From Aerococcaceae bacterium zg-252 (GTDB lineage: Bacteria; Bacillota; Bacilli; Lactobacillales; Aerococcaceae), in the NCBI GenBank assembly GCA_016237705.1, contig CP066204.1, positions 372,001 through 436,000 of the forward strand: 64,000 nucleotides of DNA. The letters run 5' to 3'. The notes below the pieces were generated by a model, which was not told the origin of the DNA, did not search any database, and saw only the letters and a program-made list of their open reading frames with translations. Below, piece after piece: positions 1 through 64,000 of the stretch. Both the position numbers and the translations under genes were made by a program. Numbering within the stretch: position 1 is the stretch's first letter; every line of letters starts with the position of its first letter.

Positions 1-1038
1 TGGGTATTAGTAATGTACATTGGCTATGGTATGACAAGCACAATGTATACCATGCCTCAAATGGCAATATTACCGGCTCATGTGAAAGAAGATAGTCAAC
101 GTAACTTAATTATTGCAATGGGTGCTGCTTCAACAGCGATTGCTTTCACACTAGGTTCTTCTTTCGGTTTAGACATCAAAAACTTCTTTGAAACACAATT
201 TGGTTTCTCAAATGGGTATATTCCTTATATGATTATGTTAGGAGCATTATCTTGCGTTTCATTTTGGAGTTTATTTGCAACGTCTAAAGAAAAATATATT
301 GAACCACTTCCTGAGCGTCCATTGACAGATGATTTAAAACGTATTTTAAAACATAAAGAGTTATCACCATTCTTATTAGTTTGGGTATTAGCATCTTTAG
401 GATATGGATTAGGTTTTGCTTCTTCTGTATATTATGTGATGTACTACTGGGCACGTCCAGATTTAATCGGTCTTTATATGGCAGCAACAGGGCCAGCAGG
501 AATTTTATCAATGGCTGTCGTAATGCCTTTAGCGCTTAAATATTTGAAGAGTGCTCAAAAAGCATTAGCTTTCTCAGTTATTGCATCTGGTGTTTTCTTT
601 GTAGGCTTATTCTTCTTTGGAAAAACAAACTTTACATTATTAATTGTATTAAGTTTCTTAGCATCAATGTTTTCAACAATGCAAAATGCATTAGTTAACG
701 TTTTAGTTAATGATGCGATTGACTATATTCAATTTACAGAAGGAATTTCAGCGAACGGTATTATTTCAGCAATTAAAGGATTTGCACAAAAATGCGGTAA
801 TACATTAACCAATTCAGGACTTTTATTTGTTTTAGGTTTAGTAGGTTATGTGCCAAATGCTATTGGACAACAAAATGACGCTACGATGTTTGCGATTAAC
901 TTCTTACGTTTTGGTGCTCCAGTTGTTTTAGGGTTAATTATGTTATTCGCTTTACGCTTTAACCCAGTTGACAAACATCGTGAAGATATTGCATTAATGA
1001 AATCAATGATTCGTGACCATTCGAATGATAATCAATAA
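1..1038 (+). CDS. GPH-family sugar:cation symporter, 5' truncated by window edge
   Basis: The frame is open from base 1 (W-V-L-V-M-Y-I-G), so the start lies outside the window. About 345 residues remain, with many hydrophobic segments that look like the C-terminal two thirds of a MelB/GPH-type 12-helix carrier. It ends in a short hydrophilic tail without the IIA-like domain found in LacS. GPH carriers import oligosaccharides with Na+ or H+. A GH2 beta-galactosidase follows after a terminator, so a beta-galactoside is the likely cargo (inference). The MFS is the alternative family. Confidence 0.75.
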   Translation, partial: WVLVMYIGYGMTSTMYTMPQMAILPAHVKEDSQRNLIIAMGAASTAIAFTLGSSFGLDIKNFFETQFGFSNGYIPYMIMLGALSCVSFWSLFATSKEKYIEPLPERPLTDDLKRILKHKELSPFLLVWVLASLGYGLGFASSVYYVMYYWARPDLIGLYMAATGPAGILSMAVVMPLALKYLKSAQKALAFSVIASGVFFVGLFFFGKTNFTLLIVLSFLASMFSTMQNALVNVLVNDAIDYIQFTEGISANGIISAIKGFAQKCGNTLTNSGLLFVLGLVGYVPNAIGQQNDATMFAINFLRFGAPVVLGLIMLFALRFNPVDKHREDIALMKSMIRDHSNDNQ

Positions 1039-1065
1039 TATAAATCTTTTAGTATAGAAAATCGT

Positions 1066-1106
1066 GACAACAATTGCTGTTGATAATAGCAGTTGTTGTC
1101 CTTTTT
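1066..1106 (+). terminator. Rho-independent terminator after the GPH transporter
   Basis: A 14-bp stem (GACAACAATTGCTG against TAGCAGTTGTTGTC, with G-U pairs) around a TTGATAA-type loop is followed by CTTTTT. It separates the transporter from the beta-galactosidase gene. Confidence 0.85.
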
Positions 1107-1179
1107 AATAGAGTGTAGGTATTGCACTGGAGATTTTTGACGTAGAAGACAATCTAAATGTGTTATAGGAGTGATAAAA

Positions 1180-3594
1180 ATGAAGAAAAAACAGTTTAAT
1201 GATAATTGGTTGTTTTGGAATAGTGGCGATTCATTTGCATTAGTATGGAATGTGCCAGAGCACGCACGAAAAGTGAATTTACCACATGATGCGATGTTGG
1301 AAGAGCAACCTTATGCTGAAAGTAAAAATGGTGGTAACACAGGGTTTAGAGATGGGCACAATTATGTGTATTTAAAACATATTGATTGTACGCAAGAAGA
1401 TTTAGCCACAGTCAAAATTTTAAAATTTGAAGGTTCTTATATGAACACCTTTGTTTATGTCAATGGACAATTAGCAGGAAAACACCATAATGGTTATACA
1501 GTATTTTATGTACCGATTCATGAGTACTTACATATCGGACAAAATGAAATTCGTGTTGAAGTACGTAATGCAGCGATGAATAACAGTCGCTGGTATTCAG
1601 GTAGTGGTTTGTACCGAGATGTGTATTTATTAGAAAGTGATACCTTATACATTAAAGAAACTGGAACAAGGGTAACGACGCTTTCAGTTGAAAAAGATTT
1701 TGCTGAAATTGAAGTAGCTGTTCCAGTTGTAAATGCTAATTTTGGCTCAAAAGCATTTTCTGTCAAATTAGAGGTGTTCAATGCACAAAATGAAGTGGTA
1801 CAAAGTGAATTGAGACCGTATTATATTAAATCACACGAACAATCTGATATTAAGCTGTGCTTAGGAATTGAAAATCCAGCCTTATGGTTTGCTGAAACAC
1901 CGAATTTATACCAAGTGAAAGTACAATTGTTTGTCAATGAAGTAATTGTAGATGAAGATAGTCAAACATTTGGTATTCGCACGATTCAAGTAGATAGTCG
2001 ACATGGGCTACGTATTAATGGTGAAGTCACTAATTTAAGAGGTGCGTGTATTCACCATGACAGTGGTTTATTGGGTGCAGCAACCTATGAAGCAGCGCAT
2101 CGACGTCAAATTAATATTTTAAAAAATGCTGGTTTTAATGCGATAAGAATGTCTCATCATCCAGCTGCTTCAGCTTTATTAAAGGTATGTGATGAGCTAG
2201 GTATGTATGTGATGGACGAAACTTTTGATATGTGGACTCGCTTTAAGGGAGATTTCGATTATAGTTTAGTATTTGAAGATTATTGGCGTAAAGATGTTTT
2301 GTCAATGGTGCAAAACGATTATAATCACCCAAGTGTGATTTTATATTCGATTGGTAATGAAATTCCTGAAATTGCGACATTGGAAGGTAGTTTACTGGCG
2401 AAAAATATTCATGATTTTATCAAACAATATGATAAGACACGTCCAACTTTAGCTGGTATTAATGGGGTCTTTGCATCGGGAAATCAAATTCCGCAAATAA
2501 CAAGAGATGTTGTGGAGCAAAATAAAGCTGAGGGTCAAGAAATTGTTGGTAATGTGAATGACTTTATGTCAATTATGGAGTCTAGTATGGACAAAATCGT
2601 TGTGCATCCTGCTATTACCAAAAATCTTGAATGGGCGACTGCTGCAACGGATATTGCTGGATATAATTATATGTCAGCACGTTATGAATTAGATGCTCAA
2701 CAGTATCCGAATCGTGTAATGGTTGGTAGTGAAACTTATCCACCTGAAATTGCACGCAATTGGAAACTTGTTAAACAACTTCCTAGTGTCATTGGTGACT
2801 TTACATGGACTGGTTGGGATTATATTGGTGAAGCTGGTGTTGGTGTGCCGGCATATCAATTTGGCGAAGGTGGTTTTGGTGCACAATTCCCATGTCAGCT
2901 AGCTTATAGTGGTGATATTGATATTACTGGAACACGTCGTCCATTATCATACTATCGTGAAATTGTTTTTGGTCTAAGAAACGAACCGTATATTGCTGTT
3001 CAAAAACCAGAACATTACGGCAAAAAATTGATTAAGACACCTTGGGTATTGTCAGATGCGATTAGTTCATGGAACTGGAATGGTTTTGAAGCAAAACCGA
3101 TTATTGTTGAAGTGTACGCACCAGGTGATGAAGTGGAATTGTATCTCAATGACCAACTGATTGCTAAAAAAGCTATTGGTGAGGCACTAGACTATCGAAC
3201 ATTGTTTGAATTAACTTATCAACCGGGTGAATTAAAAGCTGTCAATTATGCTAATGGAGAAAAAATAGCTGAAACTATTTTACAAACTGCTGATAGTGAT
3301 AATCTTTCGATTGCAACTAAGGTGGAACAATTCGATGATTTGTCCTATGTGGAAATTGAATTGCATGATGCTAAAGGCAATCTGATTACGAATAGTGACC
3401 AAAATCTTACAGTAGAATTGAATGGTGCAGAGTTGCTTGGTTTTGGAACAGGTAATCCTAAGCCGGTAGAACATTATTTAAGTAATCGTACGACAACATT
3501 CTTCGGTAAGGCATTATTAATTGTGCGTAAACAGAATGCTCGTGCAGAAGTAAAAATTATGAGCGATATGTTACATAAGGAAATTGTATTTTAG
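1180..3594 (+). CDS. Glycoside hydrolase family 2 beta-galactosidase
   Basis: An 804-residue cytoplasmic enzyme predicted to cleave terminal beta-D-galactosides. It has the GH2 order: sugar-binding jelly-roll (about 1-170), immunoglobulin-like domain, then TIM barrel from about residue 280. The acid/base is the Glu in SIGNEIPE (about E394) and the nucleophile the Glu in GSETYPPE (about E518). A beta-sandwich C-terminus (DUF4982-like) follows, and there is no signal peptide. The ATG at 1180 is chosen over the in-frame GTG at 1171 because that GTG lies inside the AGGAG ribosome site. It is shorter than LacZ (about 1000 residues). Beta-glucuronidase is the main alternative; the preceding GPH transporter fits either. 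Confidence 0.85.
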   Translation: MKKKQFNDNWLFWNSGDSFALVWNVPEHARKVNLPHDAMLEEQPYAESKNGGNTGFRDGHNYVYLKHIDCTQEDLATVKILKFEGSYMNTFVYVNGQLAGKHHNGYTVFYVPIHEYLHIGQNEIRVEVRNAAMNNSRWYSGSGLYRDVYLLESDTLYIKETGTRVTTLSVEKDFAEIEVAVPVVNANFGSKAFSVKLEVFNAQNEVVQSELRPYYIKSHEQSDIKLCLGIENPALWFAETPNLYQVKVQLFVNEVIVDEDSQTFGIRTIQVDSRHGLRINGEVTNLRGACIHHDSGLLGAATYEAAHRRQINILKNAGFNAIRMSHHPAASALLKVCDELGMYVMDETFDMWTRFKGDFDYSLVFEDYWRKDVLSMVQNDYNHPSVILYSIGNEIPEIATLEGSLLAKNIHDFIKQYDKTRPTLAGINGVFASGNQIPQITRDVVEQNKAEGQEIVGNVNDFMSIMESSMDKIVVHPAITKNLEWATAATDIAGYNYMSARYELDAQQYPNRVMVGSETYPPEIARNWKLVKQLPSVIGDFTWTGWDYIGEAGVGVPAYQFGEGGFGAQFPCQLAYSGDIDITGTRRPLSYYREIVFGLRNEPYIAVQKPEHYGKKLIKTPWVLSDAISSWNWNGFEAKPIIVEVYAPGDEVELYLNDQLIAKKAIGEALDYRTLFELTYQPGELKAVNYANGEKIAETILQTADSDNLSIATKVEQFDDLSYVEIELHDAKGNLITNSDQNLTVELNGAELLGFGTGNPKPVEHYLSNRTTTFFGKALLIVRKQNARAEVKIMSDMLHKEIVF

Positions 3595-3626
3595 TAAGTG
3601 CTAAATTTGGGATTTTATCTCACTTG

Positions 3627-3662
3627 AAAGACTATGCAGTTAATACTGTGTAGTCTTTTTTT
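3627..3662 (+). terminator. Terminator after GH2 gene
   Basis: A stem of AAAGACTA plus TGCAGT against ACTGTG plus TAGTCTTT has a TAAT loop and runs into a T7 tract. Confidence 0.85.
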
Positions 3663-3809
3663 AGTCTATATATTTGAATGGAAACATATAAATTATTCTC
3701 GACGAGTATGCGAGTGTGAGGAATAAATTCTTCAACTCCATTATTTGATTTTATACGCATTTTATGCGAAACTGTATAAGATAGAAATAATGAATGGAGA
3801 CGATTCTAA

Positions 3810-4886
3810 GTGAATAATCAAACATTTCAATTAATTAAACAATTAACCGAAGTACAAGGGATTTCAGGTAATGAAAGACGTGTGCGTGAAGTCATTCGTG
3901 AGAAGATGACACCTTTAGTTGATGAAGTTCACCAATCGCCATTAGGAAATTTATTTGGGGTTAAACATAGCCAAATAGCAGATGCCCCACGTTTAATGGT
4001 AGCTGCGCACATGGACGAAGTTGGATTCATGATTAGTCGTATTACGGATAATGGGCTATTTGCTGTTATTCCAGTAGGTGGGTGGAATCCATATAGTATT
4101 TCAGCACAACGTTATACTTTGCAGACAAAAAAAGGGGATTATGTCTGCATTTCATCATCTGTTGCCCCTCATTTATTGCGTGGTAAATCAGAAGGACAAA
4201 GTGTGAAAGCAGAGGATATTCTCTTTGATGCTGGATTTACAAGTAAAGAGGAAGCTCTTGAGTATGGTGTGCGTCCAGGTGATTCAATTGTGCCACAAAC
4301 GGAAACAGTCAAAACTGCGAATGGAAAAAATATTATTAGCAAGGCTTGGGATAACCGTTATGGTTGTGCCGTTATGTTAGAGACATTAGCATCTGTAAAA
4401 GATTTAGTTTTGCCGAACCATTTAATCGCTGGAGCTTCTGTACAAGAAGAAGTTGGTTTGCGTGGGATTAAAGGGGCAGTACATCAATTCCAACCAGATT
4501 TATTTTTAGCTGTTGACTGTTCTCCAGCTGGTGATGCGGAAGGTAAGAAAGATGAATTTGGTCAATTAGGACAAGGATTTTTATTACGTATGCAAGACCC
4601 AGGTCATATTACTCATAAAGGATTAAGAGATTATTTATTGGATATAGCTGAAAGTAATCATATTCCGTATCAATATTTCTTTTCTAAAGGTGGAACGGAC
4701 GCTGGGGCTGCACATGTGATGAATAATGGAGTGCCAAGTGGTGTCATCGGTGTTCCAGGACGTTATATTCACGGACATCAGACATTATTTAGTATTTCAG
4801 ACTATGAAGCAGCACGTGAAATGCTGTTGAAAATTGTGACAACATTTGATAGAACAACATTAAATTCAATTTTAAAACAAGGGTAG
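3810..4886 (+). CDS. pepA: M42-family glutamyl aminopeptidase
   Basis: A 358-residue cytoplasmic metallo-aminopeptidase that removes N-terminal acidic residues from peptides. Visible M42 features are AHMDEVGF (about H67/D69, metal ligands), QEEVGLRG (catalytic Glu pair) and KGGTDAGAAH near the C-terminus. The length is typical for the family. The start is a GTG, about 10 nt after ATGGAGA. It is the first gene of a pepA-ytpR arrangement common in Lactobacillales; the stop lies within the ribosome site of ytpR, so the two are probably coupled. A CGCAT-TTT-ATGCG palindrome at 3756-3768 lies upstream and may be an operator. Confidence 0.92.
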   Translation: MNNQTFQLIKQLTEVQGISGNERRVREVIREKMTPLVDEVHQSPLGNLFGVKHSQIADAPRLMVAAHMDEVGFMISRITDNGLFAVIPVGGWNPYSISAQRYTLQTKKGDYVCISSSVAPHLLRGKSEGQSVKAEDILFDAGFTSKEEALEYGVRPGDSIVPQTETVKTANGKNIISKAWDNRYGCAVMLETLASVKDLVLPNHLIAGASVQEEVGLRGIKGAVHQFQPDLFLAVDCSPAGDAEGKKDEFGQLGQGFLLRMQDPGHITHKGLRDYLLDIAESNHIPYQYFFSKGGTDAGAAHVMNNGVPSGVIGVPGRYIHGHQTLFSISDYEAAREMLLKIVTTFDRTTLNSILKQG

Positions 4887-4896
4887 AGGTGTGACT

Positions 4897-5526
4897 ATGT
4901 GGTTAGCATTTTATAATCAAGAGGGTATCGGTGATGTTTTATTATTAACAAGTGGAACGGTTGCTGATGAACATATCGAAACGAAGTCGAATGACAATGT
5001 TACAGTTATTTATGATGAAATAACAAAACAGCCAGTGTCGATTAATATTTTTGGTGTTGCTGAGACATTGGGTTTAACTGGTAATGGTGCGATTGAATTG
5101 CATGATGAGCAAGTTAAATCTGTAAATCAGTTGATTCAGAAAGCGGGATTCGATATTGAAATTTCGGTTGATAATTCGCCTAAATTTGTGGTTGGACATG
5201 TGGAAACATGTGTGCCACATGAAGATAGCGACCATTTGAGTGTCACAACCATTCGAGTGGCAGCAGACGAAGTATTACAAATTGTGTGTGGTGCTCGTAA
5301 TATTGCCAAAGGATTAAAGGTATTGGTTGCCTTACCTGGTGCCGTAATGCCGAGTGGGTTAATTATTTGGCCAGGAGAATTGCGTGGTGTGGTAAGTAAT
5401 GGTATGGTTTGCTCGACACGTGAATTAGAGTTAACACATATTGAAGATTATCCAGGCATTTGGGAATTGAAATCAGATTTGCCAATAGGTATGCCATTAT
5501 CTGAAGTAGTTGCGCAATATGCGTAA
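4897..5526 (+). CDS. ytpR: YtpR family protein with EMAP/tRNA-binding domain
   Basis: 209 residues. The N-terminal half is a DUF4479-like domain; the C-terminal half (about 95-205) is the OB-fold tRNA-binding domain also found at the N-terminus of PheT, seen in VGHVETCVPHEDSDHL, QIVCGARNIAKG and GMVCSTRELEL. A role in tRNA binding follows from the family; the cellular job is not established. The ATG at 4897 is preferred over the GTG at 4891 because GAGGTG at 4886-4891 is its ribosome site. The site overlaps the pepA stop codon, indicating cotranscription. Confidence 0.88.
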   Translation: MWLAFYNQEGIGDVLLLTSGTVADEHIETKSNDNVTVIYDEITKQPVSINIFGVAETLGLTGNGAIELHDEQVKSVNQLIQKAGFDIEISVDNSPKFVVGHVETCVPHEDSDHLSVTTIRVAADEVLQIVCGARNIAKGLKVLVALPGAVMPSGLIIWPGELRGVVSNGMVCSTRELELTHIEDYPGIWELKSDLPIGMPLSEVVAQYA

Positions 5527-5566
5527 ATATGTAGAGCCAGTCGATATTAGAAAGTAGGTCGGATAG

Positions 5567-6127
5567 ATGAATTATGATGGTCCTGTTTATAAAAAGGCAA
5601 ACGAACAGAAAAAAAGACGATTTCAGTCACACTCTGTAAAGCAAAAACGTCAATTTGAATTGAAACAACCATCATTGCTTGATGATACTGCTCGTTCTAC
5701 TACACGCTATACCTTGCCTGAGAGTGCAAAAGGATTACGTCAGTACCAAAATTTAACGCCACCAGTTAATGCTAAAACGCTTAATCATCGGATTGAACAA
5801 GCGAATTTAACTGATTCGGAAGCAATGGTGCCAGAGAGTGAGTACCAAGTCCCTTTTTTAAATAAAACAAAAAAGACGGCAGTGTGGAAGACAGCTGTCG
5901 CACAAGAAAGCGATGAGAAAGTAAGTGCTCCAAATAATAAACGCACACTTTCACATCACTATCAGCCGGCATTAAAATCTATTTTTAGTGAAGTTCCAAA
6001 AGTTACAGAAAGTGTAGTTGAAGCATCACCTGTAAAGTCGATTGATACGAAAAATATTCGGACTATTTCGACACGATTAATTAAAGATAAGAGTAGTTAC
6101 TTATTGTTTGTTGAAGTAAGTAATTAG
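5567..6127 (+). CDS. Hypothetical basic, low-complexity protein between ytpR and murC
   Basis: 186 residues, strongly hydrophilic, rich in K/Q/S/T, with no membrane segment or recognised domain; it looks largely disordered. It starts [18 protein letters not shown] after GTAGGTCGG. In related genomes an FtsK/SftA-type DNA translocase gene often occupies this slot, and those proteins begin with a disordered, basic N-terminal region. This could be what is left of such a protein after loss of the motor domain (inference). No Walker motifs are present. It lies 19 bp before murC and is probably cotranscribed. Confidence 0.6.
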
Positions 6128-6146
6128 CATTGTAAAGGAGCAAATT

Positions 6147-7481
6147 ATGTTATCACATGATACCCTATATCATTTTGTTGGAATAAAAGGTTCTGGAATG
6201 AGTGCATTGGCATTGATTATTCATGACAGTGGCTACAAAGTACAAGGTAGTGATATTCCAAAATATTTTTTCACACAACAAGAGTTAGAAAATAAAAAAA
6301 TTACATTATTGGAGTTTGATGCAGCTAATATTCAAGCAGGGCAGACGATTATTGCAGGAAATGCGTTTACAGATGAGCATCCAGAATTGGTTCGTGCACG
6401 TGAATTAGGTTTGCCGATTTATCGTTACCATGAATTTTTAGGTAAATTAATTTCAGGTTATACTAGTGTTGCGATTACTGGTTCACATGGAAAAACATCA
6501 ACAACTGGTTTGATGTCGCATACATTAAGTCACTTAGCTCCAATTAATTATTTAATTGGTGACGGAACAGGATTTGGTCAACTAAATGCAACCTATTTTG
6601 CGTTGGAAGCATGTGAATATCGTCGTCATTTTTTAGCTTATCAACCTGATTATGCTGTGATGACGAATGTTGATTTTGACCACCCTGATTACTATCAATC
6701 GATTGATGATGTTTTTTCAGCGTTTCAATCTTTTGCGAAACAAGCTAAAAAAGCTATTGTTGCTTGTGGAGAAGATGCGTATTTAAGAAAATTAGAAGCT
6801 GATGTTCCAGTTTACTACTATGGTTTCTCAAATGAATCTGATTTTTATGCTAAAAATATTGTGCGTACCGTTGACGGCTCGACCTTTGATGTGTATCGTG
6901 GTGAGCAATTATTGGGTCATTTTTCAATTCCAACTTATGGCGAACATAATATATTAAATGCGTTGTCAGTTATTGCGGTGTTGACACTTGAAGGATTTGC
7001 TCCAGCAGACATTAAAACTCATTTGGCGACATTTGGTGGTGTAAAACGTCGTTTTTCAGTTAAACAAGTGTATGATTTAACAGTGATTGACGATTATGCA
7101 CATCATCCGTCTGAAATCCGCGCAACCATTGATGCTGCTAAGCAAAAATATCCGAATCGTAAAGTTGTTGCGATTTTCCAACCACATACATTTAGTCGAA
7201 CAGTTGCCTTATTAGAAGAATTTAGTGAAGCATTGAATTTAGCTGATGAAGTTCATTTAGTAGATATTTTTAACTCTGCTAGAGAAAGTAAAGGCGCTGT
7301 GACGATTCATGATTTAGCAGCAAAAGTTAAAGGTGATGTTGAAATCATTTCTTCAGAACATTTATCACCACTGATGAATACTCAAGATGCCGTATTATTA
7401 TTTATGGGTGCTGGAGATATTGATAACTTGGCACGTCAATTCGAAACGGCTTATGGGCAATTAAAAGGTAATAAATTATAG
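6147..7481 (+). CDS. murC: UDP-N-acetylmuramate--L-alanine ligase
   Basis: 444 residues, the usual length. MurC adds L-Ala to UDP-MurNAc in the cytoplasm, the first peptide step of peptidoglycan synthesis. The Rossmann N-terminal domain carries [13 protein letters not shown], the central ATP-binding domain carries [11 protein letters not shown] and [10 protein letters not shown], and the C-terminal domain carries [13 protein letters not shown] and FQPHTFSR. The ribosome site AAAGGAG precedes the ATG. The ytpR-(x)-murC order is conserved in Firmicutes. Confidence 0.96.
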
Positions 7482-7511
7482 TAAACGAATGAGTTAGATT
7501 GGAGGAAGATG

Positions 7512-8432
7512 ATGCGAATTCAACAATTGCAATATTTAGAAAAAATTGCTGAAACAGGGTCAATGAATGAGGCGGCAAAACAATTATTTGTTTCTCAACC
7601 CAGTCTAACTCAAGCAATTAAAGAGCTAGAAAAAGAGTACCAAATCCAATTGTTTTATCGCAGTAAGACAGGAATGACTTTGACGAATGAAGGGCGTGAG
7701 TTTATTAATTATACTCGAGCGATTCTTGACCAAGTGAATTTATTGGATACTAAGTATAAGTCTGGTACGATTCGTAAACAAATTTTTAGTGTATCGGCTC
7801 AGCATTATGCCTTTGTGGTACATGCTTTTGTTGAATTAGTAAAATTGGTCGGTGGCGATGAATATGATTTTACATTGCGAGAAACCATGACGCAGCATAC
7901 GCTCGATGATGTGCAATCGTTTAAGAGTGAAATTGGTGTTATCTATTTAAGTCATTTTAATGAATCAGTATTGAAAAACTTAATTAATGAGAAAGAATTA
8001 GAATTTATTCCACTGTTCGAAGCATTTCCACATGTGTTTGTGGGACGAGATAATCCTTTAACGCAAAAAGAACGAGTGACATTAGAAGATTTAGAAGAGT
8101 ATCCATATCTTTCATACGAACAAGGTGATACCAATTCGTACTATTTTTCAGAAGAAATTTTAAGTACATTGTATCGCAAAAAACATATTCAAATTAGTGA
8201 CCGTGCGACGATTTTTAATTTAATGGTTGGATTGAATGGTTACACAATTAGTTCAGGAATCATTAGTAGTGCACTCAATGATGAAAAAATCGTAGCAATT
8301 CCTCTAGATGTTGATGAATCAATGACATTGGGCTATATTAAGCACAAAAAGATTAGTTTAAGTGCAATGGGTCAACAATATATTGAGTTATTGAAGCAAA
8401 ATATTAGTGACTATGGATTTAATTTGTTATAA
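7512..8432 (+). CDS. LysR-type transcriptional regulator
   Basis: 306 residues. The N-terminal winged helix-turn-helix is clear (QYLEKIAETGSMNEAAKQLFVSQPSLTQAIKELEKE), followed by a LysR substrate-binding domain. The second ATG at 7512 gives better spacing from GGAGG (7501-7505) than the ATG at 7509. It lies 30 bp after murC. The target and effector are unknown; the next gene, trpB, has its own promoter and leader, so a link to it would be speculative. Confidence 0.88.
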   Translation: MRIQQLQYLEKIAETGSMNEAAKQLFVSQPSLTQAIKELEKEYQIQLFYRSKTGMTLTNEGREFINYTRAILDQVNLLDTKYKSGTIRKQIFSVSAQHYAFVVHAFVELVKLVGGDEYDFTLRETMTQHTLDDVQSFKSEIGVIYLSHFNESVLKNLINEKELEFIPLFEAFPHVFVGRDNPLTQKERVTLEDLEEYPYLSYEQGDTNSYYFSEEILSTLYRKKHIQISDRATIFNLMVGLNGYTISSGIISSALNDEKIVAIPLDVDESMTLGYIKHKKISLSAMGQQYIELLKQNISDYGFNLL

Positions 8433-8647
8433 AGATAATACAAATTTTGGCTAGCTTGAACTATTGGGTTAAAAGGTTACGGATATATTAGGTGTAATGG
8501 GTAAGATGAAAAAAGGGACTGTGCAGAATGTCCAAAAATTTTAACAAATGAAATTAAAGATGCTGATTTAACAACATTCTTTTTCTTTAGATTGTTGAAA
8601 TTTCTGACTTTTTGCCCAGTCCTGTTTGTGTTTTGAAAATTTTTTCA
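8433..8647. other. Intergenic region between the LysR gene and the trpB leader
   Basis: There is no gene. It holds a 110-nt imperfect inverted repeat at 8514-8623, listed separately, which probably ends the LysR transcript. The rest is AT-rich with nothing recognisable. Confidence 0.6.
8514..8623. repeat. Long imperfect hairpin element (copy 1)
   Basis: AGGGACTG at the left end pairs with CAGTCCT at the right end, and AAATTTTAACAAAT pairs internally with ATTGTTGAAATTT. The right arm carries TTTTTGCCCAGTCC. Similar elements with the GACTGGGCAAAAA core occur at 10162-10250 and 26265-26344. It may act as a terminator or be a small non-autonomous repeat. Confidence 0.55.
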
Positions 8648-8676
8648 TTGACATCGAATGTAAGCGATGTTATGAT
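8648..8676 (+). promoter_or_regulatory. Sigma-A promoter of the trpL-trpB transcript
   Basis: TTGACA (8648-8653), a 17-bp spacer and TATGAT (8671-8676) form a near-consensus promoter. An inverted repeat CATCG-N8-CGATG (8652-8669) overlaps the -35 and fills the spacer, where a repressor could bind. Confidence 0.8.
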
Positions 8677-8706
8677 AGGGCTATCAAAAAGGAAGGAGCC
8701 ACATTT

Positions 8707-8760
8707 ATGTTATTCAATAAATTTACAAATGTATATCGTTGGCAAGCTTGGCATAGATAG
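8707..8760 (+). CDS. trpL: trp leader peptide with two Trp codons (trpL-like)
   Basis: A 17-codon reading frame starts with ATG 8707 after a strong AAGGAAGGAG ribosome site and ends with TAG at 8758-8760. The product reads MLFNKFTNVYRWQAWHR. Two Trp codons (8740-8742, 8749-8751) lie just before the stop. A short translated frame rich in the pathway's amino acid, between a promoter and competing hairpins ahead of trpB, is the hallmark of ribosome-mediated attenuation. The peptide itself is unlikely to have a function. Confidence 0.85.
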   Translation: MLFNKFTNVYRWQAWHR

Positions 8761-8882
8761 GTTGTAGACTTGGAGAAACATAATCCATGGATACAGCCCA
8801 GTTTTGACTGCAGTTGTATCTATGTGGCGATTTTATCAGTTTACCACGTAGATGTTTTTGATACATACTATGTGGTTTTTTT
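8752..8882 (+). promoter_or_regulatory. Transcription attenuator of trpB: competing hairpins and terminator 1
   Basis: Alternative pairings can be traced by eye. (a) CATGGATACA (8786-8795) or the end of the leader frame (8752-8767) can pair with 8808-8824. (b) ATCTATGTGG (8818-8827) can pair with CCACGTAGAT (8844-8853), an antiterminator. (c) ACCACGTAGATGT (8843-8855) pairs with ACATACTATGTGGT (8863-8876), followed by T7, a terminator. Pairings (b) and (c) are mutually exclusive, as required for attenuation. Which structure wins during stalling cannot be settled without folding. Confidence 0.75.
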
Positions 8883-8934
8883 GCTTAGCAATTTGTATCC
8901 ATGTAGTATGAATACAAATTGTTAAGCGTTTTTT
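8883..8934 (+). terminator. Second terminator in the trpB leader
   Basis: GCTTAGCAATTTGTAT (8883-8898) pairs over 16 positions (one G-U) with ATACAAATTGTTAAGC (8912-8927), followed by GTTTTTT. It directly follows terminator 1 and lies 27 bp before the trpB ATG. Its loop (8899-8910) is complementary to the right arm of terminator 1 (8864-8875), so the two could be linked. Confidence 0.8.
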
Positions 8935-8961
8935 ATATTTTAATATTAGGAGGAAATAAAT

Positions 8962-10149
8962 ATGTCAAATCAAGTGCAAAAAGGTTATTTTGGTGAATTT
9001 GGTGGAAGTTTTGTACCGCCACAAATTCAAACATTATTAGATGAGCTAGAGTCAGCATTTAATCAATATAAGGATGACGCAGCATTTTTAGAAGAATTTA
9101 GATCAAATTTACACGATTATTCAGGTCGTGAAACACCACTTTACTTTGCAGAGAGTTTAACAAAGCATTTAGGTGGAGCCAAGATATATTTAAAACGAGA
9201 GGATTTAAATCACTTAGGTTCGCATAAGCTAAATAATGTTTTAGGTCAAATTTTATTAGCTAAACGCATGGGAAAAACTAAAGTAATTGCAGAAACAGGT
9301 GCTGGGCAGCATGGTGTTGCGACAGCAGCAGCGGCAGCTAAATTCGGAATGGAATGTGATGTCTACATGGGTGCGGAAGATGTTGAACGTCAACGATTAA
9401 ATGTCTTTCGAATGGAGATGATGGGGGCAAGAGTTCATTCAGTTGAAACAGGAACTAAAACACTAAAAGATGCTGTGGATGCGGCTTTTGGCGCATGGAT
9501 GGCAGACCTAGATGCTTTTTATGTATTAGGTTCAGCTGTTGGACCACATCCATATCCAACAATTGTACATGAATTTCAAAAAGTAATTAGTTTAGAATCC
9601 AAACGACAAATTTTAGAAAAAGAAGGTAGATTGCCAGATGTTGTGATTGCATGTGTGGGTGGTGGTTCAAATGCTATTGGTGCTTTTTCGCAATATATCA
9701 ATGAATCGAATGTACGCTTAATTGGTGTTGAAGCAGCAGGAAAAGGGGTTAATACTAACTTACATGCAGCGACTATGACGAAAGGTGTAATAGGGATTGT
9801 CGATGGCATGAATACAATTGTCCTTAAAGATGAAAATGGCGAGGTTGCACCTGTTTATTCAATTTCTGCGGGGTTGGATTACCCAGGAGTTGGTCCAGAA
9901 CATGCGTATTTGAAAACTTCTGGGCGTGTAGAGTACCTTGCTGCTACAGATGATGAAGCGGTGGATGCTTTATTATTACTTTCTAAAACAGAGGGAATTA
10001 TTCCAGCGATTGAAAGTTCGCATGCAATTGCTAAAGCTATTCAATTGGCACCGGCAATGTCCAAGGATGAAATTGTGATTATCAATGTATCTGGTCGTGG
10101 AGATAAAGACGTTGCTTCAATTGCGAAATATTTAGAAACACGACAATAA
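8962..10149 (+). CDS. trpB: Tryptophan synthase beta subunit, orphan
   Basis: 395 residues. TrpB condenses indole with L-serine to give tryptophan, using PLP. The PLP lysine is K89 in HLGSHKLNN (most TrpB have HTGAHKINN), the catalytic Glu is E111 in [13 protein letters not shown], the phosphate loop is GGGSNAIG, and the C-terminal VSGRGDKD is present. The ribosome site AGGAGG precedes the ATG. Neither trpA nor any other trp gene is nearby, so the enzyme probably uses free indole. The Trp-codon leader upstream indicates tryptophan-controlled expression. Confidence 0.93.
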
Positions 10150-10161
10150 TAATTCAAAATA

Positions 10162-10250
10162 GGGACTAGGCAAAAATTTTTATATTACACTAATGTAAAA
10201 TGTATTTTCAGTTTGTTTTATTGTAATTAGCAATTTTTTGTCTAGTCTTT
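10162..10250 (+). terminator. Long hairpin element (copy 2), probable trpB terminator
   Basis: GACTAGGCAAAAATT (10164-10178) pairs with AATTTTTTGTCTAGTC (10232-10247), with an inner TATTACA/TGTAAT stem, and is followed by a T-rich tail. It shares the GACTGGGCAAAAA core with the elements at 8514-8623 and 26265-26344. Confidence 0.65.
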
Positions 10251-10318
10251 ATATTTTAAAATAGATTCCTAGTACAATATTTTAAAGCTTCATTTTGTAA
10301 TTTTTACGATTAAAACGA

Positions 10319-10347
10319 TTGCAATAAACGGCATTTTGTTGTATGAT
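10319..10347 (+). promoter_or_regulatory. Promoter of gldA
   Basis: TTGCAA (10319-10324), 17-bp spacer and TATGAT (10342-10347) lie about 70 bp before the gldA start. Confidence 0.65.
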
Positions 10348-10417
10348 TTAATCAAACAAAAGCAACTATGCTTTATAACACAATATGTGAAAATGGTCAC
10401 ATGGAAAGAAGGAAATT

Positions 10418-11512
10418 ATGAAAGTTTTTGCAAGTCCATCACGTTATATTCAAGGTAAAGATGTTTTATTTACAAGTTTAGAACATATTAAAGCATTGGG
10501 TACAAAGCCACTCGTACTTTGTGATGATGTTGTATATGATATTGTCGGCGAAAAATATTTAGCTGCTTTAACAGAAAATGGCTTTAATGCGACTCGAGTA
10601 GCTTTTAATGGTGAAGCATCCGATAATGAAATCAATCGTGTTGTGACAGTTGGAAAACAAGAAGGTAATGATGTGGTAATTGGTCTTGGTGGAGGTAAGA
10701 CATTAGATAGTGCCAAAGCAATAGCTGATTTAATGGTTGTACCAGTAGTGATTGCACCAACAATTGCTTCAACTGATGCTCCATGTTCTGCTTTATCTGT
10801 TATTTATACTGATGAAGGTGCATTTGATAAATATATTTTCTATTCGAAAAACCCAGAATTGGTTGTTGTGGATACACAGGTTATTAGCCAAGCGCCAACA
10901 CGTTTGTTAGCATCAGGTATCGCAGATGGTTTAGCAACATGGGTAGAGGCACGTGCTGTCTTACAGAAAAATGGTGAAACAATGGCAGGTGGCTATCAAA
11001 CACTTGCAGGAATTGCAATTGCTCAAACATGTGAACGGACATTATTTGCTAAAGGTTTAGAGGCAATGGCAAGTAATAAAGCAAAAGTGGTAACAAAAGC
11101 TTTAGAAGAAGTGGTTGAGGCTAATACTTTGTTAAGTGGTCTTGGTTTTGAAAGTGCTGGTCTTGCAGCGGCACATGCTATCCACAATGGATTTACAGCC
11201 TTAACAGGTGATATTCATCATTTAACTCACGGTGAGAAAGTTGCGTACGGAACATTAACACAACTTGTATTAGAAAATGCACCGAAAGAAGAATTGGATA
11301 AATATATTCATTTCTATCAAGCACTTGGTTTACCAACAACATTAAAAGAATTACATCTTGAAAATGCAACGTATGAAGATTTATTAAAAGTAGGTCAACA
11401 GGCTACAATTGAAGGAGAAACGATTCATCAAATGCCATTCAAAGTGACAGCAGAAGATGTAACAGCAGCAATTTTAGCAGTAGATGCTTATGTAACTAAT
11501 TTAGCAAAATAA
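10418..11512 (+). CDS. gldA: Glycerol dehydrogenase, iron-containing ADH superfamily
   Basis: 364 residues, the typical length. It oxidises glycerol to dihydroxyacetone with NAD+, or runs in reverse. The NAD site is GLGGGKTLDSAKAIAD. Metal ligands are the Asp in SGIADGLATWVEA and the His residues in AAHAIHNG and LTHGEKVAYG. The ribosome site AGAAGGAA is followed by ATG. It is monocistronic, flanked by its own promoter and terminator; no dha kinase gene is adjacent. Confidence 0.9.
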   Translation: MKVFASPSRYIQGKDVLFTSLEHIKALGTKPLVLCDDVVYDIVGEKYLAALTENGFNATRVAFNGEASDNEINRVVTVGKQEGNDVVIGLGGGKTLDSAKAIADLMVVPVVIAPTIASTDAPCSALSVIYTDEGAFDKYIFYSKNPELVVVDTQVISQAPTRLLASGIADGLATWVEARAVLQKNGETMAGGYQTLAGIAIAQTCERTLFAKGLEAMASNKAKVVTKALEEVVEANTLLSGLGFESAGLAAAHAIHNGFTALTGDIHHLTHGEKVAYGTLTQLVLENAPKEELDKYIHFYQALGLPTTLKELHLENATYEDLLKVGQQATIEGETIHQMPFKVTAEDVTAAILAVDAYVTNLAK

Positions 11513-11548
11513 TTTTATCTCTTTTTATTGAAAAATAATAGTAACATC

Positions 11549-11590
11549 AAACAAGGTTTGAATCCTATTAGTGATGATAACCTTGTTTTT
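11549..11590 (+). terminator. Terminator after gldA
   Basis: AACAAGGTT (11549-11558) pairs with AACCTTGT (11579-11586) across a 20-nt loop, followed by T5. Confidence 0.75.
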
Positions 11591-11752
11591 ATATGTACTT
11601 TTAATGGTGCCCACCACAACCATTTGTGTTTACTTTATTTTTATAAAACGTTACAATAATATCAATATTTTAAACAGATTCTTGACAATTATTTTGTTTT
11701 TATGTGGGTTATTGTCAGATTATGATATTAAAAATAAGTAGGAGTGATTTGC

Positions 11753-14641
11753 ATGGTTTTTAAATTAATCGAAGAACGATTATTAGAAGATATTCAATCG
11801 TATGGTAAGTTATATGAACATGAAGAAACAGGGGCACAAGTGCTACGTTTAGAAAATGATGACCCTAATAAAGCATTCATGATTGCGTTCAAAACACCAC
11901 CATATAATGATAATGGGATTGCCCATATTTTAGAACATTCAGTGTTGAATGGTTCTAAAAAATATCCGACTAAGGAGCCATTTGTAGAGTTAGTAAAAGG
12001 TTCGTTAAATACTTTTGTCAATGCGATGACATATCCAGATAAAACTTTATACCCAGTTGCATCAACGAATCAACAAGACTTCCAAAATTTAATGGCTGTA
12101 TATTTAGATGCAGTTTTTCAGCCTAAATTATACGAAGATGCTCAAATTTTACAACAAGAGGGTTGGCATTATCATTTAGAACAACTAGAAGATGAATTGA
12201 TTTATAAAGGGGTTGTGTATAATGAAATGAAAGGAGCATTGGCTGCACCTGAGCAACAACTATTTCATGATGTGATGCGTCATTTATATCCAGACACATT
12301 ATATAGCTTTGAATCTGGTGGAGTTCCTAAAGCAATTCCGTCATTGACGCAAGAAGAGTTTGCTGCCTTTCATAAACGTTACTATCATCCAAGCCAATCA
12401 TTGACTGTATTATATGGTGATTTAGATGATGCAGCTGCGTTTGAATCATTAGAAGAGTATTTTACAGGTGCAGGAAAAGGTGCTGAAAAAGTGAATTTAG
12501 CCATTGATGTGCCTTTCGTCGAAGATCATCATATTGAAGAATTATATTCGATTGCTGAAGGTGATGACGCTACGGATAAAGATTTCTTAGCATTAGCATG
12601 GCATACGAATGTAGCAGATGATATTTTAGAAGGCTTTGGTTTAGGTGTAATGATGGATGTTCTATTTGGGAACAACCAAGCCCCTGTGAAAAAAGCTCTT
12701 TTAGATGCTGGTTTTGCAGGAGATATTGTAGCCTATCATGAGTCAATTGGGTACTTTAGTATGATTAATATTATTGCAAAGTACACGCAAACAGAACATT
12801 TAGATAGATTTAAGCAAATTGTTGAAGATACTCTAAAACAAGTTGTGGCTGAAGGTATTGACCAAGAACTTGTGATGGCATCATTAAATGCATTTACGTT
12901 TAAGCAAAAAGAAATGGTAATTTCTGAAAGTAATCCACGTGGGGTGCTTTATGCGATAACAGCAATGCAAACATGGCTATATGATTTGAATCCCTTTGAT
13001 AGTCTAGGTTTTACATCGTATTTTGATGAATTACGTACTCGTTTTGAATCAGGATATTTTGAAGAATTAGTGACTAATTACTTATTAGAAAATCCACACC
13101 GTATTTCCGTTGCGTTAAAAGCCACTCCGGGCTTAAATGACCGTTTAGAAGCTGAGCAACATGAAGCATTACAAGCATATAAAGCAAGTTTATCTCAAGA
13201 AGAAATTCAAACAATTGTTGATACAACACAAGCATTGATTAAACGTCAAACAACACCAGACCGTGAAGAAGATTTAGCGAAAATTCCAATGTTAACACGT
13301 GATGATTTGACGACCGAAGTAGAAGATTATCCACTTGAAGTATCCCAATTTTTAGGTGAGCAAGTCTTCTATCATGCACCACAATTTACAGCTGGAATTG
13401 ATTATGTAGAATTATTATATCGTATTGATGATTTTTCAGCTGATGAGTTGAAATGGTTGAGTTTATTGTCACAAATTATCAATAAGTTAGCGACTAAGCA
13501 TTACTCAAGCAAGGAATTACAAACAAAAATTGATTTGTATACAGGTGGTATCGATGCAGCTGTACAAGCATTCGAAAAAGAGGGAGGTCTTTCAATTTAC
13601 TTTACAATTCGTGGTAAAGCATTGGAAGAAATGGATAGCCACTTACTCGATTTAATGCATGAAATTGCTGTAAATGTTAATTTAAATGATGTTGAAGAGA
13701 TTACGAATATTGTGCAACGTGCGATTTCAGTATTTGAGCAACGAATGAATTATCGTGCTGACTTATTAGCAAGTCAACGAGCGCTTAGTCAAGTGAGTGT
13801 TGCGTCAAAATTAACGGAGTTATTGAGTGGTTTAGATCAATATTATTTCTTAAAAGAAGTATTGAAACAATTAAAATCAGAACAAGCTGCAGAAGTGATT
13901 GAGGAGGTACAAAACTTATACAGTCGCTTAGCAAATAAAGCACGATTGAATGCTTTCTACATCGGAAGTCAAGAACGTAAAGAGAAATTAGTGCCGATGA
14001 TTGAAGAGCGATTTGATGATTTAGCAATTGCAACAATTGGCGAAAAAGTAATTCATCAAACCGGAGAAAAGCAAAAAGAAGCCTTTATTGCAGCTCAAGA
14101 TGTCAACTATGTGGCGACAGCTAATGCTGTTAAGCCGTTTGAATACAAAGGTTCGAATCAAGTGATGATGAAAATCTTAAACTATGACTATTTATGGAAT
14201 ACGATACGTGTTCAAGGTGGCGCTTATGGTGCAGGGCATGCATTGCGTCGTAATGGAAATGTGACCTTTGCAAGTTATCGTGATCCTAATTTAGTTAATA
14301 CATTAAATGTTTACCAAGGTGTGCCACAATATATTCAAGAATTTACAGCTAATGAAGAAGCATTATTGAAATATATTATCGGAACGCTTAGTGACATTGA
14401 CCAGCCATTATCGGCAGCTGATAAGGGACATCAAGCGTTTGTGATGTATCATATTGGTTTGACAACAGACGAACGTCGTCGCTTTAAAGAACAAGTATTG
14501 AATACAACTTTAGAGGACTTGCAGCAAATGGCAGTCATTTATGAACAAGTTTTGACTAATCCAGCTATTGCAGTTATTGGTAATAAGACACAAATTGAAG
14601 CAGTAAAAGACCAATTTGATGTTATCCGTGAATTATATTAA
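11753..14641 (+). CDS. M16C-family zinc metallopeptidase (presequence protease-like)
   Basis: 962 residues made of four M16 lobes in one chain, as in PreP/Cym1. The inverted zinc motif is HILEH (about H58-H62). A distal Glu and the NAMTYPDKTLYPVAS segment follow, as in the family. There is no signal peptide, so it degrades peptides in the cytoplasm. The ATG at 11753, 8 nt after AGGAG, is chosen over the GTG at 11744. In the last lobe the RxxGGAYGAG segment (VQGGAYGAGHALRRNG) is typical of M16 C-terminal substrate binding. Confidence 0.9.
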   Translation: MVFKLIEERLLEDIQSYGKLYEHEETGAQVLRLENDDPNKAFMIAFKTPPYNDNGIAHILEHSVLNGSKKYPTKEPFVELVKGSLNTFVNAMTYPDKTLYPVASTNQQDFQNLMAVYLDAVFQPKLYEDAQILQQEGWHYHLEQLEDELIYKGVVYNEMKGALAAPEQQLFHDVMRHLYPDTLYSFESGGVPKAIPSLTQEEFAAFHKRYYHPSQSLTVLYGDLDDAAAFESLEEYFTGAGKGAEKVNLAIDVPFVEDHHIEELYSIAEGDDATDKDFLALAWHTNVADDILEGFGLGVMMDVLFGNNQAPVKKALLDAGFAGDIVAYHESIGYFSMINIIAKYTQTEHLDRFKQIVEDTLKQVVAEGIDQELVMASLNAFTFKQKEMVISESNPRGVLYAITAMQTWLYDLNPFDSLGFTSYFDELRTRFESGYFEELVTNYLLENPHRISVALKATPGLNDRLEAEQHEALQAYKASLSQEEIQTIVDTTQALIKRQTTPDREEDLAKIPMLTRDDLTTEVEDYPLEVSQFLGEQVFYHAPQFTAGIDYVELLYRIDDFSADELKWLSLLSQIINKLATKHYSSKELQTKIDLYTGGIDAAVQAFEKEGGLSIYFTIRGKALEEMDSHLLDLMHEIAVNVNLNDVEEITNIVQRAISVFEQRMNYRADLLASQRALSQVSVASKLTELLSGLDQYYFLKEVLKQLKSEQAAEVIEEVQNLYSRLANKARLNAFYIGSQERKEKLVPMIEERFDDLAIATIGEKVIHQTGEKQKEAFIAAQDVNYVATANAVKPFEYKGSNQVMMKILNYDYLWNTIRVQGGAYGAGHALRRNGNVTFASYRDPNLVNTLNVYQGVPQYIQEFTANEEALLKYIIGTLSDIDQPLSAADKGHQAFVMYHIGLTTDERRRFKEQVLNTTLEDLQQMAVIYEQVLTNPAIAVIGNKTQIEAVKDQFDVIRELY

Positions 14642-14675
14642 TTTGATGCTATTATGAAGTAGTATGAAAAGTACT

Positions 14676-14703
14676 GGAGTGCATTAGCACTCCCAGCTTT
14701 TTT
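14676..14703 (+). terminator. Terminator after the M16C peptidase gene
   Basis: GGAGTGC-ATTA-GCACTCC forms a perfect 7-bp stem, flanked by CAGC and T6. Confidence 0.85.
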
Positions 14704-14754
14704 GAAATATACGGTATTTTAGCTCACATAGAAACTGGAATAGGAGGGATATTG

Positions 14755-15903
14755 ATGGCATACAATCGAAAGCAAGTGATTGGATTAGGTGTGTTTTTAG
14801 TCATCTGTTTTATTATTGTCCGTTATTGGAGTATTGCTGAGTCATTATTAGTTACTATTTTTAATGCGTCGAAACCATTTTTTGCTGGGGCAATGATTGC
14901 TTATATTGTTAATATTTTATTAGTAGGCTATGAGTCGTTATTTGAACGTTTTATTAAGATGCCTAAACTGTTAAAATTTAAGCGTGGATTGAGTTTATTA
15001 TTGGCATACAGTACTTTTATAGTGGTTATTGCGATATTACTGGGTATTGTCATTCCAGAGTTGATTGGTGCGATACAGTCATTACTATCCATTGACCCAA
15101 GTAAGTTTCAAGAATTATTTGCTAAAGTTGAAAAAAATGAAACAATTCAGCAAGTATTGAAACTACTGCAAAGTGAGAATGGTGGTAGAATGGATATTGC
15201 GTCGACCGTAACGAATTATATCCAACAAATGTTATCGACATTAGGAAATCTATTACTTAATATTTTGACGTCGGCAACGGGTATTTTTTCAGCTGTGTTT
15301 AATGTGTTTATGAGCATTGTCTTTTCGATTTATTTATTAACAGGTAAAGAAAAAATTGCAGCTGAAAGTGAACGTTTAATTCTTGCTTATATTCCAAAAT
15401 TATATCGATTAATTGTAGGTATCTTATCAGTGTTTGACAACTCATTTAGAGGATTTTTTGTTAGTCAATCATTAGAAGCAGTGATTTTAGGGTGTATGTG
15501 CATGCTTGGTATGTGGTTATTACGTTTACCGTATGCGACAACTGTCGGAATATTAGTTGGTAGCTCAGCTTTTATTCCAGTCATTGGGGCGTATATTGGT
15601 GCGGGTTTAGGGACTTTTTTAATCTTTACGCAATCTCCGTCGCAAGCCTTAATCTTTTTGATTTATATTATTGTTTTACAACAATTTGAAGGAAATGTGA
15701 TTTTCCCACGTGTCGTAGGTGGAAAAGTTGGTTTACCAGCGATGTGGGTTTTAGTTTCGATTACGATTGGTGGTGCATTATTAGGTCTAGTAGGGATGTT
15801 AGTTGCTGTACCAATCGCAGCGGCGTTATATCGCTTATTAAAGGCAAATATTAATCATCGTTTGAACGTTAATTCTTATGCGGAAAATGCGACGAAATTT
15901 TAA
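14755..15903 (+). CDS. AI-2E family (PF01594) membrane protein
   Basis: 382 residues with about eight hydrophobic helices and a large hydrophilic insert around residues 100-165. The conserved C-terminal block (GSSAFIPVIGAYIGAGLGTF, then PRVVGGKVGLPAMWVL) is characteristic of the family. Members are linked to autoinducer-2 export or Na+/H+ antiport; which applies here cannot be told. The ATG at 14755 follows TAGGAGGG with good spacing; the TTG at 14752 is too close. Confidence 0.8.
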   Translation: MAYNRKQVIGLGVFLVICFIIVRYWSIAESLLVTIFNASKPFFAGAMIAYIVNILLVGYESLFERFIKMPKLLKFKRGLSLLLAYSTFIVVIAILLGIVIPELIGAIQSLLSIDPSKFQELFAKVEKNETIQQVLKLLQSENGGRMDIASTVTNYIQQMLSTLGNLLLNILTSATGIFSAVFNVFMSIVFSIYLLTGKEKIAAESERLILAYIPKLYRLIVGILSVFDNSFRGFFVSQSLEAVILGCMCMLGMWLLRLPYATTVGILVGSSAFIPVIGAYIGAGLGTFLIFTQSPSQALIFLIYIIVLQQFEGNVIFPRVVGGKVGLPAMWVLVSITIGGALLGLVGMLVAVPIAAALYRLLKANINHRLNVNSYAENATKF

Positions 15904-15940
15904 GTTCATTTTAAATAGATGTAACATAATGAAAAAGGTC

Positions 15941-16006
15941 ATCGGGCAGTTGTCATAGAACTCTCTCTCCCCCAATCATAACCATTGGCGACAATTGATT
16001 TGATGA
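15941..16006. other. Imperfect hairpin downstream of the AI-2E gene
   Basis: TCATC plus CAGTTGTC pairs with GACAATTG plus GATGA around a C-rich loop (CTCTCTCTCCCCC). No T-tract follows, so it is not an obvious terminator. Function unknown. Confidence 0.35.
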
Positions 16007-16046
16007 TAATGTTGAAAGAGGTTATTTAAAGCCTTATTCAAATAGT

Positions 16047-16096
16047 AAAACGGGCGTTAATGACATCATTTGATGAATTTAACGCTCGTTTTATTT
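16047..16096 (+). terminator. Terminator upstream of the amylase gene
   Basis: AAAACGGGCGTTAA pairs with TTAACGCTCGTTTT, followed by ATTTTA. The inner loop contains a second small stem (ATCATTTGAT). Confidence 0.8.
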
Positions 16097-16131
16097 TAAG
16101 ATAGGCATAGTAGCAATTGTGGAGGTATTGA

Positions 16132-17595
16132 ATGAAAAATCATACAATAATGCAATATTTTGAATGGTATTTACCAAGTGACGGAAAGCATTGGCGTCGC
16201 TTAGAAGAAGATAGTGAACATCTAGCAGCATTGGGAATTACAAAAGTGTGGATGCCACCTGCATTTAAAGGAACGAATGAACATGATGTGGGTTATGGTG
16301 TTTATGATTTATTTGATTTAGGTGAGTTTAATCAAAAAGGAACAGTTCGGACAAAATATGGGCTAAAAGATGAATATTTAGCTGCTATTAATGCACTAAA
16401 GGCTAATGGCATAGCACCGATTGCTGATGTGGTATTAAATCATAAGGCAAATGGTGACCATTTGGAGCGATTCCAAGTATTGAAAATGAATCCAACGAAT
16501 CGTCAAGAAGCTATTAGTGAGCCGTATGAGATTGAAGCATGGACAAATTTTGAATTTGAAGGAAGAAACAATCAATATAGTGATTTTAAGTGGCATTGGT
16601 ATCATTTTTCAGGAACTGATTATGATGCACTCAATCAAGAAACAGGTATTTTTATGGTCTGCGGTGAGAATAAGGGCTGGGCAGATGATGATAAGGTTGA
16701 CAGTGAAAATGGTAATTATGATTATTTGATGTTTACAGATATCGATTATCGTCACCCTGATGTAGTTCAGCATATTGAAGATTGGATGTATTGGTTTGTG
16801 GATACGACTGGGGTTGAGGGATTTCGTTTAGATGCGATTAAGCATATTGACCACCAGTTTATTCAGCAATTAATGGCGAAGGCTCAAGAACGTTATGGTG
16901 AAAGTTTTTATATTTTCGGTGAATATTGGCATGCCGATACTGAAATTAAAAGTGCATATTTAGCTGATACGCAATATACGTTTGATATTTTTGATGTTGG
17001 TTTGCATATGAATTTCTATAATGCAAGTCAATCGGGTGCTGAATATGATTTAACACAATTATTTGATAATGCATTAGTGCAGGAATTGCCAATGTCTGCC
17101 GTTACCTTTGTTGAAAATCATGATACGCAAAGAGGGCAAGCACTAGAATCAACGGTAGAAGACTGGTTCAAACCAATGGCATATGCGGCGATTCTATTAC
17201 GTGAAGCAGGGTTGCCATGTGTATTTTATGGTGATTACTATGGTGTGCAAGGTGAGTTTGGACAACCAAGTTTCAAAGAAGATTTAGATAGTCTAATGCA
17301 TTTACGACGTCATCACGCATATGGTGAACAAGTGGATTATTTAGATGACCCTAATTGTATTGGTTGGACACGATTAGGGACGGACGAATATCCAGACGGC
17401 ATGGCTGTTGTGATGAGTAATGGGGACGATAATGAAAAACGTATGTTTGTCGGTGAGTTAAATGCTGGTAAACAATTCGTTGACTACTTAGGAAATCATG
17501 ACGGCTCAATTATTATTGATGAAGAGGGTTGGGGTGTTTTTCCGGTAAATGGGGGTTCATTATCAGTATGGACAAATCAAGATATATTGGGTTAG
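16132..17595 (+). CDS. amyA: Cytoplasmic alpha-amylase, GH13
   Basis: 487 residues, no signal peptide, close in length to GH13_5 intracellular amylases. It hydrolyses internal alpha-1,4 bonds. The nucleophile is the Asp in GFRLDAIKHI, the acid/base the Glu in FGEYWH, and the transition-state Asp lies in VENHDTQ; region I is IADVVLNHK. The ribosome site GGAGG precedes the ATG. Since the glycogen operon later in the window has no glgP, this enzyme is a candidate for glycogen or maltodextrin breakdown (inference). Confidence 0.9.
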   Translation: MKNHTIMQYFEWYLPSDGKHWRRLEEDSEHLAALGITKVWMPPAFKGTNEHDVGYGVYDLFDLGEFNQKGTVRTKYGLKDEYLAAINALKANGIAPIADVVLNHKANGDHLERFQVLKMNPTNRQEAISEPYEIEAWTNFEFEGRNNQYSDFKWHWYHFSGTDYDALNQETGIFMVCGENKGWADDDKVDSENGNYDYLMFTDIDYRHPDVVQHIEDWMYWFVDTTGVEGFRLDAIKHIDHQFIQQLMAKAQERYGESFYIFGEYWHADTEIKSAYLADTQYTFDIFDVGLHMNFYNASQSGAEYDLTQLFDNALVQELPMSAVTFVENHDTQRGQALESTVEDWFKPMAYAAILLREAGLPCVFYGDYYGVQGEFGQPSFKEDLDSLMHLRRHHAYGEQVDYLDDPNCIGWTRLGTDEYPDGMAVVMSNGDDNEKRMFVGELNAGKQFVDYLGNHDGSIIIDEEGWGVFPVNGGSLSVWTNQDILG

Positions 17596-17718
17596 TGGCG
17601 ACTGATAGGAGCAAGTAGAGATTGAACTGGAATAATCAGTCTGATTTAAATAATGCATGAAATATGGTAAGATAGTTACTAAGTAGAAGTAGTTTATCTA
17701 AATGAGAAGAGGGATTAG

Positions 17719-18441
17719 ATGAAAAGTTATGTCGAACACTACGTGGCATTTGACGAGATACTACTGCCAGAACCATATCGTGTAGTTGAAATTCCATCAT
17801 GGGAAGCAGTAATTGAACCAGTCGTCAATGGTGTGCTAAAAGTTTATAATGAAGAATTTAATCAAACTGCTACTAAGTTAACTGATGAAATGGTAGCAGC
17901 ATTACAAAATCCGGATTTGACGACAGTTCATGAATTGAAGCAATTTGCAATGGATGCGTATCAAGAGCGTGAACGAGAATTGAAGTTTCAACACCATATT
18001 TTTCCGTATTTATTGGTGTTTTTTGCGAATACTACACAAACGATTATTAATAGTGAAGAATCAGATGCTTACTACCAAGCGATGATTGAGAATTTTCGTG
18101 AAGAGGCTGAGAAATTAGGCTGGACACTTGATGATTTTATTCGTGATAGTTTTCAACTAGAGCCAAATCAACAAGAGGAATTGAAGGAGCGGATTCATGA
18201 ATATTTTGTGTTTAAGTTAATTGCGTATGCACGTTTTGGTGAAAATCATGGTGATTTAGATGAAGCTAGTTATGATGCGTTCATTCAGCAACAAGTGGTT
18301 CATCAAATGGTAGATGAGATTGATTTGCGTGAACGTCTGCCGTATGTAGTGTATAAAGATATTTTCCCAGAAATTTTATTGACGGAAGAATTAAAAGATT
18401 ACTTTAAATCTCAGATTACCTTTCAAATTAAAGCACAATAA
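17719..18441 (+). CDS. Stand-alone trigger factor C-terminal-like domain protein
   Basis: 240 residues, acidic and almost entirely helical, cytoplasmic. The layout resembles the chaperone (C-terminal) region of trigger factor: TKLTDEMVAAL near residue 55 matches the LPELTxEF entry to that domain, then long helices with an EEAEKLGWTLDDFIRD-type segment. The N-terminal ribosome-binding domain and the PPIase domain are both absent. It may be a holdase or a dedicated chaperone; identity is by pattern only. It is monocistronic, with ribosome site AGAGGG. Confidence 0.55.
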   Translation: MKSYVEHYVAFDEILLPEPYRVVEIPSWEAVIEPVVNGVLKVYNEEFNQTATKLTDEMVAALQNPDLTTVHELKQFAMDAYQERERELKFQHHIFPYLLVFFANTTQTIINSEESDAYYQAMIENFREEAEKLGWTLDDFIRDSFQLEPNQQEELKERIHEYFVFKLIAYARFGENHGDLDEASYDAFIQQQVVHQMVDEIDLRERLPYVVYKDIFPEILLTEELKDYFKSQITFQIKAQ

Positions 18442-18458
18442 TGATGTTTGGTAATTAG

Positions 18459-18492
18459 CACTTGTAACCTTGTTTGGCTACAGGTGTTTTTT
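18459..18492 (+). terminator. Terminator after the trigger factor-like gene
   Basis: CACTTGTA pairs with TACAGGTG (one T-G) and is followed by T7. Confidence 0.75.
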
Positions 18493-18514
18493 TGCAATGA
18501 AGTCATGTCAATTA

Positions 18515-18545
18515 TTGACTGGCTGAAAGGTGTATATGATATAAT
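18515..18545 (+). promoter_or_regulatory. Promoter of toxin mRNA, copy 1
   Basis: TTGACT (18515-18520) and TATAAT (18540-18545) are 19 bp apart; an overlapping TATGAT is at 18535. Transcription would start near 18552. Copies 2 and 3 have TAAAAT at the same place (18967-18972 and the equivalent before 19406) without a clear -35. Confidence 0.6.
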
Positions 18546-18596
18546 AATCTATGTAGAAAAGTGAAGACGGTGGCTCCTGAAACCGAAAGAGAGGTG

Positions 18597-18659
18597 ATGC
18601 CTATGGGCAGTTCATCAAAATCTACCGGAAAGGAGGGAGCATATTTTGACTGCATTTGA
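18597..18659 (+). CDS. Leader ORF overlapping toxin, copy 1
   Basis: 20 codons (MPMGSSSKSTGKEGAYFDCI) start from an ATG right after AGAGAGGTG and overlap the toxin start by 14 nt in another frame. The frame spans the toxin's AGGAGG. This recalls the mok/hok arrangement, in which translation of an overlapping frame opens the toxin ribosome site. A functional peptide is not excluded. Confidence 0.5.
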   Translation: MPMGSSSKSTGKEGAYFDCI

Positions 18660-18747
18660 AGTTGTACAAACGATACTTAGCTTTAGTAGTTTTATTATTG
18701 CTTTGATTAGTTTGTGCTATAAAATCTTCAAAGACAATAAAAAATAA
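18646..18747 (+). CDS. Small hydrophobic holin-like toxin, copy 1
   Basis: 33 residues: a short polar N-terminus (MTAFEVVQT), one membrane helix (ILSFSSFIIALISLCY) and a basic tail (KIFKDNKK). The start is a TTG, 9 nt after AGGAGG. Size and layout match the holin-like toxin family (Hol_Tox) and other type I membrane toxins. Expected action, from the family, is membrane depolarisation when free of its antisense RNA. Copies 2 and 3 encode the same protein except Asp30 to Glu in copy 3. Confidence 0.75.
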   Translation: MTAFEVVQTILSFSSFIIALISLCYKIFKDNKK

Positions 18748-18853
18748 TCCGTCCCCACTTTTGACACAGTAGGACGGATTAAATTCATCTGATGGTGTCG
18801 CCGTCTTTTTAACGGTTCTACGCTGGAGCTGGAGTGCAATCCAGCTCTTTTGT
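18740..18853 (-). ncRNA. Putative antisense antitoxin RNA, copy 1
   Basis: The minus strand has TTGAAT-17-TATAAT (plus-strand coordinates 18888 down to 18860) with an extended -10, placing the start near 18853. The RNA would run about 113 nt, begin with the GAGCTGGA/TCCAGCTC hairpin, and end at AATCCGTCC/GGACGGATT (18746-18780), whose T-rich tail lies on the minus strand. It overlaps the toxin mRNA 3' end. Confidence 0.65.
18826..18851 (+). terminator. Toxin mRNA terminator, copy 1
   Basis: GAGCTGGA and TCCAGCTC form an 8-bp stem followed by TTTT. Equivalent hairpins lie at 19251-19276 (copy 2) and 19677-19703 (copy 3). Confidence 0.75.
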
Positions 18854-19023
18854 ATTTTTATTATATAGCATAAAAAGAGTAAATTCAAGTGAGTGGAGAG
18901 ATTAGTTAGTAATCAAATTCACAAAAATCTATAAACATGATGATTTTAAATAGGGAACTTTTATGATAAAATATTCTATGTAGAAAAGTGAAGACGGTGG
19001 CTCCTAACACCGAAAGAGAGGTG

Positions 19024-19086
19024 ATGCCTATGGGCACTTCATCAAAATCTAACGGAAAGGAGGGAGCATATTTTGACTGCATTTGA
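19024..19086 (+). CDS. Leader ORF overlapping toxin, copy 2
   Basis: 20 codons (MPMGTSSKSNGKEGAYFDCI) in the same position and overlap as in copy 1. Differences at residues 5 and 10 change amino acids, so selection may act on the RNA or on translation rather than on the peptide. Confidence 0.5.
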   Translation: MPMGTSSKSNGKEGAYFDCI

Positions 19087-19174
19087 AGTTGTGCAAACAA
19101 TTCTTAGCTTTAGTAGTTTTATTATCGCTTTGATTAGTTTGTGCTATAAAATCTTCAAAGACAATAAAAAATAA
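19073..19174 (+). CDS. Small hydrophobic holin-like toxin, copy 2
   Basis: 33 residues, TTG start after AGGAGG, protein identical to copy 1 although several codons differ silently (GTG for GTA, ATC for ATT). Silent drift with a conserved product points to selection on the protein. In this copy AAGACGGTGGCTCC at 18991-19004 is perfectly complementary to GGAGCCACCGTCTT at 19220-19233, so the mRNA ends can pair. Confidence 0.75.
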   Translation: MTAFEVVQTILSFSSFIIALISLCYKIFKDNKK

Positions 19175-19278
19175 TCCGTCCCCCACTTTGGCAAAGTAGG
19201 ACGGATTAAATCATCTTACGGAGCCACCGTCTTTTAACGGTTCTACGCTAGAGCTGGATTGCCGTCCAGCTCTTTTGT
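19166..19278 (-). ncRNA. Putative antisense antitoxin RNA, copy 2
   Basis: Minus-strand promoter TTGAAT-17-TATAAT (plus-strand 19313 down to 19285). The RNA would end at the AATCCGTCC/GGACGGATT hairpin at 19173-19207. Sequence and layout match copy 1. Confidence 0.65.
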
Positions 19279-19448
19279 ATTTTTATTATATAGCATAAAA
19301 AGAGTAAATTCAAGTGAGTGGAGAGATTAGTTAGTAATCAAATTTACAAAAATCTATAAACATGATGATTTTAAATAGGGAACTTTTATGATAAAATATT
19401 CTATGTAGAAAAGTGAAGACGGTGGCTCCTAACACCGAAAGAGAGGTG

Positions 19449-19511
19449 ATGCCTATGGGCATTTCATCAAAATCTACCGGAAAGGAGGGAGCCTATTTTG
19501 ACTGCATTTGA
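19449..19511 (+). CDS. Leader ORF overlapping toxin, copy 3
   Basis: 20 codons (MPMGISSKSTGKEGAYFDCI), same AGAGAGGTG ribosome site and 14-nt overlap with the toxin as in the other copies. Confidence 0.5.
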   Translation: MPMGISSKSTGKEGAYFDCI

Positions 19512-19599
19512 AGTTGTGCAAACGATTCTTAGCTTTAGTAGTTTTATTATCGCTTTGATTAGTTTGTGCTATAAAATCTTCAAAGAGAACAAAAAATAA
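19498..19599 (+). CDS. Small hydrophobic holin-like toxin, copy 3
   Basis: 33 residues, TTG start after AGGAGG; differs from copies 1 and 2 only by Asp30 to Glu (tail KIFKENKK). The 5' block AAGACGGTGGCTC (from 19416) pairs over 13 bp with GAGCCACCGTCTT (19646-19658). Confidence 0.75.
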   Translation: MTAFEVVQTILSFSSFIIALISLCYKIFKENKK

Positions 19600-19705
19600 T
19601 CCGTCCCCCACTTTGGTCAAGTAGGACGGATTAAATTCGTAATACGAGCCACCGTCTTTTTAACGGTTCTACGCTGGAGCTGGATTGTCGTCCAGCTCTT
19701 TTTCT
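19592..19705 (-). ncRNA. Putative antisense antitoxin RNA, copy 3
   Basis: The minus-strand promoter is TTGAAA-16-TATAAT (plus-strand 19739 down to 19712). Flanking bases differ from copies 1 and 2 because the repeat ends here, yet promoter boxes are kept, which supports function. The hairpin AATCCGTCC/GGACGGATT follows the toxin stop. Confidence 0.6.
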
Positions 19706-19739
19706 ATATTCATTATAACATACAAAAATTGAATTTCAA

Positions 19740-19911
19740 GGAATTACAAGCTATCTGTTAAGCATTTGATTAGATTAACATCCAATCAAGTTATACATAA
19801 CTATACCCGAAAATAGAAGTATACATCTTCATTAAAATTTAGCAAAGTTCTACTCTGTAAGTGCTAATTTTGTTATAATGGTAACATTAGTATAGAAAGA
19901 AGGCGTCAATT
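19740..19911. promoter_or_regulatory. Upstream region of the Lrp-type regulator, extended -10 promoter
   Basis: An extended -10, TGTTATAAT (19871-19879), lies about 30 bp before the regulator start; no good -35 is seen. The rest of the region has no recognisable element. Confidence 0.5.
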
Positions 19912-20400
19912 ATGGACATTAGAGAAAAAATCTTAAAATTGATTGAGCATGATAGTCGTTTAACGCATAAAGAAATTGCGACCTTACTAGGTTTAGAAGA
20001 AGCCTTAATTTCTCAAACGATTAAAGAATTAGAAGAAGAAAAAATTATTTGTGGCTACCATACATTAGTGAATTGGGATAAAACCGATGATAATATGGTG
20101 TCTGCGATTATTGAATTACGTGTCAATCCACAACGTGGACAAGGTTTTGACCGTATTGCTGAGAAAATATATCATTTTCCAGAAGTGAAATCAATGTATT
20201 TAACATCTGGGGGATTTGACTTTTTAATTGAGTTACATAAAGCACCGATTCGTGAAATTGCCGACTTTGTTTCATCTCGATTATCAATAATTGAAGAAGT
20301 GCAATCGACAACGACACATGTTATCTTGAAGAAATATAAAGAATATGACACCTTATTCATTAAAAAAGAAAATAATCGTCGGATGGTGGTTACACCATGA
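19912..20400 (+). CDS. alaR: Lrp/AsnC-family transcriptional regulator (AlaR/YugG-like)
   Basis: 162 residues: N-terminal winged helix-turn-helix (IREKILKLIEHDSRLTHKEIATLLGL) and a C-terminal RAM ligand-binding domain. The stop overlaps the start of the next aminotransferase gene (ATGA at 20397), so they are translationally coupled. In Bacillus subtilis the same pair is alaR-alaT (yugGH), where the regulator controls an alanine-forming aminotransferase; the name is given on that basis. Confidence 0.8.
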   Translation: MDIREKILKLIEHDSRLTHKEIATLLGLEEALISQTIKELEEEKIICGYHTLVNWDKTDDNMVSAIIELRVNPQRGQGFDRIAEKIYHFPEVKSMYLTSGGFDFLIELHKAPIREIADFVSSRLSIIEEVQSTTTHVILKKYKEYDTLFIKKENNRRMVVTP

Positions 20401-21572
20401 GAAACTTTTTAAATAAAAAAGTTCAAGCCATTGAGCCGTCTGGTATTCGTCGCTTTTTCAGTATGGCGAGTGAAATGAAGGACGTCATTTCCTTAGGGGT
20501 AGGCGAACCTGATTTTGATACACCATGGCATGTTCGTGATGAAGCAATTTATACGATTCAAAAAGGACGTACTTTTTATACAGCAAATGCTGGATTATTA
20601 GAATTACGTCAAGCTATTGCAGAAAATATTATGCGATTACAAGGCGTGGCATATGACCCAGCAAAAGAAGTATTGGTAACTATTGGGGGAAGTGAAGCGA
20701 TTGACTTAGTCTTTCGTGCAGTGATTGAACCGGAAGATGAAGTGATTTACACGCAACCTAGCTATGTGTCTTATTTGCCATGTGTGCAATTAGCTGGGGG
20801 TGTGCCGGTTGCTATCGACTTGAAAGAGGAAAATAATTTCCGTTTAACAAGAGAAGAATTAGAAGCAGCGATTACGGATAAAACTAAAGTATTAGTCTTA
20901 TCATTTCCGAATAATCCAACTGGAGCTGTTATGACAAAGGCAGATTTAGAAGCAATTGTTGATTTGATTATTGAAAAAGATTTGCTTGTTGTTTCAGACG
21001 AAATTTATGACAGATTGACATATAATGATGATGAAGAACATGTCAGCATCATTAGTTTTCCGGGAATGCGTGAGCGCACGATTTATATTAACGGATTTTC
21101 GAAAGCGTATGCGATGACTGGATGGCGTCTAGGTTATTGTGCAGGGCCAGCTCAAATAATTGAACAAATGACTAAGATTCATCAATTTACGATTATGGCA
21201 GCACCAACGATGAGTCAATATGCAGGGTTAGAAGCGTTGAAATCTGGGGAACAAGATGTAGAAGAAATGCGTGAAAGTTATAATCAACGTCGCCGTTTCT
21301 TATTATCAGAGTTGGAACGTCTAGGTATTCCGTGTTTCGAACCATTGGGAGCATTTTATATTTTTCCAAATATTTCGCAGTTTGGCATGACTTCTGAAGA
21401 ATTTGCGACACGATTAATTATGGAAAAACGTGTAGCTGTTGTTCCAGGAACTGCATTTGGAAAGAGTGGGGAAGGTTTCGTTCGGATTTCCTATGCCTAT
21501 TCAATTAATGAGTTAAAAGCAGCGATTGAACGGATTGAGCAATTTATCGAAGAATTAAAGCAAGAAAAATAA
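20397..21572 (+). CDS. alaT: Class I/II PLP aminotransferase (AlaT/YugH-like)
   Basis: 391 residues. Fold-type I features are LGVGEPDFDTP near the N-terminus, NNPTGAV, SDEIYDRLTY and the PLP lysine in NGFSKAYAMTGWRLGY. Members transfer amino groups between alanine, glutamate or aromatic amino acids and 2-oxo acids; alanine is favoured by the adjacent alaR-like gene. It overlaps that gene by 4 nt. Confidence 0.85.
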   Translation: MRNFLNKKVQAIEPSGIRRFFSMASEMKDVISLGVGEPDFDTPWHVRDEAIYTIQKGRTFYTANAGLLELRQAIAENIMRLQGVAYDPAKEVLVTIGGSEAIDLVFRAVIEPEDEVIYTQPSYVSYLPCVQLAGGVPVAIDLKEENNFRLTREELEAAITDKTKVLVLSFPNNPTGAVMTKADLEAIVDLIIEKDLLVVSDEIYDRLTYNDDEEHVSIISFPGMRERTIYINGFSKAYAMTGWRLGYCAGPAQIIEQMTKIHQFTIMAAPTMSQYAGLEALKSGEQDVEEMRESYNQRRRFLLSELERLGIPCFEPLGAFYIFPNISQFGMTSEEFATRLIMEKRVAVVPGTAFGKSGEGFVRISYAYSINELKAAIERIEQFIEELKQEK

Positions 21573-21600
21573 AAATATTAATGAAAGAAGGGTTGAGCCT

Positions 21601-23400
21601 ATGTCACAATTACCATTAAGAGAAGCATTACCTATTGAAGAAACTTGGGATTTAAGTTTATTATTCAAAGATAGCAAAGCATACCTTGAGGCACTTAATG
21701 AGGCGAAACAATTAGTAGTTGAATTTGAGCAACGTTTTAAAGGAAACTTAAATGATGTTGACACTATTATTGAATCGCTTGAAATATACGAGGACTTATC
21801 ACGCCGTCAAGCATATATTAGTGCGTATGGTTCATTAGGTTATGAAACGGATAAATTAAATCGTGAATATGAAGAAAATCGTGCGAAATTAGTATCTGCC
21901 TATGAATTTATATCAGAGCATGTAGTATTTTATATTTCTGAATTGAGTGGGCAGTCAACAGAATTGTTGGAATCTGTTATGGCACATGCTAAAGGTGAAC
22001 CATTTAAATATTTCTTGCAAGACTTAATTGAAAAGAAATCATATTTATTATCACCTGAAGCAGAGGCAGTGTTGAGCCGTTTATCACCAACATTAGAGCA
22101 TCCGTATAGCCAATACTTGACGACTAAATTCCAAGATTTAACATTTGAACCATTTGAAGCAAATGGACAGACTTATCAAAATAGTTTCGTAACATTTGAA
22201 GGGGATTTTGAAGGGCATTTAGATACGCAAATTCGTCGTGAATCATGGAAATCATTCCACGAGGGCTTAGCTCGCTATCAACATACTGCGGCAGAAAATT
22301 ACATTAATCATGTGAAAACTGAAAAACGTATTGCAAGTCTGCGTGGTTTTGAGTCAGTTATTGATTATCTATTATTGAATCAAAAAGTGTCACGAGAAGC
22401 CTATAATCGTCAGATTGATGTGATTATGGCAGAGTTCGCACCTGTTATGCGTCGTTATGCCAAATTATTAAAAGAAGAGCAACAATTAGATACAATAGGA
22501 CTATGCGATATTAAAATGCCGTTTACAGCAGTAGAACCGGAAAAAATGAGTATTGCAGCATCACGTGAATTAATGGAGAACATCTTTAGTATCTTTGGTG
22601 AAGAATATTTATCAATTGTAAAACGTAGCTTTGACGAGCGTTGGATTGATTTTCCGATGAATCAAACGAAATCAACAGGTGGGTTCTGTTCGACTGTTTA
22701 TAATGGACCAAGTTATGTGTTGTTAAACTGGACTGGTTTACTAAGTGAAGCATTAGTGTTAGCACATGAATTAGGTCATGCTGGTCACTTTAATCTAACT
22801 TATAAAAATCAATTGAATATTACACCAGAAGCAAGTTTATACTTTATTGAAGCACCGTCAACGGCAAATGAAGTGATTGCGTGTCAATATTTATTGAATC
22901 AACCAATTGAAGATACGCAAAAACGTGTATTAATTTCTGAATTTATTTCACGAACTTATTTCCACAATATGGTGACACATTTATTGGAAGCAGATTTCCA
23001 ACGTAAAGTTTATCAAGCTGTTGACCGTGATGAGTTGTTGAATGCAACAGTATTAAATCAATTTTTCCATGAAACATTAACGCAATTCTGGGGTGATGCG
23101 TTAGAAGTGACACCAGGAGCAGAATTAACATGGATGCGTCAGCCACATTACTTCATGGGATTATACCCATATACTTATTCAGCTGGTTTGACAGTTGGTA
23201 CACAAATAGGACAACGTATCGCAAATGGTGAACAAGCGGCAATTGATAGTTGGTTAACAGTCTTAAAAGCTGGTGGAACATTATCACCACTTGAATTGGC
23301 TGAAAAAGCAGGTGTTTCGATGAGAGATGCTGGTGCGTTACGTAGTGCAATTCAATATGTGGACGGCTTGCTAGACCAAATTGAAGCGTTGAAAGCGTAG
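21601..23400 (+). CDS. pepF: Oligoendopeptidase F, M3 family
   Basis: 599 residues, the usual length. A cytoplasmic zinc endopeptidase cutting peptides of roughly 7-17 residues. The zinc motif is HELGHAGH, and the downstream Glu ligand lies in FIEAPSTANE. There is no signal peptide. The ribosome site GAAGGG precedes the ATG. It is followed by the first copy of a duplicated terminator. Confidence 0.92.
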   Translation: MSQLPLREALPIEETWDLSLLFKDSKAYLEALNEAKQLVVEFEQRFKGNLNDVDTIIESLEIYEDLSRRQAYISAYGSLGYETDKLNREYEENRAKLVSAYEFISEHVVFYISELSGQSTELLESVMAHAKGEPFKYFLQDLIEKKSYLLSPEAEAVLSRLSPTLEHPYSQYLTTKFQDLTFEPFEANGQTYQNSFVTFEGDFEGHLDTQIRRESWKSFHEGLARYQHTAAENYINHVKTEKRIASLRGFESVIDYLLLNQKVSREAYNRQIDVIMAEFAPVMRRYAKLLKEEQQLDTIGLCDIKMPFTAVEPEKMSIAASRELMENIFSIFGEEYLSIVKRSFDERWIDFPMNQTKSTGGFCSTVYNGPSYVLLNWTGLLSEALVLAHELGHAGHFNLTYKNQLNITPEASLYFIEAPSTANEVIACQYLLNQPIEDTQKRVLISEFISRTYFHNMVTHLLEADFQRKVYQAVDRDELLNATVLNQFFHETLTQFWGDALEVTPGAELTWMRQPHYFMGLYPYTYSAGLTVGTQIGQRIANGEQAAIDSWLTVLKAGGTLSPLELAEKAGVSMRDAGALRSAIQYVDGLLDQIEALKA

Positions 23401-23425
23401 AAATAGATTAGTTTAATTAAATAAA

Positions 23426-23467
23426 TTTCAACCTATATTATAGAGAATTTCTGTAATATAGGTTTTT
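23426..23467 (+). terminator. Terminator of pepF, first copy of a 42-bp direct repeat
   Basis: AACCTATATTA and TAATATAGGTT form an 11-bp stem, then T5. The same 42 bp recurs at 24305-24346 with one mismatch (A to G at the start of the loop), exactly 879 bp away. Confidence 0.85.
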
Positions 23468-23729
23468 AAGATTGGGTTTTAATGCAGTCTTATTTTATGT
23501 ATGTGTTAGTTAGTTTAGCACATAAAAGGTAAGTAAAGGTATGTCTTAAGTGTAAATTAAAGTAAGTGTAGTTGAGAAAATTTTGAGCTAGTGTCCGGAT
23601 AGGATTCTTGATTAATTAGAATTGATGTGACTGAATGATTTTTTAGTGTGCTTCCATGTTTGTTCTTTCATAAACATGATTTTTTGTGTATAATAATTTA
23701 AACTTAATTATTTAAAGGAGTAGAATCCT
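23468..23729. promoter_or_regulatory. Upstream region of the bacteriocin-like gene with promoter and inverted repeat
   Basis: A TATAAT (23689-23694) lies 35 bp before the start. A perfect inverted repeat CATGTTT-N10-AAACATG (23655-23678) covers the -35 zone and could be an operator; it is followed by T6, so a terminator is possible too. Two TAAGTGTA direct repeats (23547 and 23563) lie 16 bp apart further upstream. The remainder is AT-rich with no gene. Confidence 0.5.
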
Positions 23730-23945
23730 ATGAAAAAAATGATGAAGTGTATTACTTTACCATTGTTAGCTGTTACTTTGTCGGGAAGTGTTTTGCCACC
23801 TATTGAAGTTTTAGCTGATAGTAGTTCTAATGTTATTTATCAAGCTCCTAGAGAATTTGATTATCAATATTTGAAAGAAGAAAGAAGTATTTGGACAAAA
23901 GTTGGTAAAGCTGCTATTAGGGAGGCAGTTAGTTGGATACTATAG
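23730..23945 (+). CDS. Sec-secreted small peptide, bacteriocin-like
   Basis: 71 residues. A clear Sec signal peptide (MKK...LPLLAVTLSGSVLPP) has a likely cut after VLA near residue 29, leaving about 42 residues (DSSSNVIYQAPREF...). The mature part has no cysteine and ends in a probable amphipathic helix (SIWTKVGKAAIREAVSWIL). Size, secretion signal and the overlapping small gene behind it suggest an unmodified class II bacteriocin or peptide toxin; it matches no family I can name (no YGNGV motif, no double-glycine leader). Low GC supports acquisition. Confidence 0.5.
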   Translation: MKKMMKCITLPLLAVTLSGSVLPPIEVLADSSSNVIYQAPREFDYQYLKEERSIWTKVGKAAIREAVSWIL

Positions 23946-24256
23946 ATGAATATGTTTTAGATAAGCTAAATTTGATAGAAAGTTCTATTTCTGAATTAGC
24001 TGAATTACATGGTCATTCAACTTTAAAACCAGTTTCTGCAAGTCTTTTTTGTTTGGAGAATGGTATTACTTTTGATGAACGAGGAAAAATTATTTTATTA
24101 TTAAATAGACTATTTTCAGAAGATGAAAATTTTAGCTATTTAGAATTAAAAAGAAATCTAATTAGAGAAGTACCAAAGCTGGCTTTATTATCTGAAGAAG
24201 TTTTTGAAGGTATGGTTACCATTTTTAAGAAAATTTATGTTATCGAGGAAGATTAG
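23933..24256 (+). CDS. Putative immunity protein for the bacteriocin-like peptide
   Basis: 107 residues, acidic, predicted helical, no signal or membrane segment. The start is a TTG at 23933, 7 nt after GGGAGG located inside the preceding gene; the frames overlap by 13 nt, so translation is coupled. About 100-residue helical cytoplasmic proteins directly after a small secreted peptide are typical bacteriocin immunity proteins. Assignment rests on context; no family motif is recognised. Confidence 0.45.
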   Translation: MDTIDEYVLDKLNLIESSISELAELHGHSTLKPVSASLFCLENGITFDERGKIILLLNRLFSEDENFSYLELKRNLIREVPKLALLSEEVFEGMVTIFKKIYVIEED

Positions 24257-24307
24257 TCAGACAATGGTGAGGCGGTCTGACTAGCACCCTTTTTGGAGGG
24301 GTTTTTT
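24254..24307 (+). terminator. Double hairpin terminator of the bacteriocin-like cassette
   Basis: TAGTCAGAC (24254-24262, starting on the stop codon) pairs with GTCTGACTA (24275-24283). It is followed by ACCCT-TTTTGG-AGGGG and T6. Confidence 0.8.
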
Positions 24308-24346
24308 CAACCTATATTATGGAGAATTTCTGTAATATAGGTTTTT
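24305..24346 (+). repeat. Second copy of the pepF terminator repeat
   Basis: 42 bp matching 23426-23467 with one difference. Its T-tract is long enough for it to terminate too. It marks the right edge of the 879-bp cassette. Confidence 0.85.
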
Positions 24347-24389
24347 TATTTTTGAAACAAAATACACCCCTAAATAAATTAAAAACACA

Positions 24390-24429
24390 TTGCATTTAGA
24401 TTAGAAAACAGTTATTATTATAATAACTC
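24390..24429 (+). promoter_or_regulatory. Promoter and palindrome before the ABC exporter gene
   Basis: TTGCAT (24390-24395), 17 bp, TATTAT (24413-24418). The -10 lies in a perfect palindrome AGTTATTA-TTA-TAATAACT, and CTCAAA-N5-TTTGAG follows. These may be binding sites for a regulator. Confidence 0.45.
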
Positions 24430-24555
24430 AAAATCTATTTGAGTGATGTAGAAATTGGAAGAATATGTTAACGATATTTTCATGGAAAAGTAGTTATTTT
24501 TCAATTTTGAAGTTTCATTTAGGTGTTAATAGGATAGCTGAGAAAGGGTGTTTTT

Positions 24556-26250
24556 ATGAATTTATTTACAACAAGGCAAAAAGTGAATTTATACTTTTCA
24601 ATTTTTATTGGCATAATTGGAAGTTTTGTTTCGATTTTGATGCCGAAAATGTTATCAAAGTTGATTGATTTAGAATCATCAACGATTCCTTTGAATATCA
24701 TTGCTGCCTTAATTGGTATTGTTTTATTACAAATCATCTTAGGTGCTATATCAAACTTAATGACTGTAAAAAATGTTGAATCTGTATTGGTTGGATTTAT
24801 TAGCCGTGTGCAAGGGCACTTATTGAGAGTGAAAGAAAGTGAACGGCATCAGTTTAATAGTACTGAAATTTCCAGTTTAATCATGACAAATGCGGATATT
24901 ATTAAAGCATTCTATTCAGTTAGTTTGGTAGAGGTATTAACTAGTATCTTCGTAGTGGTGCCGACATTGGTGTTGTTAATTCTCATTGATTGGAAATTAA
25001 CTTTATTAATCTTTATACTCTTACCAGTATGGATAATTATTCTTTCACCTTTATCAGCTAGAGTTGAGAAATTATCTCAAGAAACCAATCAAGTAAAAAG
25101 TTTTACGATTAGTAAAATGGCAGAGTCATTTTTGCAACGAAAATCAATTAAAGTGAACAATGCAGAAACCTTTGCAAGTGAACAAGTGTTAAATAATTTA
25201 GATAAGTTAAAACAGCAGGCAATTAAGGAAAAATTCATTGATAGTATCACAAGACTATTAGCGATTATATTGCTTATTGCAGTTATTGCAGCTATTTTTT
25301 ACTATGGTTCTCAACGTGTATTAACAGGTTCAATTACAATGGGGGAATTCATTTCATTTTTAATTTATATTTTTATGTTATTGACACCAATGTCTGCGAT
25401 TAGTCAATTTAGTAATCAGGTTGGAAAGTATAAAGCTGCGATGCAATACTTTGATGAATTAAATCAACTTGTTGAAGAAGAAAAAGGTGGCGAGTTTGTA
25501 AGTTTACGTGGTGGAGATATTCGTATTGAAGATTTGAGTTTTAAATACCATGAAGATGAAAATAATGTGTTTGAAAATCTGTCGCTAACTGTTCAATCGA
25601 ATCAATTAACAGCTTTAGTTGGGCCGTCAGGTGCAGGAAAATCGACTTTAATTCAAATGATTTTACGTTTATATGAGCCGACAGATGGTGCCATTGTATA
25701 TAATGGGCAATTGTCAGAATCCGTATCCATTAAATCGTTACGAGAGCAAATTGCATGGCTATCGCAAGATAATGTGTTGCTAAATGCTAGTATTCGTGAA
25801 AATCTAATATATTCATTAGCAGCAGTGCCAGATGAACAGCAGTTATGGAATGTTTTGGAACGAGTTGACTTGAAAGAAATGGTAGAAAATTTACCGAATC
25901 AGTTAGACAGTGAAGTTGGAGAAATGGGTTCTAATCTTTCTGGTGGGCAAAAGCAACGTTTACAATTTGCTAGAGCATTATTAGAGAAAGCACCAGTCAT
26001 TATTCTTGATGAGGCAACTGCTCATTTGGATAGTCAATCTGAAAAAATAATTGTGAATATTATTGAAGAGATGAGAAAAGAAACAACATTTTTTGTTATA
26101 TCACATCGCTTGTCAACAACGCAAACAGCAGATAAAATTTACTTCCTAGATAAAGGTGGTAAGATTACAGGAGAAGGTACGCATTACGAATTGATGAATA
26201 ATCATTCAACGTATGCAAAATTTGTAGAGAATCAGATGATTAATAGCTAA
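24556..26250 (+). CDS. ABC exporter, fused membrane and ATPase half-transporter
   Basis: 564 residues: six-helix transmembrane domain (about 1-300) and a C-terminal nucleotide-binding domain with Walker A GPSGAGKST, signature LSGGQKQR, Walker B VIILDEATAHLD and the switch His in SHRLS. It works as a dimer. There is no N-terminal C39 peptidase, so it is not a leader-cleaving bacteriocin exporter; BmrA/LmrA-type drug or peptide export is more likely. It lies next to the bacteriocin-like cassette, and a self-protection role is possible (inference). Confidence 0.88.
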   Translation: MNLFTTRQKVNLYFSIFIGIIGSFVSILMPKMLSKLIDLESSTIPLNIIAALIGIVLLQIILGAISNLMTVKNVESVLVGFISRVQGHLLRVKESERHQFNSTEISSLIMTNADIIKAFYSVSLVEVLTSIFVVVPTLVLLILIDWKLTLLIFILLPVWIIILSPLSARVEKLSQETNQVKSFTISKMAESFLQRKSIKVNNAETFASEQVLNNLDKLKQQAIKEKFIDSITRLLAIILLIAVIAAIFYYGSQRVLTGSITMGEFISFLIYIFMLLTPMSAISQFSNQVGKYKAAMQYFDELNQLVEEEKGGEFVSLRGGDIRIEDLSFKYHEDENNVFENLSLTVQSNQLTALVGPSGAGKSTLIQMILRLYEPTDGAIVYNGQLSESVSIKSLREQIAWLSQDNVLLNASIRENLIYSLAAVPDEQQLWNVLERVDLKEMVENLPNQLDSEVGEMGSNLSGGQKQRLQFARALLEKAPVIILDEATAHLDSQSEKIIVNIIEEMRKETTFFVISHRLSTTQTADKIYFLDKGGKITGEGTHYELMNNHSTYAKFVENQMINS

Positions 26251-26264
26251 ATTTATATTGAATT

Positions 26265-26351
26265 GGGCAAAAAGTTTGAATAATGCAACAGATGACATCG
26301 TGATTACTGAAATGAAGTCTGTTGGTATTTGGAACTTCTTGCTCTGTTTTT
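26265..26351 (+). terminator. Long hairpin element (copy 3), probable terminator of the ABC gene
   Basis: GGGCAA pairs with TTGCTC, AAGTTTGA with TGGAACTT, and CAACAGA with TCTGTTG, giving a nearly continuous 80-nt hairpin followed by TGTTTTTA. It is related to 8514-8623 and 10162-10250. Confidence 0.6.
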
Positions 26352-26453
26352 ATTTGGCAAGGTGGAATTAGAAATCTGTAGATTAATCTTTTTGAAAAGG
26401 GTTTAATCATGTGGTGATTGTGATATAATTAATATAAAAGAAAGGGTGACAAT

Positions 26454-26900
26454 ATGAAAGTAAATGATATTTTATCCATTTTGCAAAAAGATATGAAAGT
26501 AGCTGTTTTTGCGACAGTTGATAAAGACGGAAAACCTCATGCTCGTCATGCACATATTGGGGTAGCGAATGAACAAGGTATTTTCTTTATGACAAGTCCA
26601 AAAACGAATTTTTATCAACAAATGGCTCATAATCCACATGTTGCCATTACAGCGATGTCACAAGATGATTACTTGATTCAAGTGATTCGTATTGAGGGGA
26701 AAGTCAGAGAAATTGGGCGAGAACGTTTGACTGAAGTGTTAAAAGATAATCCATTTGTTAAGCATGTTTACCCAACTGAAAGTGATATTGCGGGTGTTCA
26801 AGTGTTTCACTTATACGAGGGAGAGGGTTTCTACCATAGTATGACGCAAGGACATAAATATGTTTTTAAAATTAATGAGCATGTAACTGGAGTAGAGTAG
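26454..26900 (+). CDS. Pyridoxamine 5'-phosphate oxidase-family (flavin-binding) protein
   Basis: 148 residues with a split-barrel fold pattern: VAVFATVDKDGKPHARHAH, then FFMTSPKTNFYQQMAHNPHVAIT. Members bind FMN or F420, and many are of unknown substrate. The ribosome site AAAGGGTG lies before the ATG. It is monocistronic and converges with rpsP. Function beyond the family is not evident. Confidence 0.75.
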   Translation: MKVNDILSILQKDMKVAVFATVDKDGKPHARHAHIGVANEQGIFFMTSPKTNFYQQMAHNPHVAITAMSQDDYLIQVIRIEGKVREIGRERLTEVLKDNPFVKHVYPTESDIAGVQVFHLYEGEGFYHSMTQGHKYVFKINEHVTGVE

Positions 26901-26917
26901 GAAAGATACACAAAAAG

Positions 26918-26953
26918 ACCGACTTGATAAGCAAACTTATCAAGTCGGTTTAA
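26918..26953. terminator. Bidirectional terminator between the PNPOx-like gene and rpsP
   Basis: ACCGACTTGATAAG-CAAA-CTTATCAAGTCGGT is a perfect 14-bp stem with TTTAAT on the plus side and TTTTTG on the minus side. Confidence 0.9.
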
Positions 26954-26968
26954 TCATCTCACGATTCA

Positions 26969-27232
26969 TTATTTTGATTCGTGGAATTTTTTCATGATTC
27001 CAGCTTTAGATAATAAGCTACGAACTGTGTCAGATGGTTGAGCACCATTTCCTAACCATTTTAAAGCTAATTCTTCTTTTACGTCTAAAGTTGCTGGTTC
27101 TGTTAATGGGTTGTAGATACCGATTTGTTCGATAATACGACCGTCACGTGGAGAACGAGAGTCTGCAACAACGATTCTGTAGAAAGGTTTTTTCTTAGCA
27201 CCCATACGTTTTAAACGGATTTTTACTGCCAT
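26969..27232 (-). CDS. rpsP: 30S ribosomal protein bS16
   Basis: 87 residues beginning [32 protein letters not shown], a diagnostic bS16 sequence. The start at 27232 follows GGAGGTG; an in-frame upstream ATG that would add 10 residues has no ribosome site of its own. It stands alone here, whereas it usually heads rpsP-(KH protein)-rimM-trmD. Confidence 0.96.
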
Positions 27233-27270
27233 GTGTTTTTCACCTCCATAAATATCATTCACAATTAAGA

Positions 27271-27299
27271 ATTATAGCAGAGAAAAAGAAGTCTGTAAA
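27271..27299 (-). promoter_or_regulatory. Promoter of rpsP
   Basis: On the minus strand TTTACA (27299-27294), 17 bp, TATAAT (27276-27271) with TGC before the -10. The -35 lies within a hairpin (AGTCTGTAAAG/CTTTACAGACT, 27290-27320). Confidence 0.75.
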
Positions 27300-27550
27300 G
27301 TATTTTTCCTTTACAGACTAAAAAAATTTGAGCAATGTATCGTAAATTATCTAAAGAAGTACTCATTTGTTGTATAAAATGTTTTTTTTTTTTTGAATAT
27401 TTTTTTGCAAACATTAGGTGAGAAAAGTATTTGATAAATCAATATTATAAACGGTTGCATAAATAAATTGAAGTTGATTATAATTATAAAATATGATAAA
27501 TTACATTTATATCTAAAGATATTATAAACATAGAAAGAGAGAATGATGTT

Positions 27551-29581
27551 ATGAAAAGAAATAAAAAAATCGCATTATTATTAGCGTCAACATTATTGTT
27601 ATCGACAGTATCTTCTAGCTTTTTAGTAGACGGATTACTAGTAAGAGCGGAAGAAACAACGGCTGTAGAAGAATCAAATGCTGAATCTTTATCTCCTAAG
27701 ACGGATTTATATCAATTTGTAAATGCAGATTGGTTGGCACAAGCAACAATTCAAGCAGATAGTTTATCAGTGGATAGCTTTTCTGAGATTCAAGACAAAG
27801 TAGAAGAAACATTAAAAGAAGATGTGAAAAAGATTGTGGCAGGTGAGATTCAATTACCTGATACCTATCATCAAAACTTCGTAAATCTATATCAAATCGT
27901 TAACAATGTTGAGCGTCGTAATGAAGAGGGTGCAGCACCAGCAAAACCATATTTGGATAAAATTGCTAGCATTGCATCTGTTGATGATTTAAGAAATTAT
28001 ATTATTAACGAATCAAGCAACTTTGCTTTACCAGCTCCAATTACTTTTGGTATTATCAATAATCCAAAAAAATCAGATGAACAAATGTTTGCAGTAGGAC
28101 AACCAAGTTTATTATTACCAGCTAAAGATTATTATGCTGATGAAACGCAAAAAGCTCAATTATTTGATTTATTAACACAAACAACGATTCCAGTTTTAGT
28201 TGGTATGGGATATTCAGAAGAAGAGGCTGCAACCTTAATGCAACAAGCGATTACTTTCGATGCATTATTAGTTCCATACGCACGTACTTCGGCTGAATCG
28301 GCAGATATTACAACACAAATCAATGAACGTTCATTGGAAGAATTAGGTGGCTATTCTGAAAGTTTAAAATTAAATGAATTAGTTACGACAATTTTAGGAA
28401 CAGATGATGTAGAACATTTAATTGTGACGCATCCAGAGTACTATGAAGCGATTAATGATGTAGTGAATGAAGAGAATCTTGGATTAATTAAATCATGGAT
28501 GACGGTTTTAACAGCAAGAGAATTAGCAAGTTTCTTATCTGAAGAGTTATATACTGCGAATCAACAGTATACAATGGCTTTAACAGGGGTTCAAGAATTT
28601 TCAACAGGTGAAGATTTAGCCTTTGATGTCGCAACAGCTAACTATGATGAAGTTATTGGTCAATATTATGGTCAAACTTATTTTGGTGAAGAGGCACGTC
28701 AACAAGTAACTGAAATGGTAACGAATATTATTGCCGTTTATCGTGAGCGTTTGGCGAAAAATGACTGGTTAAGTCAAGCGACAATCGATGGTGCGATTAA
28801 AAAATTAGATAATTTAAGTGTCAATATCGGTTATCCTGATAAAATTTCAGATGTATATGACTTATTAAGTTTTGATACTGAAAAATCATGGTTAGAGAAT
28901 GTAATGGAAAATCGTCGTGTCCGCAATGAGTATGCTATTGAACATTATTCAGAGCCAGTGGATAAGAGCTTATGGGGTATGGGCGCTCAGACCGTCAATG
29001 CGTTCTATTCACCATTAAGTAATGGTATTTACTTCCCAGCAGCCTTTTTACAAGCACCATTTTATAGTATTGAACAAACACCAAGTCAAAATTATGGTGG
29101 AATTGGTGCAGTTATTGCACATGAGATTTCGCATGCTTTTGACACAAATGGAGCTTTATTTGATGAAAATGGTAATATGAATAACTGGTGGACAGAAGAA
29201 GATTTTGCGAAATTCGAAGAAAAAACACAAGCGTTTGTGACACAATGGTCTGGTTTAGAAGTAGCTGGCAATCCGGTAAATGCAGAATTAACATTGACAG
29301 AAAATATCGCTGATGCAGGGGGAATTTCAGCATCATTAGAAGCATTAATGAAACAAGAAGGTGCTGATGCAAAAGAATTTTTCTTCAGCTGGGCTCGTAA
29401 CTGGCGTCAAAACATTCGTCCAGAAGCCTTAGCGATGATTATGGCAACAGATGAGCATGCACCAAATCCATTGAGAGCTAATATGCAAGTTCGTAACTTA
29501 GATTTATTCCATGAAGTGTTTGAAACTAAAGAAGGCGATGCAATGTATTTAGCACCAGAAGAAAGAATTAGTTTATGGTAA
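27551..29581 (+). CDS. pepO: Secreted M13-family (neprilysin-like) zinc endopeptidase PepO
   Basis: 676 residues. An N-terminal Sec signal peptide (MKRNKKIALLLASTLLLSTVSS, cut near residue 33) is followed by a spacer and the M13 domains. The zinc motif is HEISHAFD, the second ligand lies in ENIADAGG, and the C-terminus ends ERISLW. Many lactic-acid-bacterial PepO lack a signal peptide; this one is exported, suggesting action on external peptides. The ribosome site AGAGAGAAT precedes the ATG. Confidence 0.9.
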   Translation: MKRNKKIALLLASTLLLSTVSSSFLVDGLLVRAEETTAVEESNAESLSPKTDLYQFVNADWLAQATIQADSLSVDSFSEIQDKVEETLKEDVKKIVAGEIQLPDTYHQNFVNLYQIVNNVERRNEEGAAPAKPYLDKIASIASVDDLRNYIINESSNFALPAPITFGIINNPKKSDEQMFAVGQPSLLLPAKDYYADETQKAQLFDLLTQTTIPVLVGMGYSEEEAATLMQQAITFDALLVPYARTSAESADITTQINERSLEELGGYSESLKLNELVTTILGTDDVEHLIVTHPEYYEAINDVVNEENLGLIKSWMTVLTARELASFLSEELYTANQQYTMALTGVQEFSTGEDLAFDVATANYDEVIGQYYGQTYFGEEARQQVTEMVTNIIAVYRERLAKNDWLSQATIDGAIKKLDNLSVNIGYPDKISDVYDLLSFDTEKSWLENVMENRRVRNEYAIEHYSEPVDKSLWGMGAQTVNAFYSPLSNGIYFPAAFLQAPFYSIEQTPSQNYGGIGAVIAHEISHAFDTNGALFDENGNMNNWWTEEDFAKFEEKTQAFVTQWSGLEVAGNPVNAELTLTENIADAGGISASLEALMKQEGADAKEFFFSWARNWRQNIRPEALAMIMATDEHAPNPLRANMQVRNLDLFHEVFETKEGDAMYLAPEERISLW

Positions 29582-29598
29582 TTTACAATTAGAATTAT

Positions 29599-29640
29599 AA
29601 CAAGCCGTATCGAAATGGATACGGCTTGTTTGTCTTTTTT
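29599..29640 (+). terminator. Terminator after pepO
   Basis: AACAAGCCGTATC-GAAATG-GATACGGCTTGTT, then GTCTTTTTT. Confidence 0.9.
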
Positions 29641-29642
29641 GA

Positions 29643-30818
29643 TTAAAGCATCATACGAAAAATAGCTGCAACATCTGCTTCGTTTAAGGAAACGAAACCA
29701 CCTATATGACCGGAACGGTCATTGCCATAACAAGCACGATGTGCCATTTTTTCGATGTCTTCTTCTTTTCCACCTAATTCAGCTAAGTTTTTCGGCATGC
29801 CAATTGAAATTAAAAATTGGCGGAATGCCTCAATACCTGCTTTAGCAGTGCGTTCAGGATTTTCAAAATCCATTTGACAGCCCCATACACGAACAGCTAT
29901 TTGTGCAAAACGCATGACATTATGGGATAAGTTATACGTAAAGACAGCCGGCATAACGACAGCAAGGCCTGCTCCATGTGCACAGTCATATTCAGCGGAT
30001 AATTCGTGTTCAATATCATGGCTTGCCCAGTCATGAGTACGTCCTACGCCACAAGAATCATTATGTGCCATCATACCCGCCCACATTAAGTTTGCACGTG
30101 ACTCGTAGTTATCGGGATTTTCCATTGCCTTTTGCCCCTCAGAAATCAAAGCTAATAATAAGCCTTCAATCATGCGGTCGGTTACTTCGACATTTTCAGT
30201 ATTTGTTAAGTAACGTTCGTACAAATGTGCCATCATATCAGTAATCCCACAGGCAGTTTGATAGGCAGATAAGGTTAAAGTTAAGGACGGATTTAAAATC
30301 GAAAAGACTGGTCTTAATGCCTCACCGGAAGCGTCACGTTTCAACATATCTTCCTCTTTGGTAATCACAGCGTCAAGCGACCCCTCACTACCGGCTGCTG
30401 AAATAGTTAAAATTGTACCGATAGGCAATGCCTTATTAACGGGCTTTCCTGTAAAAAAGTCCCAAAAATCTCCGTCATAAATAGCTCCAGCTGCAATAGC
30501 TTTTGCAGAGTCAATTGCACTGCCACCACCGACGGCTAGTACAAAGTCAATGTTTTCTCTTTTACATAATTCAATGCCCTCATAAACAAGACTACTACGT
30601 GGATTTGGCATTGCACCTCCTAAGGTTACATAGTCGATATTTTCAGTAGCGAGAGCATGGGTAACTCGGTCTAATAAACCTGAGCGTACAACTGAACCAC
30701 CACCATAATGAATGAGAACCTTTGTTCCGCCGAATCGTTTTACTAATTTGCCAACTTCGTGTTCTTTATCTTTTCCAAAAGCAAAATAAGTTGGGGCATA
30801 AAAATTAAAATTATCCAT
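29643..30818 (-). CDS. yqhD: NADPH-dependent iron-containing alcohol/aldehyde dehydrogenase (YqhD/BDH-like)
   Basis: 391 residues. The cofactor motif is AVGGGSAIDSAKAIA, and metal ligands lie in GITDMMAH, ASHDIEHELSA and DCAHGAGLA. The closest pattern is YqhD, which reduces aldehydes to alcohols and detoxifies them. The start at 30818 follows GGAGG at good spacing; the frame is open a further 87 codons upstream, but that part is not homologous and runs through the promoter region. Confidence 0.87.
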   Translation of the reverse strand: MDNFNFYAPTYFAFGKDKEHEVGKLVKRFGGTKVLIHYGGGSVVRSGLLDRVTHALATENIDYVTLGGAMPNPRSSLVYEGIELCKRENIDFVLAVGGGSAIDSAKAIAAGAIYDGDFWDFFTGKPVNKALPIGTILTISAAGSEGSLDAVITKEEDMLKRDASGEALRPVFSILNPSLTLTLSAYQTACGITDMMAHLYERYLTNTENVEVTDRMIEGLLLALISEGQKAMENPDNYESRANLMWAGMMAHNDSCGVGRTHDWASHDIEHELSAEYDCAHGAGLAVVMPAVFTYNLSHNVMRFAQIAVRVWGCQMDFENPERTAKAGIEAFRQFLISIGMPKNLAELGGKEEDIEKMAHRACYGNDRSGHIGGFVSLNEADVAAIFRMML

Positions 30819-30875
30819 GACCAATCCTCCGTCAAATTTGATAGTACTATTATATAACGGAGTTAAGTATTTCGA

Positions 30876-30918
30876 AAGAAAAAACATACCCTTAAAGTGA
30901 CAACAATAAGAGTATGTT
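30876..30918 (-). terminator. Terminator of the MATE transporter gene
   Basis: Read on the minus strand, AACATACTCTT pairs with AAGGGTATGTT across the loop and is followed by TTTTTTCTTT. Confidence 0.75.
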
Positions 30919-30925
30919 CGATAAG

Positions 30926-32299
30926 TTAAATAATTTCTTCCCATTGATAGTAGCGATAAGCGATATAGGCAAATAATACGGTTAATCCATTGGATAGTAA
31001 CATGGCTATCCAAATACCAGTGGACTCTAATGATGTAAAATGGCTGAAAATCCAGATGAATGGTAAACGTAAAAACCATAAGCGTCCAATTGCCATATAC
31101 ATAGAATAATTCGTTTTCCCTACACCTTGGAAAAAACCACTAAATCCAGAGAATAAGCCCATAAAGAAGATAATAAAGGCAGAAAAATATAAATATTCGC
31201 TGGCTTGTATCCATAGATTGTGATTGCTGCTATCTGTAATAAAAATTGACAGCAATGGGTCTTTGAATAAAAAGATTGCTAGCGATGATACGGCGGAAAT
31301 CAATAAGACGATGTGCAATGTTTTTGTAAAGATTGCTTTAGCACGGTCAAATTGTTTTGCTCCGACATTTTGCCCAATCAATGATGTTAATGCCATTCCA
31401 ATTCCCATTTGTGGTTGTGTCATTAAATCTGATAGGCGATTACCCATTGAAAAGGCTGCTAAGGTATCTGTTCCGTATGATTGAATTAAACCATTCAAGA
31501 CAGTAAAGCCCATTGCTGCTCCACCATAACCGAAAGCACTTGGTAGTGCAATTTTACTAAGTGTGTGGATGCTTGCCCAATTAAAGTGAAAATTAAGCGT
31601 TAATCGTGGAATGCGTGAGCGATTTTGTACGGTATATGCAGCGAGTATGAGTAAGACTATTTTTGAAATAACCGTTGCCCAAGCTGCTCCAGCGATTCCC
31701 ATGTCCAATCCGGGTACATTGATAAGTGGGATTGTTTTAAAAATTAATAATGGGTCGAGAATAACATTGAGTAAAGAAGAAATGGTACTAATAGCAGTAA
31801 TCATTTTTGTTTGACCCTCAGCATTTAAGACTGCTTGATAGGCAAAATAACCAAAATCAAAAAATAGACCGATAAAATTTATTTTTAGATAGGTAATGCT
31901 TTTTGTTGCAAATTCTCCGGCGCCTCCCATCCACTGGACAAAGAGTGGAGAAGCAAAATAACCAATGACTGAAAAAATAAGGCCGATAACTATTGAAAGA
32001 TTGAGAGCATTTTGTGCATATTGATGTGCTTGCTGTTCTTTTTTAGCTCCTAAATTTTGAGCAATTAGTGTGGTAGCACCGACACCAATCCCCATACCCA
32101 ATGAGATAAATAAGAAATTTAATGGCCAGACAAATGCAGTGGCTGCAAAATCGTCTGAAGATAGTTGGGCGACGTATAGGCCGTCTGTCAAGTTGTATAG
32201 TGTTCGAATTAAGTTATTAAGCATTAAAGGTGCCGAAATCGTTAAAATGGTTTTCGTAATCGGCCCCTCTAACATTAAATTGGGTTTTGTTTGTTTCAT
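30926..32299 (-). CDS. MATE-family multidrug/Na+ efflux transporter
   Basis: 457 residues with twelve hydrophobic helices in two MATE repeats (PLMLNNLIRTLYNLTDGLYVAQL; ALPSAFGYGGAAMGFTVLNGLIQSYG). MATE proteins export drugs or metabolites by H+ or Na+ antiport. The ATG at 32299 is chosen; GGTGAT upstream is a weak ribosome site and overlaps a GTG that would add five residues. Substrate unknown. Confidence 0.88.
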   Translation of the reverse strand: MKQTKPNLMLEGPITKTILTISAPLMLNNLIRTLYNLTDGLYVAQLSSDDFAATAFVWPLNFLFISLGMGIGVGATTLIAQNLGAKKEQQAHQYAQNALNLSIVIGLIFSVIGYFASPLFVQWMGGAGEFATKSITYLKINFIGLFFDFGYFAYQAVLNAEGQTKMITAISTISSLLNVILDPLLIFKTIPLINVPGLDMGIAGAAWATVISKIVLLILAAYTVQNRSRIPRLTLNFHFNWASIHTLSKIALPSAFGYGGAAMGFTVLNGLIQSYGTDTLAAFSMGNRLSDLMTQPQMGIGMALTSLIGQNVGAKQFDRAKAIFTKTLHIVLLISAVSSLAIFLFKDPLLSIFITDSSNHNLWIQASEYLYFSAFIIFFMGLFSGFSGFFQGVGKTNYSMYMAIGRLWFLRLPFIWIFSHFTSLESTGIWIAMLLSNGLTVLFAYIAYRYYQWEEII

Positions 32300-32477
32300 A
32301 TTATTAATCACCAACGAGTATTATAACAACTTCGATAATTATTTGCACGTGTTAAATATTATAGTTCGCTCGGATTGGCTTGACGTCCACTTCTTGAAGT
32401 GCTTTGAGCAAAATGGTTTTTGATACTGCTGGCTTGTGTTACATTATTAATAGTGCAAAAAGGAAGAAGGAATAACA

Positions 32478-33824
32478 ATGCGAGAATATGATTTAATTAC
32501 AATTGGTGGTGGTAGTGGTGGAATTGCGACTGCTAATCGTGCAGCACAATATGGAGCTAAAGTAGCTGTAATCGAAGCCAATTTAATTGGTGGGACTTGT
32601 GTTAATGTTGGGTGTGTTCCCAAAAAAGTAAGCTGGTATGCAGCTAAAATCAATGAAGCCATTCATCATTATGGCCCTGGCTATGGTTTTACAGTAGAAA
32701 ATGCTCAATTTGATTTTCAGCAATTTTTAGCAGCACGAAACGGTTATGTAGAGCGTTCACGCAATAGTTATGATAATGCCTTTACTAATAATGGGGTTGA
32801 AGTCATTGACGGTTATGCGACTTTCGTTAATCAAAATGAAGTAGAAGTAAATGGTGAGCGTATCCGTGCTAAACATATTGTAATTGCAACTGGTGGAAGA
32901 CCGAGCATGCCAGATGTAAAAGGAATTGAATTAACGGATAATTCCGATGATTTCTTTGAATGGCAAGCATTGCCAGAGTCAGTATTAGTTGTTGGGGCTG
33001 GATATATTGCCGTTGAGTTAGCCGGAGTATTGCATTCGCTTGGTGTTGATACTAAATTAGCTGTACGTTATGAGCGACCACTACGCACATTTGACCGTAT
33101 GTTAACGGACGGTTTAGTCGAAGCAATGGAGAAAAATGGGCCGACTTTATTGACGAATACTACGATTGATGAGTACCGAAAAAATGGGGATAAAATTGAA
33201 TGTTTAATGCAGGGGAAAGTAGTGGCGACAGTAGATAAAGTGGTTGTTGCGATTGGTCGCAAACCGAATGTGGAGCATTTAAAATTAGAAAATGCAGGTG
33301 TTGCCTTAGATGAACGTGGATATATTCAAGTTGATGAACAACATCAAACTTCTACACCTGGTATTTATGCGATTGGGGATGTCATTGGAAAAGTTGATTT
33401 GACCCCAGTAGCGATTAAAGCTGGACGTCAAGTATCGGAGTATTTATTTAATCAAGCGTCAACGGCGAGTATTTCGTATGAGTTAATTCCAACGGTTGTC
33501 TTCAGTCATCCACCGATTGGTACGATTGGTTTAACAGAAGAAGAGGCATTGAAACAATTTGGCGAAGCGGATATTAAAATATATCGTAGTAAATTCTTCT
33601 CAATGTACGCATCGGCTAGTGGACATCGTGAACCTTGTTATTTTAAATTAGTATGTCAAGGACCAGATGAAGTTGTAGTTGGGCTTCATGGGATTGGTGA
33701 AGGGGTCGACGAAATGATTCAAGGATTTGGTGTTGCCATGAAAATGAAAGCCACGAAAGCAGATTTTGATGCAGTAGTAGCGATTCATCCGACTGGTAGT
33801 GAAGAATTTGTGACCATGCGTTGA
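32478..33824 (+). CDS. gor: Glutathione-disulfide reductase
   Basis: 448 residues of the pyridine nucleotide-disulfide oxidoreductase family. FAD site GGGSGGIATANRA, redox pair in GGTCVNVGCVPKK, NADPH site VVGAGYIAVELAG with the Arg-bearing RYERPLRTFD, second FAD site GIYAIGDV, and the catalytic His-Glu in HPTGSEE. The Arg after the second GxGxxA argues for NADPH and for glutathione rather than lipoamide. The ribosome site AAGGAAGAAGG precedes the ATG. It is monocistronic. Confidence 0.88.
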   Translation: MREYDLITIGGGSGGIATANRAAQYGAKVAVIEANLIGGTCVNVGCVPKKVSWYAAKINEAIHHYGPGYGFTVENAQFDFQQFLAARNGYVERSRNSYDNAFTNNGVEVIDGYATFVNQNEVEVNGERIRAKHIVIATGGRPSMPDVKGIELTDNSDDFFEWQALPESVLVVGAGYIAVELAGVLHSLGVDTKLAVRYERPLRTFDRMLTDGLVEAMEKNGPTLLTNTTIDEYRKNGDKIECLMQGKVVATVDKVVVAIGRKPNVEHLKLENAGVALDERGYIQVDEQHQTSTPGIYAIGDVIGKVDLTPVAIKAGRQVSEYLFNQASTASISYELIPTVVFSHPPIGTIGLTEEEALKQFGEADIKIYRSKFFSMYASASGHREPCYFKLVCQGPDEVVVGLHGIGEGVDEMIQGFGVAMKMKATKADFDAVVAIHPTGSEEFVTMR

Positions 33825-33983
33825 GTGGATAATGAAATAAATGACTTGTCCAGTTTTAGCATAGAGAAGTGTATGCGAGTGTATATTATTTGAAAAGTCT
33901 TAAGAAATATTTTAGAATTAATATAATTAATTGATGATTTTTAGTTTTTGCAGATATATTATCGCAATAAAGGAGTGAATGAA

Positions 33984-34226
33984 ATGATTGGATCATTAAT
34001 CGTTGGTGGTATCTTAGGTTGGTTAGCCGGTGTTATTTTAGATCGTGATGTTCCAGGTGGGATTATCGGTAATATTATTGCCGGTTTCCTAGGTGGTTGG
34101 ATTGGTAATCAATTATTCGGTCCGATTGGTCCGGTATGGGGTGGCTTTAGCGTGGTTTCAACTCTGCTAGGAGCTATTTTATTACTTATTGTCATGAGCT
34201 ATTTATCTAGACGTAAACGTCGATAG
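33984..34226 (+). CDS. GlsB/YeaQ/YmgE family stress membrane protein
   Basis: 80 residues, three hydrophobic glycine-rich helices (MIGSLIVGGILGWLAG..., GNIIAGFLGGWIGNQLFG, STLLGAILLLIVMSYL) and a basic end (RRKRR). The family (PF04226) is linked to general stress. The ATG at 33984 follows AAGGAGTG; an upstream in-frame ATG at 33948 has no such site. Confidence 0.85.
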   Translation: MIGSLIVGGILGWLAGVILDRDVPGGIIGNIIAGFLGGWIGNQLFGPIGPVWGGFSVVSTLLGAILLLIVMSYLSRRKRR

Positions 34227-34261
34227 TTTGAAAAATGGTTTAACTTACGCAATAACAAAAA

Positions 34262-34295
34262 CATCGAGTATCACTACGGGTACTCGATGCTTTTT
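34262..34295. terminator. Bidirectional terminator between glsB-like and degV-like genes
   Basis: CATCGAGTA-N10-TACTCGATG with T5 on the plus side and TTTTTG on the minus side. Confidence 0.88.
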
Positions 34296-34307
34296 GTATT
34301 GAAAAAA

Positions 34308-35153
34308 TTATGCCTTTTGATAACCAATCATTAAACCACCACGTTGTGCGTAGTAGCTGCATAGACCACTTGTTTGATTAATTTCAATGTCAGCTTGTGG
34401 ATATTGTGCTAATACTAATGTTTTAAATTCTTCTGCAATAGTTTCGTTTAAACAATGTGATACGATAATTTTACCATTATCATAACCTTTTTGTTTTAAT
34501 TCTTCTAATAATAATTTTAATGCACGTTTTGAGCCTTTCGACTTATGAATAACTTCAATTTGTCCTACTTCACTGCGTTCTCCGATTAAGCGAATACCTA
34601 ATAAACCAATCATTGAACCAACTAGCTTATTAAGACGTCCATTTTTAACTAGATTATCTACTGATTCTAACATGAATAACAATGCTGTTTTTTCATGATA
34701 GGCTTTCAATAAATTCACTACATTGTCAAAATCTACATCACTTGTTGCTAATTCAATGGCTTTGTTAATCAATAAATCAACTTCAGAACCTGCAGAAAGC
34801 GAATCAAAAATGAAAATATTTTTTGTAGGGTCTTGTTCTAATACTGTTTCTTTGGCTAACATGGCACTATTATAACTGCCTGATAAGCCACTTGATAGAG
34901 TGAAACAAATAATATTGTCAGCATCAGCAAATGCTTTTGCATACGTATCTGGTGCAGGGCAAGCACTCGAAGAACCGAGTTTACTGCTTTCCATGGTATC
35001 CATTAAGTATGGGATTTTTTCTAGGTCATTATCGATAAATAATTCAGTACCAATATTAATTAATAATGGTACAACTTCAAAACCAACTTCTTCATTAATT
35101 TGTGAATTTAGGCGAATATTTGCGCCTGAATCTGTAACAATTTTCCATTTCAT
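34308..35153 (-). CDS. DegV family fatty acid-binding protein
   Basis: 281 residues. DegV pattern: IVTDSGANI at the N-terminus, SSACPAPDTYAKAF, and LSSGLSGSYNSA in the first domain, with a C-terminal EDD fold. Relatives (FakB) present fatty acids to the kinase FakA for phosphorylation at the membrane. The ribosome site AGGAGG precedes the ATG. No fakA is nearby. Confidence 0.88.
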   Translation of the reverse strand: MKWKIVTDSGANIRLNSQINEEVGFEVVPLLINIGTELFIDNDLEKIPYLMDTMESSKLGSSSACPAPDTYAKAFADADNIICFTLSSGLSGSYNSAMLAKETVLEQDPTKNIFIFDSLSAGSEVDLLINKAIELATSDVDFDNVVNLLKAYHEKTALLFMLESVDNLVKNGRLNKLVGSMIGLLGIRLIGERSEVGQIEVIHKSKGSKRALKLLLEELKQKGYDNGKIIVSHCLNETIAEEFKTLVLAQYPQADIEINQTSGLCSYYAQRGGLMIGYQKA

Positions 35154-35512
35154 TTTGTCTACCTCCTATTTTGGATAGCTCGGGCTAACTCGGTGTCCAC
35201 TTCATAATATACTCTTGTGCATTATTCGCACAATGATATTTTGCCTCGCACTATGTTCTAAGATGCGGCAAAAATGAGTATCATAGCTAAGAACACTCAT
35301 TGATTATTATAAGACGTTCTTTATGAGTCATGCTCAATTTTTAGGAAACCTTTTTACCTAGTATATAAGACTTATTGTTAAACTGCAAATATTTTGAAAG
35401 TATTTACAGTGAATTTATTGAAATTGTTTTCATTTACCGTTACAATAGGCTTATAAATGTTTTTATTTGTTTAATGAGCATTTTAAACGGTGCTTAAAGG
35501 AGGAAAAGTGTC
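35154..35512. promoter_or_regulatory. Divergent intergenic region with two promoters
   Basis: For the degV-like gene (minus strand): TTGTGC (35233-35228), 18 bp, TATTAT (35209-35204); the inverted repeat TTGTGC-N7-GCACAA (35215-35233) sits in the promoter and may be an operator. For the downstream gene (plus): TTGAAA (35418-35423), 17 bp, TACAAT (35441-35446). The middle (about 35240-35410) shows nothing recognisable. Confidence 0.55.
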
Positions 35513-36136
35513 ATGCTTTTAGGAGATTTGCATCCATCAAATTTACTTTTGGTATTATTTTTATTTTTTGGAACGATTGCTGTTGGATTTGCAACAATTG
35601 GTGAAACGCATTATGCGATTATTTCACTTGTATTAGCTGCGATTATTCATTTTTTCAATGATTCTTATGCGAATGCTAATCAGCGTGAGGACGCTCAAGT
35701 TGCATTTGGACTAGAATTAGAAGCATTAAGTAAAATGGTCACATATGGTTTAGCGCCAGTTAGCTTATTAATTCGCATTACAGATGGTTCTGTGGCTGCA
35801 TTGGTGATTAGTGCGTTTTATCTCTTGGCTGTTGCTGTGAGAATTGCACATTTTAATCGTCCAATTGAATTGCAAGGCGAGTTAGAATTAGGAACAATTT
35901 ATGGCTTACCACTTGTTTCAATTGCAATGGCATTACCGATTTTGTCATTGATTAGTTGGGCTATACCACTCAATATAGCAAGTATTCTTTGGTTACTTGT
36001 CTATGCTGTATTGTTGGTGGGATTTGTGATTAAATATCCATTACCAAAAATTCCGGCAAAGTATAAGTTTGCTTTACTGGGCTTAGGTTTGGTCGCTGTT
36101 ATTTTATTAATTATTCAAGGAACGTTAATTAAATAG
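35513..36136 (+). CDS. PssA-like CDP-alcohol phosphatidyltransferase homologue lacking catalytic aspartates
   Basis: 207 residues, about seven membrane helices. The alignable block HFFNDSYANA...FGLELEALSKMVTYGLAP corresponds to the CDP-alcohol phosphotransferase signature D-x2-D-G-x2-A-R...G-x3-D-x3-D, best compared with PssA (FGKELDSLADVVSFGVAP). Here the four aspartates read as His, Asn, Glu and Lys, and the spacing is changed. The frame is otherwise intact and well expressed-looking (GGAGG site), so this seems a pseudoenzyme rather than decay. Transferase activity is unlikely. Confidence 0.65.
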   Translation: MLLGDLHPSNLLLVLFLFFGTIAVGFATIGETHYAIISLVLAAIIHFFNDSYANANQREDAQVAFGLELEALSKMVTYGLAPVSLLIRITDGSVAALVISAFYLLAVAVRIAHFNRPIELQGELELGTIYGLPLVSIAMALPILSLISWAIPLNIASILWLLVYAVLLVGFVIKYPLPKIPAKYKFALLGLGLVAVILLIIQGTLIK

Positions 36137-36143
36137 TTAAGTT

Positions 36144-36208
36144 TTACATCAAAAAAAAGTTATGGTACTCATTTTATGTAATGTGTATCATAACTTTTTT
36201 TGATGTAA
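36144..36208. terminator. Long bidirectional hairpin terminator
   Basis: TTTACATC plus A8 plus GTTATGGTAC pairs with GTATCATAAC plus T7 plus GATGTAAA, a stem of about 24 bp. Confidence 0.8.
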
Positions 36209-36356
36209 AGAATAGGTTCGAAACTATATCTTCATTTATGAACGGCTAACTGTTATAATGGTAAAGAAACATGGAAGAAGTATCGGTTAAGAAACTACCT
36301 ATATTGAATGATAAATTGAACAAAACGATACTTAAAGTATAAGGAGGCTGTCAATA

Positions 36357-37028
36357 ATGAAGCATCGACCAGTTGATACAATTACGACGCAAATCGAATC
36401 GATTTTAACATCAATTACGACGGAAGCAACAGAATCTGAAAAAAATGTCTACTTAATTGATGACACAACAATACAAATTAATCAGCAAATTTATCGTGTA
36501 GTGAAAGATTATCGTGAGGGTTTTGATTTTGTGGCATTTGAAGCACGTTATCAAGATTACTTTGAAAAATTTGATTTTATTGTGGGCGATTGGGGATACG
36601 AACAATTAAGATTGCGTGGATTTTATCAATTAAATCGTCGTAAAGTACCACGTGAGCAAACGATTGATTATTTAGAAGATTACTTAAAGGAATATTGTAA
36701 TTTTGGATGTAAATACTTTGTGTTGGCGAAAGAAGAGGCATTATTGAAATATAATCAATTAACGCAAGCACCAACTCAATCTACGAAACAATTAACTAAA
36801 GCTGCGACTAAACAAATTCAAACACGCAGCACGAAAGAACAAGAAATTGTTCCGTCAGTCAAAGTGAAACCAGCTAAAAAAGCTAAAGCACGAGATAATT
36901 TTCAAATTAAGCAATCGAAACACAAAAAAACACAGGCAGAGCAGTCACCGAAACCAGTTGATAATAAAGTATCGGTAGTGGCACAAACAAATAAACGTAA
37001 GTTTGTAATTAAACAACATTCAAAATAA
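36357..37028 (+). CDS. yutD: YutD family protein with extended basic tail
   Basis: 223 residues. Residues about 30-135 match the YutD (DUF1027) family: VVKDYREGFD, FIVGDWGYEQLRLRGFY, YLKEYCNFGCKYFVL. After about residue 140 comes a Lys/Gln/Thr-rich, probably disordered tail of about 80 residues ending KRKFVIKQHSK. The family function is unknown. It heads the yutD-yutF-DUF1461 group seen in other Lactobacillales. Ribosome site AAGGAGG. Confidence 0.85.
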   Translation: MKHRPVDTITTQIESILTSITTEATESEKNVYLIDDTTIQINQQIYRVVKDYREGFDFVAFEARYQDYFEKFDFIVGDWGYEQLRLRGFYQLNRRKVPREQTIDYLEDYLKEYCNFGCKYFVLAKEEALLKYNQLTQAPTQSTKQLTKAATKQIQTRSTKEQEIVPSVKVKPAKKAKARDNFQIKQSKHKKTQAEQSPKPVDNKVSVVAQTNKRKFVIKQHSK

Positions 37029-37056
37029 TATATAGAAACATTAAGGTGGAAAAGCG

Positions 37057-37833
37057 TTGAAACAGTATAAAGCATATTTAATTGATTTAGACGGAACGGT
37101 TTATTTTGGTAAAAATCGTATTCCAACAGCTGAACAGTTTATCAAAAAATTATTGGCAGCGGATATTCCATTATTATTTATGACTAATAATGCGACGAAA
37201 AGTCCGCAAGAAGTTGCTGATAATTTAGTCACTAACTATGATTTGCCAGTGACGGCAGAGCATTGTTATACTTCGGCTTTAGCATTAATCGATTATTTGA
37301 ATGCACATCATTCAGATGCCAGAGTGCATGTGGTGGGGGAACCGTCCTTGGTTAATTTGATTAAAGAAGCGGGCTATACTATCGACCAAACGAATCAAGC
37401 AGATGTAGTGGTACAAGCATTAAATCGTCAAGCAACCTATGAATCGCTCGCAATGGCAGCTCAAGCGATTCGAAATGGGGCTGCTTTTCTTGTGACGAAT
37501 ACTGACCGTAGTATCCCAACGGAAAATGGCATGATGCCAAGTTCCGGTGCTTTAACGGCATTTTTACAATACACAACACGTGTCGAGCCGGTGGTTATGG
37601 GTAAGCCGTATCGTCCAATTTTAGATGGTTGTCTGAACCGATTAGGTCTGAATGTCGAAGATGTTTTAATGATTGGTGACAATTATGAAACGGATATTCG
37701 AGTGGGATTAGATGCTGGAATGGACACCTTATTAGTGTTAACAGGGGTGACGACAGCTGCTGATGTTTCAAATTTTCCTGTAGCACCGACCTATGTATTG
37801 AATAATTTATCGGAGTGGGAGTTGGGTGAATGA
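37057..37833 (+). CDS. yutF: HAD superfamily IIA phosphatase (NagD/YutF-like)
   Basis: 258 residues. HAD motif I is LIDLDGTVYFG, motif II FMTNNATKS, motif III around VVMGKPYRP, motif IV MIGDNYETDI. It should dephosphorylate small sugar phosphates or nucleotides. The start is a TTG at 37057, preceded by AAGGTGG. It overlaps the next gene by 4 nt (ATGA). Confidence 0.87.
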   Translation: MKQYKAYLIDLDGTVYFGKNRIPTAEQFIKKLLAADIPLLFMTNNATKSPQEVADNLVTNYDLPVTAEHCYTSALALIDYLNAHHSDARVHVVGEPSLVNLIKEAGYTIDQTNQADVVVQALNRQATYESLAMAAQAIRNGAAFLVTNTDRSIPTENGMMPSSGALTAFLQYTTRVEPVVMGKPYRPILDGCLNRLGLNVEDVLMIGDNYETDIRVGLDAGMDTLLVLTGVTTAADVSNFPVAPTYVLNNLSEWELGE

Positions 37834-38444
37834 ATCAAATCAGATATGCAGTAGCAGCTATTGTGAAGAGTTTGGTGATACTCAGTTTATCCATTTCGTT
37901 AGTAGTTTTGACGGGTCAGTGGAGTTACCGTTTGTTTACGACAGTCTATGATGTTGCGACACCTATGGGATTGAGCAACACTCAATTGTTTGTTAATATC
38001 GACCATTTGATGCATTATTTAATTTCGCCATTCCAAGCGACTTTGTCCTTTGCTAATTTTTCCAGTTCAGCTGGGGGATTACAGCATTTTGTAGAAGTGA
38101 AACGATTGATGCAGTGGAATTTTATGCTAAGTATTATCGGTATCGTTTATCTAATTTGGTCATTGAGAACGAAGCGAACAAAACGTATTGCGTATTATGC
38201 ACAACAATGGTTAAAATTAACAGCATATTTTCCATTGATTTTACTCTTTTTTATTGTGATAGCCTTTGATAAATTGTTTGTGCTATTTCATCAATTGTTT
38301 TTCAGAAATGATTTATGGTTATTTAATCCGAATACAGACCCAATCATTAATGTGCTGCCACAATCATTGTTTATGATGTATTTTGTTTTAGCGATTATTG
38401 TCTATGAAGTGATTGTGTGGCTATATCGTAAGAGTATTAAGTAG
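37830..38444 (+). CDS. TIGR01906/DUF1461 family integral membrane protein
   Basis: 204 residues with four to five membrane helices. The family signature FHQLFFRNDLWLFNPNTDPI then NVLP lies in an extracytoplasmic loop near residue 150. No function is known. It is translationally coupled to the HAD phosphatase gene. Confidence 0.8.
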   Translation: MNQIRYAVAAIVKSLVILSLSISLVVLTGQWSYRLFTTVYDVATPMGLSNTQLFVNIDHLMHYLISPFQATLSFANFSSSAGGLQHFVEVKRLMQWNFMLSIIGIVYLIWSLRTKRTKRIAYYAQQWLKLTAYFPLILLFFIVIAFDKLFVLFHQLFFRNDLWLFNPNTDPIINVLPQSLFMMYFVLAIIVYEVIVWLYRKSIK

Positions 38445-38523
38445 AGATAAATTCAGTAATGTGTAAATGAGATGACCGAGTGTTATCAAGATGATTAAAA
38501 AAATTGAGAAAGAAAGGTGTATT

Positions 38524-39561
38524 ATGCTGAATGTTGGAACCATTGGGACTTCCTGGATTACAGAACAATTTATACAAGCATTGAAATTGACACGACGGTA
38601 TCATATTAAAGGTGTCTATTCTAGGAATGCTAATAGTGCCCAAGACATTGCAACCTTTTATCATGCAGATTATTATACTGACCAGCTAAATAATTTATTG
38701 TATGACCCTGAAATTGATGTCATTTATATAGCGAGTCCGAATAGTTTGCATTTTGAACAAGCTATGGCAGCCATTCGTGCTGGCAAACATGTGATTGTTG
38801 AGAAACCTGCATTTTCTTCAGTAAGAGAATGGCATGAAGCACATGAATTTGCTAAAGAACAAGGTGTTAAAATATTTGAAGCAGCGCTGCATTATCATAG
38901 TCGCAATTATCGCCGTTTGCGACAGTTAGTGCGTAATTTACAAAAAGGGCATTCACATCCTTTCGTGGGAGCTAATTTCAATATCGGGCAGTATTCGTCT
39001 AAGTATGAACAATATGTTGATTCGATGAAAGGAAAAGTGGAAGAGCCGAATGTTTTTAATCTTGATTTTTCAGGGGGCTCGTTAATGGACATCGGTGTGT
39101 ATCCATTATATGTGGCATTGGACTTGTTTGGTATGCCAGAAGCAGTGAATTATCATACAGTAAAGGGTGCGAATTTAGTTGATTTATTTGGAATGGCAAT
39201 TTTGACGTATCATAAGTTCCAAGTGAATATTTTTATTTCAAAAGCAGTACATTCAGTGATGCCAAGTGAAATTTATTTTGATGATGAAACGATTGTTATC
39301 GAGGGAATTACACGAATTGCGAGTGTGCGACTGATTAATAAATCGGGTCAAGAGGCAAAAGTAATTGAGTATCGTCCAGAAAATGTGATGTACGATGAAT
39401 TGATTGCATTTAGTGAAATCATTGAAGAACCGGATAATATGCAGCAACAAGTGCGGTATGAAGACTGGAAACAATTGAGTCTGCAAGTAGCACAAGTAAT
39501 GGAACAATTACGTCATTCTGCTGGTATCTATCTAGGGTCTGAAGAAAATTATTTAGGCTAG
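38524..39561 (+). CDS. Gfo/Idh/MocA family NAD(P)-dependent oxidoreductase
   Basis: 345 residues. N-terminal Rossmann fold (LNVGTIGTSWITEQFIQAL), the family core IYIASPNSLHFEQAMAAIRAGKHVIVEKPAFSS with the catalytic-site EKP, and a C-terminal sheet with DFSGGSLMDIGVYPLY. Members oxidise sugars, inositols or dihydrodiols; substrate unknown. The ATG at 38524 follows GAAAGGTG; the frame is open 11 codons upstream without a ribosome site. Confidence 0.87.
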   Translation: MLNVGTIGTSWITEQFIQALKLTRRYHIKGVYSRNANSAQDIATFYHADYYTDQLNNLLYDPEIDVIYIASPNSLHFEQAMAAIRAGKHVIVEKPAFSSVREWHEAHEFAKEQGVKIFEAALHYHSRNYRRLRQLVRNLQKGHSHPFVGANFNIGQYSSKYEQYVDSMKGKVEEPNVFNLDFSGGSLMDIGVYPLYVALDLFGMPEAVNYHTVKGANLVDLFGMAILTYHKFQVNIFISKAVHSVMPSEIYFDDETIVIEGITRIASVRLINKSGQEAKVIEYRPENVMYDELIAFSEIIEEPDNMQQQVRYEDWKQLSLQVAQVMEQLRHSAGIYLGSEENYLG

Positions 39562-39612
39562 ATATTGATGCAGTGGGCGTAAGGGATAGTCGATAAGTTC
39601 AAGGAGAAAAAT

Positions 39613-40875
39613 ATGTTGGAACAATTAAATAGTGTGTTAAAGACACATTGGCAAAACAAAGGGTTTGAGTCCGCAACAGCGATTCAAACTTTATTATATC
39701 AGCCGATTCAAGACGGAAAGTCATTAGTTGCCATTTCACCGACAGGTTCGGGTAAGACATTGGCTTATTTATTGCCAATTTTATCAACGGTTCAAGCTGA
39801 CCAAAGTTTACAGGTTATCATTTTGGCACCGTCACAAGAACTTGTCAAACAAATTAGTACCGTTGTTCAAGAATGGGGCGAATTACTAGGTATTCATTGC
39901 TTGCCTATTTTAGGAAATGCTAATTTGAAACGTCAATTGGAGGCTTTAAAAGAGCGACCAGAAGTGATTGTGGCAACGCCAGGAAGACTGCAAGAGATTG
40001 CACAACAGTCGAGAAAAGTGAAGTTTCATCAAGTGAAAACAATTGTATTAGATGAGGGTGACTATTTACTAGAAGATTCGCAAGAAGAAGCAGTGAATGC
40101 GATTGTGAAACGTTTGATGCGTGATGTGCAAAAAGTATGGGTTAGTGCTACTTATGGTCCGGCATTGCAACGTATCGTTGAAGAACAGGGATTAGCATTG
40201 TATCAGCAATCTGATGAAAATACGATGAATATTAAGCATGTTGCCATTTTGACGCAAAATCGTCAGAAAGGTCAGCAATTAAAACGTCTTGCTCAAGTTG
40301 AAGGAATGCAAGCTATTGTATTTTTTGAACAGGTGAGTGAATTAGAAACCATTGCAGCGAAACTGATTTTTGAAAATGTATCGGTTGGGTTACTGCATGG
40401 GCAATTGTCAAAAATGGAACGTGAACGTTCGATTACAGCGTTTAGAAATGGCGAATTAACGTATCTGTTGACCACAGATGTTGCAGCTCGAGGATTGGAT
40501 ATTGCTGATTTACCGGCAGTAATTCATTTCAATCGAGTATCTGATGTTCGGACTTATACACATCGTTCGGGAAGAACTGGACGTATGGGCAAACAGGGGA
40601 TGGTTATTTCATTGGTCAATGAGCAAGAATTACGTGATTTGAATGAAATGCTCGTTTCAGAAATGATTGCATTGGAACCTTATACAACGTATAAAGGGGC
40701 TTTGATGTCGGAATTAGAGCGTAATCAGTTGCGTGACGAAGAGATAAATAAGCCAGTTAAAGTGGTTAAGAAAGCAACGAAAAAACGACCAGTGGTCACT
40801 ACTAATGAAAAAGTAAAGAAAAAAAATCGCCGTCGTGATACTAAAAATAAAGGTAAGCGACGTCCTAAGCAATAG
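39613..40875 (+). CDS. DEAD-box-type RNA helicase with DEGD motif (YfmL-like)
   Basis: 420 residues. Motif I SPTGSGKT, Ib TPGRL, motif II DEGD (in place of DEAD), motif III SAT, motif V TDVAARGLD and motif VI HRSGRTGR are in order. A short Lys/Arg-rich tail (KKKNRRRDTKNKGKRRPKQ) should bind RNA. The small size resembles Bacillus YfmL, which acts in ribosome assembly. ATP binding looks intact. Confidence 0.87.
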   Translation: MLEQLNSVLKTHWQNKGFESATAIQTLLYQPIQDGKSLVAISPTGSGKTLAYLLPILSTVQADQSLQVIILAPSQELVKQISTVVQEWGELLGIHCLPILGNANLKRQLEALKERPEVIVATPGRLQEIAQQSRKVKFHQVKTIVLDEGDYLLEDSQEEAVNAIVKRLMRDVQKVWVSATYGPALQRIVEEQGLALYQQSDENTMNIKHVAILTQNRQKGQQLKRLAQVEGMQAIVFFEQVSELETIAAKLIFENVSVGLLHGQLSKMERERSITAFRNGELTYLLTTDVAARGLDIADLPAVIHFNRVSDVRTYTHRSGRTGRMGKQGMVISLVNEQELRDLNEMLVSEMIALEPYTTYKGALMSELERNQLRDEEINKPVKVVKKATKKRPVVTTNEKVKKKNRRRDTKNKGKRRPKQ

Positions 40876-40883
40876 ATAATGAA

Positions 40884-40922
40884 TGGAGTGTGGCTGTACG
40901 TAGTGTTGGGCTCACTCTTTTT
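40884..40922 (+). terminator. Terminator after the helicase gene
   Basis: GAGTG pairs with CACTC across a 20-nt loop that can partly pair (TGGC/GGGCT), followed by T6. Confidence 0.6.
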
Positions 40923-40957
40923 TATCGAAATTTGAATCATGCGAGGAGGTTATGTGC

Positions 40958-41644
40958 GTGAAATTATTAGTTATTGAAGATGAGTTAAGTTTAGCTGCTT
41001 TTATACAAAAGGAATTGATGTTTGAAGGGTACGAAACGCATGTGATTCATGACGGTAAGGAAGCATGGGAATATATCCAAACGCATCTTGAAGAAATTGA
41101 TATTTTATTGTTGGATTGGATGTTACCAGGTTATGACGGTGTGACATTAGCTCGACGTATCCGAAAAATTAGTGTGATACCGATTATTATGATGACAGCA
41201 CGTGACCAGACGCATGATATTATTATGGGATTAGATTCAGGTATTGATGATTATTTGACGAAACCATTTGATGTAGAAGTATTATTTGCTCGGATTCGTG
41301 TGATTGAGCGTCGTCTGCAAACGCAATCTAAAACACAATCGCAGCTGATTTATCAAGGATTGCTCTTGGATACAGCTAGACATCAAGTGTTAATCGATGA
41401 TGTGACGATTGACTTGACACCAAAAGAATTTGGAATTTTATATGAATTGATGAAAGAACCAGAAGTGGTGAAAACACGTGATGATTTGTTGAATGCTATT
41501 TGGGGTTATGAGTATGACGGACAAACTAATGTGGTGGACGTTTATATACGTAATTTACGCAATAAATTGGGTGCAGACACCTATGGGCAATTACTAAAAA
41601 CTGTTCGTGGTGTCGGATATGTTATGAGGAATGAAGATGCGTAA
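40958..41644 (+). CDS. OmpR/PhoB-family response regulator
   Basis: 228 residues: receiver domain with the acidic pair in VIEDE, phosphoacceptor Asp in LLLDWMLPGYDG, Thr in MMTARDQ and Lys in LTKPFD; then the winged-helix effector (LTPKEFGILYELM...DVYIRNLRNKLG...TVRGVGYVM). The GTG at 40958 lies 8 nt after GAGGAGG, whereas the ATG at 40952 is only 2 nt away, so the GTG is preferred. It overlaps the kinase gene by 8 nt. Confidence 0.92.
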   Translation: MKLLVIEDELSLAAFIQKELMFEGYETHVIHDGKEAWEYIQTHLEEIDILLLDWMLPGYDGVTLARRIRKISVIPIIMMTARDQTHDIIMGLDSGIDDYLTKPFDVEVLFARIRVIERRLQTQSKTQSQLIYQGLLLDTARHQVLIDDVTIDLTPKEFGILYELMKEPEVVKTRDDLLNAIWGYEYDGQTNVVDVYIRNLRNKLGADTYGQLLKTVRGVGYVMRNEDA

Positions 41645-42950
41645 ACCAATTCAATCTGTCAAAATTATTTTAGCCAAAAAATTGACTAAGATAATGGCAC
41701 TTATTATTTTACTGACGAGTTTTGTATTTAGTAGTGTTGCATTGTTTAGTATTTATCGCTATATGGGTGAACAAGCTGAAACAATCGTGGAAGCAGTCGA
41801 AGTCGGTCAATCTTCAGGAGAAAATTGGTTGGCACTAATGAATGCGTATTTAGCACACGAAGACGACAATGTGATGATGATTGAGATGAAAGACGGTCGC
41901 CGTTATTTTTCTCGAGGTGCTAGAGAGACATTTCTTGCGTTAGCGTCTAAACGAAAGTGGGGGCATTTAGTTTTTCTTGAGCAGGGTGCTTACTATATTG
42001 TTCAAGATACAAATGATGATTACCGACTCAGTGTCGCTATTGAGGCGTCAGCGTTAATGACACTGTTTTGGCGATTGTTTTGGAGTACCTTATGTTTACT
42101 GATTGTATTAATGGTAGCTGGTGCAGGATATATTTACTGGAAATCACGTGACTGGAGTGAAGAAATGCTTGATTTAACTAATCGTATTAAGCAATTATCA
42201 CCGTTGACAGACGAGCATTTACCAACAGATTATGCGATTGCTGAATTGAATGATATTGCGATTGCCTTTAATTCTTTACTACAAGCTCAACGGGCAGCCG
42301 TTTTGAGAGAGCAGACCTTTGTGGTTAATGCGTCGCATGATTTAAAAACACCGATTGCGGCGATACGAGGGCATGTTAATTTAATTAAACGACGTGGGGC
42401 AAAAAATCCTGAAATTATTGCTGAATCGCTTGATTATATTGACAATGAGTCGAAACGAATGGAACAATTAGTTCAGCAATTATTATCTTTAGCAAAAGCC
42501 GAAGTTGTACAGCCGAAACAAATGGAAGCATTAGGGCAATGGATTAAAGAAGAAGTGGTTCATTTGACTCGAAATGCGTCACAAACCATTCATATTCAAG
42601 TGGATGAAACAATCTATATGGAAACTTCATTGCACTATTGGCGTCCGATTGTGTCTAATTTGATTGAAAATGCTATTAATTATTCTAAATCGAGTGATAT
42701 GATTATTATTCAATTTTATGAAGATGATAATCGTCTTTACTTTATTGTTTCGGATACAGGTGAGGGAATTCCGACAGATGAGAAAGAGCGTATTTTTGAC
42801 CGTTTTTATCGTGGAGAGCATTCGCAGCGTCAAGGAAGTGGTATTGGTTTGTCGATTGTAAGGGCGATGACTGAACAATTGCATGGAACTATTTCAGTGA
42901 AAGATTATCAGCCAAAAGGTGTTTCGTTTGAAGTAGTGATTCCAAAATGA
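41637..42950 (+). CDS. Sensor histidine kinase
   Basis: 437 residues: two membrane helices (about 15-38 and 145-167) flank an extracellular domain of about 100 residues, then HAMP-like linker, H-box ASHDLKTPI, N-box LIENAINYS, G1 DTGEGIP, F-box and G2 GSGIGLSIV. It pairs with the preceding regulator. The ATG at 41637 has better spacing from GAGGA than the ATG at 41631. The PepSY protein next door may modulate it (inference). Confidence 0.92.
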   Translation: MRKPIQSVKIILAKKLTKIMALIILLTSFVFSSVALFSIYRYMGEQAETIVEAVEVGQSSGENWLALMNAYLAHEDDNVMMIEMKDGRRYFSRGARETFLALASKRKWGHLVFLEQGAYYIVQDTNDDYRLSVAIEASALMTLFWRLFWSTLCLLIVLMVAGAGYIYWKSRDWSEEMLDLTNRIKQLSPLTDEHLPTDYAIAELNDIAIAFNSLLQAQRAAVLREQTFVVNASHDLKTPIAAIRGHVNLIKRRGAKNPEIIAESLDYIDNESKRMEQLVQQLLSLAKAEVVQPKQMEALGQWIKEEVVHLTRNASQTIHIQVDETIYMETSLHYWRPIVSNLIENAINYSKSSDMIIIQFYEDDNRLYFIVSDTGEGIPTDEKERIFDRFYRGEHSQRQGSGIGLSIVRAMTEQLHGTISVKDYQPKGVSFEVVIPK

Positions 42951-43085
42951 AGAAATCTTCATGTTATATTTATCAAAATGAAGAGCAACAAAATGCGTTC
43001 TACCATAAAATAGGATTATCAACTCAAACAGAGTAGAACAACGAGCGTCATTTTAGCGAGTTGGAAGTAAAGGAGAACGATAAAT

Positions 43086-43661
43086 ATGAAAAAATTAGTT
43101 TTAGCAGCGTTAATGACTGGAACATTCCTAATGCCAGTACCGAATGGTATGGCGCAAGAAGCGACAACACAAGCCGTAGCGAGCAGTAATGCTACGTTGA
43201 AAACGGACGTGTTAAAAGGATTGATGACCTTTGAAGAAGTGGTAGCAGCTTATCAAAAAGAGTTTCCAAATACTGATATTCAATCAATTGAATTAGAACG
43301 TCAATTGGATAAGTGGGTAGTGAGTGTTGAGGGCTTAGATAATGATAATGAGTATGACATAAAATTCAATGCGACAACAAAAGAAGTCATCTCTAAAGGA
43401 AGTTCTCCATTAGACACTGATGAAGCGAATGGAATTGAACGTGAAAAAGAAAAAATAGAGTTAAATAAATTAAGTTCATTTGATGATGCGGCACAAGTAG
43501 CATTAGCTGAAGTTACATCAGGCGAAGTGATGAAATGGGATTTAGAACGTGATAATGGTGTTACTTACTGGGAAGTAACGATTAAAGATGGGCAACAAGT
43601 ATACGAAGTTCGTTTAGATGCATATAGTAAAAAAGTATTAGAAGTAGAGATTGATGATTAA
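43086..43661 (+). CDS. Secreted protein with two PepSY domains
   Basis: 191 residues with a Sec signal peptide (MKKLVLAALMTGTFLMPVPNGMAQ). Two PepSY-type repeats follow (about 45-105 and 125-190), each ending in a Y-x-V-x-L/D-x-x-x-K-V strand pattern such as YEVRLDAYSKKVLEVEID. PepSY domains are often found next to two-component systems and extracellular peptidases and are thought to inhibit proteases or sense ligands. The gap before it holds inverted repeats (TCTTCAT/ATGAAGA; GTTCTAC/GTAGAAC). Confidence 0.8.
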   Translation: MKKLVLAALMTGTFLMPVPNGMAQEATTQAVASSNATLKTDVLKGLMTFEEVVAAYQKEFPNTDIQSIELERQLDKWVVSVEGLDNDNEYDIKFNATTKEVISKGSSPLDTDEANGIEREKEKIELNKLSSFDDAAQVALAEVTSGEVMKWDLERDNGVTYWEVTIKDGQQVYEVRLDAYSKKVLEVEIDD

Positions 43662-43683
43662 TCTCTATTAATCAAACAAAGTA

Positions 43684-43730
43684 AAGGATTGAGCAAATAA
43701 TGTACTGACATGAACGGCTCAATCCTTTTT
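43684..43730 (+). terminator. Terminator after the PepSY gene
   Basis: GGATTGAGC (43686-43694) pairs with GCTCAATCC (43717-43725), followed by T5. Confidence 0.85.
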
Positions 43731-43754
43731 GTTTGTGAACAAATTGAAAAGCCC

Positions 43755-43783
43755 TTACATTTTTTTCATAACCGTGATATAAT
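43755..43783 (+). promoter_or_regulatory. Promoter of the sucrose-type LacI regulator gene
   Basis: TTACAT (43755-43760), 17 bp, TATAAT (43778-43783), 22 bp before the start codon. Confidence 0.65.
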
Positions 43784-43805
43784 GGCGAAGAAGTGAGGTG
43801 ATTAT

Positions 43806-44798
43806 ATGGCTACGATGAAAGATGTAGCAGAATTAGCAGGTGTTAGTTTAGGGACGGTATCACGTGTTATTAATCATGCACCCGGTATTAAGCCGATAAC
43901 ACTTGCAAAAGTAGAGGCAGCTATTCAACAATTAGCGTATGTTCCTGATGAATATGCACGTGGTATGAAGTTGAATCGAACTAATACGGTTGCACTCATT
44001 GTTCCGACTATTTGGCATCCGTTTTTCGGAGAATTTTCTTATTATGTTGAACGAGAGTTAAGTGCACGTGAAATTAAATTATTGCTTTGTAATAGTGAGG
44101 GTGCGACAAAAGAAGTAGAGTATATTAAGATGTTACAACAAAATAAGGTGGACGGTATTATTGCGATAACTTATTCGTCGATTGAAGAGTACTTATCATC
44201 GAATATACCATTTGTCAGTATTGACCGAATGTTTCCAGGTATGGAAATTGCTTGTGTAGCATCTGATAATCAATATGGTGCAGAATTAGCAGCTCAGACA
44301 CTTATTGAAAAAGGTTGTCAGCATCTAGCATTTATTGGGACACATAATGATACTGCCAATGAAACGAAAAAACGTCGATTATACTTTGAAAAAGCAGTTC
44401 GTTCGGCGAATAAAAAAATCTCGATATTGGATTTGGAAGAGCCGATTGACAACTTATCACGACATATTGAGCGGTTTTTAACAGAGCATGAAACGATTGA
44501 CGGTATTTTTGCAATTAATGATTTTGTTGCGTTAGATACATTAGCGATTATTCGAAAATTACAACGGAAAGTACCAGATGAGATACAAGTAATCGGATAT
44601 GACGGCATTCGTTTGGCGAGCGAACGAGAATATGTAGTGTCAACGATTAAGCAACCACTAGAACAAATGGCAAAAAAAGCGATTGATATGCTACTTAATA
44701 TTATTGACCAGAAACCACACATGCAACAAATTTTAATACCGGGGGAATATATTGAAGGCCCTACTACTAAATCGAATAAAATAATTGAGAAAAAGTAG
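43806..44798 (+). CDS. susR: LacI/GalR-family repressor of the sucrose/fructan operon
   Basis: 330 residues: N-terminal LacI helix-turn-helix (MKDVAELAGVSLGTVSRVIN) and a periplasmic-binding-type effector domain. It stands directly before permease, permease, lipoprotein, GH32 genes in the order of the pneumococcal susR-T1-T2-X-H locus. Two identical TGAAACGTTTCA palindromes lie between it and the permease gene and are its likely operators. Effector is probably sucrose or a derivative (inference). Confidence 0.85.
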   Translation: MATMKDVAELAGVSLGTVSRVINHAPGIKPITLAKVEAAIQQLAYVPDEYARGMKLNRTNTVALIVPTIWHPFFGEFSYYVERELSAREIKLLLCNSEGATKEVEYIKMLQQNKVDGIIAITYSSIEEYLSSNIPFVSIDRMFPGMEIACVASDNQYGAELAAQTLIEKGCQHLAFIGTHNDTANETKKRRLYFEKAVRSANKKISILDLEEPIDNLSRHIERFLTEHETIDGIFAINDFVALDTLAIIRKLQRKVPDEIQVIGYDGIRLASEREYVVSTIKQPLEQMAKKAIDMLLNIIDQKPHMQQILIPGEYIEGPTTKSNKIIEKK

Positions 44799-44807
44799 AA
44801 AAAGCTG

Positions 44808-44836
44808 TTGACAAAAGACACCATTTTGTATACACT
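44808..44836 (+). promoter_or_regulatory. Promoter of the sucrose ABC operon
   Basis: TTGACA (44808-44813), 17 bp, TACACT (44831-44836), starting 10 bp after the regulator stop codon. Confidence 0.7.
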
Positions 44837-44881
44837 TACATTGTAGTCGGGAAGCGACAGCAAATTTTTTTAAAATAAAAA

Positions 44882-44893
44882 TGAAACGTTTCA
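44882..44893. promoter_or_regulatory. LacI-type operator O1
   Basis: A perfect 12-bp palindrome, TGAAACGTTTCA, inside AAAATAAAAATGAAACGTTT. It lies about 40 bp downstream of the predicted transcription start. Confidence 0.8.
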
Positions 44894-44959
44894 AAAATAG
44901 GTAGATTAGTCGTGTGTTGTTATGAAAATGAGGGCACACATTTATTATTAAAATAAAAA

Positions 44960-44971
44960 TGAAACGTTTCA
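44960..44971. promoter_or_regulatory. LacI-type operator O2
   Basis: An identical palindrome 78 bp after O1, in the same extended context (TTAAAATAAAAATG...), just before the GGAGGAG ribosome site of the first permease gene. Confidence 0.8.
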
Positions 44972-44992
44972 AAAAAACAAGGAGGAGTAGAA

Positions 44993-45913
44993 ATGACGCA
45001 AGTGATGCGACGAAAAGAAACATTTCTGGATAAACTGAAAAGGCAGAAAGTCTTATTATTAATGTTATTACCGGGATTGTTATTAACTTTTATTTTTAGA
45101 TATATTCCGATGTACGGTGTATTGATTGCGTTTAAAGATTATAATCCAATGCGTGGTATTTTAGGTAGTAATTGGGTAGGATTTAAAGAATTTACCAAGT
45201 TTTTATCAGCCCCTAATTTAGGCTTGTTAGTTGCCAATACCTTAAAACTAAGTGTGTTCGGATTATTATGGGGTTTCTTACCACCAATTATTTTAGCGAT
45301 TATGCTAAATCAATTAGGTAGTGACAAGTTAAAACGTCGAATTCAATTAATCTTATACGCACCAAACTTTATTTCGGTGGTCGTTATTGTCGGGATGATT
45401 TTCTTATTCTTCTCGATTGACGGACCAATCAATCGTTTATTATCTACTGTAGGTATCAATATTAATTTTATGACAAATCCAGACTACTTTAGATCTTTAT
45501 ATATCGGAAGTGGAATTTGGCAAGGAATGGGTTGGGCTTCGACTTTATATACAGCGACACTCGTCAATGTTAGTCCGTCATTAATTGAAGCTGCCAAATT
45601 AGACGGTGCGAATATTTTCCAACGTATTTGGCATATTGATTTACCAACATTGAAACCGGTAATGGTTATTCAATTTATTTTAGCAGCCGGTAATATTATG
45701 AGTGTTGGTTATGAAAAAGCATATTTGATGCAAACATCATTGAACTTGACAGCATCGGAAATTATTTCGACTTATGTTTATAAACAAGGTCTTGTATCTG
45801 GTAACTATTCATACTCAACAGCTGTCGGATTAATCAATACAGTCATCAATATTATTTTATTAGTAATTGTAAATAAAACAGTAAAACACCTTAATGACGG
45901 TGAAGGATTATAG
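44993..45913 (+). CDS. susT1: Sugar ABC transporter permease (LplB/SusT1 type)
   Basis: 306 residues, six membrane helices, with the cytoplasmic EAA loop SLIEAAKLDGANIFQRIWHIDLP that contacts the ATPase. It belongs to the LplB branch of binding-protein-dependent sugar permeases. With the next two genes it forms the importer. The ribosome site is GGAGGAG. Confidence 0.87.
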   Translation: MTQVMRRKETFLDKLKRQKVLLLMLLPGLLLTFIFRYIPMYGVLIAFKDYNPMRGILGSNWVGFKEFTKFLSAPNLGLLVANTLKLSVFGLLWGFLPPIILAIMLNQLGSDKLKRRIQLILYAPNFISVVVIVGMIFLFFSIDGPINRLLSTVGININFMTNPDYFRSLYIGSGIWQGMGWASTLYTATLVNVSPSLIEAAKLDGANIFQRIWHIDLPTLKPVMVIQFILAAGNIMSVGYEKAYLMQTSLNLTASEIISTYVYKQGLVSGNYSYSTAVGLINTVINIILLVIVNKTVKHLNDGEGL

Positions 45914-45924
45914 GAGGTAGACAT

Positions 45925-46812
45925 ATGAATTCAGCAATGCAAACAGATTTTGACCGTCGTGTCTTAATTATCAATCGAATTTTAATCGGCTTAATTGTGC
46001 TGATTACTTTTGTGCCATTAATTTATATTTTAGCTGCTTCCTTTATGAATCCAACAGCACTATTAAATAAAGGGATTAGTTTTGACCCACGTGACTGGAC
46101 TTTAGACGGTTATCAACGTGTATTATCAGATTCTTCAATCTTACGTGGTTTTTTCAACTCAATCTTTTATTCTGTTACATTTTCAGTTTTAACGGTTGCT
46201 GTTTCAATGTTAACAGCCTATCCGTTATCAAAAAAAGATTTAATCGGACGTAAATGGATTAACTTATTCTTAATTATTACAATGTTCTTCGGTGGGGGAT
46301 TAGTTCCTACTTACTTATTGGTAAAACAATTGGGAATGTTAAATACGGTTTGGGCGATTATTATCCCTGGAGCTGTGAATGTATGGAATATCATTTTAAT
46401 TCGTACTTATGTGCAAACATTACCAGAGGAATTAATGGAAGCTGCCGTAATTGACGGAGCGAATGAATTTCAAATTTTCATTAAAATCATTGTGCCACTA
46501 GCAAAACCAATTATGTTTGTGCTATTCCTATATGCCTTTGTAGGTCAATGGAACTCATACTTTGATGCAATGATTTACTTAAAAGATCCAAACTTAGAGC
46601 CATTGCAGTTAGTATTGCGTAAAATCTTAATTCAAAACCAACCAAATCAAGAAATGATTGGTACAAATACAGCGATGATAGATATTCAACGATTAGCAGA
46701 AATGATTAAATATGCAACAATTGTCATTTCAAGTTTACCATTGTTGATTATGTATCCATTCTTCCAAAAATACTTTGATAAAGGTATTTTAGTCGGTTCA
46801 TTAAAAGGATAA
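45925..46812 (+). CDS. susT2: Sugar ABC transporter permease (YtcP/SusT2 type)
   Basis: 295 residues, six membrane helices, with the EAA loop ELMEAAVIDGANEFQIFIKIIVPLA. It forms the heterodimeric channel with the preceding permease, 11 bp away. No ATPase gene follows; such importers normally borrow a shared MsmX/MsmK-type ATPase encoded elsewhere. Confidence 0.87.
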   Translation: MNSAMQTDFDRRVLIINRILIGLIVLITFVPLIYILAASFMNPTALLNKGISFDPRDWTLDGYQRVLSDSSILRGFFNSIFYSVTFSVLTVAVSMLTAYPLSKKDLIGRKWINLFLIITMFFGGGLVPTYLLVKQLGMLNTVWAIIIPGAVNVWNIILIRTYVQTLPEELMEAAVIDGANEFQIFIKIIVPLAKPIMFVLFLYAFVGQWNSYFDAMIYLKDPNLEPLQLVLRKILIQNQPNQEMIGTNTAMIDIQRLAEMIKYATIVISSLPLLIMYPFFQKYFDKGILVGSLKG

Positions 46813-46842
46813 AAATTAAAAAATATTTAGGAGGAAATTATC

Positions 46843-48447
46843 ATGAAAATGAAAAAAGTAGGTTTATTAATGGTAAGCACTATGGTGTTAGCAGCTTGTG
46901 GGAATACAGCTCAAGGGCCGTCAAGTCCAGATTACAAATTATCAAATGTGACATTGCCATTGAAAGATAAAGTAACATTGAAAATTACGACAGGTAGCTC
47001 ACCATTAGCACCTGCTGACCCTAACGATAAATTAATCTACAAACGTTTAGAAGAAGCAACAAATGTACATATTGATTGGACGAACTATTCAACGGATTAT
47101 GCTGAAAAACGTAATTTAGATATTTCAAGTGGTGACCTACCAGATGCGTTCTTAAATGCTAGTGCATCTGATGTTGACTTAATTAAATGGGCGAAAAATG
47201 GTGTAATTATTCCTTTAGAAGATTTAATTGACCAACATATGCCGAATTTGAAGAAAATCTTTGATGAAAATCCACAATATCGTGCAATGGTAACAGCTCC
47301 TGACGGACATATTTATTCATTACCATGGATTGAAGAATTAGGTGCAGATAAAGAATCTATTCACAGTGTTAACGACATGGCTTGGATTAATACGGATTGG
47401 TTGAAAAAATTAGGTTTAGAAATGCCAAAAACAACGGAAGATTTAGTAAAAGTATTAGAAGCATTTAAAAATGAAGATCCAAATGGAAATGGTCAAGCAG
47501 ACGAAATTCCTTTAGCGTTCATCAACAATGGTGGAAATGAAGACTTCAAGATTTTAATGGGTGCTTTTGGTATCGGTGATAATGATGACCACCTTGTTGT
47601 TGGCAACGATAAAAAAGTTGACTTTACAGCAGATAATGAAGAATACAAAACAGGTATTAAATTCATGCGTGATTTGTATGAACGTGGTTTATTAGATAGT
47701 GAAGCATTCGAACAAGATTGGAATACATATATTGCGAAAGGTTCTGAACATCGCTACGGTGTTTACTTCACTTGGGATAAAGCTAATGTTACAGGTATGA
47801 ATGATAGCTATGATGTATTACCAGTTTTAGAAGGACCTACTGGTGTGAAACATATTACACGTACAAATAACTTTGGTTTCCAACGTGGTCGTGCCGTTAT
47901 TACAAGTGCGAATAAAAACTTAGAATTAACTGCGAAATGGTTAGATCAAATGTATGTTCCAATTCAATCAGTTCAAAACAACTGGGGTACATATGGTGAT
48001 GAAACACAACAAAACATTTTTGAGTTTGATGAAGCAACACAATCATTGAAACATTTACCATTAGACGGTACAGCACCAGGTGAATTACGTCAAAAAACAG
48101 AAGTTGGTGGACCATTAGCAATCTTAGATGAGTACTATGGTAAAGTGACAACAATGCCAGATGATGCAAAATGGCGTCTAGACTTAATGCACGCAACTTA
48201 TGTGCCATTTATGAATAATGACTACAACTACCCACGTGTATTTATGGAAGCAGAAGATTTAGAAACAATTGAATTGATTGAAGCTGACTTAATGGAATAT
48301 GTGAACCGTAAACGTTCAGAATGGATTGTAAATGGTAATATTGATGCTGAATGGGATGAATATTTATCTGAATTAGAACGTTTCCGTTTACCAGAATGGT
48401 TAAAAATCAAACAACAATACTTTGATGCTTATTTAGCAAATCAATAA
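46843..48447 (+). CDS. susX: Sugar-binding lipoprotein of the ABC importer (SusX/LplA type)
   Basis: 534 residues. A lipoprotein signal with the lipobox LAAC (Cys about residue 19) anchors it outside the membrane. The long LplA-type solute-binding fold carries a calcium-loop-like DPNGNGQADEIP near residue 210. It should capture sucrose or fructo-oligosaccharides, given the GH32 gene downstream. Ribosome site AGGAGG. Confidence 0.87.
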   Translation: MKMKKVGLLMVSTMVLAACGNTAQGPSSPDYKLSNVTLPLKDKVTLKITTGSSPLAPADPNDKLIYKRLEEATNVHIDWTNYSTDYAEKRNLDISSGDLPDAFLNASASDVDLIKWAKNGVIIPLEDLIDQHMPNLKKIFDENPQYRAMVTAPDGHIYSLPWIEELGADKESIHSVNDMAWINTDWLKKLGLEMPKTTEDLVKVLEAFKNEDPNGNGQADEIPLAFINNGGNEDFKILMGAFGIGDNDDHLVVGNDKKVDFTADNEEYKTGIKFMRDLYERGLLDSEAFEQDWNTYIAKGSEHRYGVYFTWDKANVTGMNDSYDVLPVLEGPTGVKHITRTNNFGFQRGRAVITSANKNLELTAKWLDQMYVPIQSVQNNWGTYGDETQQNIFEFDEATQSLKHLPLDGTAPGELRQKTEVGGPLAILDEYYGKVTTMPDDAKWRLDLMHATYVPFMNNDYNYPRVFMEAEDLETIELIEADLMEYVNRKRSEWIVNGNIDAEWDEYLSELERFRLPEWLKIKQQYFDAYLANQ

Positions 48448-48464
48448 TAAGAGGAGGACTGGGC

Positions 48465-49883
48465 GTGACAGAAGTATATAGTGTTGAGAGAGCAAATGAA
48501 TTTATTGCTCAAACTAAAGGAAATATCAATACACAATATCGACCTAAAGCGCATTTTGTTGCGCCAGTTGGTTGGATTAACGATCCGAATGGCTTTGTTT
48601 ATTTCCGTGGAGAATATCATTTATTCTACCAATATTTCCCATATGATAGTGTTTGGGGGCCAATGCATTGGGGACATGCAAAGTCAAAAGATTTAGTGAA
48701 TTGGGAACATTTGCCGGTAGCCTTAGCGCCAGATAAGCCATATGATATTAGTGGTTGTTTTTCTGGTAGTGCAATTGTCAAAGATGATACATTATGGTTA
48801 ATGTACACAGGACATATTGTACGAGAAGACGGAACGGTTCGCCAAGTGCAAAATATGGCATATTCAAAAGATGGTATCCACTTTGAAAAATTGGCGAGCA
48901 ATCCAGTATTAGATGAAAAAGATTTACCTGATGAAATTGACCCAGCAGATTTTCGTGACCCGAAAGTATTTGAACGTGATGGTAAATATTATGCAGTCGT
49001 TGCAGCGAAATATCGCAATAATGGTGGCTGTATCGTATTGGTTGGTTCAGAGAATTTAGTTGATTGGCAATTTGAGTCTATTTTCTTAAAAGGCAATCCA
49101 GAGCATGGTATTATGTGGGAGTGTCCAGATTATTTCAATTTAGACGGTGAAGATTGCTTGGTAATGTCGCCGATGCAAGTAGCACGTGACGGCTTGAAAC
49201 ATCATAATATTAATACTACATACTTTATGCGTGGAAAAGTCGATTGGCAGACCAAAACATTTGAGCCACAGATGATTGAAGAAGTGGATAGTGGCCATGA
49301 TTTCTATGCACCACAGTCATTGCAAGATGATAAAGGACGCCGTATTATGATTGCTTGGATGCATACTTGGGGACGCCGTAATGTGACGAAAGAATTGGAA
49401 CATCAATGGGCAATGGCGATGACAATCGCTAGAGAGGTTCGTATTCAAGAAGGTAAAGTAATACAAACACCGGTATTGCCACCATTAACGACGCCTGTAT
49501 CATTAGATGAAGTGGTCAATCAAGCAATCGTTGTTGATGTGGATAATCAACAACAAGCGAGCTTTGAATTACATTATGGTAGTGACAATGACTTTATTAG
49601 TATTCGTTATCAAGAGAGTGATAGTGCAGTCTATATTAATCGACAAGGCTTAAAAGAACAGTTGTTGGGAGAAGAAAAAATTCCGGTTATTGAACGAGGA
49701 GTAGTTGTTAAAGAAGCAACAGTTGAAGGTTTGCGTCTAGTAATTGATACGCATTCGATTGAAGTATTTGTTAATCAAGGCTCATCAGTTTTAACTTCGA
49801 ATTATTTCTTTGATTCAGCGACGCAACCACGATTACAAGTTGTAAGTGGTGAAGTTGAATTGACCGGATATATGTTAAGTTAA
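48465..49883 (+). CDS. susH: GH32 sucrose-6-phosphate/sucrose hydrolase
   Basis: 472 residues. The nucleophile lies in WINDPNG, the transition-state Asp in FRDPKVF and the acid/base in MWECPDYF; a C-terminal beta-sandwich follows. There is no signal peptide, so it acts on imported substrate. Since uptake is by ABC rather than PTS, unphosphorylated sucrose or short fructans are the likely substrates. The GTG start lies 7 nt after GAGGAGG. Confidence 0.9.
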   Translation: MTEVYSVERANEFIAQTKGNINTQYRPKAHFVAPVGWINDPNGFVYFRGEYHLFYQYFPYDSVWGPMHWGHAKSKDLVNWEHLPVALAPDKPYDISGCFSGSAIVKDDTLWLMYTGHIVREDGTVRQVQNMAYSKDGIHFEKLASNPVLDEKDLPDEIDPADFRDPKVFERDGKYYAVVAAKYRNNGGCIVLVGSENLVDWQFESIFLKGNPEHGIMWECPDYFNLDGEDCLVMSPMQVARDGLKHHNINTTYFMRGKVDWQTKTFEPQMIEEVDSGHDFYAPQSLQDDKGRRIMIAWMHTWGRRNVTKELEHQWAMAMTIAREVRIQEGKVIQTPVLPPLTTPVSLDEVVNQAIVVDVDNQQQASFELHYGSDNDFISIRYQESDSAVYINRQGLKEQLLGEEKIPVIERGVVVKEATVEGLRLVIDTHSIEVFVNQGSSVLTSNYFFDSATQPRLQVVSGEVELTGYMLS

Positions 49884-49895
49884 TAGATATAAGGT

Positions 49896-49942
49896 GGTGT
49901 ATAGATTTCTGAGTATTATTGAGAAATTTATACACCATTTTT
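49896..49942 (+). terminator. Terminator of the sucrose operon
   Basis: GGTGTATAGATTTCT pairs with AGAAATTTATACACC (one G-U), followed by ATTTTTG. Confidence 0.88.
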
Positions 49943-50064
49943 GTAGAAAAAATAATCGCATTTCAAATAAAAATCGAGTAAAATAGTGATAATGTGCTTT
50001 AGGGTGGATAGGATAAATTGATAGATGTTCACCCAATGGAAACGAAATAAGGAGGAAAAGATAA

Positions 50065-50931
50065 ATGATAGGAGCTTTAGAAGCTGGTGGCACAAAATGC
50101 GTTTGTGCGATGTTTACAGAAGAAGGAGAATTAATTGAGCGTGTGAGTATACCAACTCAAACGCCAGACCAATCAATTCCAGCAATGATTGAATTTTTTA
50201 AAAAATACCCTGAAATGCGTGCTTTAGGAATCGGTTCTTTCGGACCGATAGGAGTTAATGAATCATTGGATAATTATGGCTATATTACAACTACACCAAA
50301 AGCTGGTTGGCAAAATTTCAATTTTGTTGGAACATTTAAGAAAGAATTTGATGTGCCGATTGCATGGACAACAGATGTGAATGCTGCTGCCTATGGTGAA
50401 ATGATGCAAGGGGCTGCACAAGGCTTAAAAAATGTTGTTTATTTAACTGTTGGTACAGGAATCGGTGGTGGATTTGTAGTTGACGGCAATATTGTCAGTG
50501 GCTATGGTCACCCTGAGTCGGGACATATTTTAATTCGTCGCCATGAGAAGGATACATTTGAAGGGACATGTCCTTATCACAAAGATTGCTTAGAAGGCAT
50601 GGCTGCTGGCCCGGCTATCGAAGCACGTTGGGGTAAAAAAGGCTTTGAGTTAGAAGAAACACATCAAGCATGGGAAATTGAAGCAGATTATATTGCACAA
50701 GCCTTATACAATTATTATGTTATTTTAGGTAGTGAAAAATTCATTTTAGGTGGTGGCGTGATGAAGCAACGTCAATTATTCCCATTGATTAAGCAACGTT
50801 TTGTTGAGTTAAACAATGGCTACTTAGAAATTCCAGCGATTGAATCATTCATCGTTCCACCGGCATTAGAAGATAATGCTGGGATAACAGGTTGCTATGA
50901 GTTGGCGAAAAAACTAGTTGCATCAGCATAA
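50065..50931 (+). CDS. scrK: Fructokinase, ROK family
   Basis: 288 residues. ROK features: ATP loop GALEAGGTKCVCA, sugar site GIGSFGPIGV and TDVNAAAYGE, TVGTGIGGG, and the zinc-binding region HPESGHILIRRH...CPYHKDCLEG. It phosphorylates the fructose released by the GH32 enzyme. It has its own upstream region after the operon terminator, with a GGAGG ribosome site, and no TGAAACGTTTCA operator. Confidence 0.9.
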   Translation: MIGALEAGGTKCVCAMFTEEGELIERVSIPTQTPDQSIPAMIEFFKKYPEMRALGIGSFGPIGVNESLDNYGYITTTPKAGWQNFNFVGTFKKEFDVPIAWTTDVNAAAYGEMMQGAAQGLKNVVYLTVGTGIGGGFVVDGNIVSGYGHPESGHILIRRHEKDTFEGTCPYHKDCLEGMAAGPAIEARWGKKGFELEETHQAWEIEADYIAQALYNYYVILGSEKFILGGGVMKQRQLFPLIKQRFVELNNGYLEIPAIESFIVPPALEDNAGITGCYELAKKLVASA

Positions 50932-50941
50932 TTTATGCTAT

Positions 50942-50979
50942 TGGGTAAGGTAGTAAAATCTGCCATACCCGATTTTTTT
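50942..50979 (+). terminator. Terminator after scrK
   Basis: GGGTAAGGTAG pairs with CTGCCATACCC, followed by GA and T8. Confidence 0.85.
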
Positions 50980-51036
50980 TGGCGTGATATAACCGAAAAA
51001 TGAGTGATAGATTTGTATAAATTAAAATCAACATGA

Positions 51037-51065
51037 TTGAGTTCTAAAAAAAATTAGCATATAAT
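51037..51065 (+). promoter_or_regulatory. Promoter of zwf
   Basis: TTGAGT (51037-51042), 17 bp, TATAAT (51060-51065), 32 bp before the GTG start. Confidence 0.75.
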
Positions 51066-51096
51066 GAGAGAGATAGAAAAACTGGAGGGAATTGAT

Positions 51097-52527
51097 GTGA
51101 CAGAGAACCGTTTAATTTTAACTTTATTTGGTGCAACGGGTGATTTAGCTGCACGTAAATTATATCCTGCCTTGTATCGTTTATATAAAAATGGACTAAT
51201 TTCAACTCATTTTGCATTAATTGGAACAGGAAGAACTGAGTGGACACATCAAGAGATGCGTCAGCGTGTATCTGACAGTGTAAAAGGTGAAGTTGAGCAG
51301 GCAGAGCATTTGAAAGAATTTTTATCTCATGTGTATTATGTATCGCATGATGTGAATGATACAACGCACTACCAACGTTTGAGAAATTTTCAAGAAGAAT
51401 TGGATCAACAATATGAAACAATGGGGAATCGTATCTTCTATATTTCTTTATCCCCTAAATTATTTCCAACGATTACCGGACATTTGCGTGACCAACAGTT
51501 AATTACGGAAAATGGTTATAACCGTTTAATTATTGAAAAACCATTCGGGCATGATACAGCTTCAGCAAAGGATTTACAACAAAGTTTGAACCGTACATTT
51601 AATGAAAATCAAATATTCCGTATCGACCATTATTTAGGTAAAGAAATGGTACAAGCGATTCGTAATATTCGTTTTGATAATCGTGTATTTGCAGATAGTT
51701 GGAATAATCAAGGAATTGATAATATTCAAATTAGCTTACTGGAAGAAGTAGGAGTCGAAGATCGTGGTGAATATTATGATACTTCAGGTGCAACACGTGA
51801 CATGATTCAAAATCATGCTCTACAAATCTTGGCAATGCTCGCTATGGAACAACCGAAAGAAGCGACAGCAGAAGCGATTCAAGAAGAAAAAATCAAAGTA
51901 TTGGCATCGCTATATTATCCACAAGACGAGAAAGAAGTAAAAGAAAAATTTGTTCGTGGGCAATATGGCCCAAGTGAGCAATTGAAAGGCTATCGTCAAG
52001 AAGATAAAGTGAGTGCCACATCGGCTACTGAAACTTATTTTGCTGCTTGCGTCGAAATTGATTTACCACAATGGAAAGGTGTACCATTCTTTGTTCGTAC
52101 TGGTAAACGACTTGATAGCAAAGCGACAACGATTGATGTGCAGTTTAAGCCGACTCAAGCAGGAGTACCGGGCAATCAATTGCATATTGAAGTTGCACCA
52201 AAAACAGGTTATCGTTTTACTGTTAATCAAAAGAAAATGGGTTATTCACATGAAACGGAAAGTATTCCATTAGAATACTATTATACGCCGGAGCAATTGG
52301 TAGCAACTCCACATGATTATGAACGTTTGATTTATGAATGTATATTAGGGGATAAGAGTCATTTTGCGCATTATTTGGAAGTAGAACATGCATGGAAATA
52401 TATTGATCATCTATTTAGCTATTGGGATAAAGAGGTGCCAGAATTTCCAAATTATGAAGCAGGAAGTCGAGGTCCTGTAACTGCTGATGAGCTATTAGAG
52501 CGTTTTAATACGGCTTGGCAGCAATAA
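51097..52527 (+). CDS. zwf: Glucose-6-phosphate 1-dehydrogenase
   Basis: 476 residues. It oxidises glucose-6-phosphate with NADP+ at the entry to the pentose phosphate pathway. The cofactor loop is FGATGDLAARKLYPAL, the substrate and catalytic site RIDHYLGKEMVQ, and IEKPFGHD is present. The GTG at 51097 lies 8 nt after GGAGG; the frame is open 11 codons upstream to an ATG that overlaps the promoter -10, so that start is rejected. Confidence 0.94.
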   Translation: MTENRLILTLFGATGDLAARKLYPALYRLYKNGLISTHFALIGTGRTEWTHQEMRQRVSDSVKGEVEQAEHLKEFLSHVYYVSHDVNDTTHYQRLRNFQEELDQQYETMGNRIFYISLSPKLFPTITGHLRDQQLITENGYNRLIIEKPFGHDTASAKDLQQSLNRTFNENQIFRIDHYLGKEMVQAIRNIRFDNRVFADSWNNQGIDNIQISLLEEVGVEDRGEYYDTSGATRDMIQNHALQILAMLAMEQPKEATAEAIQEEKIKVLASLYYPQDEKEVKEKFVRGQYGPSEQLKGYRQEDKVSATSATETYFAACVEIDLPQWKGVPFFVRTGKRLDSKATTIDVQFKPTQAGVPGNQLHIEVAPKTGYRFTVNQKKMGYSHETESIPLEYYYTPEQLVATPHDYERLIYECILGDKSHFAHYLEVEHAWKYIDHLFSYWDKEVPEFPNYEAGSRGPVTADELLERFNTAWQQ

Positions 52528-52540
52528 TTAAAATAAGTGA

Positions 52541-52570
52541 GTCTGAGAAAGTCATTTTCTCAGGCTTTTT
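52541..52570 (+). terminator. Terminator after zwf
   Basis: GTCTGAGAAA-GTCA-TTTTCTCAGGC, then T6. Confidence 0.85.
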
Positions 52571-52960
52571 TGTATAGTAACTGAGCCAATTTTTTGACAG
52601 AATAGTTTTGGAAAAACATTAAAATTTATTGAGAAATTTAATGCGATTTAATAACATTACTGTATGTGTTGCTTAAATATTTAACTGCACCTAAAAACAT
52701 ATTTAATGTTTATGAGAACGTTTGCATGAAAGCGTATTATATGTTATAATATTAGCATCAACAATACAGGAAGCGTGTATTAAAAGCACTTTTTGTTGTC
52801 GAATAAATGAGCGAATTTTTTTCGATGTTATAGTGTTTCAATATTAATAAAAAAGGCAAACGTTCTGAAAAAAATATTAGATTATTTTAATAAAAACATT
52901 TGAATATTATGGCCGCATGCTATAATTAAGAAAAAAATTATGTTGGTAAGGAGGATGAGA
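52571..52960. promoter_or_regulatory. Control region of the glg operon with two promoters and two CcpA-like sites
   Basis: P1: TTGCAT (52722-52727), 17 bp, TATAAT (52745-52750). P2: TTGAAT (52900-52905), 15 bp, extended -10 TGCTATAAT (52918-52926). A cre-like site TGAGAACGTTTGCA (52713-52726) overlaps the P1 -35, and an inverted partner GGCAAACGTTCTGA (52855-52868) lies just upstream of P2. The space between the promoters (about 52755-52850) has no gene and no clear hairpin. Confidence 0.65.
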
Positions 52961-54868
52961 ATGCAAACATCAATCGGGTTACCGCATTTTAAGGAAGATA
53001 TTTATATCTTTAATACGGGGCAACACCGTGAAGCCTATCGTTTTCTTGGAAGCAAGAAAGCTCAAGTTGGAGATATAATGGGATATCAATTTAGTGTATG
53101 GGCTCCGAATGCAGCAAATGTTTTTTTGACAGGAGATTTTAATTATTGGGGTCGCACACCGATGACGTGGCAAGAAGGTGGCGTGTGGACTGTTTTTGTA
53201 TCAGAAGCACACGAAGGGCAATGCTATAAATATGGTATTGACCATGGAAATGGCTATATTGAATATAAAATGGATCCATTTGGACATCGTTTTGAAATTG
53301 CTCCTAAAGATGCGAGTATCGTGGCAGATATTCCTGAGTTTGAATGGAATGATGCAAAATGGCTGAAAAAACGTGCGAAACGAGATAAATTTAAAGCACC
53401 ACTTTCGATTTATGAAGTTCATGCATCGAGTTGGCGACAGCATCCAGACGGACGGTATTATACTTTAAGGGAGTTAGCAGATAGTTTAATTCCCTATGTT
53501 GTATCCATGGGGTATACCCATATTGAATTGATGCCTTTAATGGATCATCCTCTTGAAGCATCGTGGGGCTATCAGATTACAGGGTACTACGGACTGGCTG
53601 GACGTTTTGGTACAATGGCAGAATTAAAATATTTAGTCGATTTAGCACATCAACATGATATTGGGGTGATTTTGGATTGGGTGCCAGGTCATTTTTGTCG
53701 TAATGCCTATGCACTGGCATATTTTGACGGTACACCGACTTTTGAATATCAAGATGTCAATCGTGCCAATAATATTGGCTGGGGCACTTTGAATTTTGAT
53801 TTAGGAAAAACACAGGTTCAGAGCTTTTTAATTTCCAATGCCTTATTTTGGTTAAAAGAATTTCATGTTGACGGTTTGCGTGTCGATGCTGTAACGAACA
53901 TGCTGTATTTGGATTTCGATGCTGGGCCATGGACGCCAAATGAATTAGGGACTAATGAAAATTTACAGGGAATTGATTTTCTACAAAAACTCAATACAAC
54001 GATTCAAGAAGAATTGCCAGATGTATATATGATTGCAGAAGAAAGTTCAAATCGTGAGGGCATTACAGCACCGGTAAGTGAGGGTGGACTTGGTTTTGAC
54101 TATAAGTGGAATTTAGGTTGGATGAATGATACATTACGTTTCTTTGAATTAGAACCTTATTTACGACCTAAAAATCTTACTTTGATTACCTTTGTGTTCA
54201 TGTATCAATATAATGAACGATTTATTTTGCCTTATTCGCATGATGAAGTGGTACATGGTAAGCACTCTTTACTTGGTCGCATTCCAGGAAATCGCTTTGA
54301 ACAATTTTCAACATTGCGATTAATGCAAGCTTACATGGCAGCACAACCAGGAAAAACATTGAATTTTATGGGGAATGAGCTAGGACAATATTTAGAATGG
54401 CGTTATTATTCAGAATTAGAGTGGATTGATTTAACAAGAGAATACAATCATGAGTATCAACAATTGGTGGCAGATGTTAATTGTTTTGTGAGAGATACAA
54501 AAGCGATGCATGAGTGGGATCATGAGCGTGACGGTTTGCGTGTTTTGGAAGCTGATGCGTATGATGACGGTTATTTAACGATGATTCGTCAAGGTTCTTC
54601 GCCACGAGATTTTGTTATTGTAGCGTGTAACTTTGAAAATAAATGGCAGCATAAAGTACCTGTTGGTGCACCGTATAAAGGGCAATATAAAGTCGTGTTA
54701 AATACGGATGATGCGAAATATGGTGGCTCCAATGCTTTACAAGAATTGGAGTATAAAACAAGTGAGCAAGAGCAAGACGGCGAGCCGTTTATGTTAACGC
54801 TGGACTTGCCACCATTATCAGTATTGTATTTGCAGCCTAAACGTATTTATGGAACAAAAACAAAATAA
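52961..54868 (+). CDS. glgB: 1,4-alpha-glucan branching enzyme
   Basis: 635 residues: N-terminal CBM48 (FSVWAPNAANVFLTGDFNYW), GH13 barrel with nucleophile in GLRVDAVTNML, acid/base in MIAEESS and LPYSHDEVVHGK. It makes alpha-1,6 branches in glycogen. The ATG at 52961 lies 6 nt after AAGGAGG; an ATG at 52955 abuts the site and is rejected. First gene of glgBCDA. Confidence 0.95.
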   Translation: MQTSIGLPHFKEDIYIFNTGQHREAYRFLGSKKAQVGDIMGYQFSVWAPNAANVFLTGDFNYWGRTPMTWQEGGVWTVFVSEAHEGQCYKYGIDHGNGYIEYKMDPFGHRFEIAPKDASIVADIPEFEWNDAKWLKKRAKRDKFKAPLSIYEVHASSWRQHPDGRYYTLRELADSLIPYVVSMGYTHIELMPLMDHPLEASWGYQITGYYGLAGRFGTMAELKYLVDLAHQHDIGVILDWVPGHFCRNAYALAYFDGTPTFEYQDVNRANNIGWGTLNFDLGKTQVQSFLISNALFWLKEFHVDGLRVDAVTNMLYLDFDAGPWTPNELGTNENLQGIDFLQKLNTTIQEELPDVYMIAEESSNREGITAPVSEGGLGFDYKWNLGWMNDTLRFFELEPYLRPKNLTLITFVFMYQYNERFILPYSHDEVVHGKHSLLGRIPGNRFEQFSTLRLMQAYMAAQPGKTLNFMGNELGQYLEWRYYSELEWIDLTREYNHEYQQLVADVNCFVRDTKAMHEWDHERDGLRVLEADAYDDGYLTMIRQGSSPRDFVIVACNFENKWQHKVPVGAPYKGQYKVVLNTDDAKYGGSNALQELEYKTSEQEQDGEPFMLTLDLPPLSVLYLQPKRIYGTKTK

Positions 54869-54905
54869 ATGAAAAAACTGAAATAAGGAAGGAGAGCGGT
54901 TGCTA

Positions 54906-54929
54906 TTGAGCAATCGAATATTGAGATGA
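54906..54929 (+). other. Possible 7-codon leader ORF coupled to glgC
   Basis: TTG AGC AAT CGA ATA TTG AGA TGA lies about 10 nt after AAGGAGAG, and its TGA overlaps the glgC ATG (ATGA). The glgC ATG itself has no adequate ribosome site, so re-initiation after this mini-frame would explain its expression. Confidence 0.4.
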
Positions 54930-56077
54930 AACAAGAAATGATTGCAATGATTCTCGCCGGTGGACAAGGGACGCGTTTAGGTGTGTTAACAAAGAAAACA
55001 GCGAAACCAGCAGTTCCGTTTGGAGGAAAATATCGGATTATTGATTTTGCGTTAAGTAATTGTATTAACTCAGGTATCAAAACAGTAGGAGTGGTGACGC
55101 AGTATCAACCACTTGAGTTGAATGAACATATCGGTAATGGTTCGGCTTGGGGCTTAACTGGGCGCAATAGTGGTGCTACAATTTTGCAACCTTACTCAAG
55201 TTCCGACGGTGAAAAATGGTTTAAAGGAACAGCTCATGCGATTTACCAAAATATTGCTTATATTGATTCAATCAATCCAGAATATGTATTGATTTTATCG
55301 GGTGACCATATTTATAAAATGGATTATAGTGAAATGCTAGAAAATCACAAGAAAAATCAAGCGAGCTTAACAGTGGGGGTTATTCCGGTTCCAATTAAAG
55401 AAGCGTCTCGCTTTGGTATTATGAATACGGACCATTCAGGTAGAATTATTGAGTTTGAAGAAAAACCTGCTAATCCGAAAAGTAATCTTGCCTCTATGGG
55501 GATTTATATTTTCAACTGGCAAACGTTAAGACGCTATCTTGTAGAAGACCAAGCGAAAAATCGTGAAATGGAAGATTTTGGTAAAAATGTTATTCCAGCT
55601 TATTTAGAAAATGCTGAAAATTGCTTTGCTTTTGCATTTGACGGCTACTGGAAAGATGTTGGAACGATTGAAAGTCTATGGGAAGCAAATATGGAATTTT
55701 TATCTCCAGAGCACCCATTGCATGTGAGCGAAGATAGCTGGAGAGTTTATACAAATAATCCAATTACACCACCACAATTTTTAACGGAAGATGCCGTATT
55801 GAAAAATGCTTTAGTTGTCGACGGTTGTTATGTTGCTGGGACAGTTGAAGATTCTATTTTATCATTGGATGTTAGAGTAGGTGAAAATTCTACGATTAAT
55901 GACTCGCTATTAATGGCGGGTGTAACCGTAGGTAAAAATTGTAAAGTAGAGTATGCAATTATTGGTGAAAATGCCGTATTAGCAGACGGGGCAAGTGTGA
56001 TTGGAACGCCAGAAAATATTGCAGTTGTAGGGTATCAAGAAGTGATTGGAGGACCGAAAAACGATGGTGAAGAATAA
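54926..56077 (+). CDS. glgC: Glucose-1-phosphate adenylyltransferase catalytic subunit
   Basis: 383 residues. Nucleotidyltransferase signature [49 protein letters not shown] and a C-terminal left-handed beta helix. It makes ADP-glucose. In Firmicutes it works with GlgD. The nearest strong ribosome site, AAGGAGAG, is 31 nt before the ATG, with a stop codon in frame at 54884 and no good start between; coupling to a mini-frame is possible. It overlaps glgD by 14 nt. Confidence 0.94.
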
Positions 56078-57206
56078 ATTATGTGCGATTGTTAATTTAA
56101 CTGAAAATGAGGAACCGTTAAGACCTTTGACTAATGGGCGTCCGGTTGCAGCCTTACCATTTGCTGGACGTTATCGTGTCGTAGATTTCCCATTATCGAA
56201 TATTGCACACGCCGAAATCGATTCTTGTGCATTATTTATTTCAGAATCTGGACGTTCGATTTATGACCATATTCGTTCAGGTGATTCTTGGAATTTTGAT
56301 TCTCAAATCACAGGAGGAATCTTTACTTTTTCACAACAAAATTGGAAATTGCGTCATTTACAAGAGAATGCCGGAGGTCATTTTTATGATGACCACCGAC
56401 TCTATATGAAACGTTCTCATGCGAATTATGTTTTTGTGTCAGGGAGTAAAATTATTGCGAATGTCGATATTCGTGCCATTTATCGTCATCATTTATCAAG
56501 TGAAGCAGATGTTACAGTAGTGTATAAACCGATTGTGTTAGAAGAAGCACGTCGCTATTCTGAAGATATGAATTTAGTGCTTGATAACTATGGGCAATTA
56601 TTAGATGTGGTGCCTTTGCGTGAAGCTGGAGAAGCTGAACGAGTGAATGTTAACTTAGGTATGTATATTTTAAGTGTCGATAAGATGAATGAATTGATGA
56701 CACGAGCAGAAGCTGAAGGACGTTATGGTGAAGTGGATAGTGTCATCGAAAGCTATCTGTTAGATCAAACAGTCAATGTTTACGAATATACAGGTTATAC
56801 AGCCAATGTTGAAACGATTGACCGTTATTATCAAGCACATATGGATTTATTGGATCGTGCCAAATATAATGCCGTATTCCATACAAGTCAGCCGATTTTA
56901 ACGAAGAGTAAAAATGGAACGCCGACATATTATGCACCACATTCTGTTGTTAAAGATTCGATTTTAGCAACGGGTGTTACAGTAGACGGTGAAGTATGGC
57001 GTTCAGTTATCAATCGTAAAGTGCATATTGAATCGGATGCTAAGGTGAAACATAGTATTATTTTCCAAGGGACCAAAGTTGAATCAGGTGCTGTAGTAGA
57101 ATACGCTATTATCGATAAGAATTGTGTCATTAAAGCTGGTGCTAGAGTGATTGGTACACCGGATAATTTGGTTGTTATTGGTAAAAATACTGTAGTAGAA
57201 GTATAG
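56064..57206 (+). CDS. glgD: Glucose-1-phosphate adenylyltransferase regulatory subunit
   Basis: 380 residues, a GlgC paralogue in which the G-G-x-G-T-R loop is altered ([33 protein letters not shown]), as usual for GlgD. It raises GlgC activity. The ATG at 56064 follows GGAGG inside glgC; the frame is open six codons upstream. Confidence 0.92.
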
Positions 57207-57219
57207 GAGGCTTTCTTAA

Positions 57220-58662
57220 ATGATGAAAGTACTATTTGCTGCAGCAGAGGCTGCACCCTTTTTCAAAACCGGTGGACTAGGGGACGTTGCCTATGCACTA
57301 CCAAAAGAACTAGCCAAACAAGGTGTCGATATTCGTGTTGTTTTACCGAACTACACGCAAATGCCAGCGACCTATCAAGAACAACTTCAAGAAATTGCGC
57401 ATTTTCGTTTTCAATTAGGGGACAAAAATGTCTATTGTGGTATTAAAACATTAGAGTTAGACGGAATTACTTATTATTTTATTGATAATTTAAGTTATTT
57501 TGACCGTAAGAGCTTATATGGCGAGTGGGATGACGGCGAACGGTTTGGATTCTTTTCAACGGCTATTATTGAAATGCTAGAAGTGATTGATTGGATTCCT
57601 GATGTGATTCACTGCAATGATTGGCATACTGCCATGGTGCCGGTATTATTAGTTGACCGTTATCATTGGAAAAATCGTCTGCGTCATATTCGTAAAGTAT
57701 TTACCATTCATAATTTACGTTTCCAAGGAGTTTTTGCTCCCAATATTTTAGAACGTGTTTTCGGTACGCATTACAATGCGTATACGCAAGATGGTTTACA
57801 GTGGAAAGATTGTGTTAATTTTATGAAAGGTGCGATTAATTTTTCGGATATTGTGACGACAGTGAGTCCAACTTATGCCCATGAAATTATGACACCTGAA
57901 TTTGGTGAACAACTTGAAGGGACCTTACTATATAATCAGTGGAAAGTACGTGGAATTATTAATGGGATTGACTATGATTTGAATAATCCAGAAACTGATA
58001 CATTAATTCCGCATCATTTCTCGGCTAATCAACTTGCTGGAAAATATGAAAATAAACGAGCTTTACAGGAAGCAGTAGGCTTACCTGTGCGAGAAGATGT
58101 ACCGATTATCGGTATGGTGAGTCGTTTGACTGACCAAAAAGGATTCCAATTGGTCGAAGAACGTCTTGAAGAATTATTATCGCAAGCAGAAGTTCAAGTG
58201 GTTTTATTAGGTACCGGAGATGAACGTTTTGAACATTCTTTCCGTTACTTTGAATCTAAATATCCACATAAAATGAAGAGTTTAATTAAGTTTGACTTAA
58301 AAATTGCACAATTGATTTATGCTGGAAGTGATATGTTCTTAATGCCGAGTGCTTTCGAACCGTGTGGCTTATCGCAGATGATGTCGATGCGTTACGGCAC
58401 ATTGCCAATCGTTCATGAAACAGGTGGGTTAAAAGATACGGTGCAGCCATATAATCAATTCACCGGTGAAGGAACAGGTTTTAGTTTTTATGGTTTTAAT
58501 AGCTGGAATTTATTATCCACTATTTATAATGCTTTAACCGTTTACTATCAACGTCCAGAACATTGGCAAGGATTAATGCATCAAGCAATGACACGTAATT
58601 TCAGTTGGGAAAATCCGACAAAAGAATATTTAGCAATTTATCAACAATTATTAGCTGAATAA
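57220..58662 (+). CDS. glgA: Glycogen synthase (ADP-glucose)
   Basis: 480 residues, GT5 family. KTGGLGDVAYALPKEL binds ADP-glucose, and the C-terminal domain has SAFEPCGLSQMMSMRYG with the catalytic Glu and HETGGLKDTV. It extends alpha-1,4 glucan. Last gene of the operon: a strong terminator follows, and no glgP is present. Ribosome site AGGAGG. Confidence 0.95.
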   Translation: MMKVLFAAAEAAPFFKTGGLGDVAYALPKELAKQGVDIRVVLPNYTQMPATYQEQLQEIAHFRFQLGDKNVYCGIKTLELDGITYYFIDNLSYFDRKSLYGEWDDGERFGFFSTAIIEMLEVIDWIPDVIHCNDWHTAMVPVLLVDRYHWKNRLRHIRKVFTIHNLRFQGVFAPNILERVFGTHYNAYTQDGLQWKDCVNFMKGAINFSDIVTTVSPTYAHEIMTPEFGEQLEGTLLYNQWKVRGIINGIDYDLNNPETDTLIPHHFSANQLAGKYENKRALQEAVGLPVREDVPIIGMVSRLTDQKGFQLVEERLEELLSQAEVQVVLLGTGDERFEHSFRYFESKYPHKMKSLIKFDLKIAQLIYAGSDMFLMPSAFEPCGLSQMMSMRYGTLPIVHETGGLKDTVQPYNQFTGEGTGFSFYGFNSWNLLSTIYNALTVYYQRPEHWQGLMHQAMTRNFSWENPTKEYLAIYQQLLAE

Positions 58663-58667
58663 ATAAG

Positions 58668-58704
58668 CACACCCCTACTATCGTTTCAATAGTAGGGGTG
58701 TTAA
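58668..58704. terminator. Bidirectional terminator after glgA
   Basis: ACACCCCTACTAT-CGTTTCA-ATAGTAGGGGTGT, a perfect 13-bp stem shared with the converging amidotransferase gene. Confidence 0.88.
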
Positions 58705-58712
58705 TTTATGAA

Positions 58713-59486
58713 TTAAATTAAATGGTAACCCAGCTCATTTTGTTGGTTGATATGATGACGTGCTTTGTTCGCACGTTGTACTAAGTCCTTGAAAATTGCT
58801 AAACTTTGTTGATTATTCATAATTGCATTAAGTTCCGGATGCCATTGTAAGCCGAGAATACTCTGATGATTTTCAAATAATTCAACAGCTTCTGGTACAT
58901 TATCAGGGCTCCAAGCTGTAATAGATAAACCAGGTGCGATGTCTTTTAGCACTTGGTGATGAAATGAATTTACATAATCGCCTGTTTTAAAAATAGACGC
59001 AATATGAGAATTTTCTTTTACCACAATTGAATGCGTCGGATGATGTGGTTTTGTTTTTTGCACATGTTGAATAGTGATTTGTTCATTTTCTGATAAGTCT
59101 TGATACAATGTTCCGCCTAAGACCACATTAATTAATTGCATTCCACGACAGATACCTAAAATCGGTTTGTTTTGTCGCATTGCCTCTTTCATTAATAAAA
59201 TTTCGCTACGGTCACGCTCCGGAGAAGTTGCACCGATGACCATGCGTGGTTCTTCATTATAAAAATGAGGTGATACATCTTCGCCACCAGTTAAGAGTAA
59301 GCCGTCAACAATCGAAATGATTGCCTCAGCATTGTCTTCATTCATAATTGGTAAAATAATTGGTGAGCCACCAGCTAATTCAATGGCTTGGCTAAATCCA
59401 AGTGGTGAATAGTTAACAGTTAATGGTGCTCCTTGATTGCCAGATAGTTGTGAAATGTTTCCAGTAATTCCAATAACAGGTTTCAT
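58713..59486 (-). CDS. Class I glutamine amidotransferase-like (gamma-glutamyl-GABA hydrolase family)
   Basis: 257 residues. The nucleophile is the Cys in LGICRGMQLINV, and the triad His-Glu is in LQWHPE. DGLLLTGGEDVSPHFY is typical of the PuuD/YvdE branch, which cleaves gamma-glutamyl bonds. Substrate unknown. Ribosome site AAGGAGG, 6 nt before the ATG. Confidence 0.87.
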   Translation of the reverse strand: MKPVIGITGNISQLSGNQGAPLTVNYSPLGFSQAIELAGGSPIILPIMNEDNAEAIISIVDGLLLTGGEDVSPHFYNEEPRMVIGATSPERDRSEILLMKEAMRQNKPILGICRGMQLINVVLGGTLYQDLSENEQITIQHVQKTKPHHPTHSIVVKENSHIASIFKTGDYVNSFHHQVLKDIAPGLSITAWSPDNVPEAVELFENHQSILGLQWHPELNAIMNNQQSLAIFKDLVQRANKARHHINQQNELGYHLI

Positions 59487-59674
59487 CGAAAACCTCCTTA
59501 AATACGTTCATTTTTAGGGGATAACATTGCCCCACTTGTGTAATGTTCTTTATGAATGTATATTATAATACATGAATGCAAAAAAGTTAAATGAAATATT
59601 AAAAAAATATAATTTTACTTAATCATTTTTCATTTTTATTTCTGGTTGAGTGTGTTGAACTTGGAAAAGTTTGA

Positions 59675-59680
59675 TATAAT
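59675..59680 (+). promoter_or_regulatory. -10 element of the holA promoter
   Basis: TATAAT in TTTGATATAATGG. TTGAAC (59655-59660) is 14 bp upstream, shorter than ideal, so the -35 is uncertain. Confidence 0.45.
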
Positions 59681-59723
59681 GGAACGGCAGTTAAGATTGC
59701 GAGCAAAGGATGTGATTCGATAA

Positions 59724-60737
59724 ATGGAGTTTCAAAAAGTAATCCAAATGATTCGTCAAAATCAAATTGCCTCGAACTATTTATTGCAAGGAAATGAAAG
59801 TTATTTGCAAAAACTCTTTTTAGATACATTGGTTCAAGTGGTCGGAGAAGAGGAGATAGATCGTGTACATTTTGATTTAGATGAAGTCAGTATAACGCAA
59901 GTACTCGATGAGGCAGATACTTATGCCTTTTTTACGCAATACCGTTTAATTATTATTGATAATGTGACCTTTTTAAATGCACAAACGACACAAAAAATTT
60001 CAGATGAAGAAACGAATCGTTTATTAGAATATCTTACGAATCCGAATCCGTCTTCGATTGTCATTTGGCGTGTGGAAAGTGAGCAATTAGATAAGCGAAA
60101 AAAAGTATCGAAAGCCTTTCTAAAAGATGTAACAGTTGTAGATGCCACTGCAATGAAACAAGACGAAGTTGAACGCTTTGTCACGCAACATGTAAAAGGA
60201 CTATCTTTATCGATGACTGATGATGCGAGAAAAGAGTTATTACAACGTGTTCAATATCGCCTGAGTGATGCGATGAATGAATTAAATAAATTAGAACAAT
60301 ACGCACTATCGGGTAAGGCGATTAACAAAGATGTCGTGCGACAACTTGTGCCACGCTCACTCGAGTCCAATGTGTTTGAATTATCGAATGCGATTATGGC
60401 GAAACAATTAGCAAATGCAACCCAAATTTATGAAGATTTATTATTAATGCGTAATGAGCCGATTGCTTTACATGCACTAATGATTAGTCAATTCCGTTTA
60501 CTTATTCAAGTGAAATTATTGGCAGCAGCTGGACGTCTAGAACATGAAATTGCGACACAATTAGGTGTCCATGCTTATCGTGTCAAATTAGCACTGCAAT
60601 TAGCTCGTCACTATCCATTGGCACAATTAACAGCATTTTACGAGCAGTTGATTAAAACGGATTTTCAAATGAAAACGAGTTTTGGAGATAAAGAAATTCA
60701 TTTTTATTTATTGGTCACGCAATTTATGACGATTTAA
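59724..60737 (+). CDS. holA: DNA polymerase III subunit delta
   Basis: 337 residues. HolA/YqeN pattern: YLLQGNESYLQKLFLD at the N-terminus, IIIDNVTFL, and a C-terminal helical collar domain with LLMRNEPIALHALMISQFRLL. It is the clamp-loader subunit that opens the sliding clamp. It commonly lies near rpsT; here ddh follows instead. Confidence 0.9.
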   Translation: MEFQKVIQMIRQNQIASNYLLQGNESYLQKLFLDTLVQVVGEEEIDRVHFDLDEVSITQVLDEADTYAFFTQYRLIIIDNVTFLNAQTTQKISDEETNRLLEYLTNPNPSSIVIWRVESEQLDKRKKVSKAFLKDVTVVDATAMKQDEVERFVTQHVKGLSLSMTDDARKELLQRVQYRLSDAMNELNKLEQYALSGKAINKDVVRQLVPRSLESNVFELSNAIMAKQLANATQIYEDLLLMRNEPIALHALMISQFRLLIQVKLLAAAGRLEHEIATQLGVHAYRVKLALQLARHYPLAQLTAFYEQLIKTDFQMKTSFGDKEIHFYLLVTQFMTI

Positions 60738-60751
60738 ATAATGATATTTTA

Positions 60752-60780
60752 TTGAAATCTCTTGTAAAAAATAATAAAAT
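60752..60780 (+). promoter_or_regulatory. Promoter of ddh
   Basis: TTGAAA (60752-60757), 17 bp, TAAAAT (60775-60780). Confidence 0.75.
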
Positions 60781-60818
60781 GATTAAAATTACATTATAAA
60801 GGAATGGAGTGGAAATGA

Positions 60819-61802
60819 ATGAGTAAAATAAGGATTGGTATTATTGGTTATGGAAACTTAGGTCGTGGAGTAGAATATGCGATTGCACAACAACAGGATA
60901 TGGAATTGGTCGCTATTTTTACCAGGCGAGGACCGAGTAGTGTAACGCCTGTTAATCCGAGCGTATCGGTGTATCACGTTGATGAGGTAGCACAATTTGT
61001 CGATAAAATTGATGTGATGATTTTATGTGGTGGGTCAGCGACAGATTTACCTGAACAAACTCCTGCTTTTACTAAATTATTTAATACAGTAGATAGTTTC
61101 GATACTCATGCGAAAGTGCCAGAACATTTTGCAGCAGTGAATGAAGTGGCTCAAGCCAATAATAAAGTAAGTGTGATTTCTGTCGGCTGGGATCCAGGTT
61201 TATTTTCGATAAATCGTGTATTAGCTGAAGCGGTACTACCAGAGGGAGAAAGCTATACATTTTGGGGTAAAGGTGTTTCGCAAGGACATTCAGATGCGAT
61301 TCGTCGTATCGAGGGAGTTTTAGATGCTAAGCAATATACGATTCCTGTTGAATCAGCGATTGATGCAGTGCGTCAAGGTACACAACCTAATCTCTCGACA
61401 CGTCAAAAGCATAAGCGAGAATGTTTTGTCGTAGCAGCTGAAAATGCTAATCGTCAACAAATTGAGCAGGCAATTGTGACTATGCCAAATTACTTTGATG
61501 AATACGATACAGTGGTTCATTTTGTGACACAAGCTGAATTAGACGAACATCACGCTGGTTTACCACATGGCGGCTTTGTGATTCGTAGCGGTAAAACAGG
61601 TGAGGCGAGCAATGAAATCATGGAGTTTAGTTTAAAATTAGATTCGAATCCAGAATTTACAGCGAGTGTATTGATAAGCTATGCTCGTGCAGCTCATCGT
61701 TTAGCAGTGAAAGGGGAATATGGTGCTAAGACAGTGTTTGATATTCCAGTAGGATTGTTGTCACAACATAGTGCCGAAACATTACGTGAACAATTTTTAT
61801 AG
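60819..61802 (+). CDS. ddh: meso-Diaminopimelate D-dehydrogenase
   Basis: 327 residues. NADP-binding GIIGYGNLGRGVEYAI, then ILCGGSATDLPEQTP, the substrate region SVGWDPGLFSINR and the C-terminal ARAAHRLAVKGEYGAKTVFDIP, all diagnostic. It makes meso-DAP in one step from tetrahydrodipicolinate. DAP serves peptidoglycan and lysine synthesis. The ATG at 60819 follows GGAGTGG; an ATG at 60815 opens only a 3-codon frame. Confidence 0.93.
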   Translation: MSKIRIGIIGYGNLGRGVEYAIAQQQDMELVAIFTRRGPSSVTPVNPSVSVYHVDEVAQFVDKIDVMILCGGSATDLPEQTPAFTKLFNTVDSFDTHAKVPEHFAAVNEVAQANNKVSVISVGWDPGLFSINRVLAEAVLPEGESYTFWGKGVSQGHSDAIRRIEGVLDAKQYTIPVESAIDAVRQGTQPNLSTRQKHKRECFVVAAENANRQQIEQAIVTMPNYFDEYDTVVHFVTQAELDEHHAGLPHGGFVIRSGKTGEASNEIMEFSLKLDSNPEFTASVLISYARAAHRLAVKGEYGAKTVFDIPVGLLSQHSAETLREQFL

Positions 61803-61808
61803 AACAAA

Positions 61809-61836
61809 AAAGACTGGGCAAGTTTGTCCAGTCTTT
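61809..61836. terminator. Bidirectional terminator between ddh and the PPDK regulator gene
   Basis: AAAGACTGG pairs with CCAGTCTTT around GCAAGTTTGT. It carries the GACTGGGCAA core also seen in the long hairpin elements. Confidence 0.85.
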
Positions 61837-61851
61837 AATGTGTATTGAAAA

Positions 61852-62676
61852 TTATGCACGAATCGGTAAATTTAATTCTTGAATAATAATGGAGGCTGTT
61901 TCTTCGATACTTCGTTCAGCTGTGTTAATAACTAGGCAATTAAGTTTTTCATATAAATCATGAGCAAACTTCAATTCGTGATTAACACGTTCCATTGATG
62001 CATATTTAGTACCACTCGGCATTCCGTATTCACGCATACGATTTTCACGATGTAAATTTGCTACTTTATCAAATGTTGTCAGTCCAACGATTTTATTAGC
62101 ATCAATTTCAAATAAGATATTAGGCACTTGATTTTCAGGTATCAAAGGTAAATTTGCGACTTTATAGCCGAGATTGCCTAAGTACATACTGAGTGGTGTT
62201 TTGCTTGTGCGTGATATACCTAAAAGTACAATATCTGCTTCGATAAAGCCTTTTGGATCTTTACCGTCATCATACATCATACAAAATTCCATTGCTTTAA
62301 CACGATTGAAGTATTCTTCTGATAAATCGTGTTGTGCTCCGATTTTATGAGTAGGTTCTAAGCCAGTTCGTCTTGCGATTTCTTCAGTCACCGGCTGGAT
62401 TAAATTATAAAGGAAAATTTGATGTTCTCGACAAAATTCTTCGCTTAAATTTGAGAGTTCAGCATTAGCTAAAGTCAATAGCACCATACCATTGTTTGAT
62501 TTTGCATCTTCTAGTACAGGTATTAAAGCATCTTTATTTGAAATAAATACAAATTTATGTAATACTGTATTTGCTGTGGGGAATTGCGCAAGTGCTGCTT
62601 TGGCAAATTTTGTTGTAGTTTCACCAATCGAATCAGAAATAAGATAAATGTGAAGGGTAGTATCGATTGTCATCAT
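61852..62676 (-). CDS. Pyruvate phosphate dikinase regulatory protein (kinase/pyrophosphorylase)
   Basis: 274 residues, DUF299 family. YLISDSIGETTTKFAKAAL at the N-terminus and the P-loop-like GISRTSKTPLSMYLGNLGYKVANLPL are diagnostic. It switches PPDK on and off by phosphorylating a Thr with ADP and removing the phosphate with Pi. No ppdK is in the window. Ribosome site AAGGAG, start ATG 62676. Confidence 0.92.
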   Translation of the reverse strand: MMTIDTTLHIYLISDSIGETTTKFAKAALAQFPTANTVLHKFVFISNKDALIPVLEDAKSNNGMVLLTLANAELSNLSEEFCREHQIFLYNLIQPVTEEIARRTGLEPTHKIGAQHDLSEEYFNRVKAMEFCMMYDDGKDPKGFIEADIVLLGISRTSKTPLSMYLGNLGYKVANLPLIPENQVPNILFEIDANKIVGLTTFDKVANLHRENRMREYGMPSGTKYASMERVNHELKFAHDLYEKLNCLVINTAERSIEETASIIIQELNLPIRA

Positions 62677-62735
62677 AAAGCACTCCTTTTTGATTGATTT
62701 CTTTTACTATACCATATAATGAAGGAGGATTGTAT

Positions 62736-63215
62736 ATGGAACATGAACATCACCACGCTCATTGTAGCCATCATTCAACAGAAAAACAAACACCAGCTGA
62801 AGTAGTGGAGCAGTGCTTAAAAATATTGAAGAATGCGGGATTCAAGATGACCAAAAAACGTGAGGAAATTTTGATGTACTTTGCAGAGTCAGATCGGTAC
62901 ATGAGTGCACAAGATATTCATCGCATGATGGCAGAAAAGTACCCTACCATGAGTTATAACACTACCTATCGCAATATTTATGATTTTGTAGAAAATGGAT
63001 TGCTTGAAGGAACAGAATATAATCATGAACAAATGTTTCGTATAAGTTGTGGCGAACAAAGTCATCACCACCATCACTTCATTTGTACTAGGTGTGGCAT
63101 TACGATTCCGTTAGATGCTTGTCCAATGGAACAAGTAACGACAGATTTATCAAAGGTCAAAATTGAATCACATCGTTTTGAAGTGTTTGGTAAATGTGAG
63201 AATTGTCAAATGTAA
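62736..63215 (+). CDS. Fur-family metalloregulator, probably Zur
   Basis: 159 residues. A His-rich N-terminus (MEHEHHHAHCSHHSTEK) precedes a winged helix (ILMYFAESDRYMSAQDIHRMMAEKYPTMSYNTTYRNI) and a dimerisation domain with HHHHFICTRCG and CENC, the structural zinc cysteines. The CxxC pairs and HHHHF suggest zinc sensing (Zur) more than PerR or Fur, but this is not certain. The ATG at 62736 follows GAAGGAGG; the frame is open 14 codons upstream. Confidence 0.82.
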   Translation: MEHEHHHAHCSHHSTEKQTPAEVVEQCLKILKNAGFKMTKKREEILMYFAESDRYMSAQDIHRMMAEKYPTMSYNTTYRNIYDFVENGLLEGTEYNHEQMFRISCGEQSHHHHHFICTRCGITIPLDACPMEQVTTDLSKVKIESHRFEVFGKCENCQM

Positions 63216-63271
63216 TTTTTGTGGGAATGCTTACGGGTATTAAAAGTATTTAGGTAAACAGTCATACTAAG

Positions 63272-63295
63272 CCACTTCATAGGGAGTGGTTTTTT
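63272..63295 (+). terminator. Terminator after the Fur-family gene
   Basis: CCACT-N8-AGTGG, then T6. Confidence 0.75.
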
Positions 63296-63500
63296 ATTTC
63301 GAAATATCGGTATTTTGTCAGTCAAAGTCGTTGGAAAAGCTAGAGTTCTGTCAGTTGTTTTGATATAATTAAAAGTAAAATAGTAGCAATATGAATAATA
63401 TTCTAGTGAGTGATTCGATTGTAAGGAAAAGGCTAATTTATCAAATGGCGAGTAATGTTAATGTGTAGATTAAGTATGGGAAAATAAGGAGGTAGCACCA

Positions 63501-64000
63501 ATGGGGAGTGCAGAACAATTAAGAAAAACATTGTTTTTTGGTTATTCACGAGCTTCTGTGGAGGAGAAAATTCAGCAGATGCATCGAGAACAAAAAATGT
63601 TGAAAGATACGGTCAAAAATCAAGAAGAAACAATCAATGATTTAAAAGAACGTTTAGCACGTTTTGAAAGTAAAGAATTGTTGATTTCAGAAGTAATTGT
63701 TGAAGCAAAAGATTTAGCAAAAAATGTGATTAAAGATGCACATGCTGAGGCGTCAGACATTCGAAGTTCAACGGAAGAAGTAGTAACGAATCGTCTTTCT
63801 AATTTTGAATTATCCATGGCAGAGCTAGAAGCTATTAAACGAGAAATCGTACTCCAAGAAAGTTACTTAAAAGGGGAGTTGAAATCCGTTTTACAAAAGC
63901 ACATGGACTTCTTGGAAACAATTGATTTATCTACTTTTGGAAAAATTAAAGAAGAACTTGATAGAAGTATGGATTTGGCAAAAACTGTCAAAGAAGAAAT
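63501..64000 (+). CDS. DivIVA-like coiled-coil protein, 3' truncated by window edge
   Basis: 166 codons are visible, with no stop before the window ends. It opens MGSAEQLRKTLFFGYSRASV, close to the DivIVA N-terminal F-x-GY-x-x-x-V motif that binds curved membrane, followed by a long Glu/Lys-rich coiled coil with ISEVIVEAKDLAKNVIKDAHAEA, the DivIVA second-segment pattern. GGAGG lies 8 nt before the ATG. A role in cell pole or septum organisation is likely; a GpsB-like or unrelated coiled-coil protein is possible. Confidence 0.6.
   Translation, partial: MGSAEQLRKTLFFGYSRASVEEKIQQMHREQKMLKDTVKNQEETINDLKERLARFESKELLISEVIVEAKDLAKNVIKDAHAEASDIRSSTEEVVTNRLSNFELSMAELEAIKREIVLQESYLKGELKSVLQKHMDFLETIDLSTFGKIKEELDRSMDLAKTVKEE

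Follow-up and report, generated by a model that had tools for sequence, protein, structure and literature searches.

A tryptophan-codon leader peptide and a relay of exclusive RNA pairings are predicted to control trpB in an Aerococcaceae genome, with relatives carrying other codons

The window, by which we mean the whole stretch of 64,000 nucleotides from Aerococcaceae bacterium zg-252 (contig CP066204.1), carries trpB on its + strand at 8962–10149; the encoded protein of 395 aa matches TIGR00263 with 611.9 bits (cut-off 392.45), and trpB would be the regulated gene. Upstream, a consensus scan places a promoter at 8648–8676 (+), with TTGACA, a spacer of 17 and TATGAT, and with TG ahead of the −10 element, which agrees with the consensus at 11 of 12 positions and bears out the near-consensus promoter of the preliminary description. 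Five other promoter-like sites in 8400–10400 all reach 9/12, and because shuffles average 9.3 such sites, the promoter counts by its quality and position only. A Shine–Dalgarno (SD) sequence, AGGAAGGAG, follows at 8690–8698 (+), and then a leader frame of 17 codons at 8707–8760 (+) that starts with ATG at 8707, encodes MLFNKFTNVYRWQAWHR and ends with TAG at 8758–8760. The two Trp codons previously noted near its stop are codon 12 (W1, 8740–8742, +), the predicted stall codon, and codon 15 (W2, 8749–8751, +), and two codons separate W2 from the stop.

Relatives of this leader peptide end in W-Q-x-W-H-R and a stop codon, or in variants of that ending, and on this basis we regard the frame at 8707–8760 as the putative sensor. 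W1 is present in 115/115 aligned leaders, a set that was selected for having it and that leaves out locus L196, and a second Trp is found in 55 of 82 representatives. An SD of −5 kcal or lower precedes 114/115 leaders compared to 70/575 random ATGs, with the leaders scored at their best in-frame start, a choice that favours them. Substitutions in the leader frames show a third-position excess (50/98, from pairs that are not independent), and, taken as a whole, the leader has a fold 5.4 sd more stable than those of dinucleotide shuffles (z −5.4; 0/200 shuffles equal). The residue after W1 (window 8740–8745) is Gln in 104/115 leaders, though it is encoded outside the first of the RNA segments described next.

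From the last leader codons onwards, the RNA can be divided into six segments with alternative partners, and a seventh lies in a second terminator. Segment 0 (8746–8759, +) comprises the last leader codons, including W2, and can pair with C at 8817–8828, with −12.9 kcal as an isolated duplex and support from swap tests. Segment A (8760–8774, +), just after the leader stop, pairs with segment B (8784–8798, +) with −17.1 kcal and is supported by covariation; B can pair with A or with C. Segment C (8813–8828, +) is the antiterminator strand, whose partner is 0, B or D, while segment D (8844–8856, +) pairs either with C as the antiterminator or with E as terminator 1, and segment E with its U run occupies 8863–8882 (+). 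The mutually exclusive hairpins of the preliminary description are thus recovered as A:B (8760–8798), B:C (8784–8827), C:D (8817–8854) and D:E (8844–8875). The terminator that it placed before trpB also stands, as D:E with its U run, but it had not separated from this a second, long hairpin with a U run at 8883–8934 (+; terminator 2, fold −17.3 kcal). A strict terminator scan (loop 3–8) of 8400–10400 returned no terminator, and the script for second terminators missed the hairpin at 8883–8934, so both terminators rest on fold and homology.

We consider it very likely that the trpB leader is a ribosome-mediated transcription attenuator, for which we infer the stall, the starvation signal and the termination. 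When charged tRNA-Trp is short, the ribosome would pause with W1 in its A site and cover most of segment 0, leaving A free; A would then pair with B, C would be free to pair with D, terminator 1 would be blocked and trpB would be transcribed. When Trp is plentiful, the ribosome would reach the stop codon and cover both 0 and A, so that B:C and then D:E could form and transcription would stop. The amino acid sensed would be set by the leader codons, which differ among relatives in step with the regulated gene. The preliminary description had been puzzled by a hairpin at 8786–8824 that a ribosome at the Trp codons does not mask. That hairpin holds, as B:C at 8784–8827, and the puzzle would be answered by segment A, because A pairs with the 5′ arm of the hairpin at the Trp stall and is covered when the ribosome stands at the stop codon.

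Covariation among homologous leaders, which had been proposed as a check, supports the pairings among the six segments. The two strongest covarying column pairs in the 115 aligned leaders fall in A:B and the next in D:E, and several of the other top-scoring columns are not base pairs. We also compared native duplexes with duplexes of swapped partners in the 82 representatives, which are <80% identical to each other, with swaps only between sequences <60% identical. Native partners were better for all five pairings (0:C p 1e-7, A:B p 4e-15, B:C p 5e-13, C:D p 2e-9, D:E p 2e-15), and the same five were supported in 39 representatives of another order, introduced below (p 2e-12 to 1e-5; locus L257 left out). 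In both sets the segment borders were fixed after viewing the alignments, and the pairing statistics ignore the kinship of the sequences. The control pairs 0:A, 0:B, A:D and B:E showed no native advantage in the 82 representatives, nor did 0:A, 0:B, 0:D, A:C, A:D and B:E in the 39; a role for 0:A, 0:B, A:D or B:E was rejected, since native partners were no better than swapped ones. The control 0:E had a small native advantage (p 3e-4 in the 82, 1e-3 in the 39), which we put down to E resembling C.

Alignment A1, a non-random set of 36 hand-picked from the 82, mostly W-x-x-W leaders with all segments, gives a similar picture. A:B has 88.0% of cells paired with 42 two-sided changes (0/500 shuffles as high), D:E 96.1% (0/500) and B:C 84.8% (0/500), and the figure for C:D is modest (85.7%, 22/500). 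For 0:C, 85.7% of cells are paired (1/500 shuffles as high), with two-sided changes in A1 not above those of the shuffles (76/500). What is observed in the sequence is a translated-looking Trp frame together with conserved, mutually exclusive pairings, and these change together across relatives.

The two ribosome positions were then represented by folding transcripts that end before E, with the ribosome edge assumed at A-site +12. With the ribosome at W1, C:D formed in 70/82 representatives and A:B in 64/82, and C was still sequestered in 14/82; moving the edge to +10 or +14 gave C:D in 65 or 69 of 82. A ribosome at the stop codon left C sequestered in 82/82, and a C:D of at least 5 pairs persisted in 22/82 (81 and 30 at edge +10, 81 and 19 at +14, each of 82); the window copy retained a partial C:D in this state, with 6.4 expected pairs. 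In the absence of translation (folded from 9 bases before W1), C was sequestered in 46/82 and C:D formed in 38/82, and the fold of the window copy favours C:D over 0:C; shut-off without translation is therefore not predicted for the window copy. With the ribosome at W2, the predicted outcome varies with the assumed edge. W2 was rejected as the main stall sensor and W1 preferred as the stall codon, because the second Trp is missing in 27/82 and because the W2 outcome is edge-dependent.

The second terminator may extend this switch in the window's family. Segment F (8899–8910, +), the loop of terminator 2, is complementary to E at 8864–8875 (12 bp, −15.1 kcal). In 17 representatives of the 26 W-x-x-W leaders found within the family, native E:F duplexes are at −15.1 kcal and swapped ones at −10.5 (p 8e-6); the advantage persists when all leader types of the family are included (28 representatives, p 1.5e-4) and is weak outside the family (p 0.015, 54 representatives). 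E:F may be a coupled second gate, in which freed E, by pairing with F, would block terminator 2, so that one decision governs two terminators in series. The second-terminator script flagged 16/28 family and 28/54 non-family representatives. Three loci of the other order (L224, L225 and L251) carry two near-identical terminators in tandem downstream of the motif.

DNA similarity found the leader in 25/76 family genomes and 14/21 genera, and at a second place in the genome of the window. W-x-x-W leaders are present in 26/30 loci found in this way, the others being L104, L105 and L107, with one Trp each, and L106, an unrelated DNA match. The next gene at 25 of the 26 is TrpX-like, and it is trpB in the window only; the TrpX of the same genome scores 341 bits against NCBIfam TrpX, below the cut-off of 390, and matches Pfam PF04392.

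The Rfam family RF04312 ('trpB') matches the window at 8784–8887 (+; model positions 1–107) with 35.6 bits and E 0.0014. With a cut-off of 59 the copy is no formal member, and it does have the P1 hairpin followed by a terminator in a 5′ leader. We take the two to be homologous because L105 was found both by DNA similarity and by the RF04312 model (48.3 bits). The model has the same B:C hairpin, as P1, and the same D:E terminator, and the genes that follow are trpB or TrpX-like; A:B is absent from it, and segments 0 and A lie outside. RF04312 matches 210/395 genomes of the window's order, which we infer to be Lactobacillales, at E 0.001 (59 over the cut-off; 51/80 genera). The window's own genome and genus fail this search, which loses weak matches. 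Among 14 named controls, only Lactococcus lactis matched, below the cut-off. At the sensitivity used, no plasmid or phage copies of the leader were matched.

We read 90 RF04312 places, the 30 best with loci and 60 picked for genus spread. In 89 of them a Trp-codon frame comes to its end shortly before the motif. A stricter test, which asks for an SD and for Trp among the final 11 codons, accepts 88/90 compared to 1.4% in dinucleotide shuffles; as the RF04312 model starts downstream of the frame, these counts do not depend on the way in which the loci were collected. The gene that follows is TrpX-like at 80 loci, trpB at six (L120, L127, L131, L143, L177 and L179) and neither at four. The preliminary description had thought a stalling switch of this type unusual in Lactobacillales, a view that the spread of RF04312 through the order and the 80 loci before TrpX-like genes contradict. 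It had also held that homologues with a broken frame and intact hairpins would speak against the reading. Only L196 of the 90 lacks the frame, and we take it as a chance match because its sequence and neighbouring gene are unlike the others. These counts bear on the reading that the tandem terminators are constitutive or protein-controlled, with the frame incidental or only a translation enhancer. The long stem of terminator 2 would suit such a reading, and a protein factor was left possible for the motif by Narunsky et al. (PMC11109978), but the near-universal frame and the association between codons and genes described below make it scarcely credible.

An even draw across the phylum gave RF04312 matches in 4/398 genomes, one of them from the window's order. 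Of the others, L204 and L205 had no such leader and were taken as chance matches, and L203, with Phe codons in its leader, led to the other order, which is probably clostridial. There, 40/194 genomes match RF04312, all of one family and none over the cut-off, and an SD-preceded leader frame is in place at all 58 loci read. At least three His fall within the last nine residues at 9/11 HisS/HisZ-cluster loci and 1/47 others; the one exception, L206, also has a HisZ-like gene, and the two HisZ-like proteins tested both match PF13393. The count of nine is an undercount, because L218 was given the wrong frame and its other frame ends in HHHS. At least four Leu occur in 8/8 loci of one symporter clade and 0/50 others, and at least four Phe/Tyr in 19/25 loci of a second symporter clade and 8/33 others, five of the eight being BrnQ-type carriers. 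With one protein tested per class in Pfam, both symporter clades match PF00209 and the BrnQ-type PF05525. Six permease loci (L238, L245, L247, L253, L260 and L261; PF02653 at L245) have two or three Phe/Tyr, or four at L260, mixed mostly with Val, in place of Trp, and a TrpX-like gene at L231 likewise follows Phe, not Trp, codons. These are hints that the TrpX-like and permease transporters of the other order are possibly not Trp-specific.

This exchange of codons bears on two further readings. The first holds that free Trp, as in TnaC-like arrest, stalls the ribosome on the stop codon after ...WQxWHR, where it would cover 0 and A and cause termination, so that the sign would be the same and the sensor different. 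The Gln that follows W1 so regularly could be explained in this way, and a ribosome held at the stop codon does give the OFF fold; we nevertheless judge it very unlikely, because the same RNA parts serve leaders that have F, Y, H or L runs and because the conserved residues at the peptide's end are encoded by segment 0, a partner of C. The second is that RF04312 is a metabolite riboswitch, whose ligand, tryptophan or a related compound, is bound by the hairpin at 8784–8827 and the RNA around it. Narunsky et al. (2024; PMC11109978) rated the motif a strong candidate on its covarying hairpins, 5′-UTR position and antiterminator in P1. No aptamer would need a conserved upstream frame whose Trp codons give way to Phe/Tyr, Leu or His codons as the gene changes, and many of the conserved bases are engaged in alternative pairings, which makes a riboswitch highly improbable. 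For ribosome-mediated attenuation, an SD-preceded leader frame, Trp codons before trpB or TrpX-like genes with other codons that vary with the gene and, under the assumed ribosome footprint, an exclusive antiterminator and terminator are all found. The conserved Trp frame, the five pairings and the change of codon identity with the regulated gene support, at the level of sequence comparison, the ribosome-stalling Trp attenuator first proposed for this leader.

The earlier remark that the trpB leader has no T-box also holds. There is none among the Rfam matches in the window, nor in 8440–8970 at E up to 5, and a T-box reading (RF00230) was rejected for want of a covariance-model match in the window; elsewhere the same genome has 15 T-box matches, six of them over the cut-off. 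The E. coli trp leader (RF00513) is likewise not among the Rfam matches in 8440–8970 at E up to 5. A TRAP-regulated leader carries an array of (G/U)AG triplets.

A second Rfam family appears to share the architecture. RF02863, 'Enterococcus sRNA 2410', is filed as a small RNA and has the same fold with Phe/Tyr codons instead of Trp; in the structure curated for it by others, 0:C encloses A:B, and it matches the same places as the motif in 5/10 loci scanned. It is found in 84/148 genomes of the order (37 over its cut-off), and by the SD criterion FYFSYFR-like leaders are present in 29/32 distinct RF02863 loci. The three genes tested after such leaders encode PF04392 (ABC_sub_bind) proteins or shikimate dehydrogenase. 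Among 24 RF02863-type representatives, 0:C (p 0.002) and A:B (p 1e-5) were supported and two control pairs were not (L291 left out; L310 repeats L290). The genome of the window carries both versions before different genes, the Phe/Tyr one at L298, where a SYFYSYFR leader precedes a PF04392 protein and the RF02863 match is below the cut-off. We somewhat favour the view that RF04312 and RF02863 belong to a single superfamily, made up of leader-peptide attenuators with codon-programmable specificity and spread over Lactobacillales and, probably, Clostridia. In it the last codons would serve both as part of the sensor and as an RNA arm able to shut the switch, and in the window's family one ribosome decision would pass through seven segments to two serial terminators. 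Because relatives carry Phe/Tyr, Leu or His codons instead of Trp, the motif, published as a riboswitch candidate, has the look of an amino-acid sensor whose specificity can be swapped.

Narunsky et al. described the trpB motif (SRC-39-1) from >900 representatives, which precede trpB in occasional cases and an uncharacterised ABC transporter most often, and ruled out neither a protein factor nor a classic attenuator (PMC11109978). The motif has been reported from Fusobacteria too. In the main text of that paper the word 'peptide' occurs 0 times, and the parts consulted mention no leader frame for the motif; in the literature searched, only this paper uses the name 'trpB motif'. We take RF02863 to be sRNA_2410 of Sinel et al. 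(2017; PMC5593968), by name and by its length of 195 nt. They saw the Enterococcus faecium sRNA_2410 as two transcripts on Northern blots, and 'leader' and 'attenuat' occur 0 times in their main text. The two transcripts fit two terminators but could also come from processing. The number 2410 was not found in the parts consulted of PMC7724050 and, by word-start search, PMC3166299, and a literature query for 'sRNA 2410', a wording that may miss 'sRNA_2410', gave no match. Among the matches listed for Clostridium and Firmicutes leader peptides, trpX, Term-seq and enterococcal RNAs, no title or abstract start reports this mechanism; full texts and supplements may mention it.

In E. coli trpL, two Trp codons lie near the leader end, before a stall-dependent antiterminator and an intrinsic terminator. 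The present leader, as modelled, shares all three features with it (RF00513). It differs in placing a further relay, of A:B and B:C, between codons and antiterminator; the window's family also has the second and perhaps coupled terminator. The Salmonella his leader is a multi-segment relay of more than four alternating segments; the relay is shared, but the segment order and the pairs differ, 0:C enclosing A:B here. The mechanism class has experimental support in Bacilli from Listeria Rli60 (PMC5864092), which differs in responding to branched-chain amino acids at ilv-leu genes. His-codon leaders before hisS/hisZ or his genes have been described in Firmicutes (Naville and Gautheret 2010, PMC2965389; Ashniev et al. 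2022, PMC9413887), namely in bacilli (Bacillus cereus group), Peptostreptococcaceae with Lutispora and Erysipelotrichales, and by description they resemble the His leaders of the other order. A 26-genome survey lists uORF attenuator candidates with Cys or Phe codons before cysS or aroF and a terminator (PMC8632094); as far as its text was available to us, these come from other taxa and genes and do not include the trpB motif. Ribosome-mediated attenuation is thus a known kind of control, and what would be new is the variant and the assignment of two Rfam families to it, for which the comparative evidence is strong. It offers a concrete answer for RF04312, a widespread orphan riboswitch candidate, and would probably recast a Northern-detected enterococcal sRNA as a terminated leader. 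The data also suggest that aromatic amino-acid genes of low-GC Gram-positives are commonly controlled by leader-peptide attenuation instead of T-boxes, and that attenuator specificity has changed by codon exchange.

The origin of the window's trpB was approached through its distribution. It is present in 1/4 genomes of the genus, the window's own included, and trpA (PF00290) and IGPS (PF00218), each found in 14/14 controls, were not found in this genome, so trpB is probably alone and salvaging indole. The TrpB protein is 80–83% identical to streptococcal TrpBs (11 loci compared) and 73% identical to the best TrpB of its own family under the same motif; a TrpB genome scan kept 80 loci, every one streptococcal, a set from which near records may be missing. 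A T-box, of unspecified specificity, lies within ~250 bases upstream of trpB in 6/7 streptococcal loci scanned, L079 being the one without, and RF04312 has no match in the seven at E 0.01. In S. suis, trpX is controlled by a T-box and is part of a Trp uptake system (PMC9382623). The trpB leader is 81–84% identical to the four trpX leaders of the genus, and the trpX leader of the same genome is 89–92% identical to the other three. This fits capture of trpB behind a copy of the trpX leader. The streptococcal TrpB matches and the T-boxes upstream of their genes suggest a regulator swap from T-box to leader-peptide attenuator. At L068 of Streptococcus ovuberis (3803–6001), a T-box-preceded trpB has immediately after it a gene that looks TrpX-like by eye, suggesting that salvage and import are coupled there.

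Two further observations concern neighbouring elements. Group II intron matches (RF02001, RF01998) lie at 1688–2004 of L113, ~80 bases downstream of the best-scoring RF04312 copy. Within 18530–19715 of the window, Rfam rli28 (RF01492) occurs three times in tandem, every copy with a TTG-started 33-aa peptide, MTAFEVVQTILSFSSFIIALISLCYKIFK(D/E)NKK, one of which was tested and matches Pfam Hol_Tox; a RatA match on the − strand, barely over the cut-off, follows, and the region looks like a tandem type I toxin–antitoxin array.
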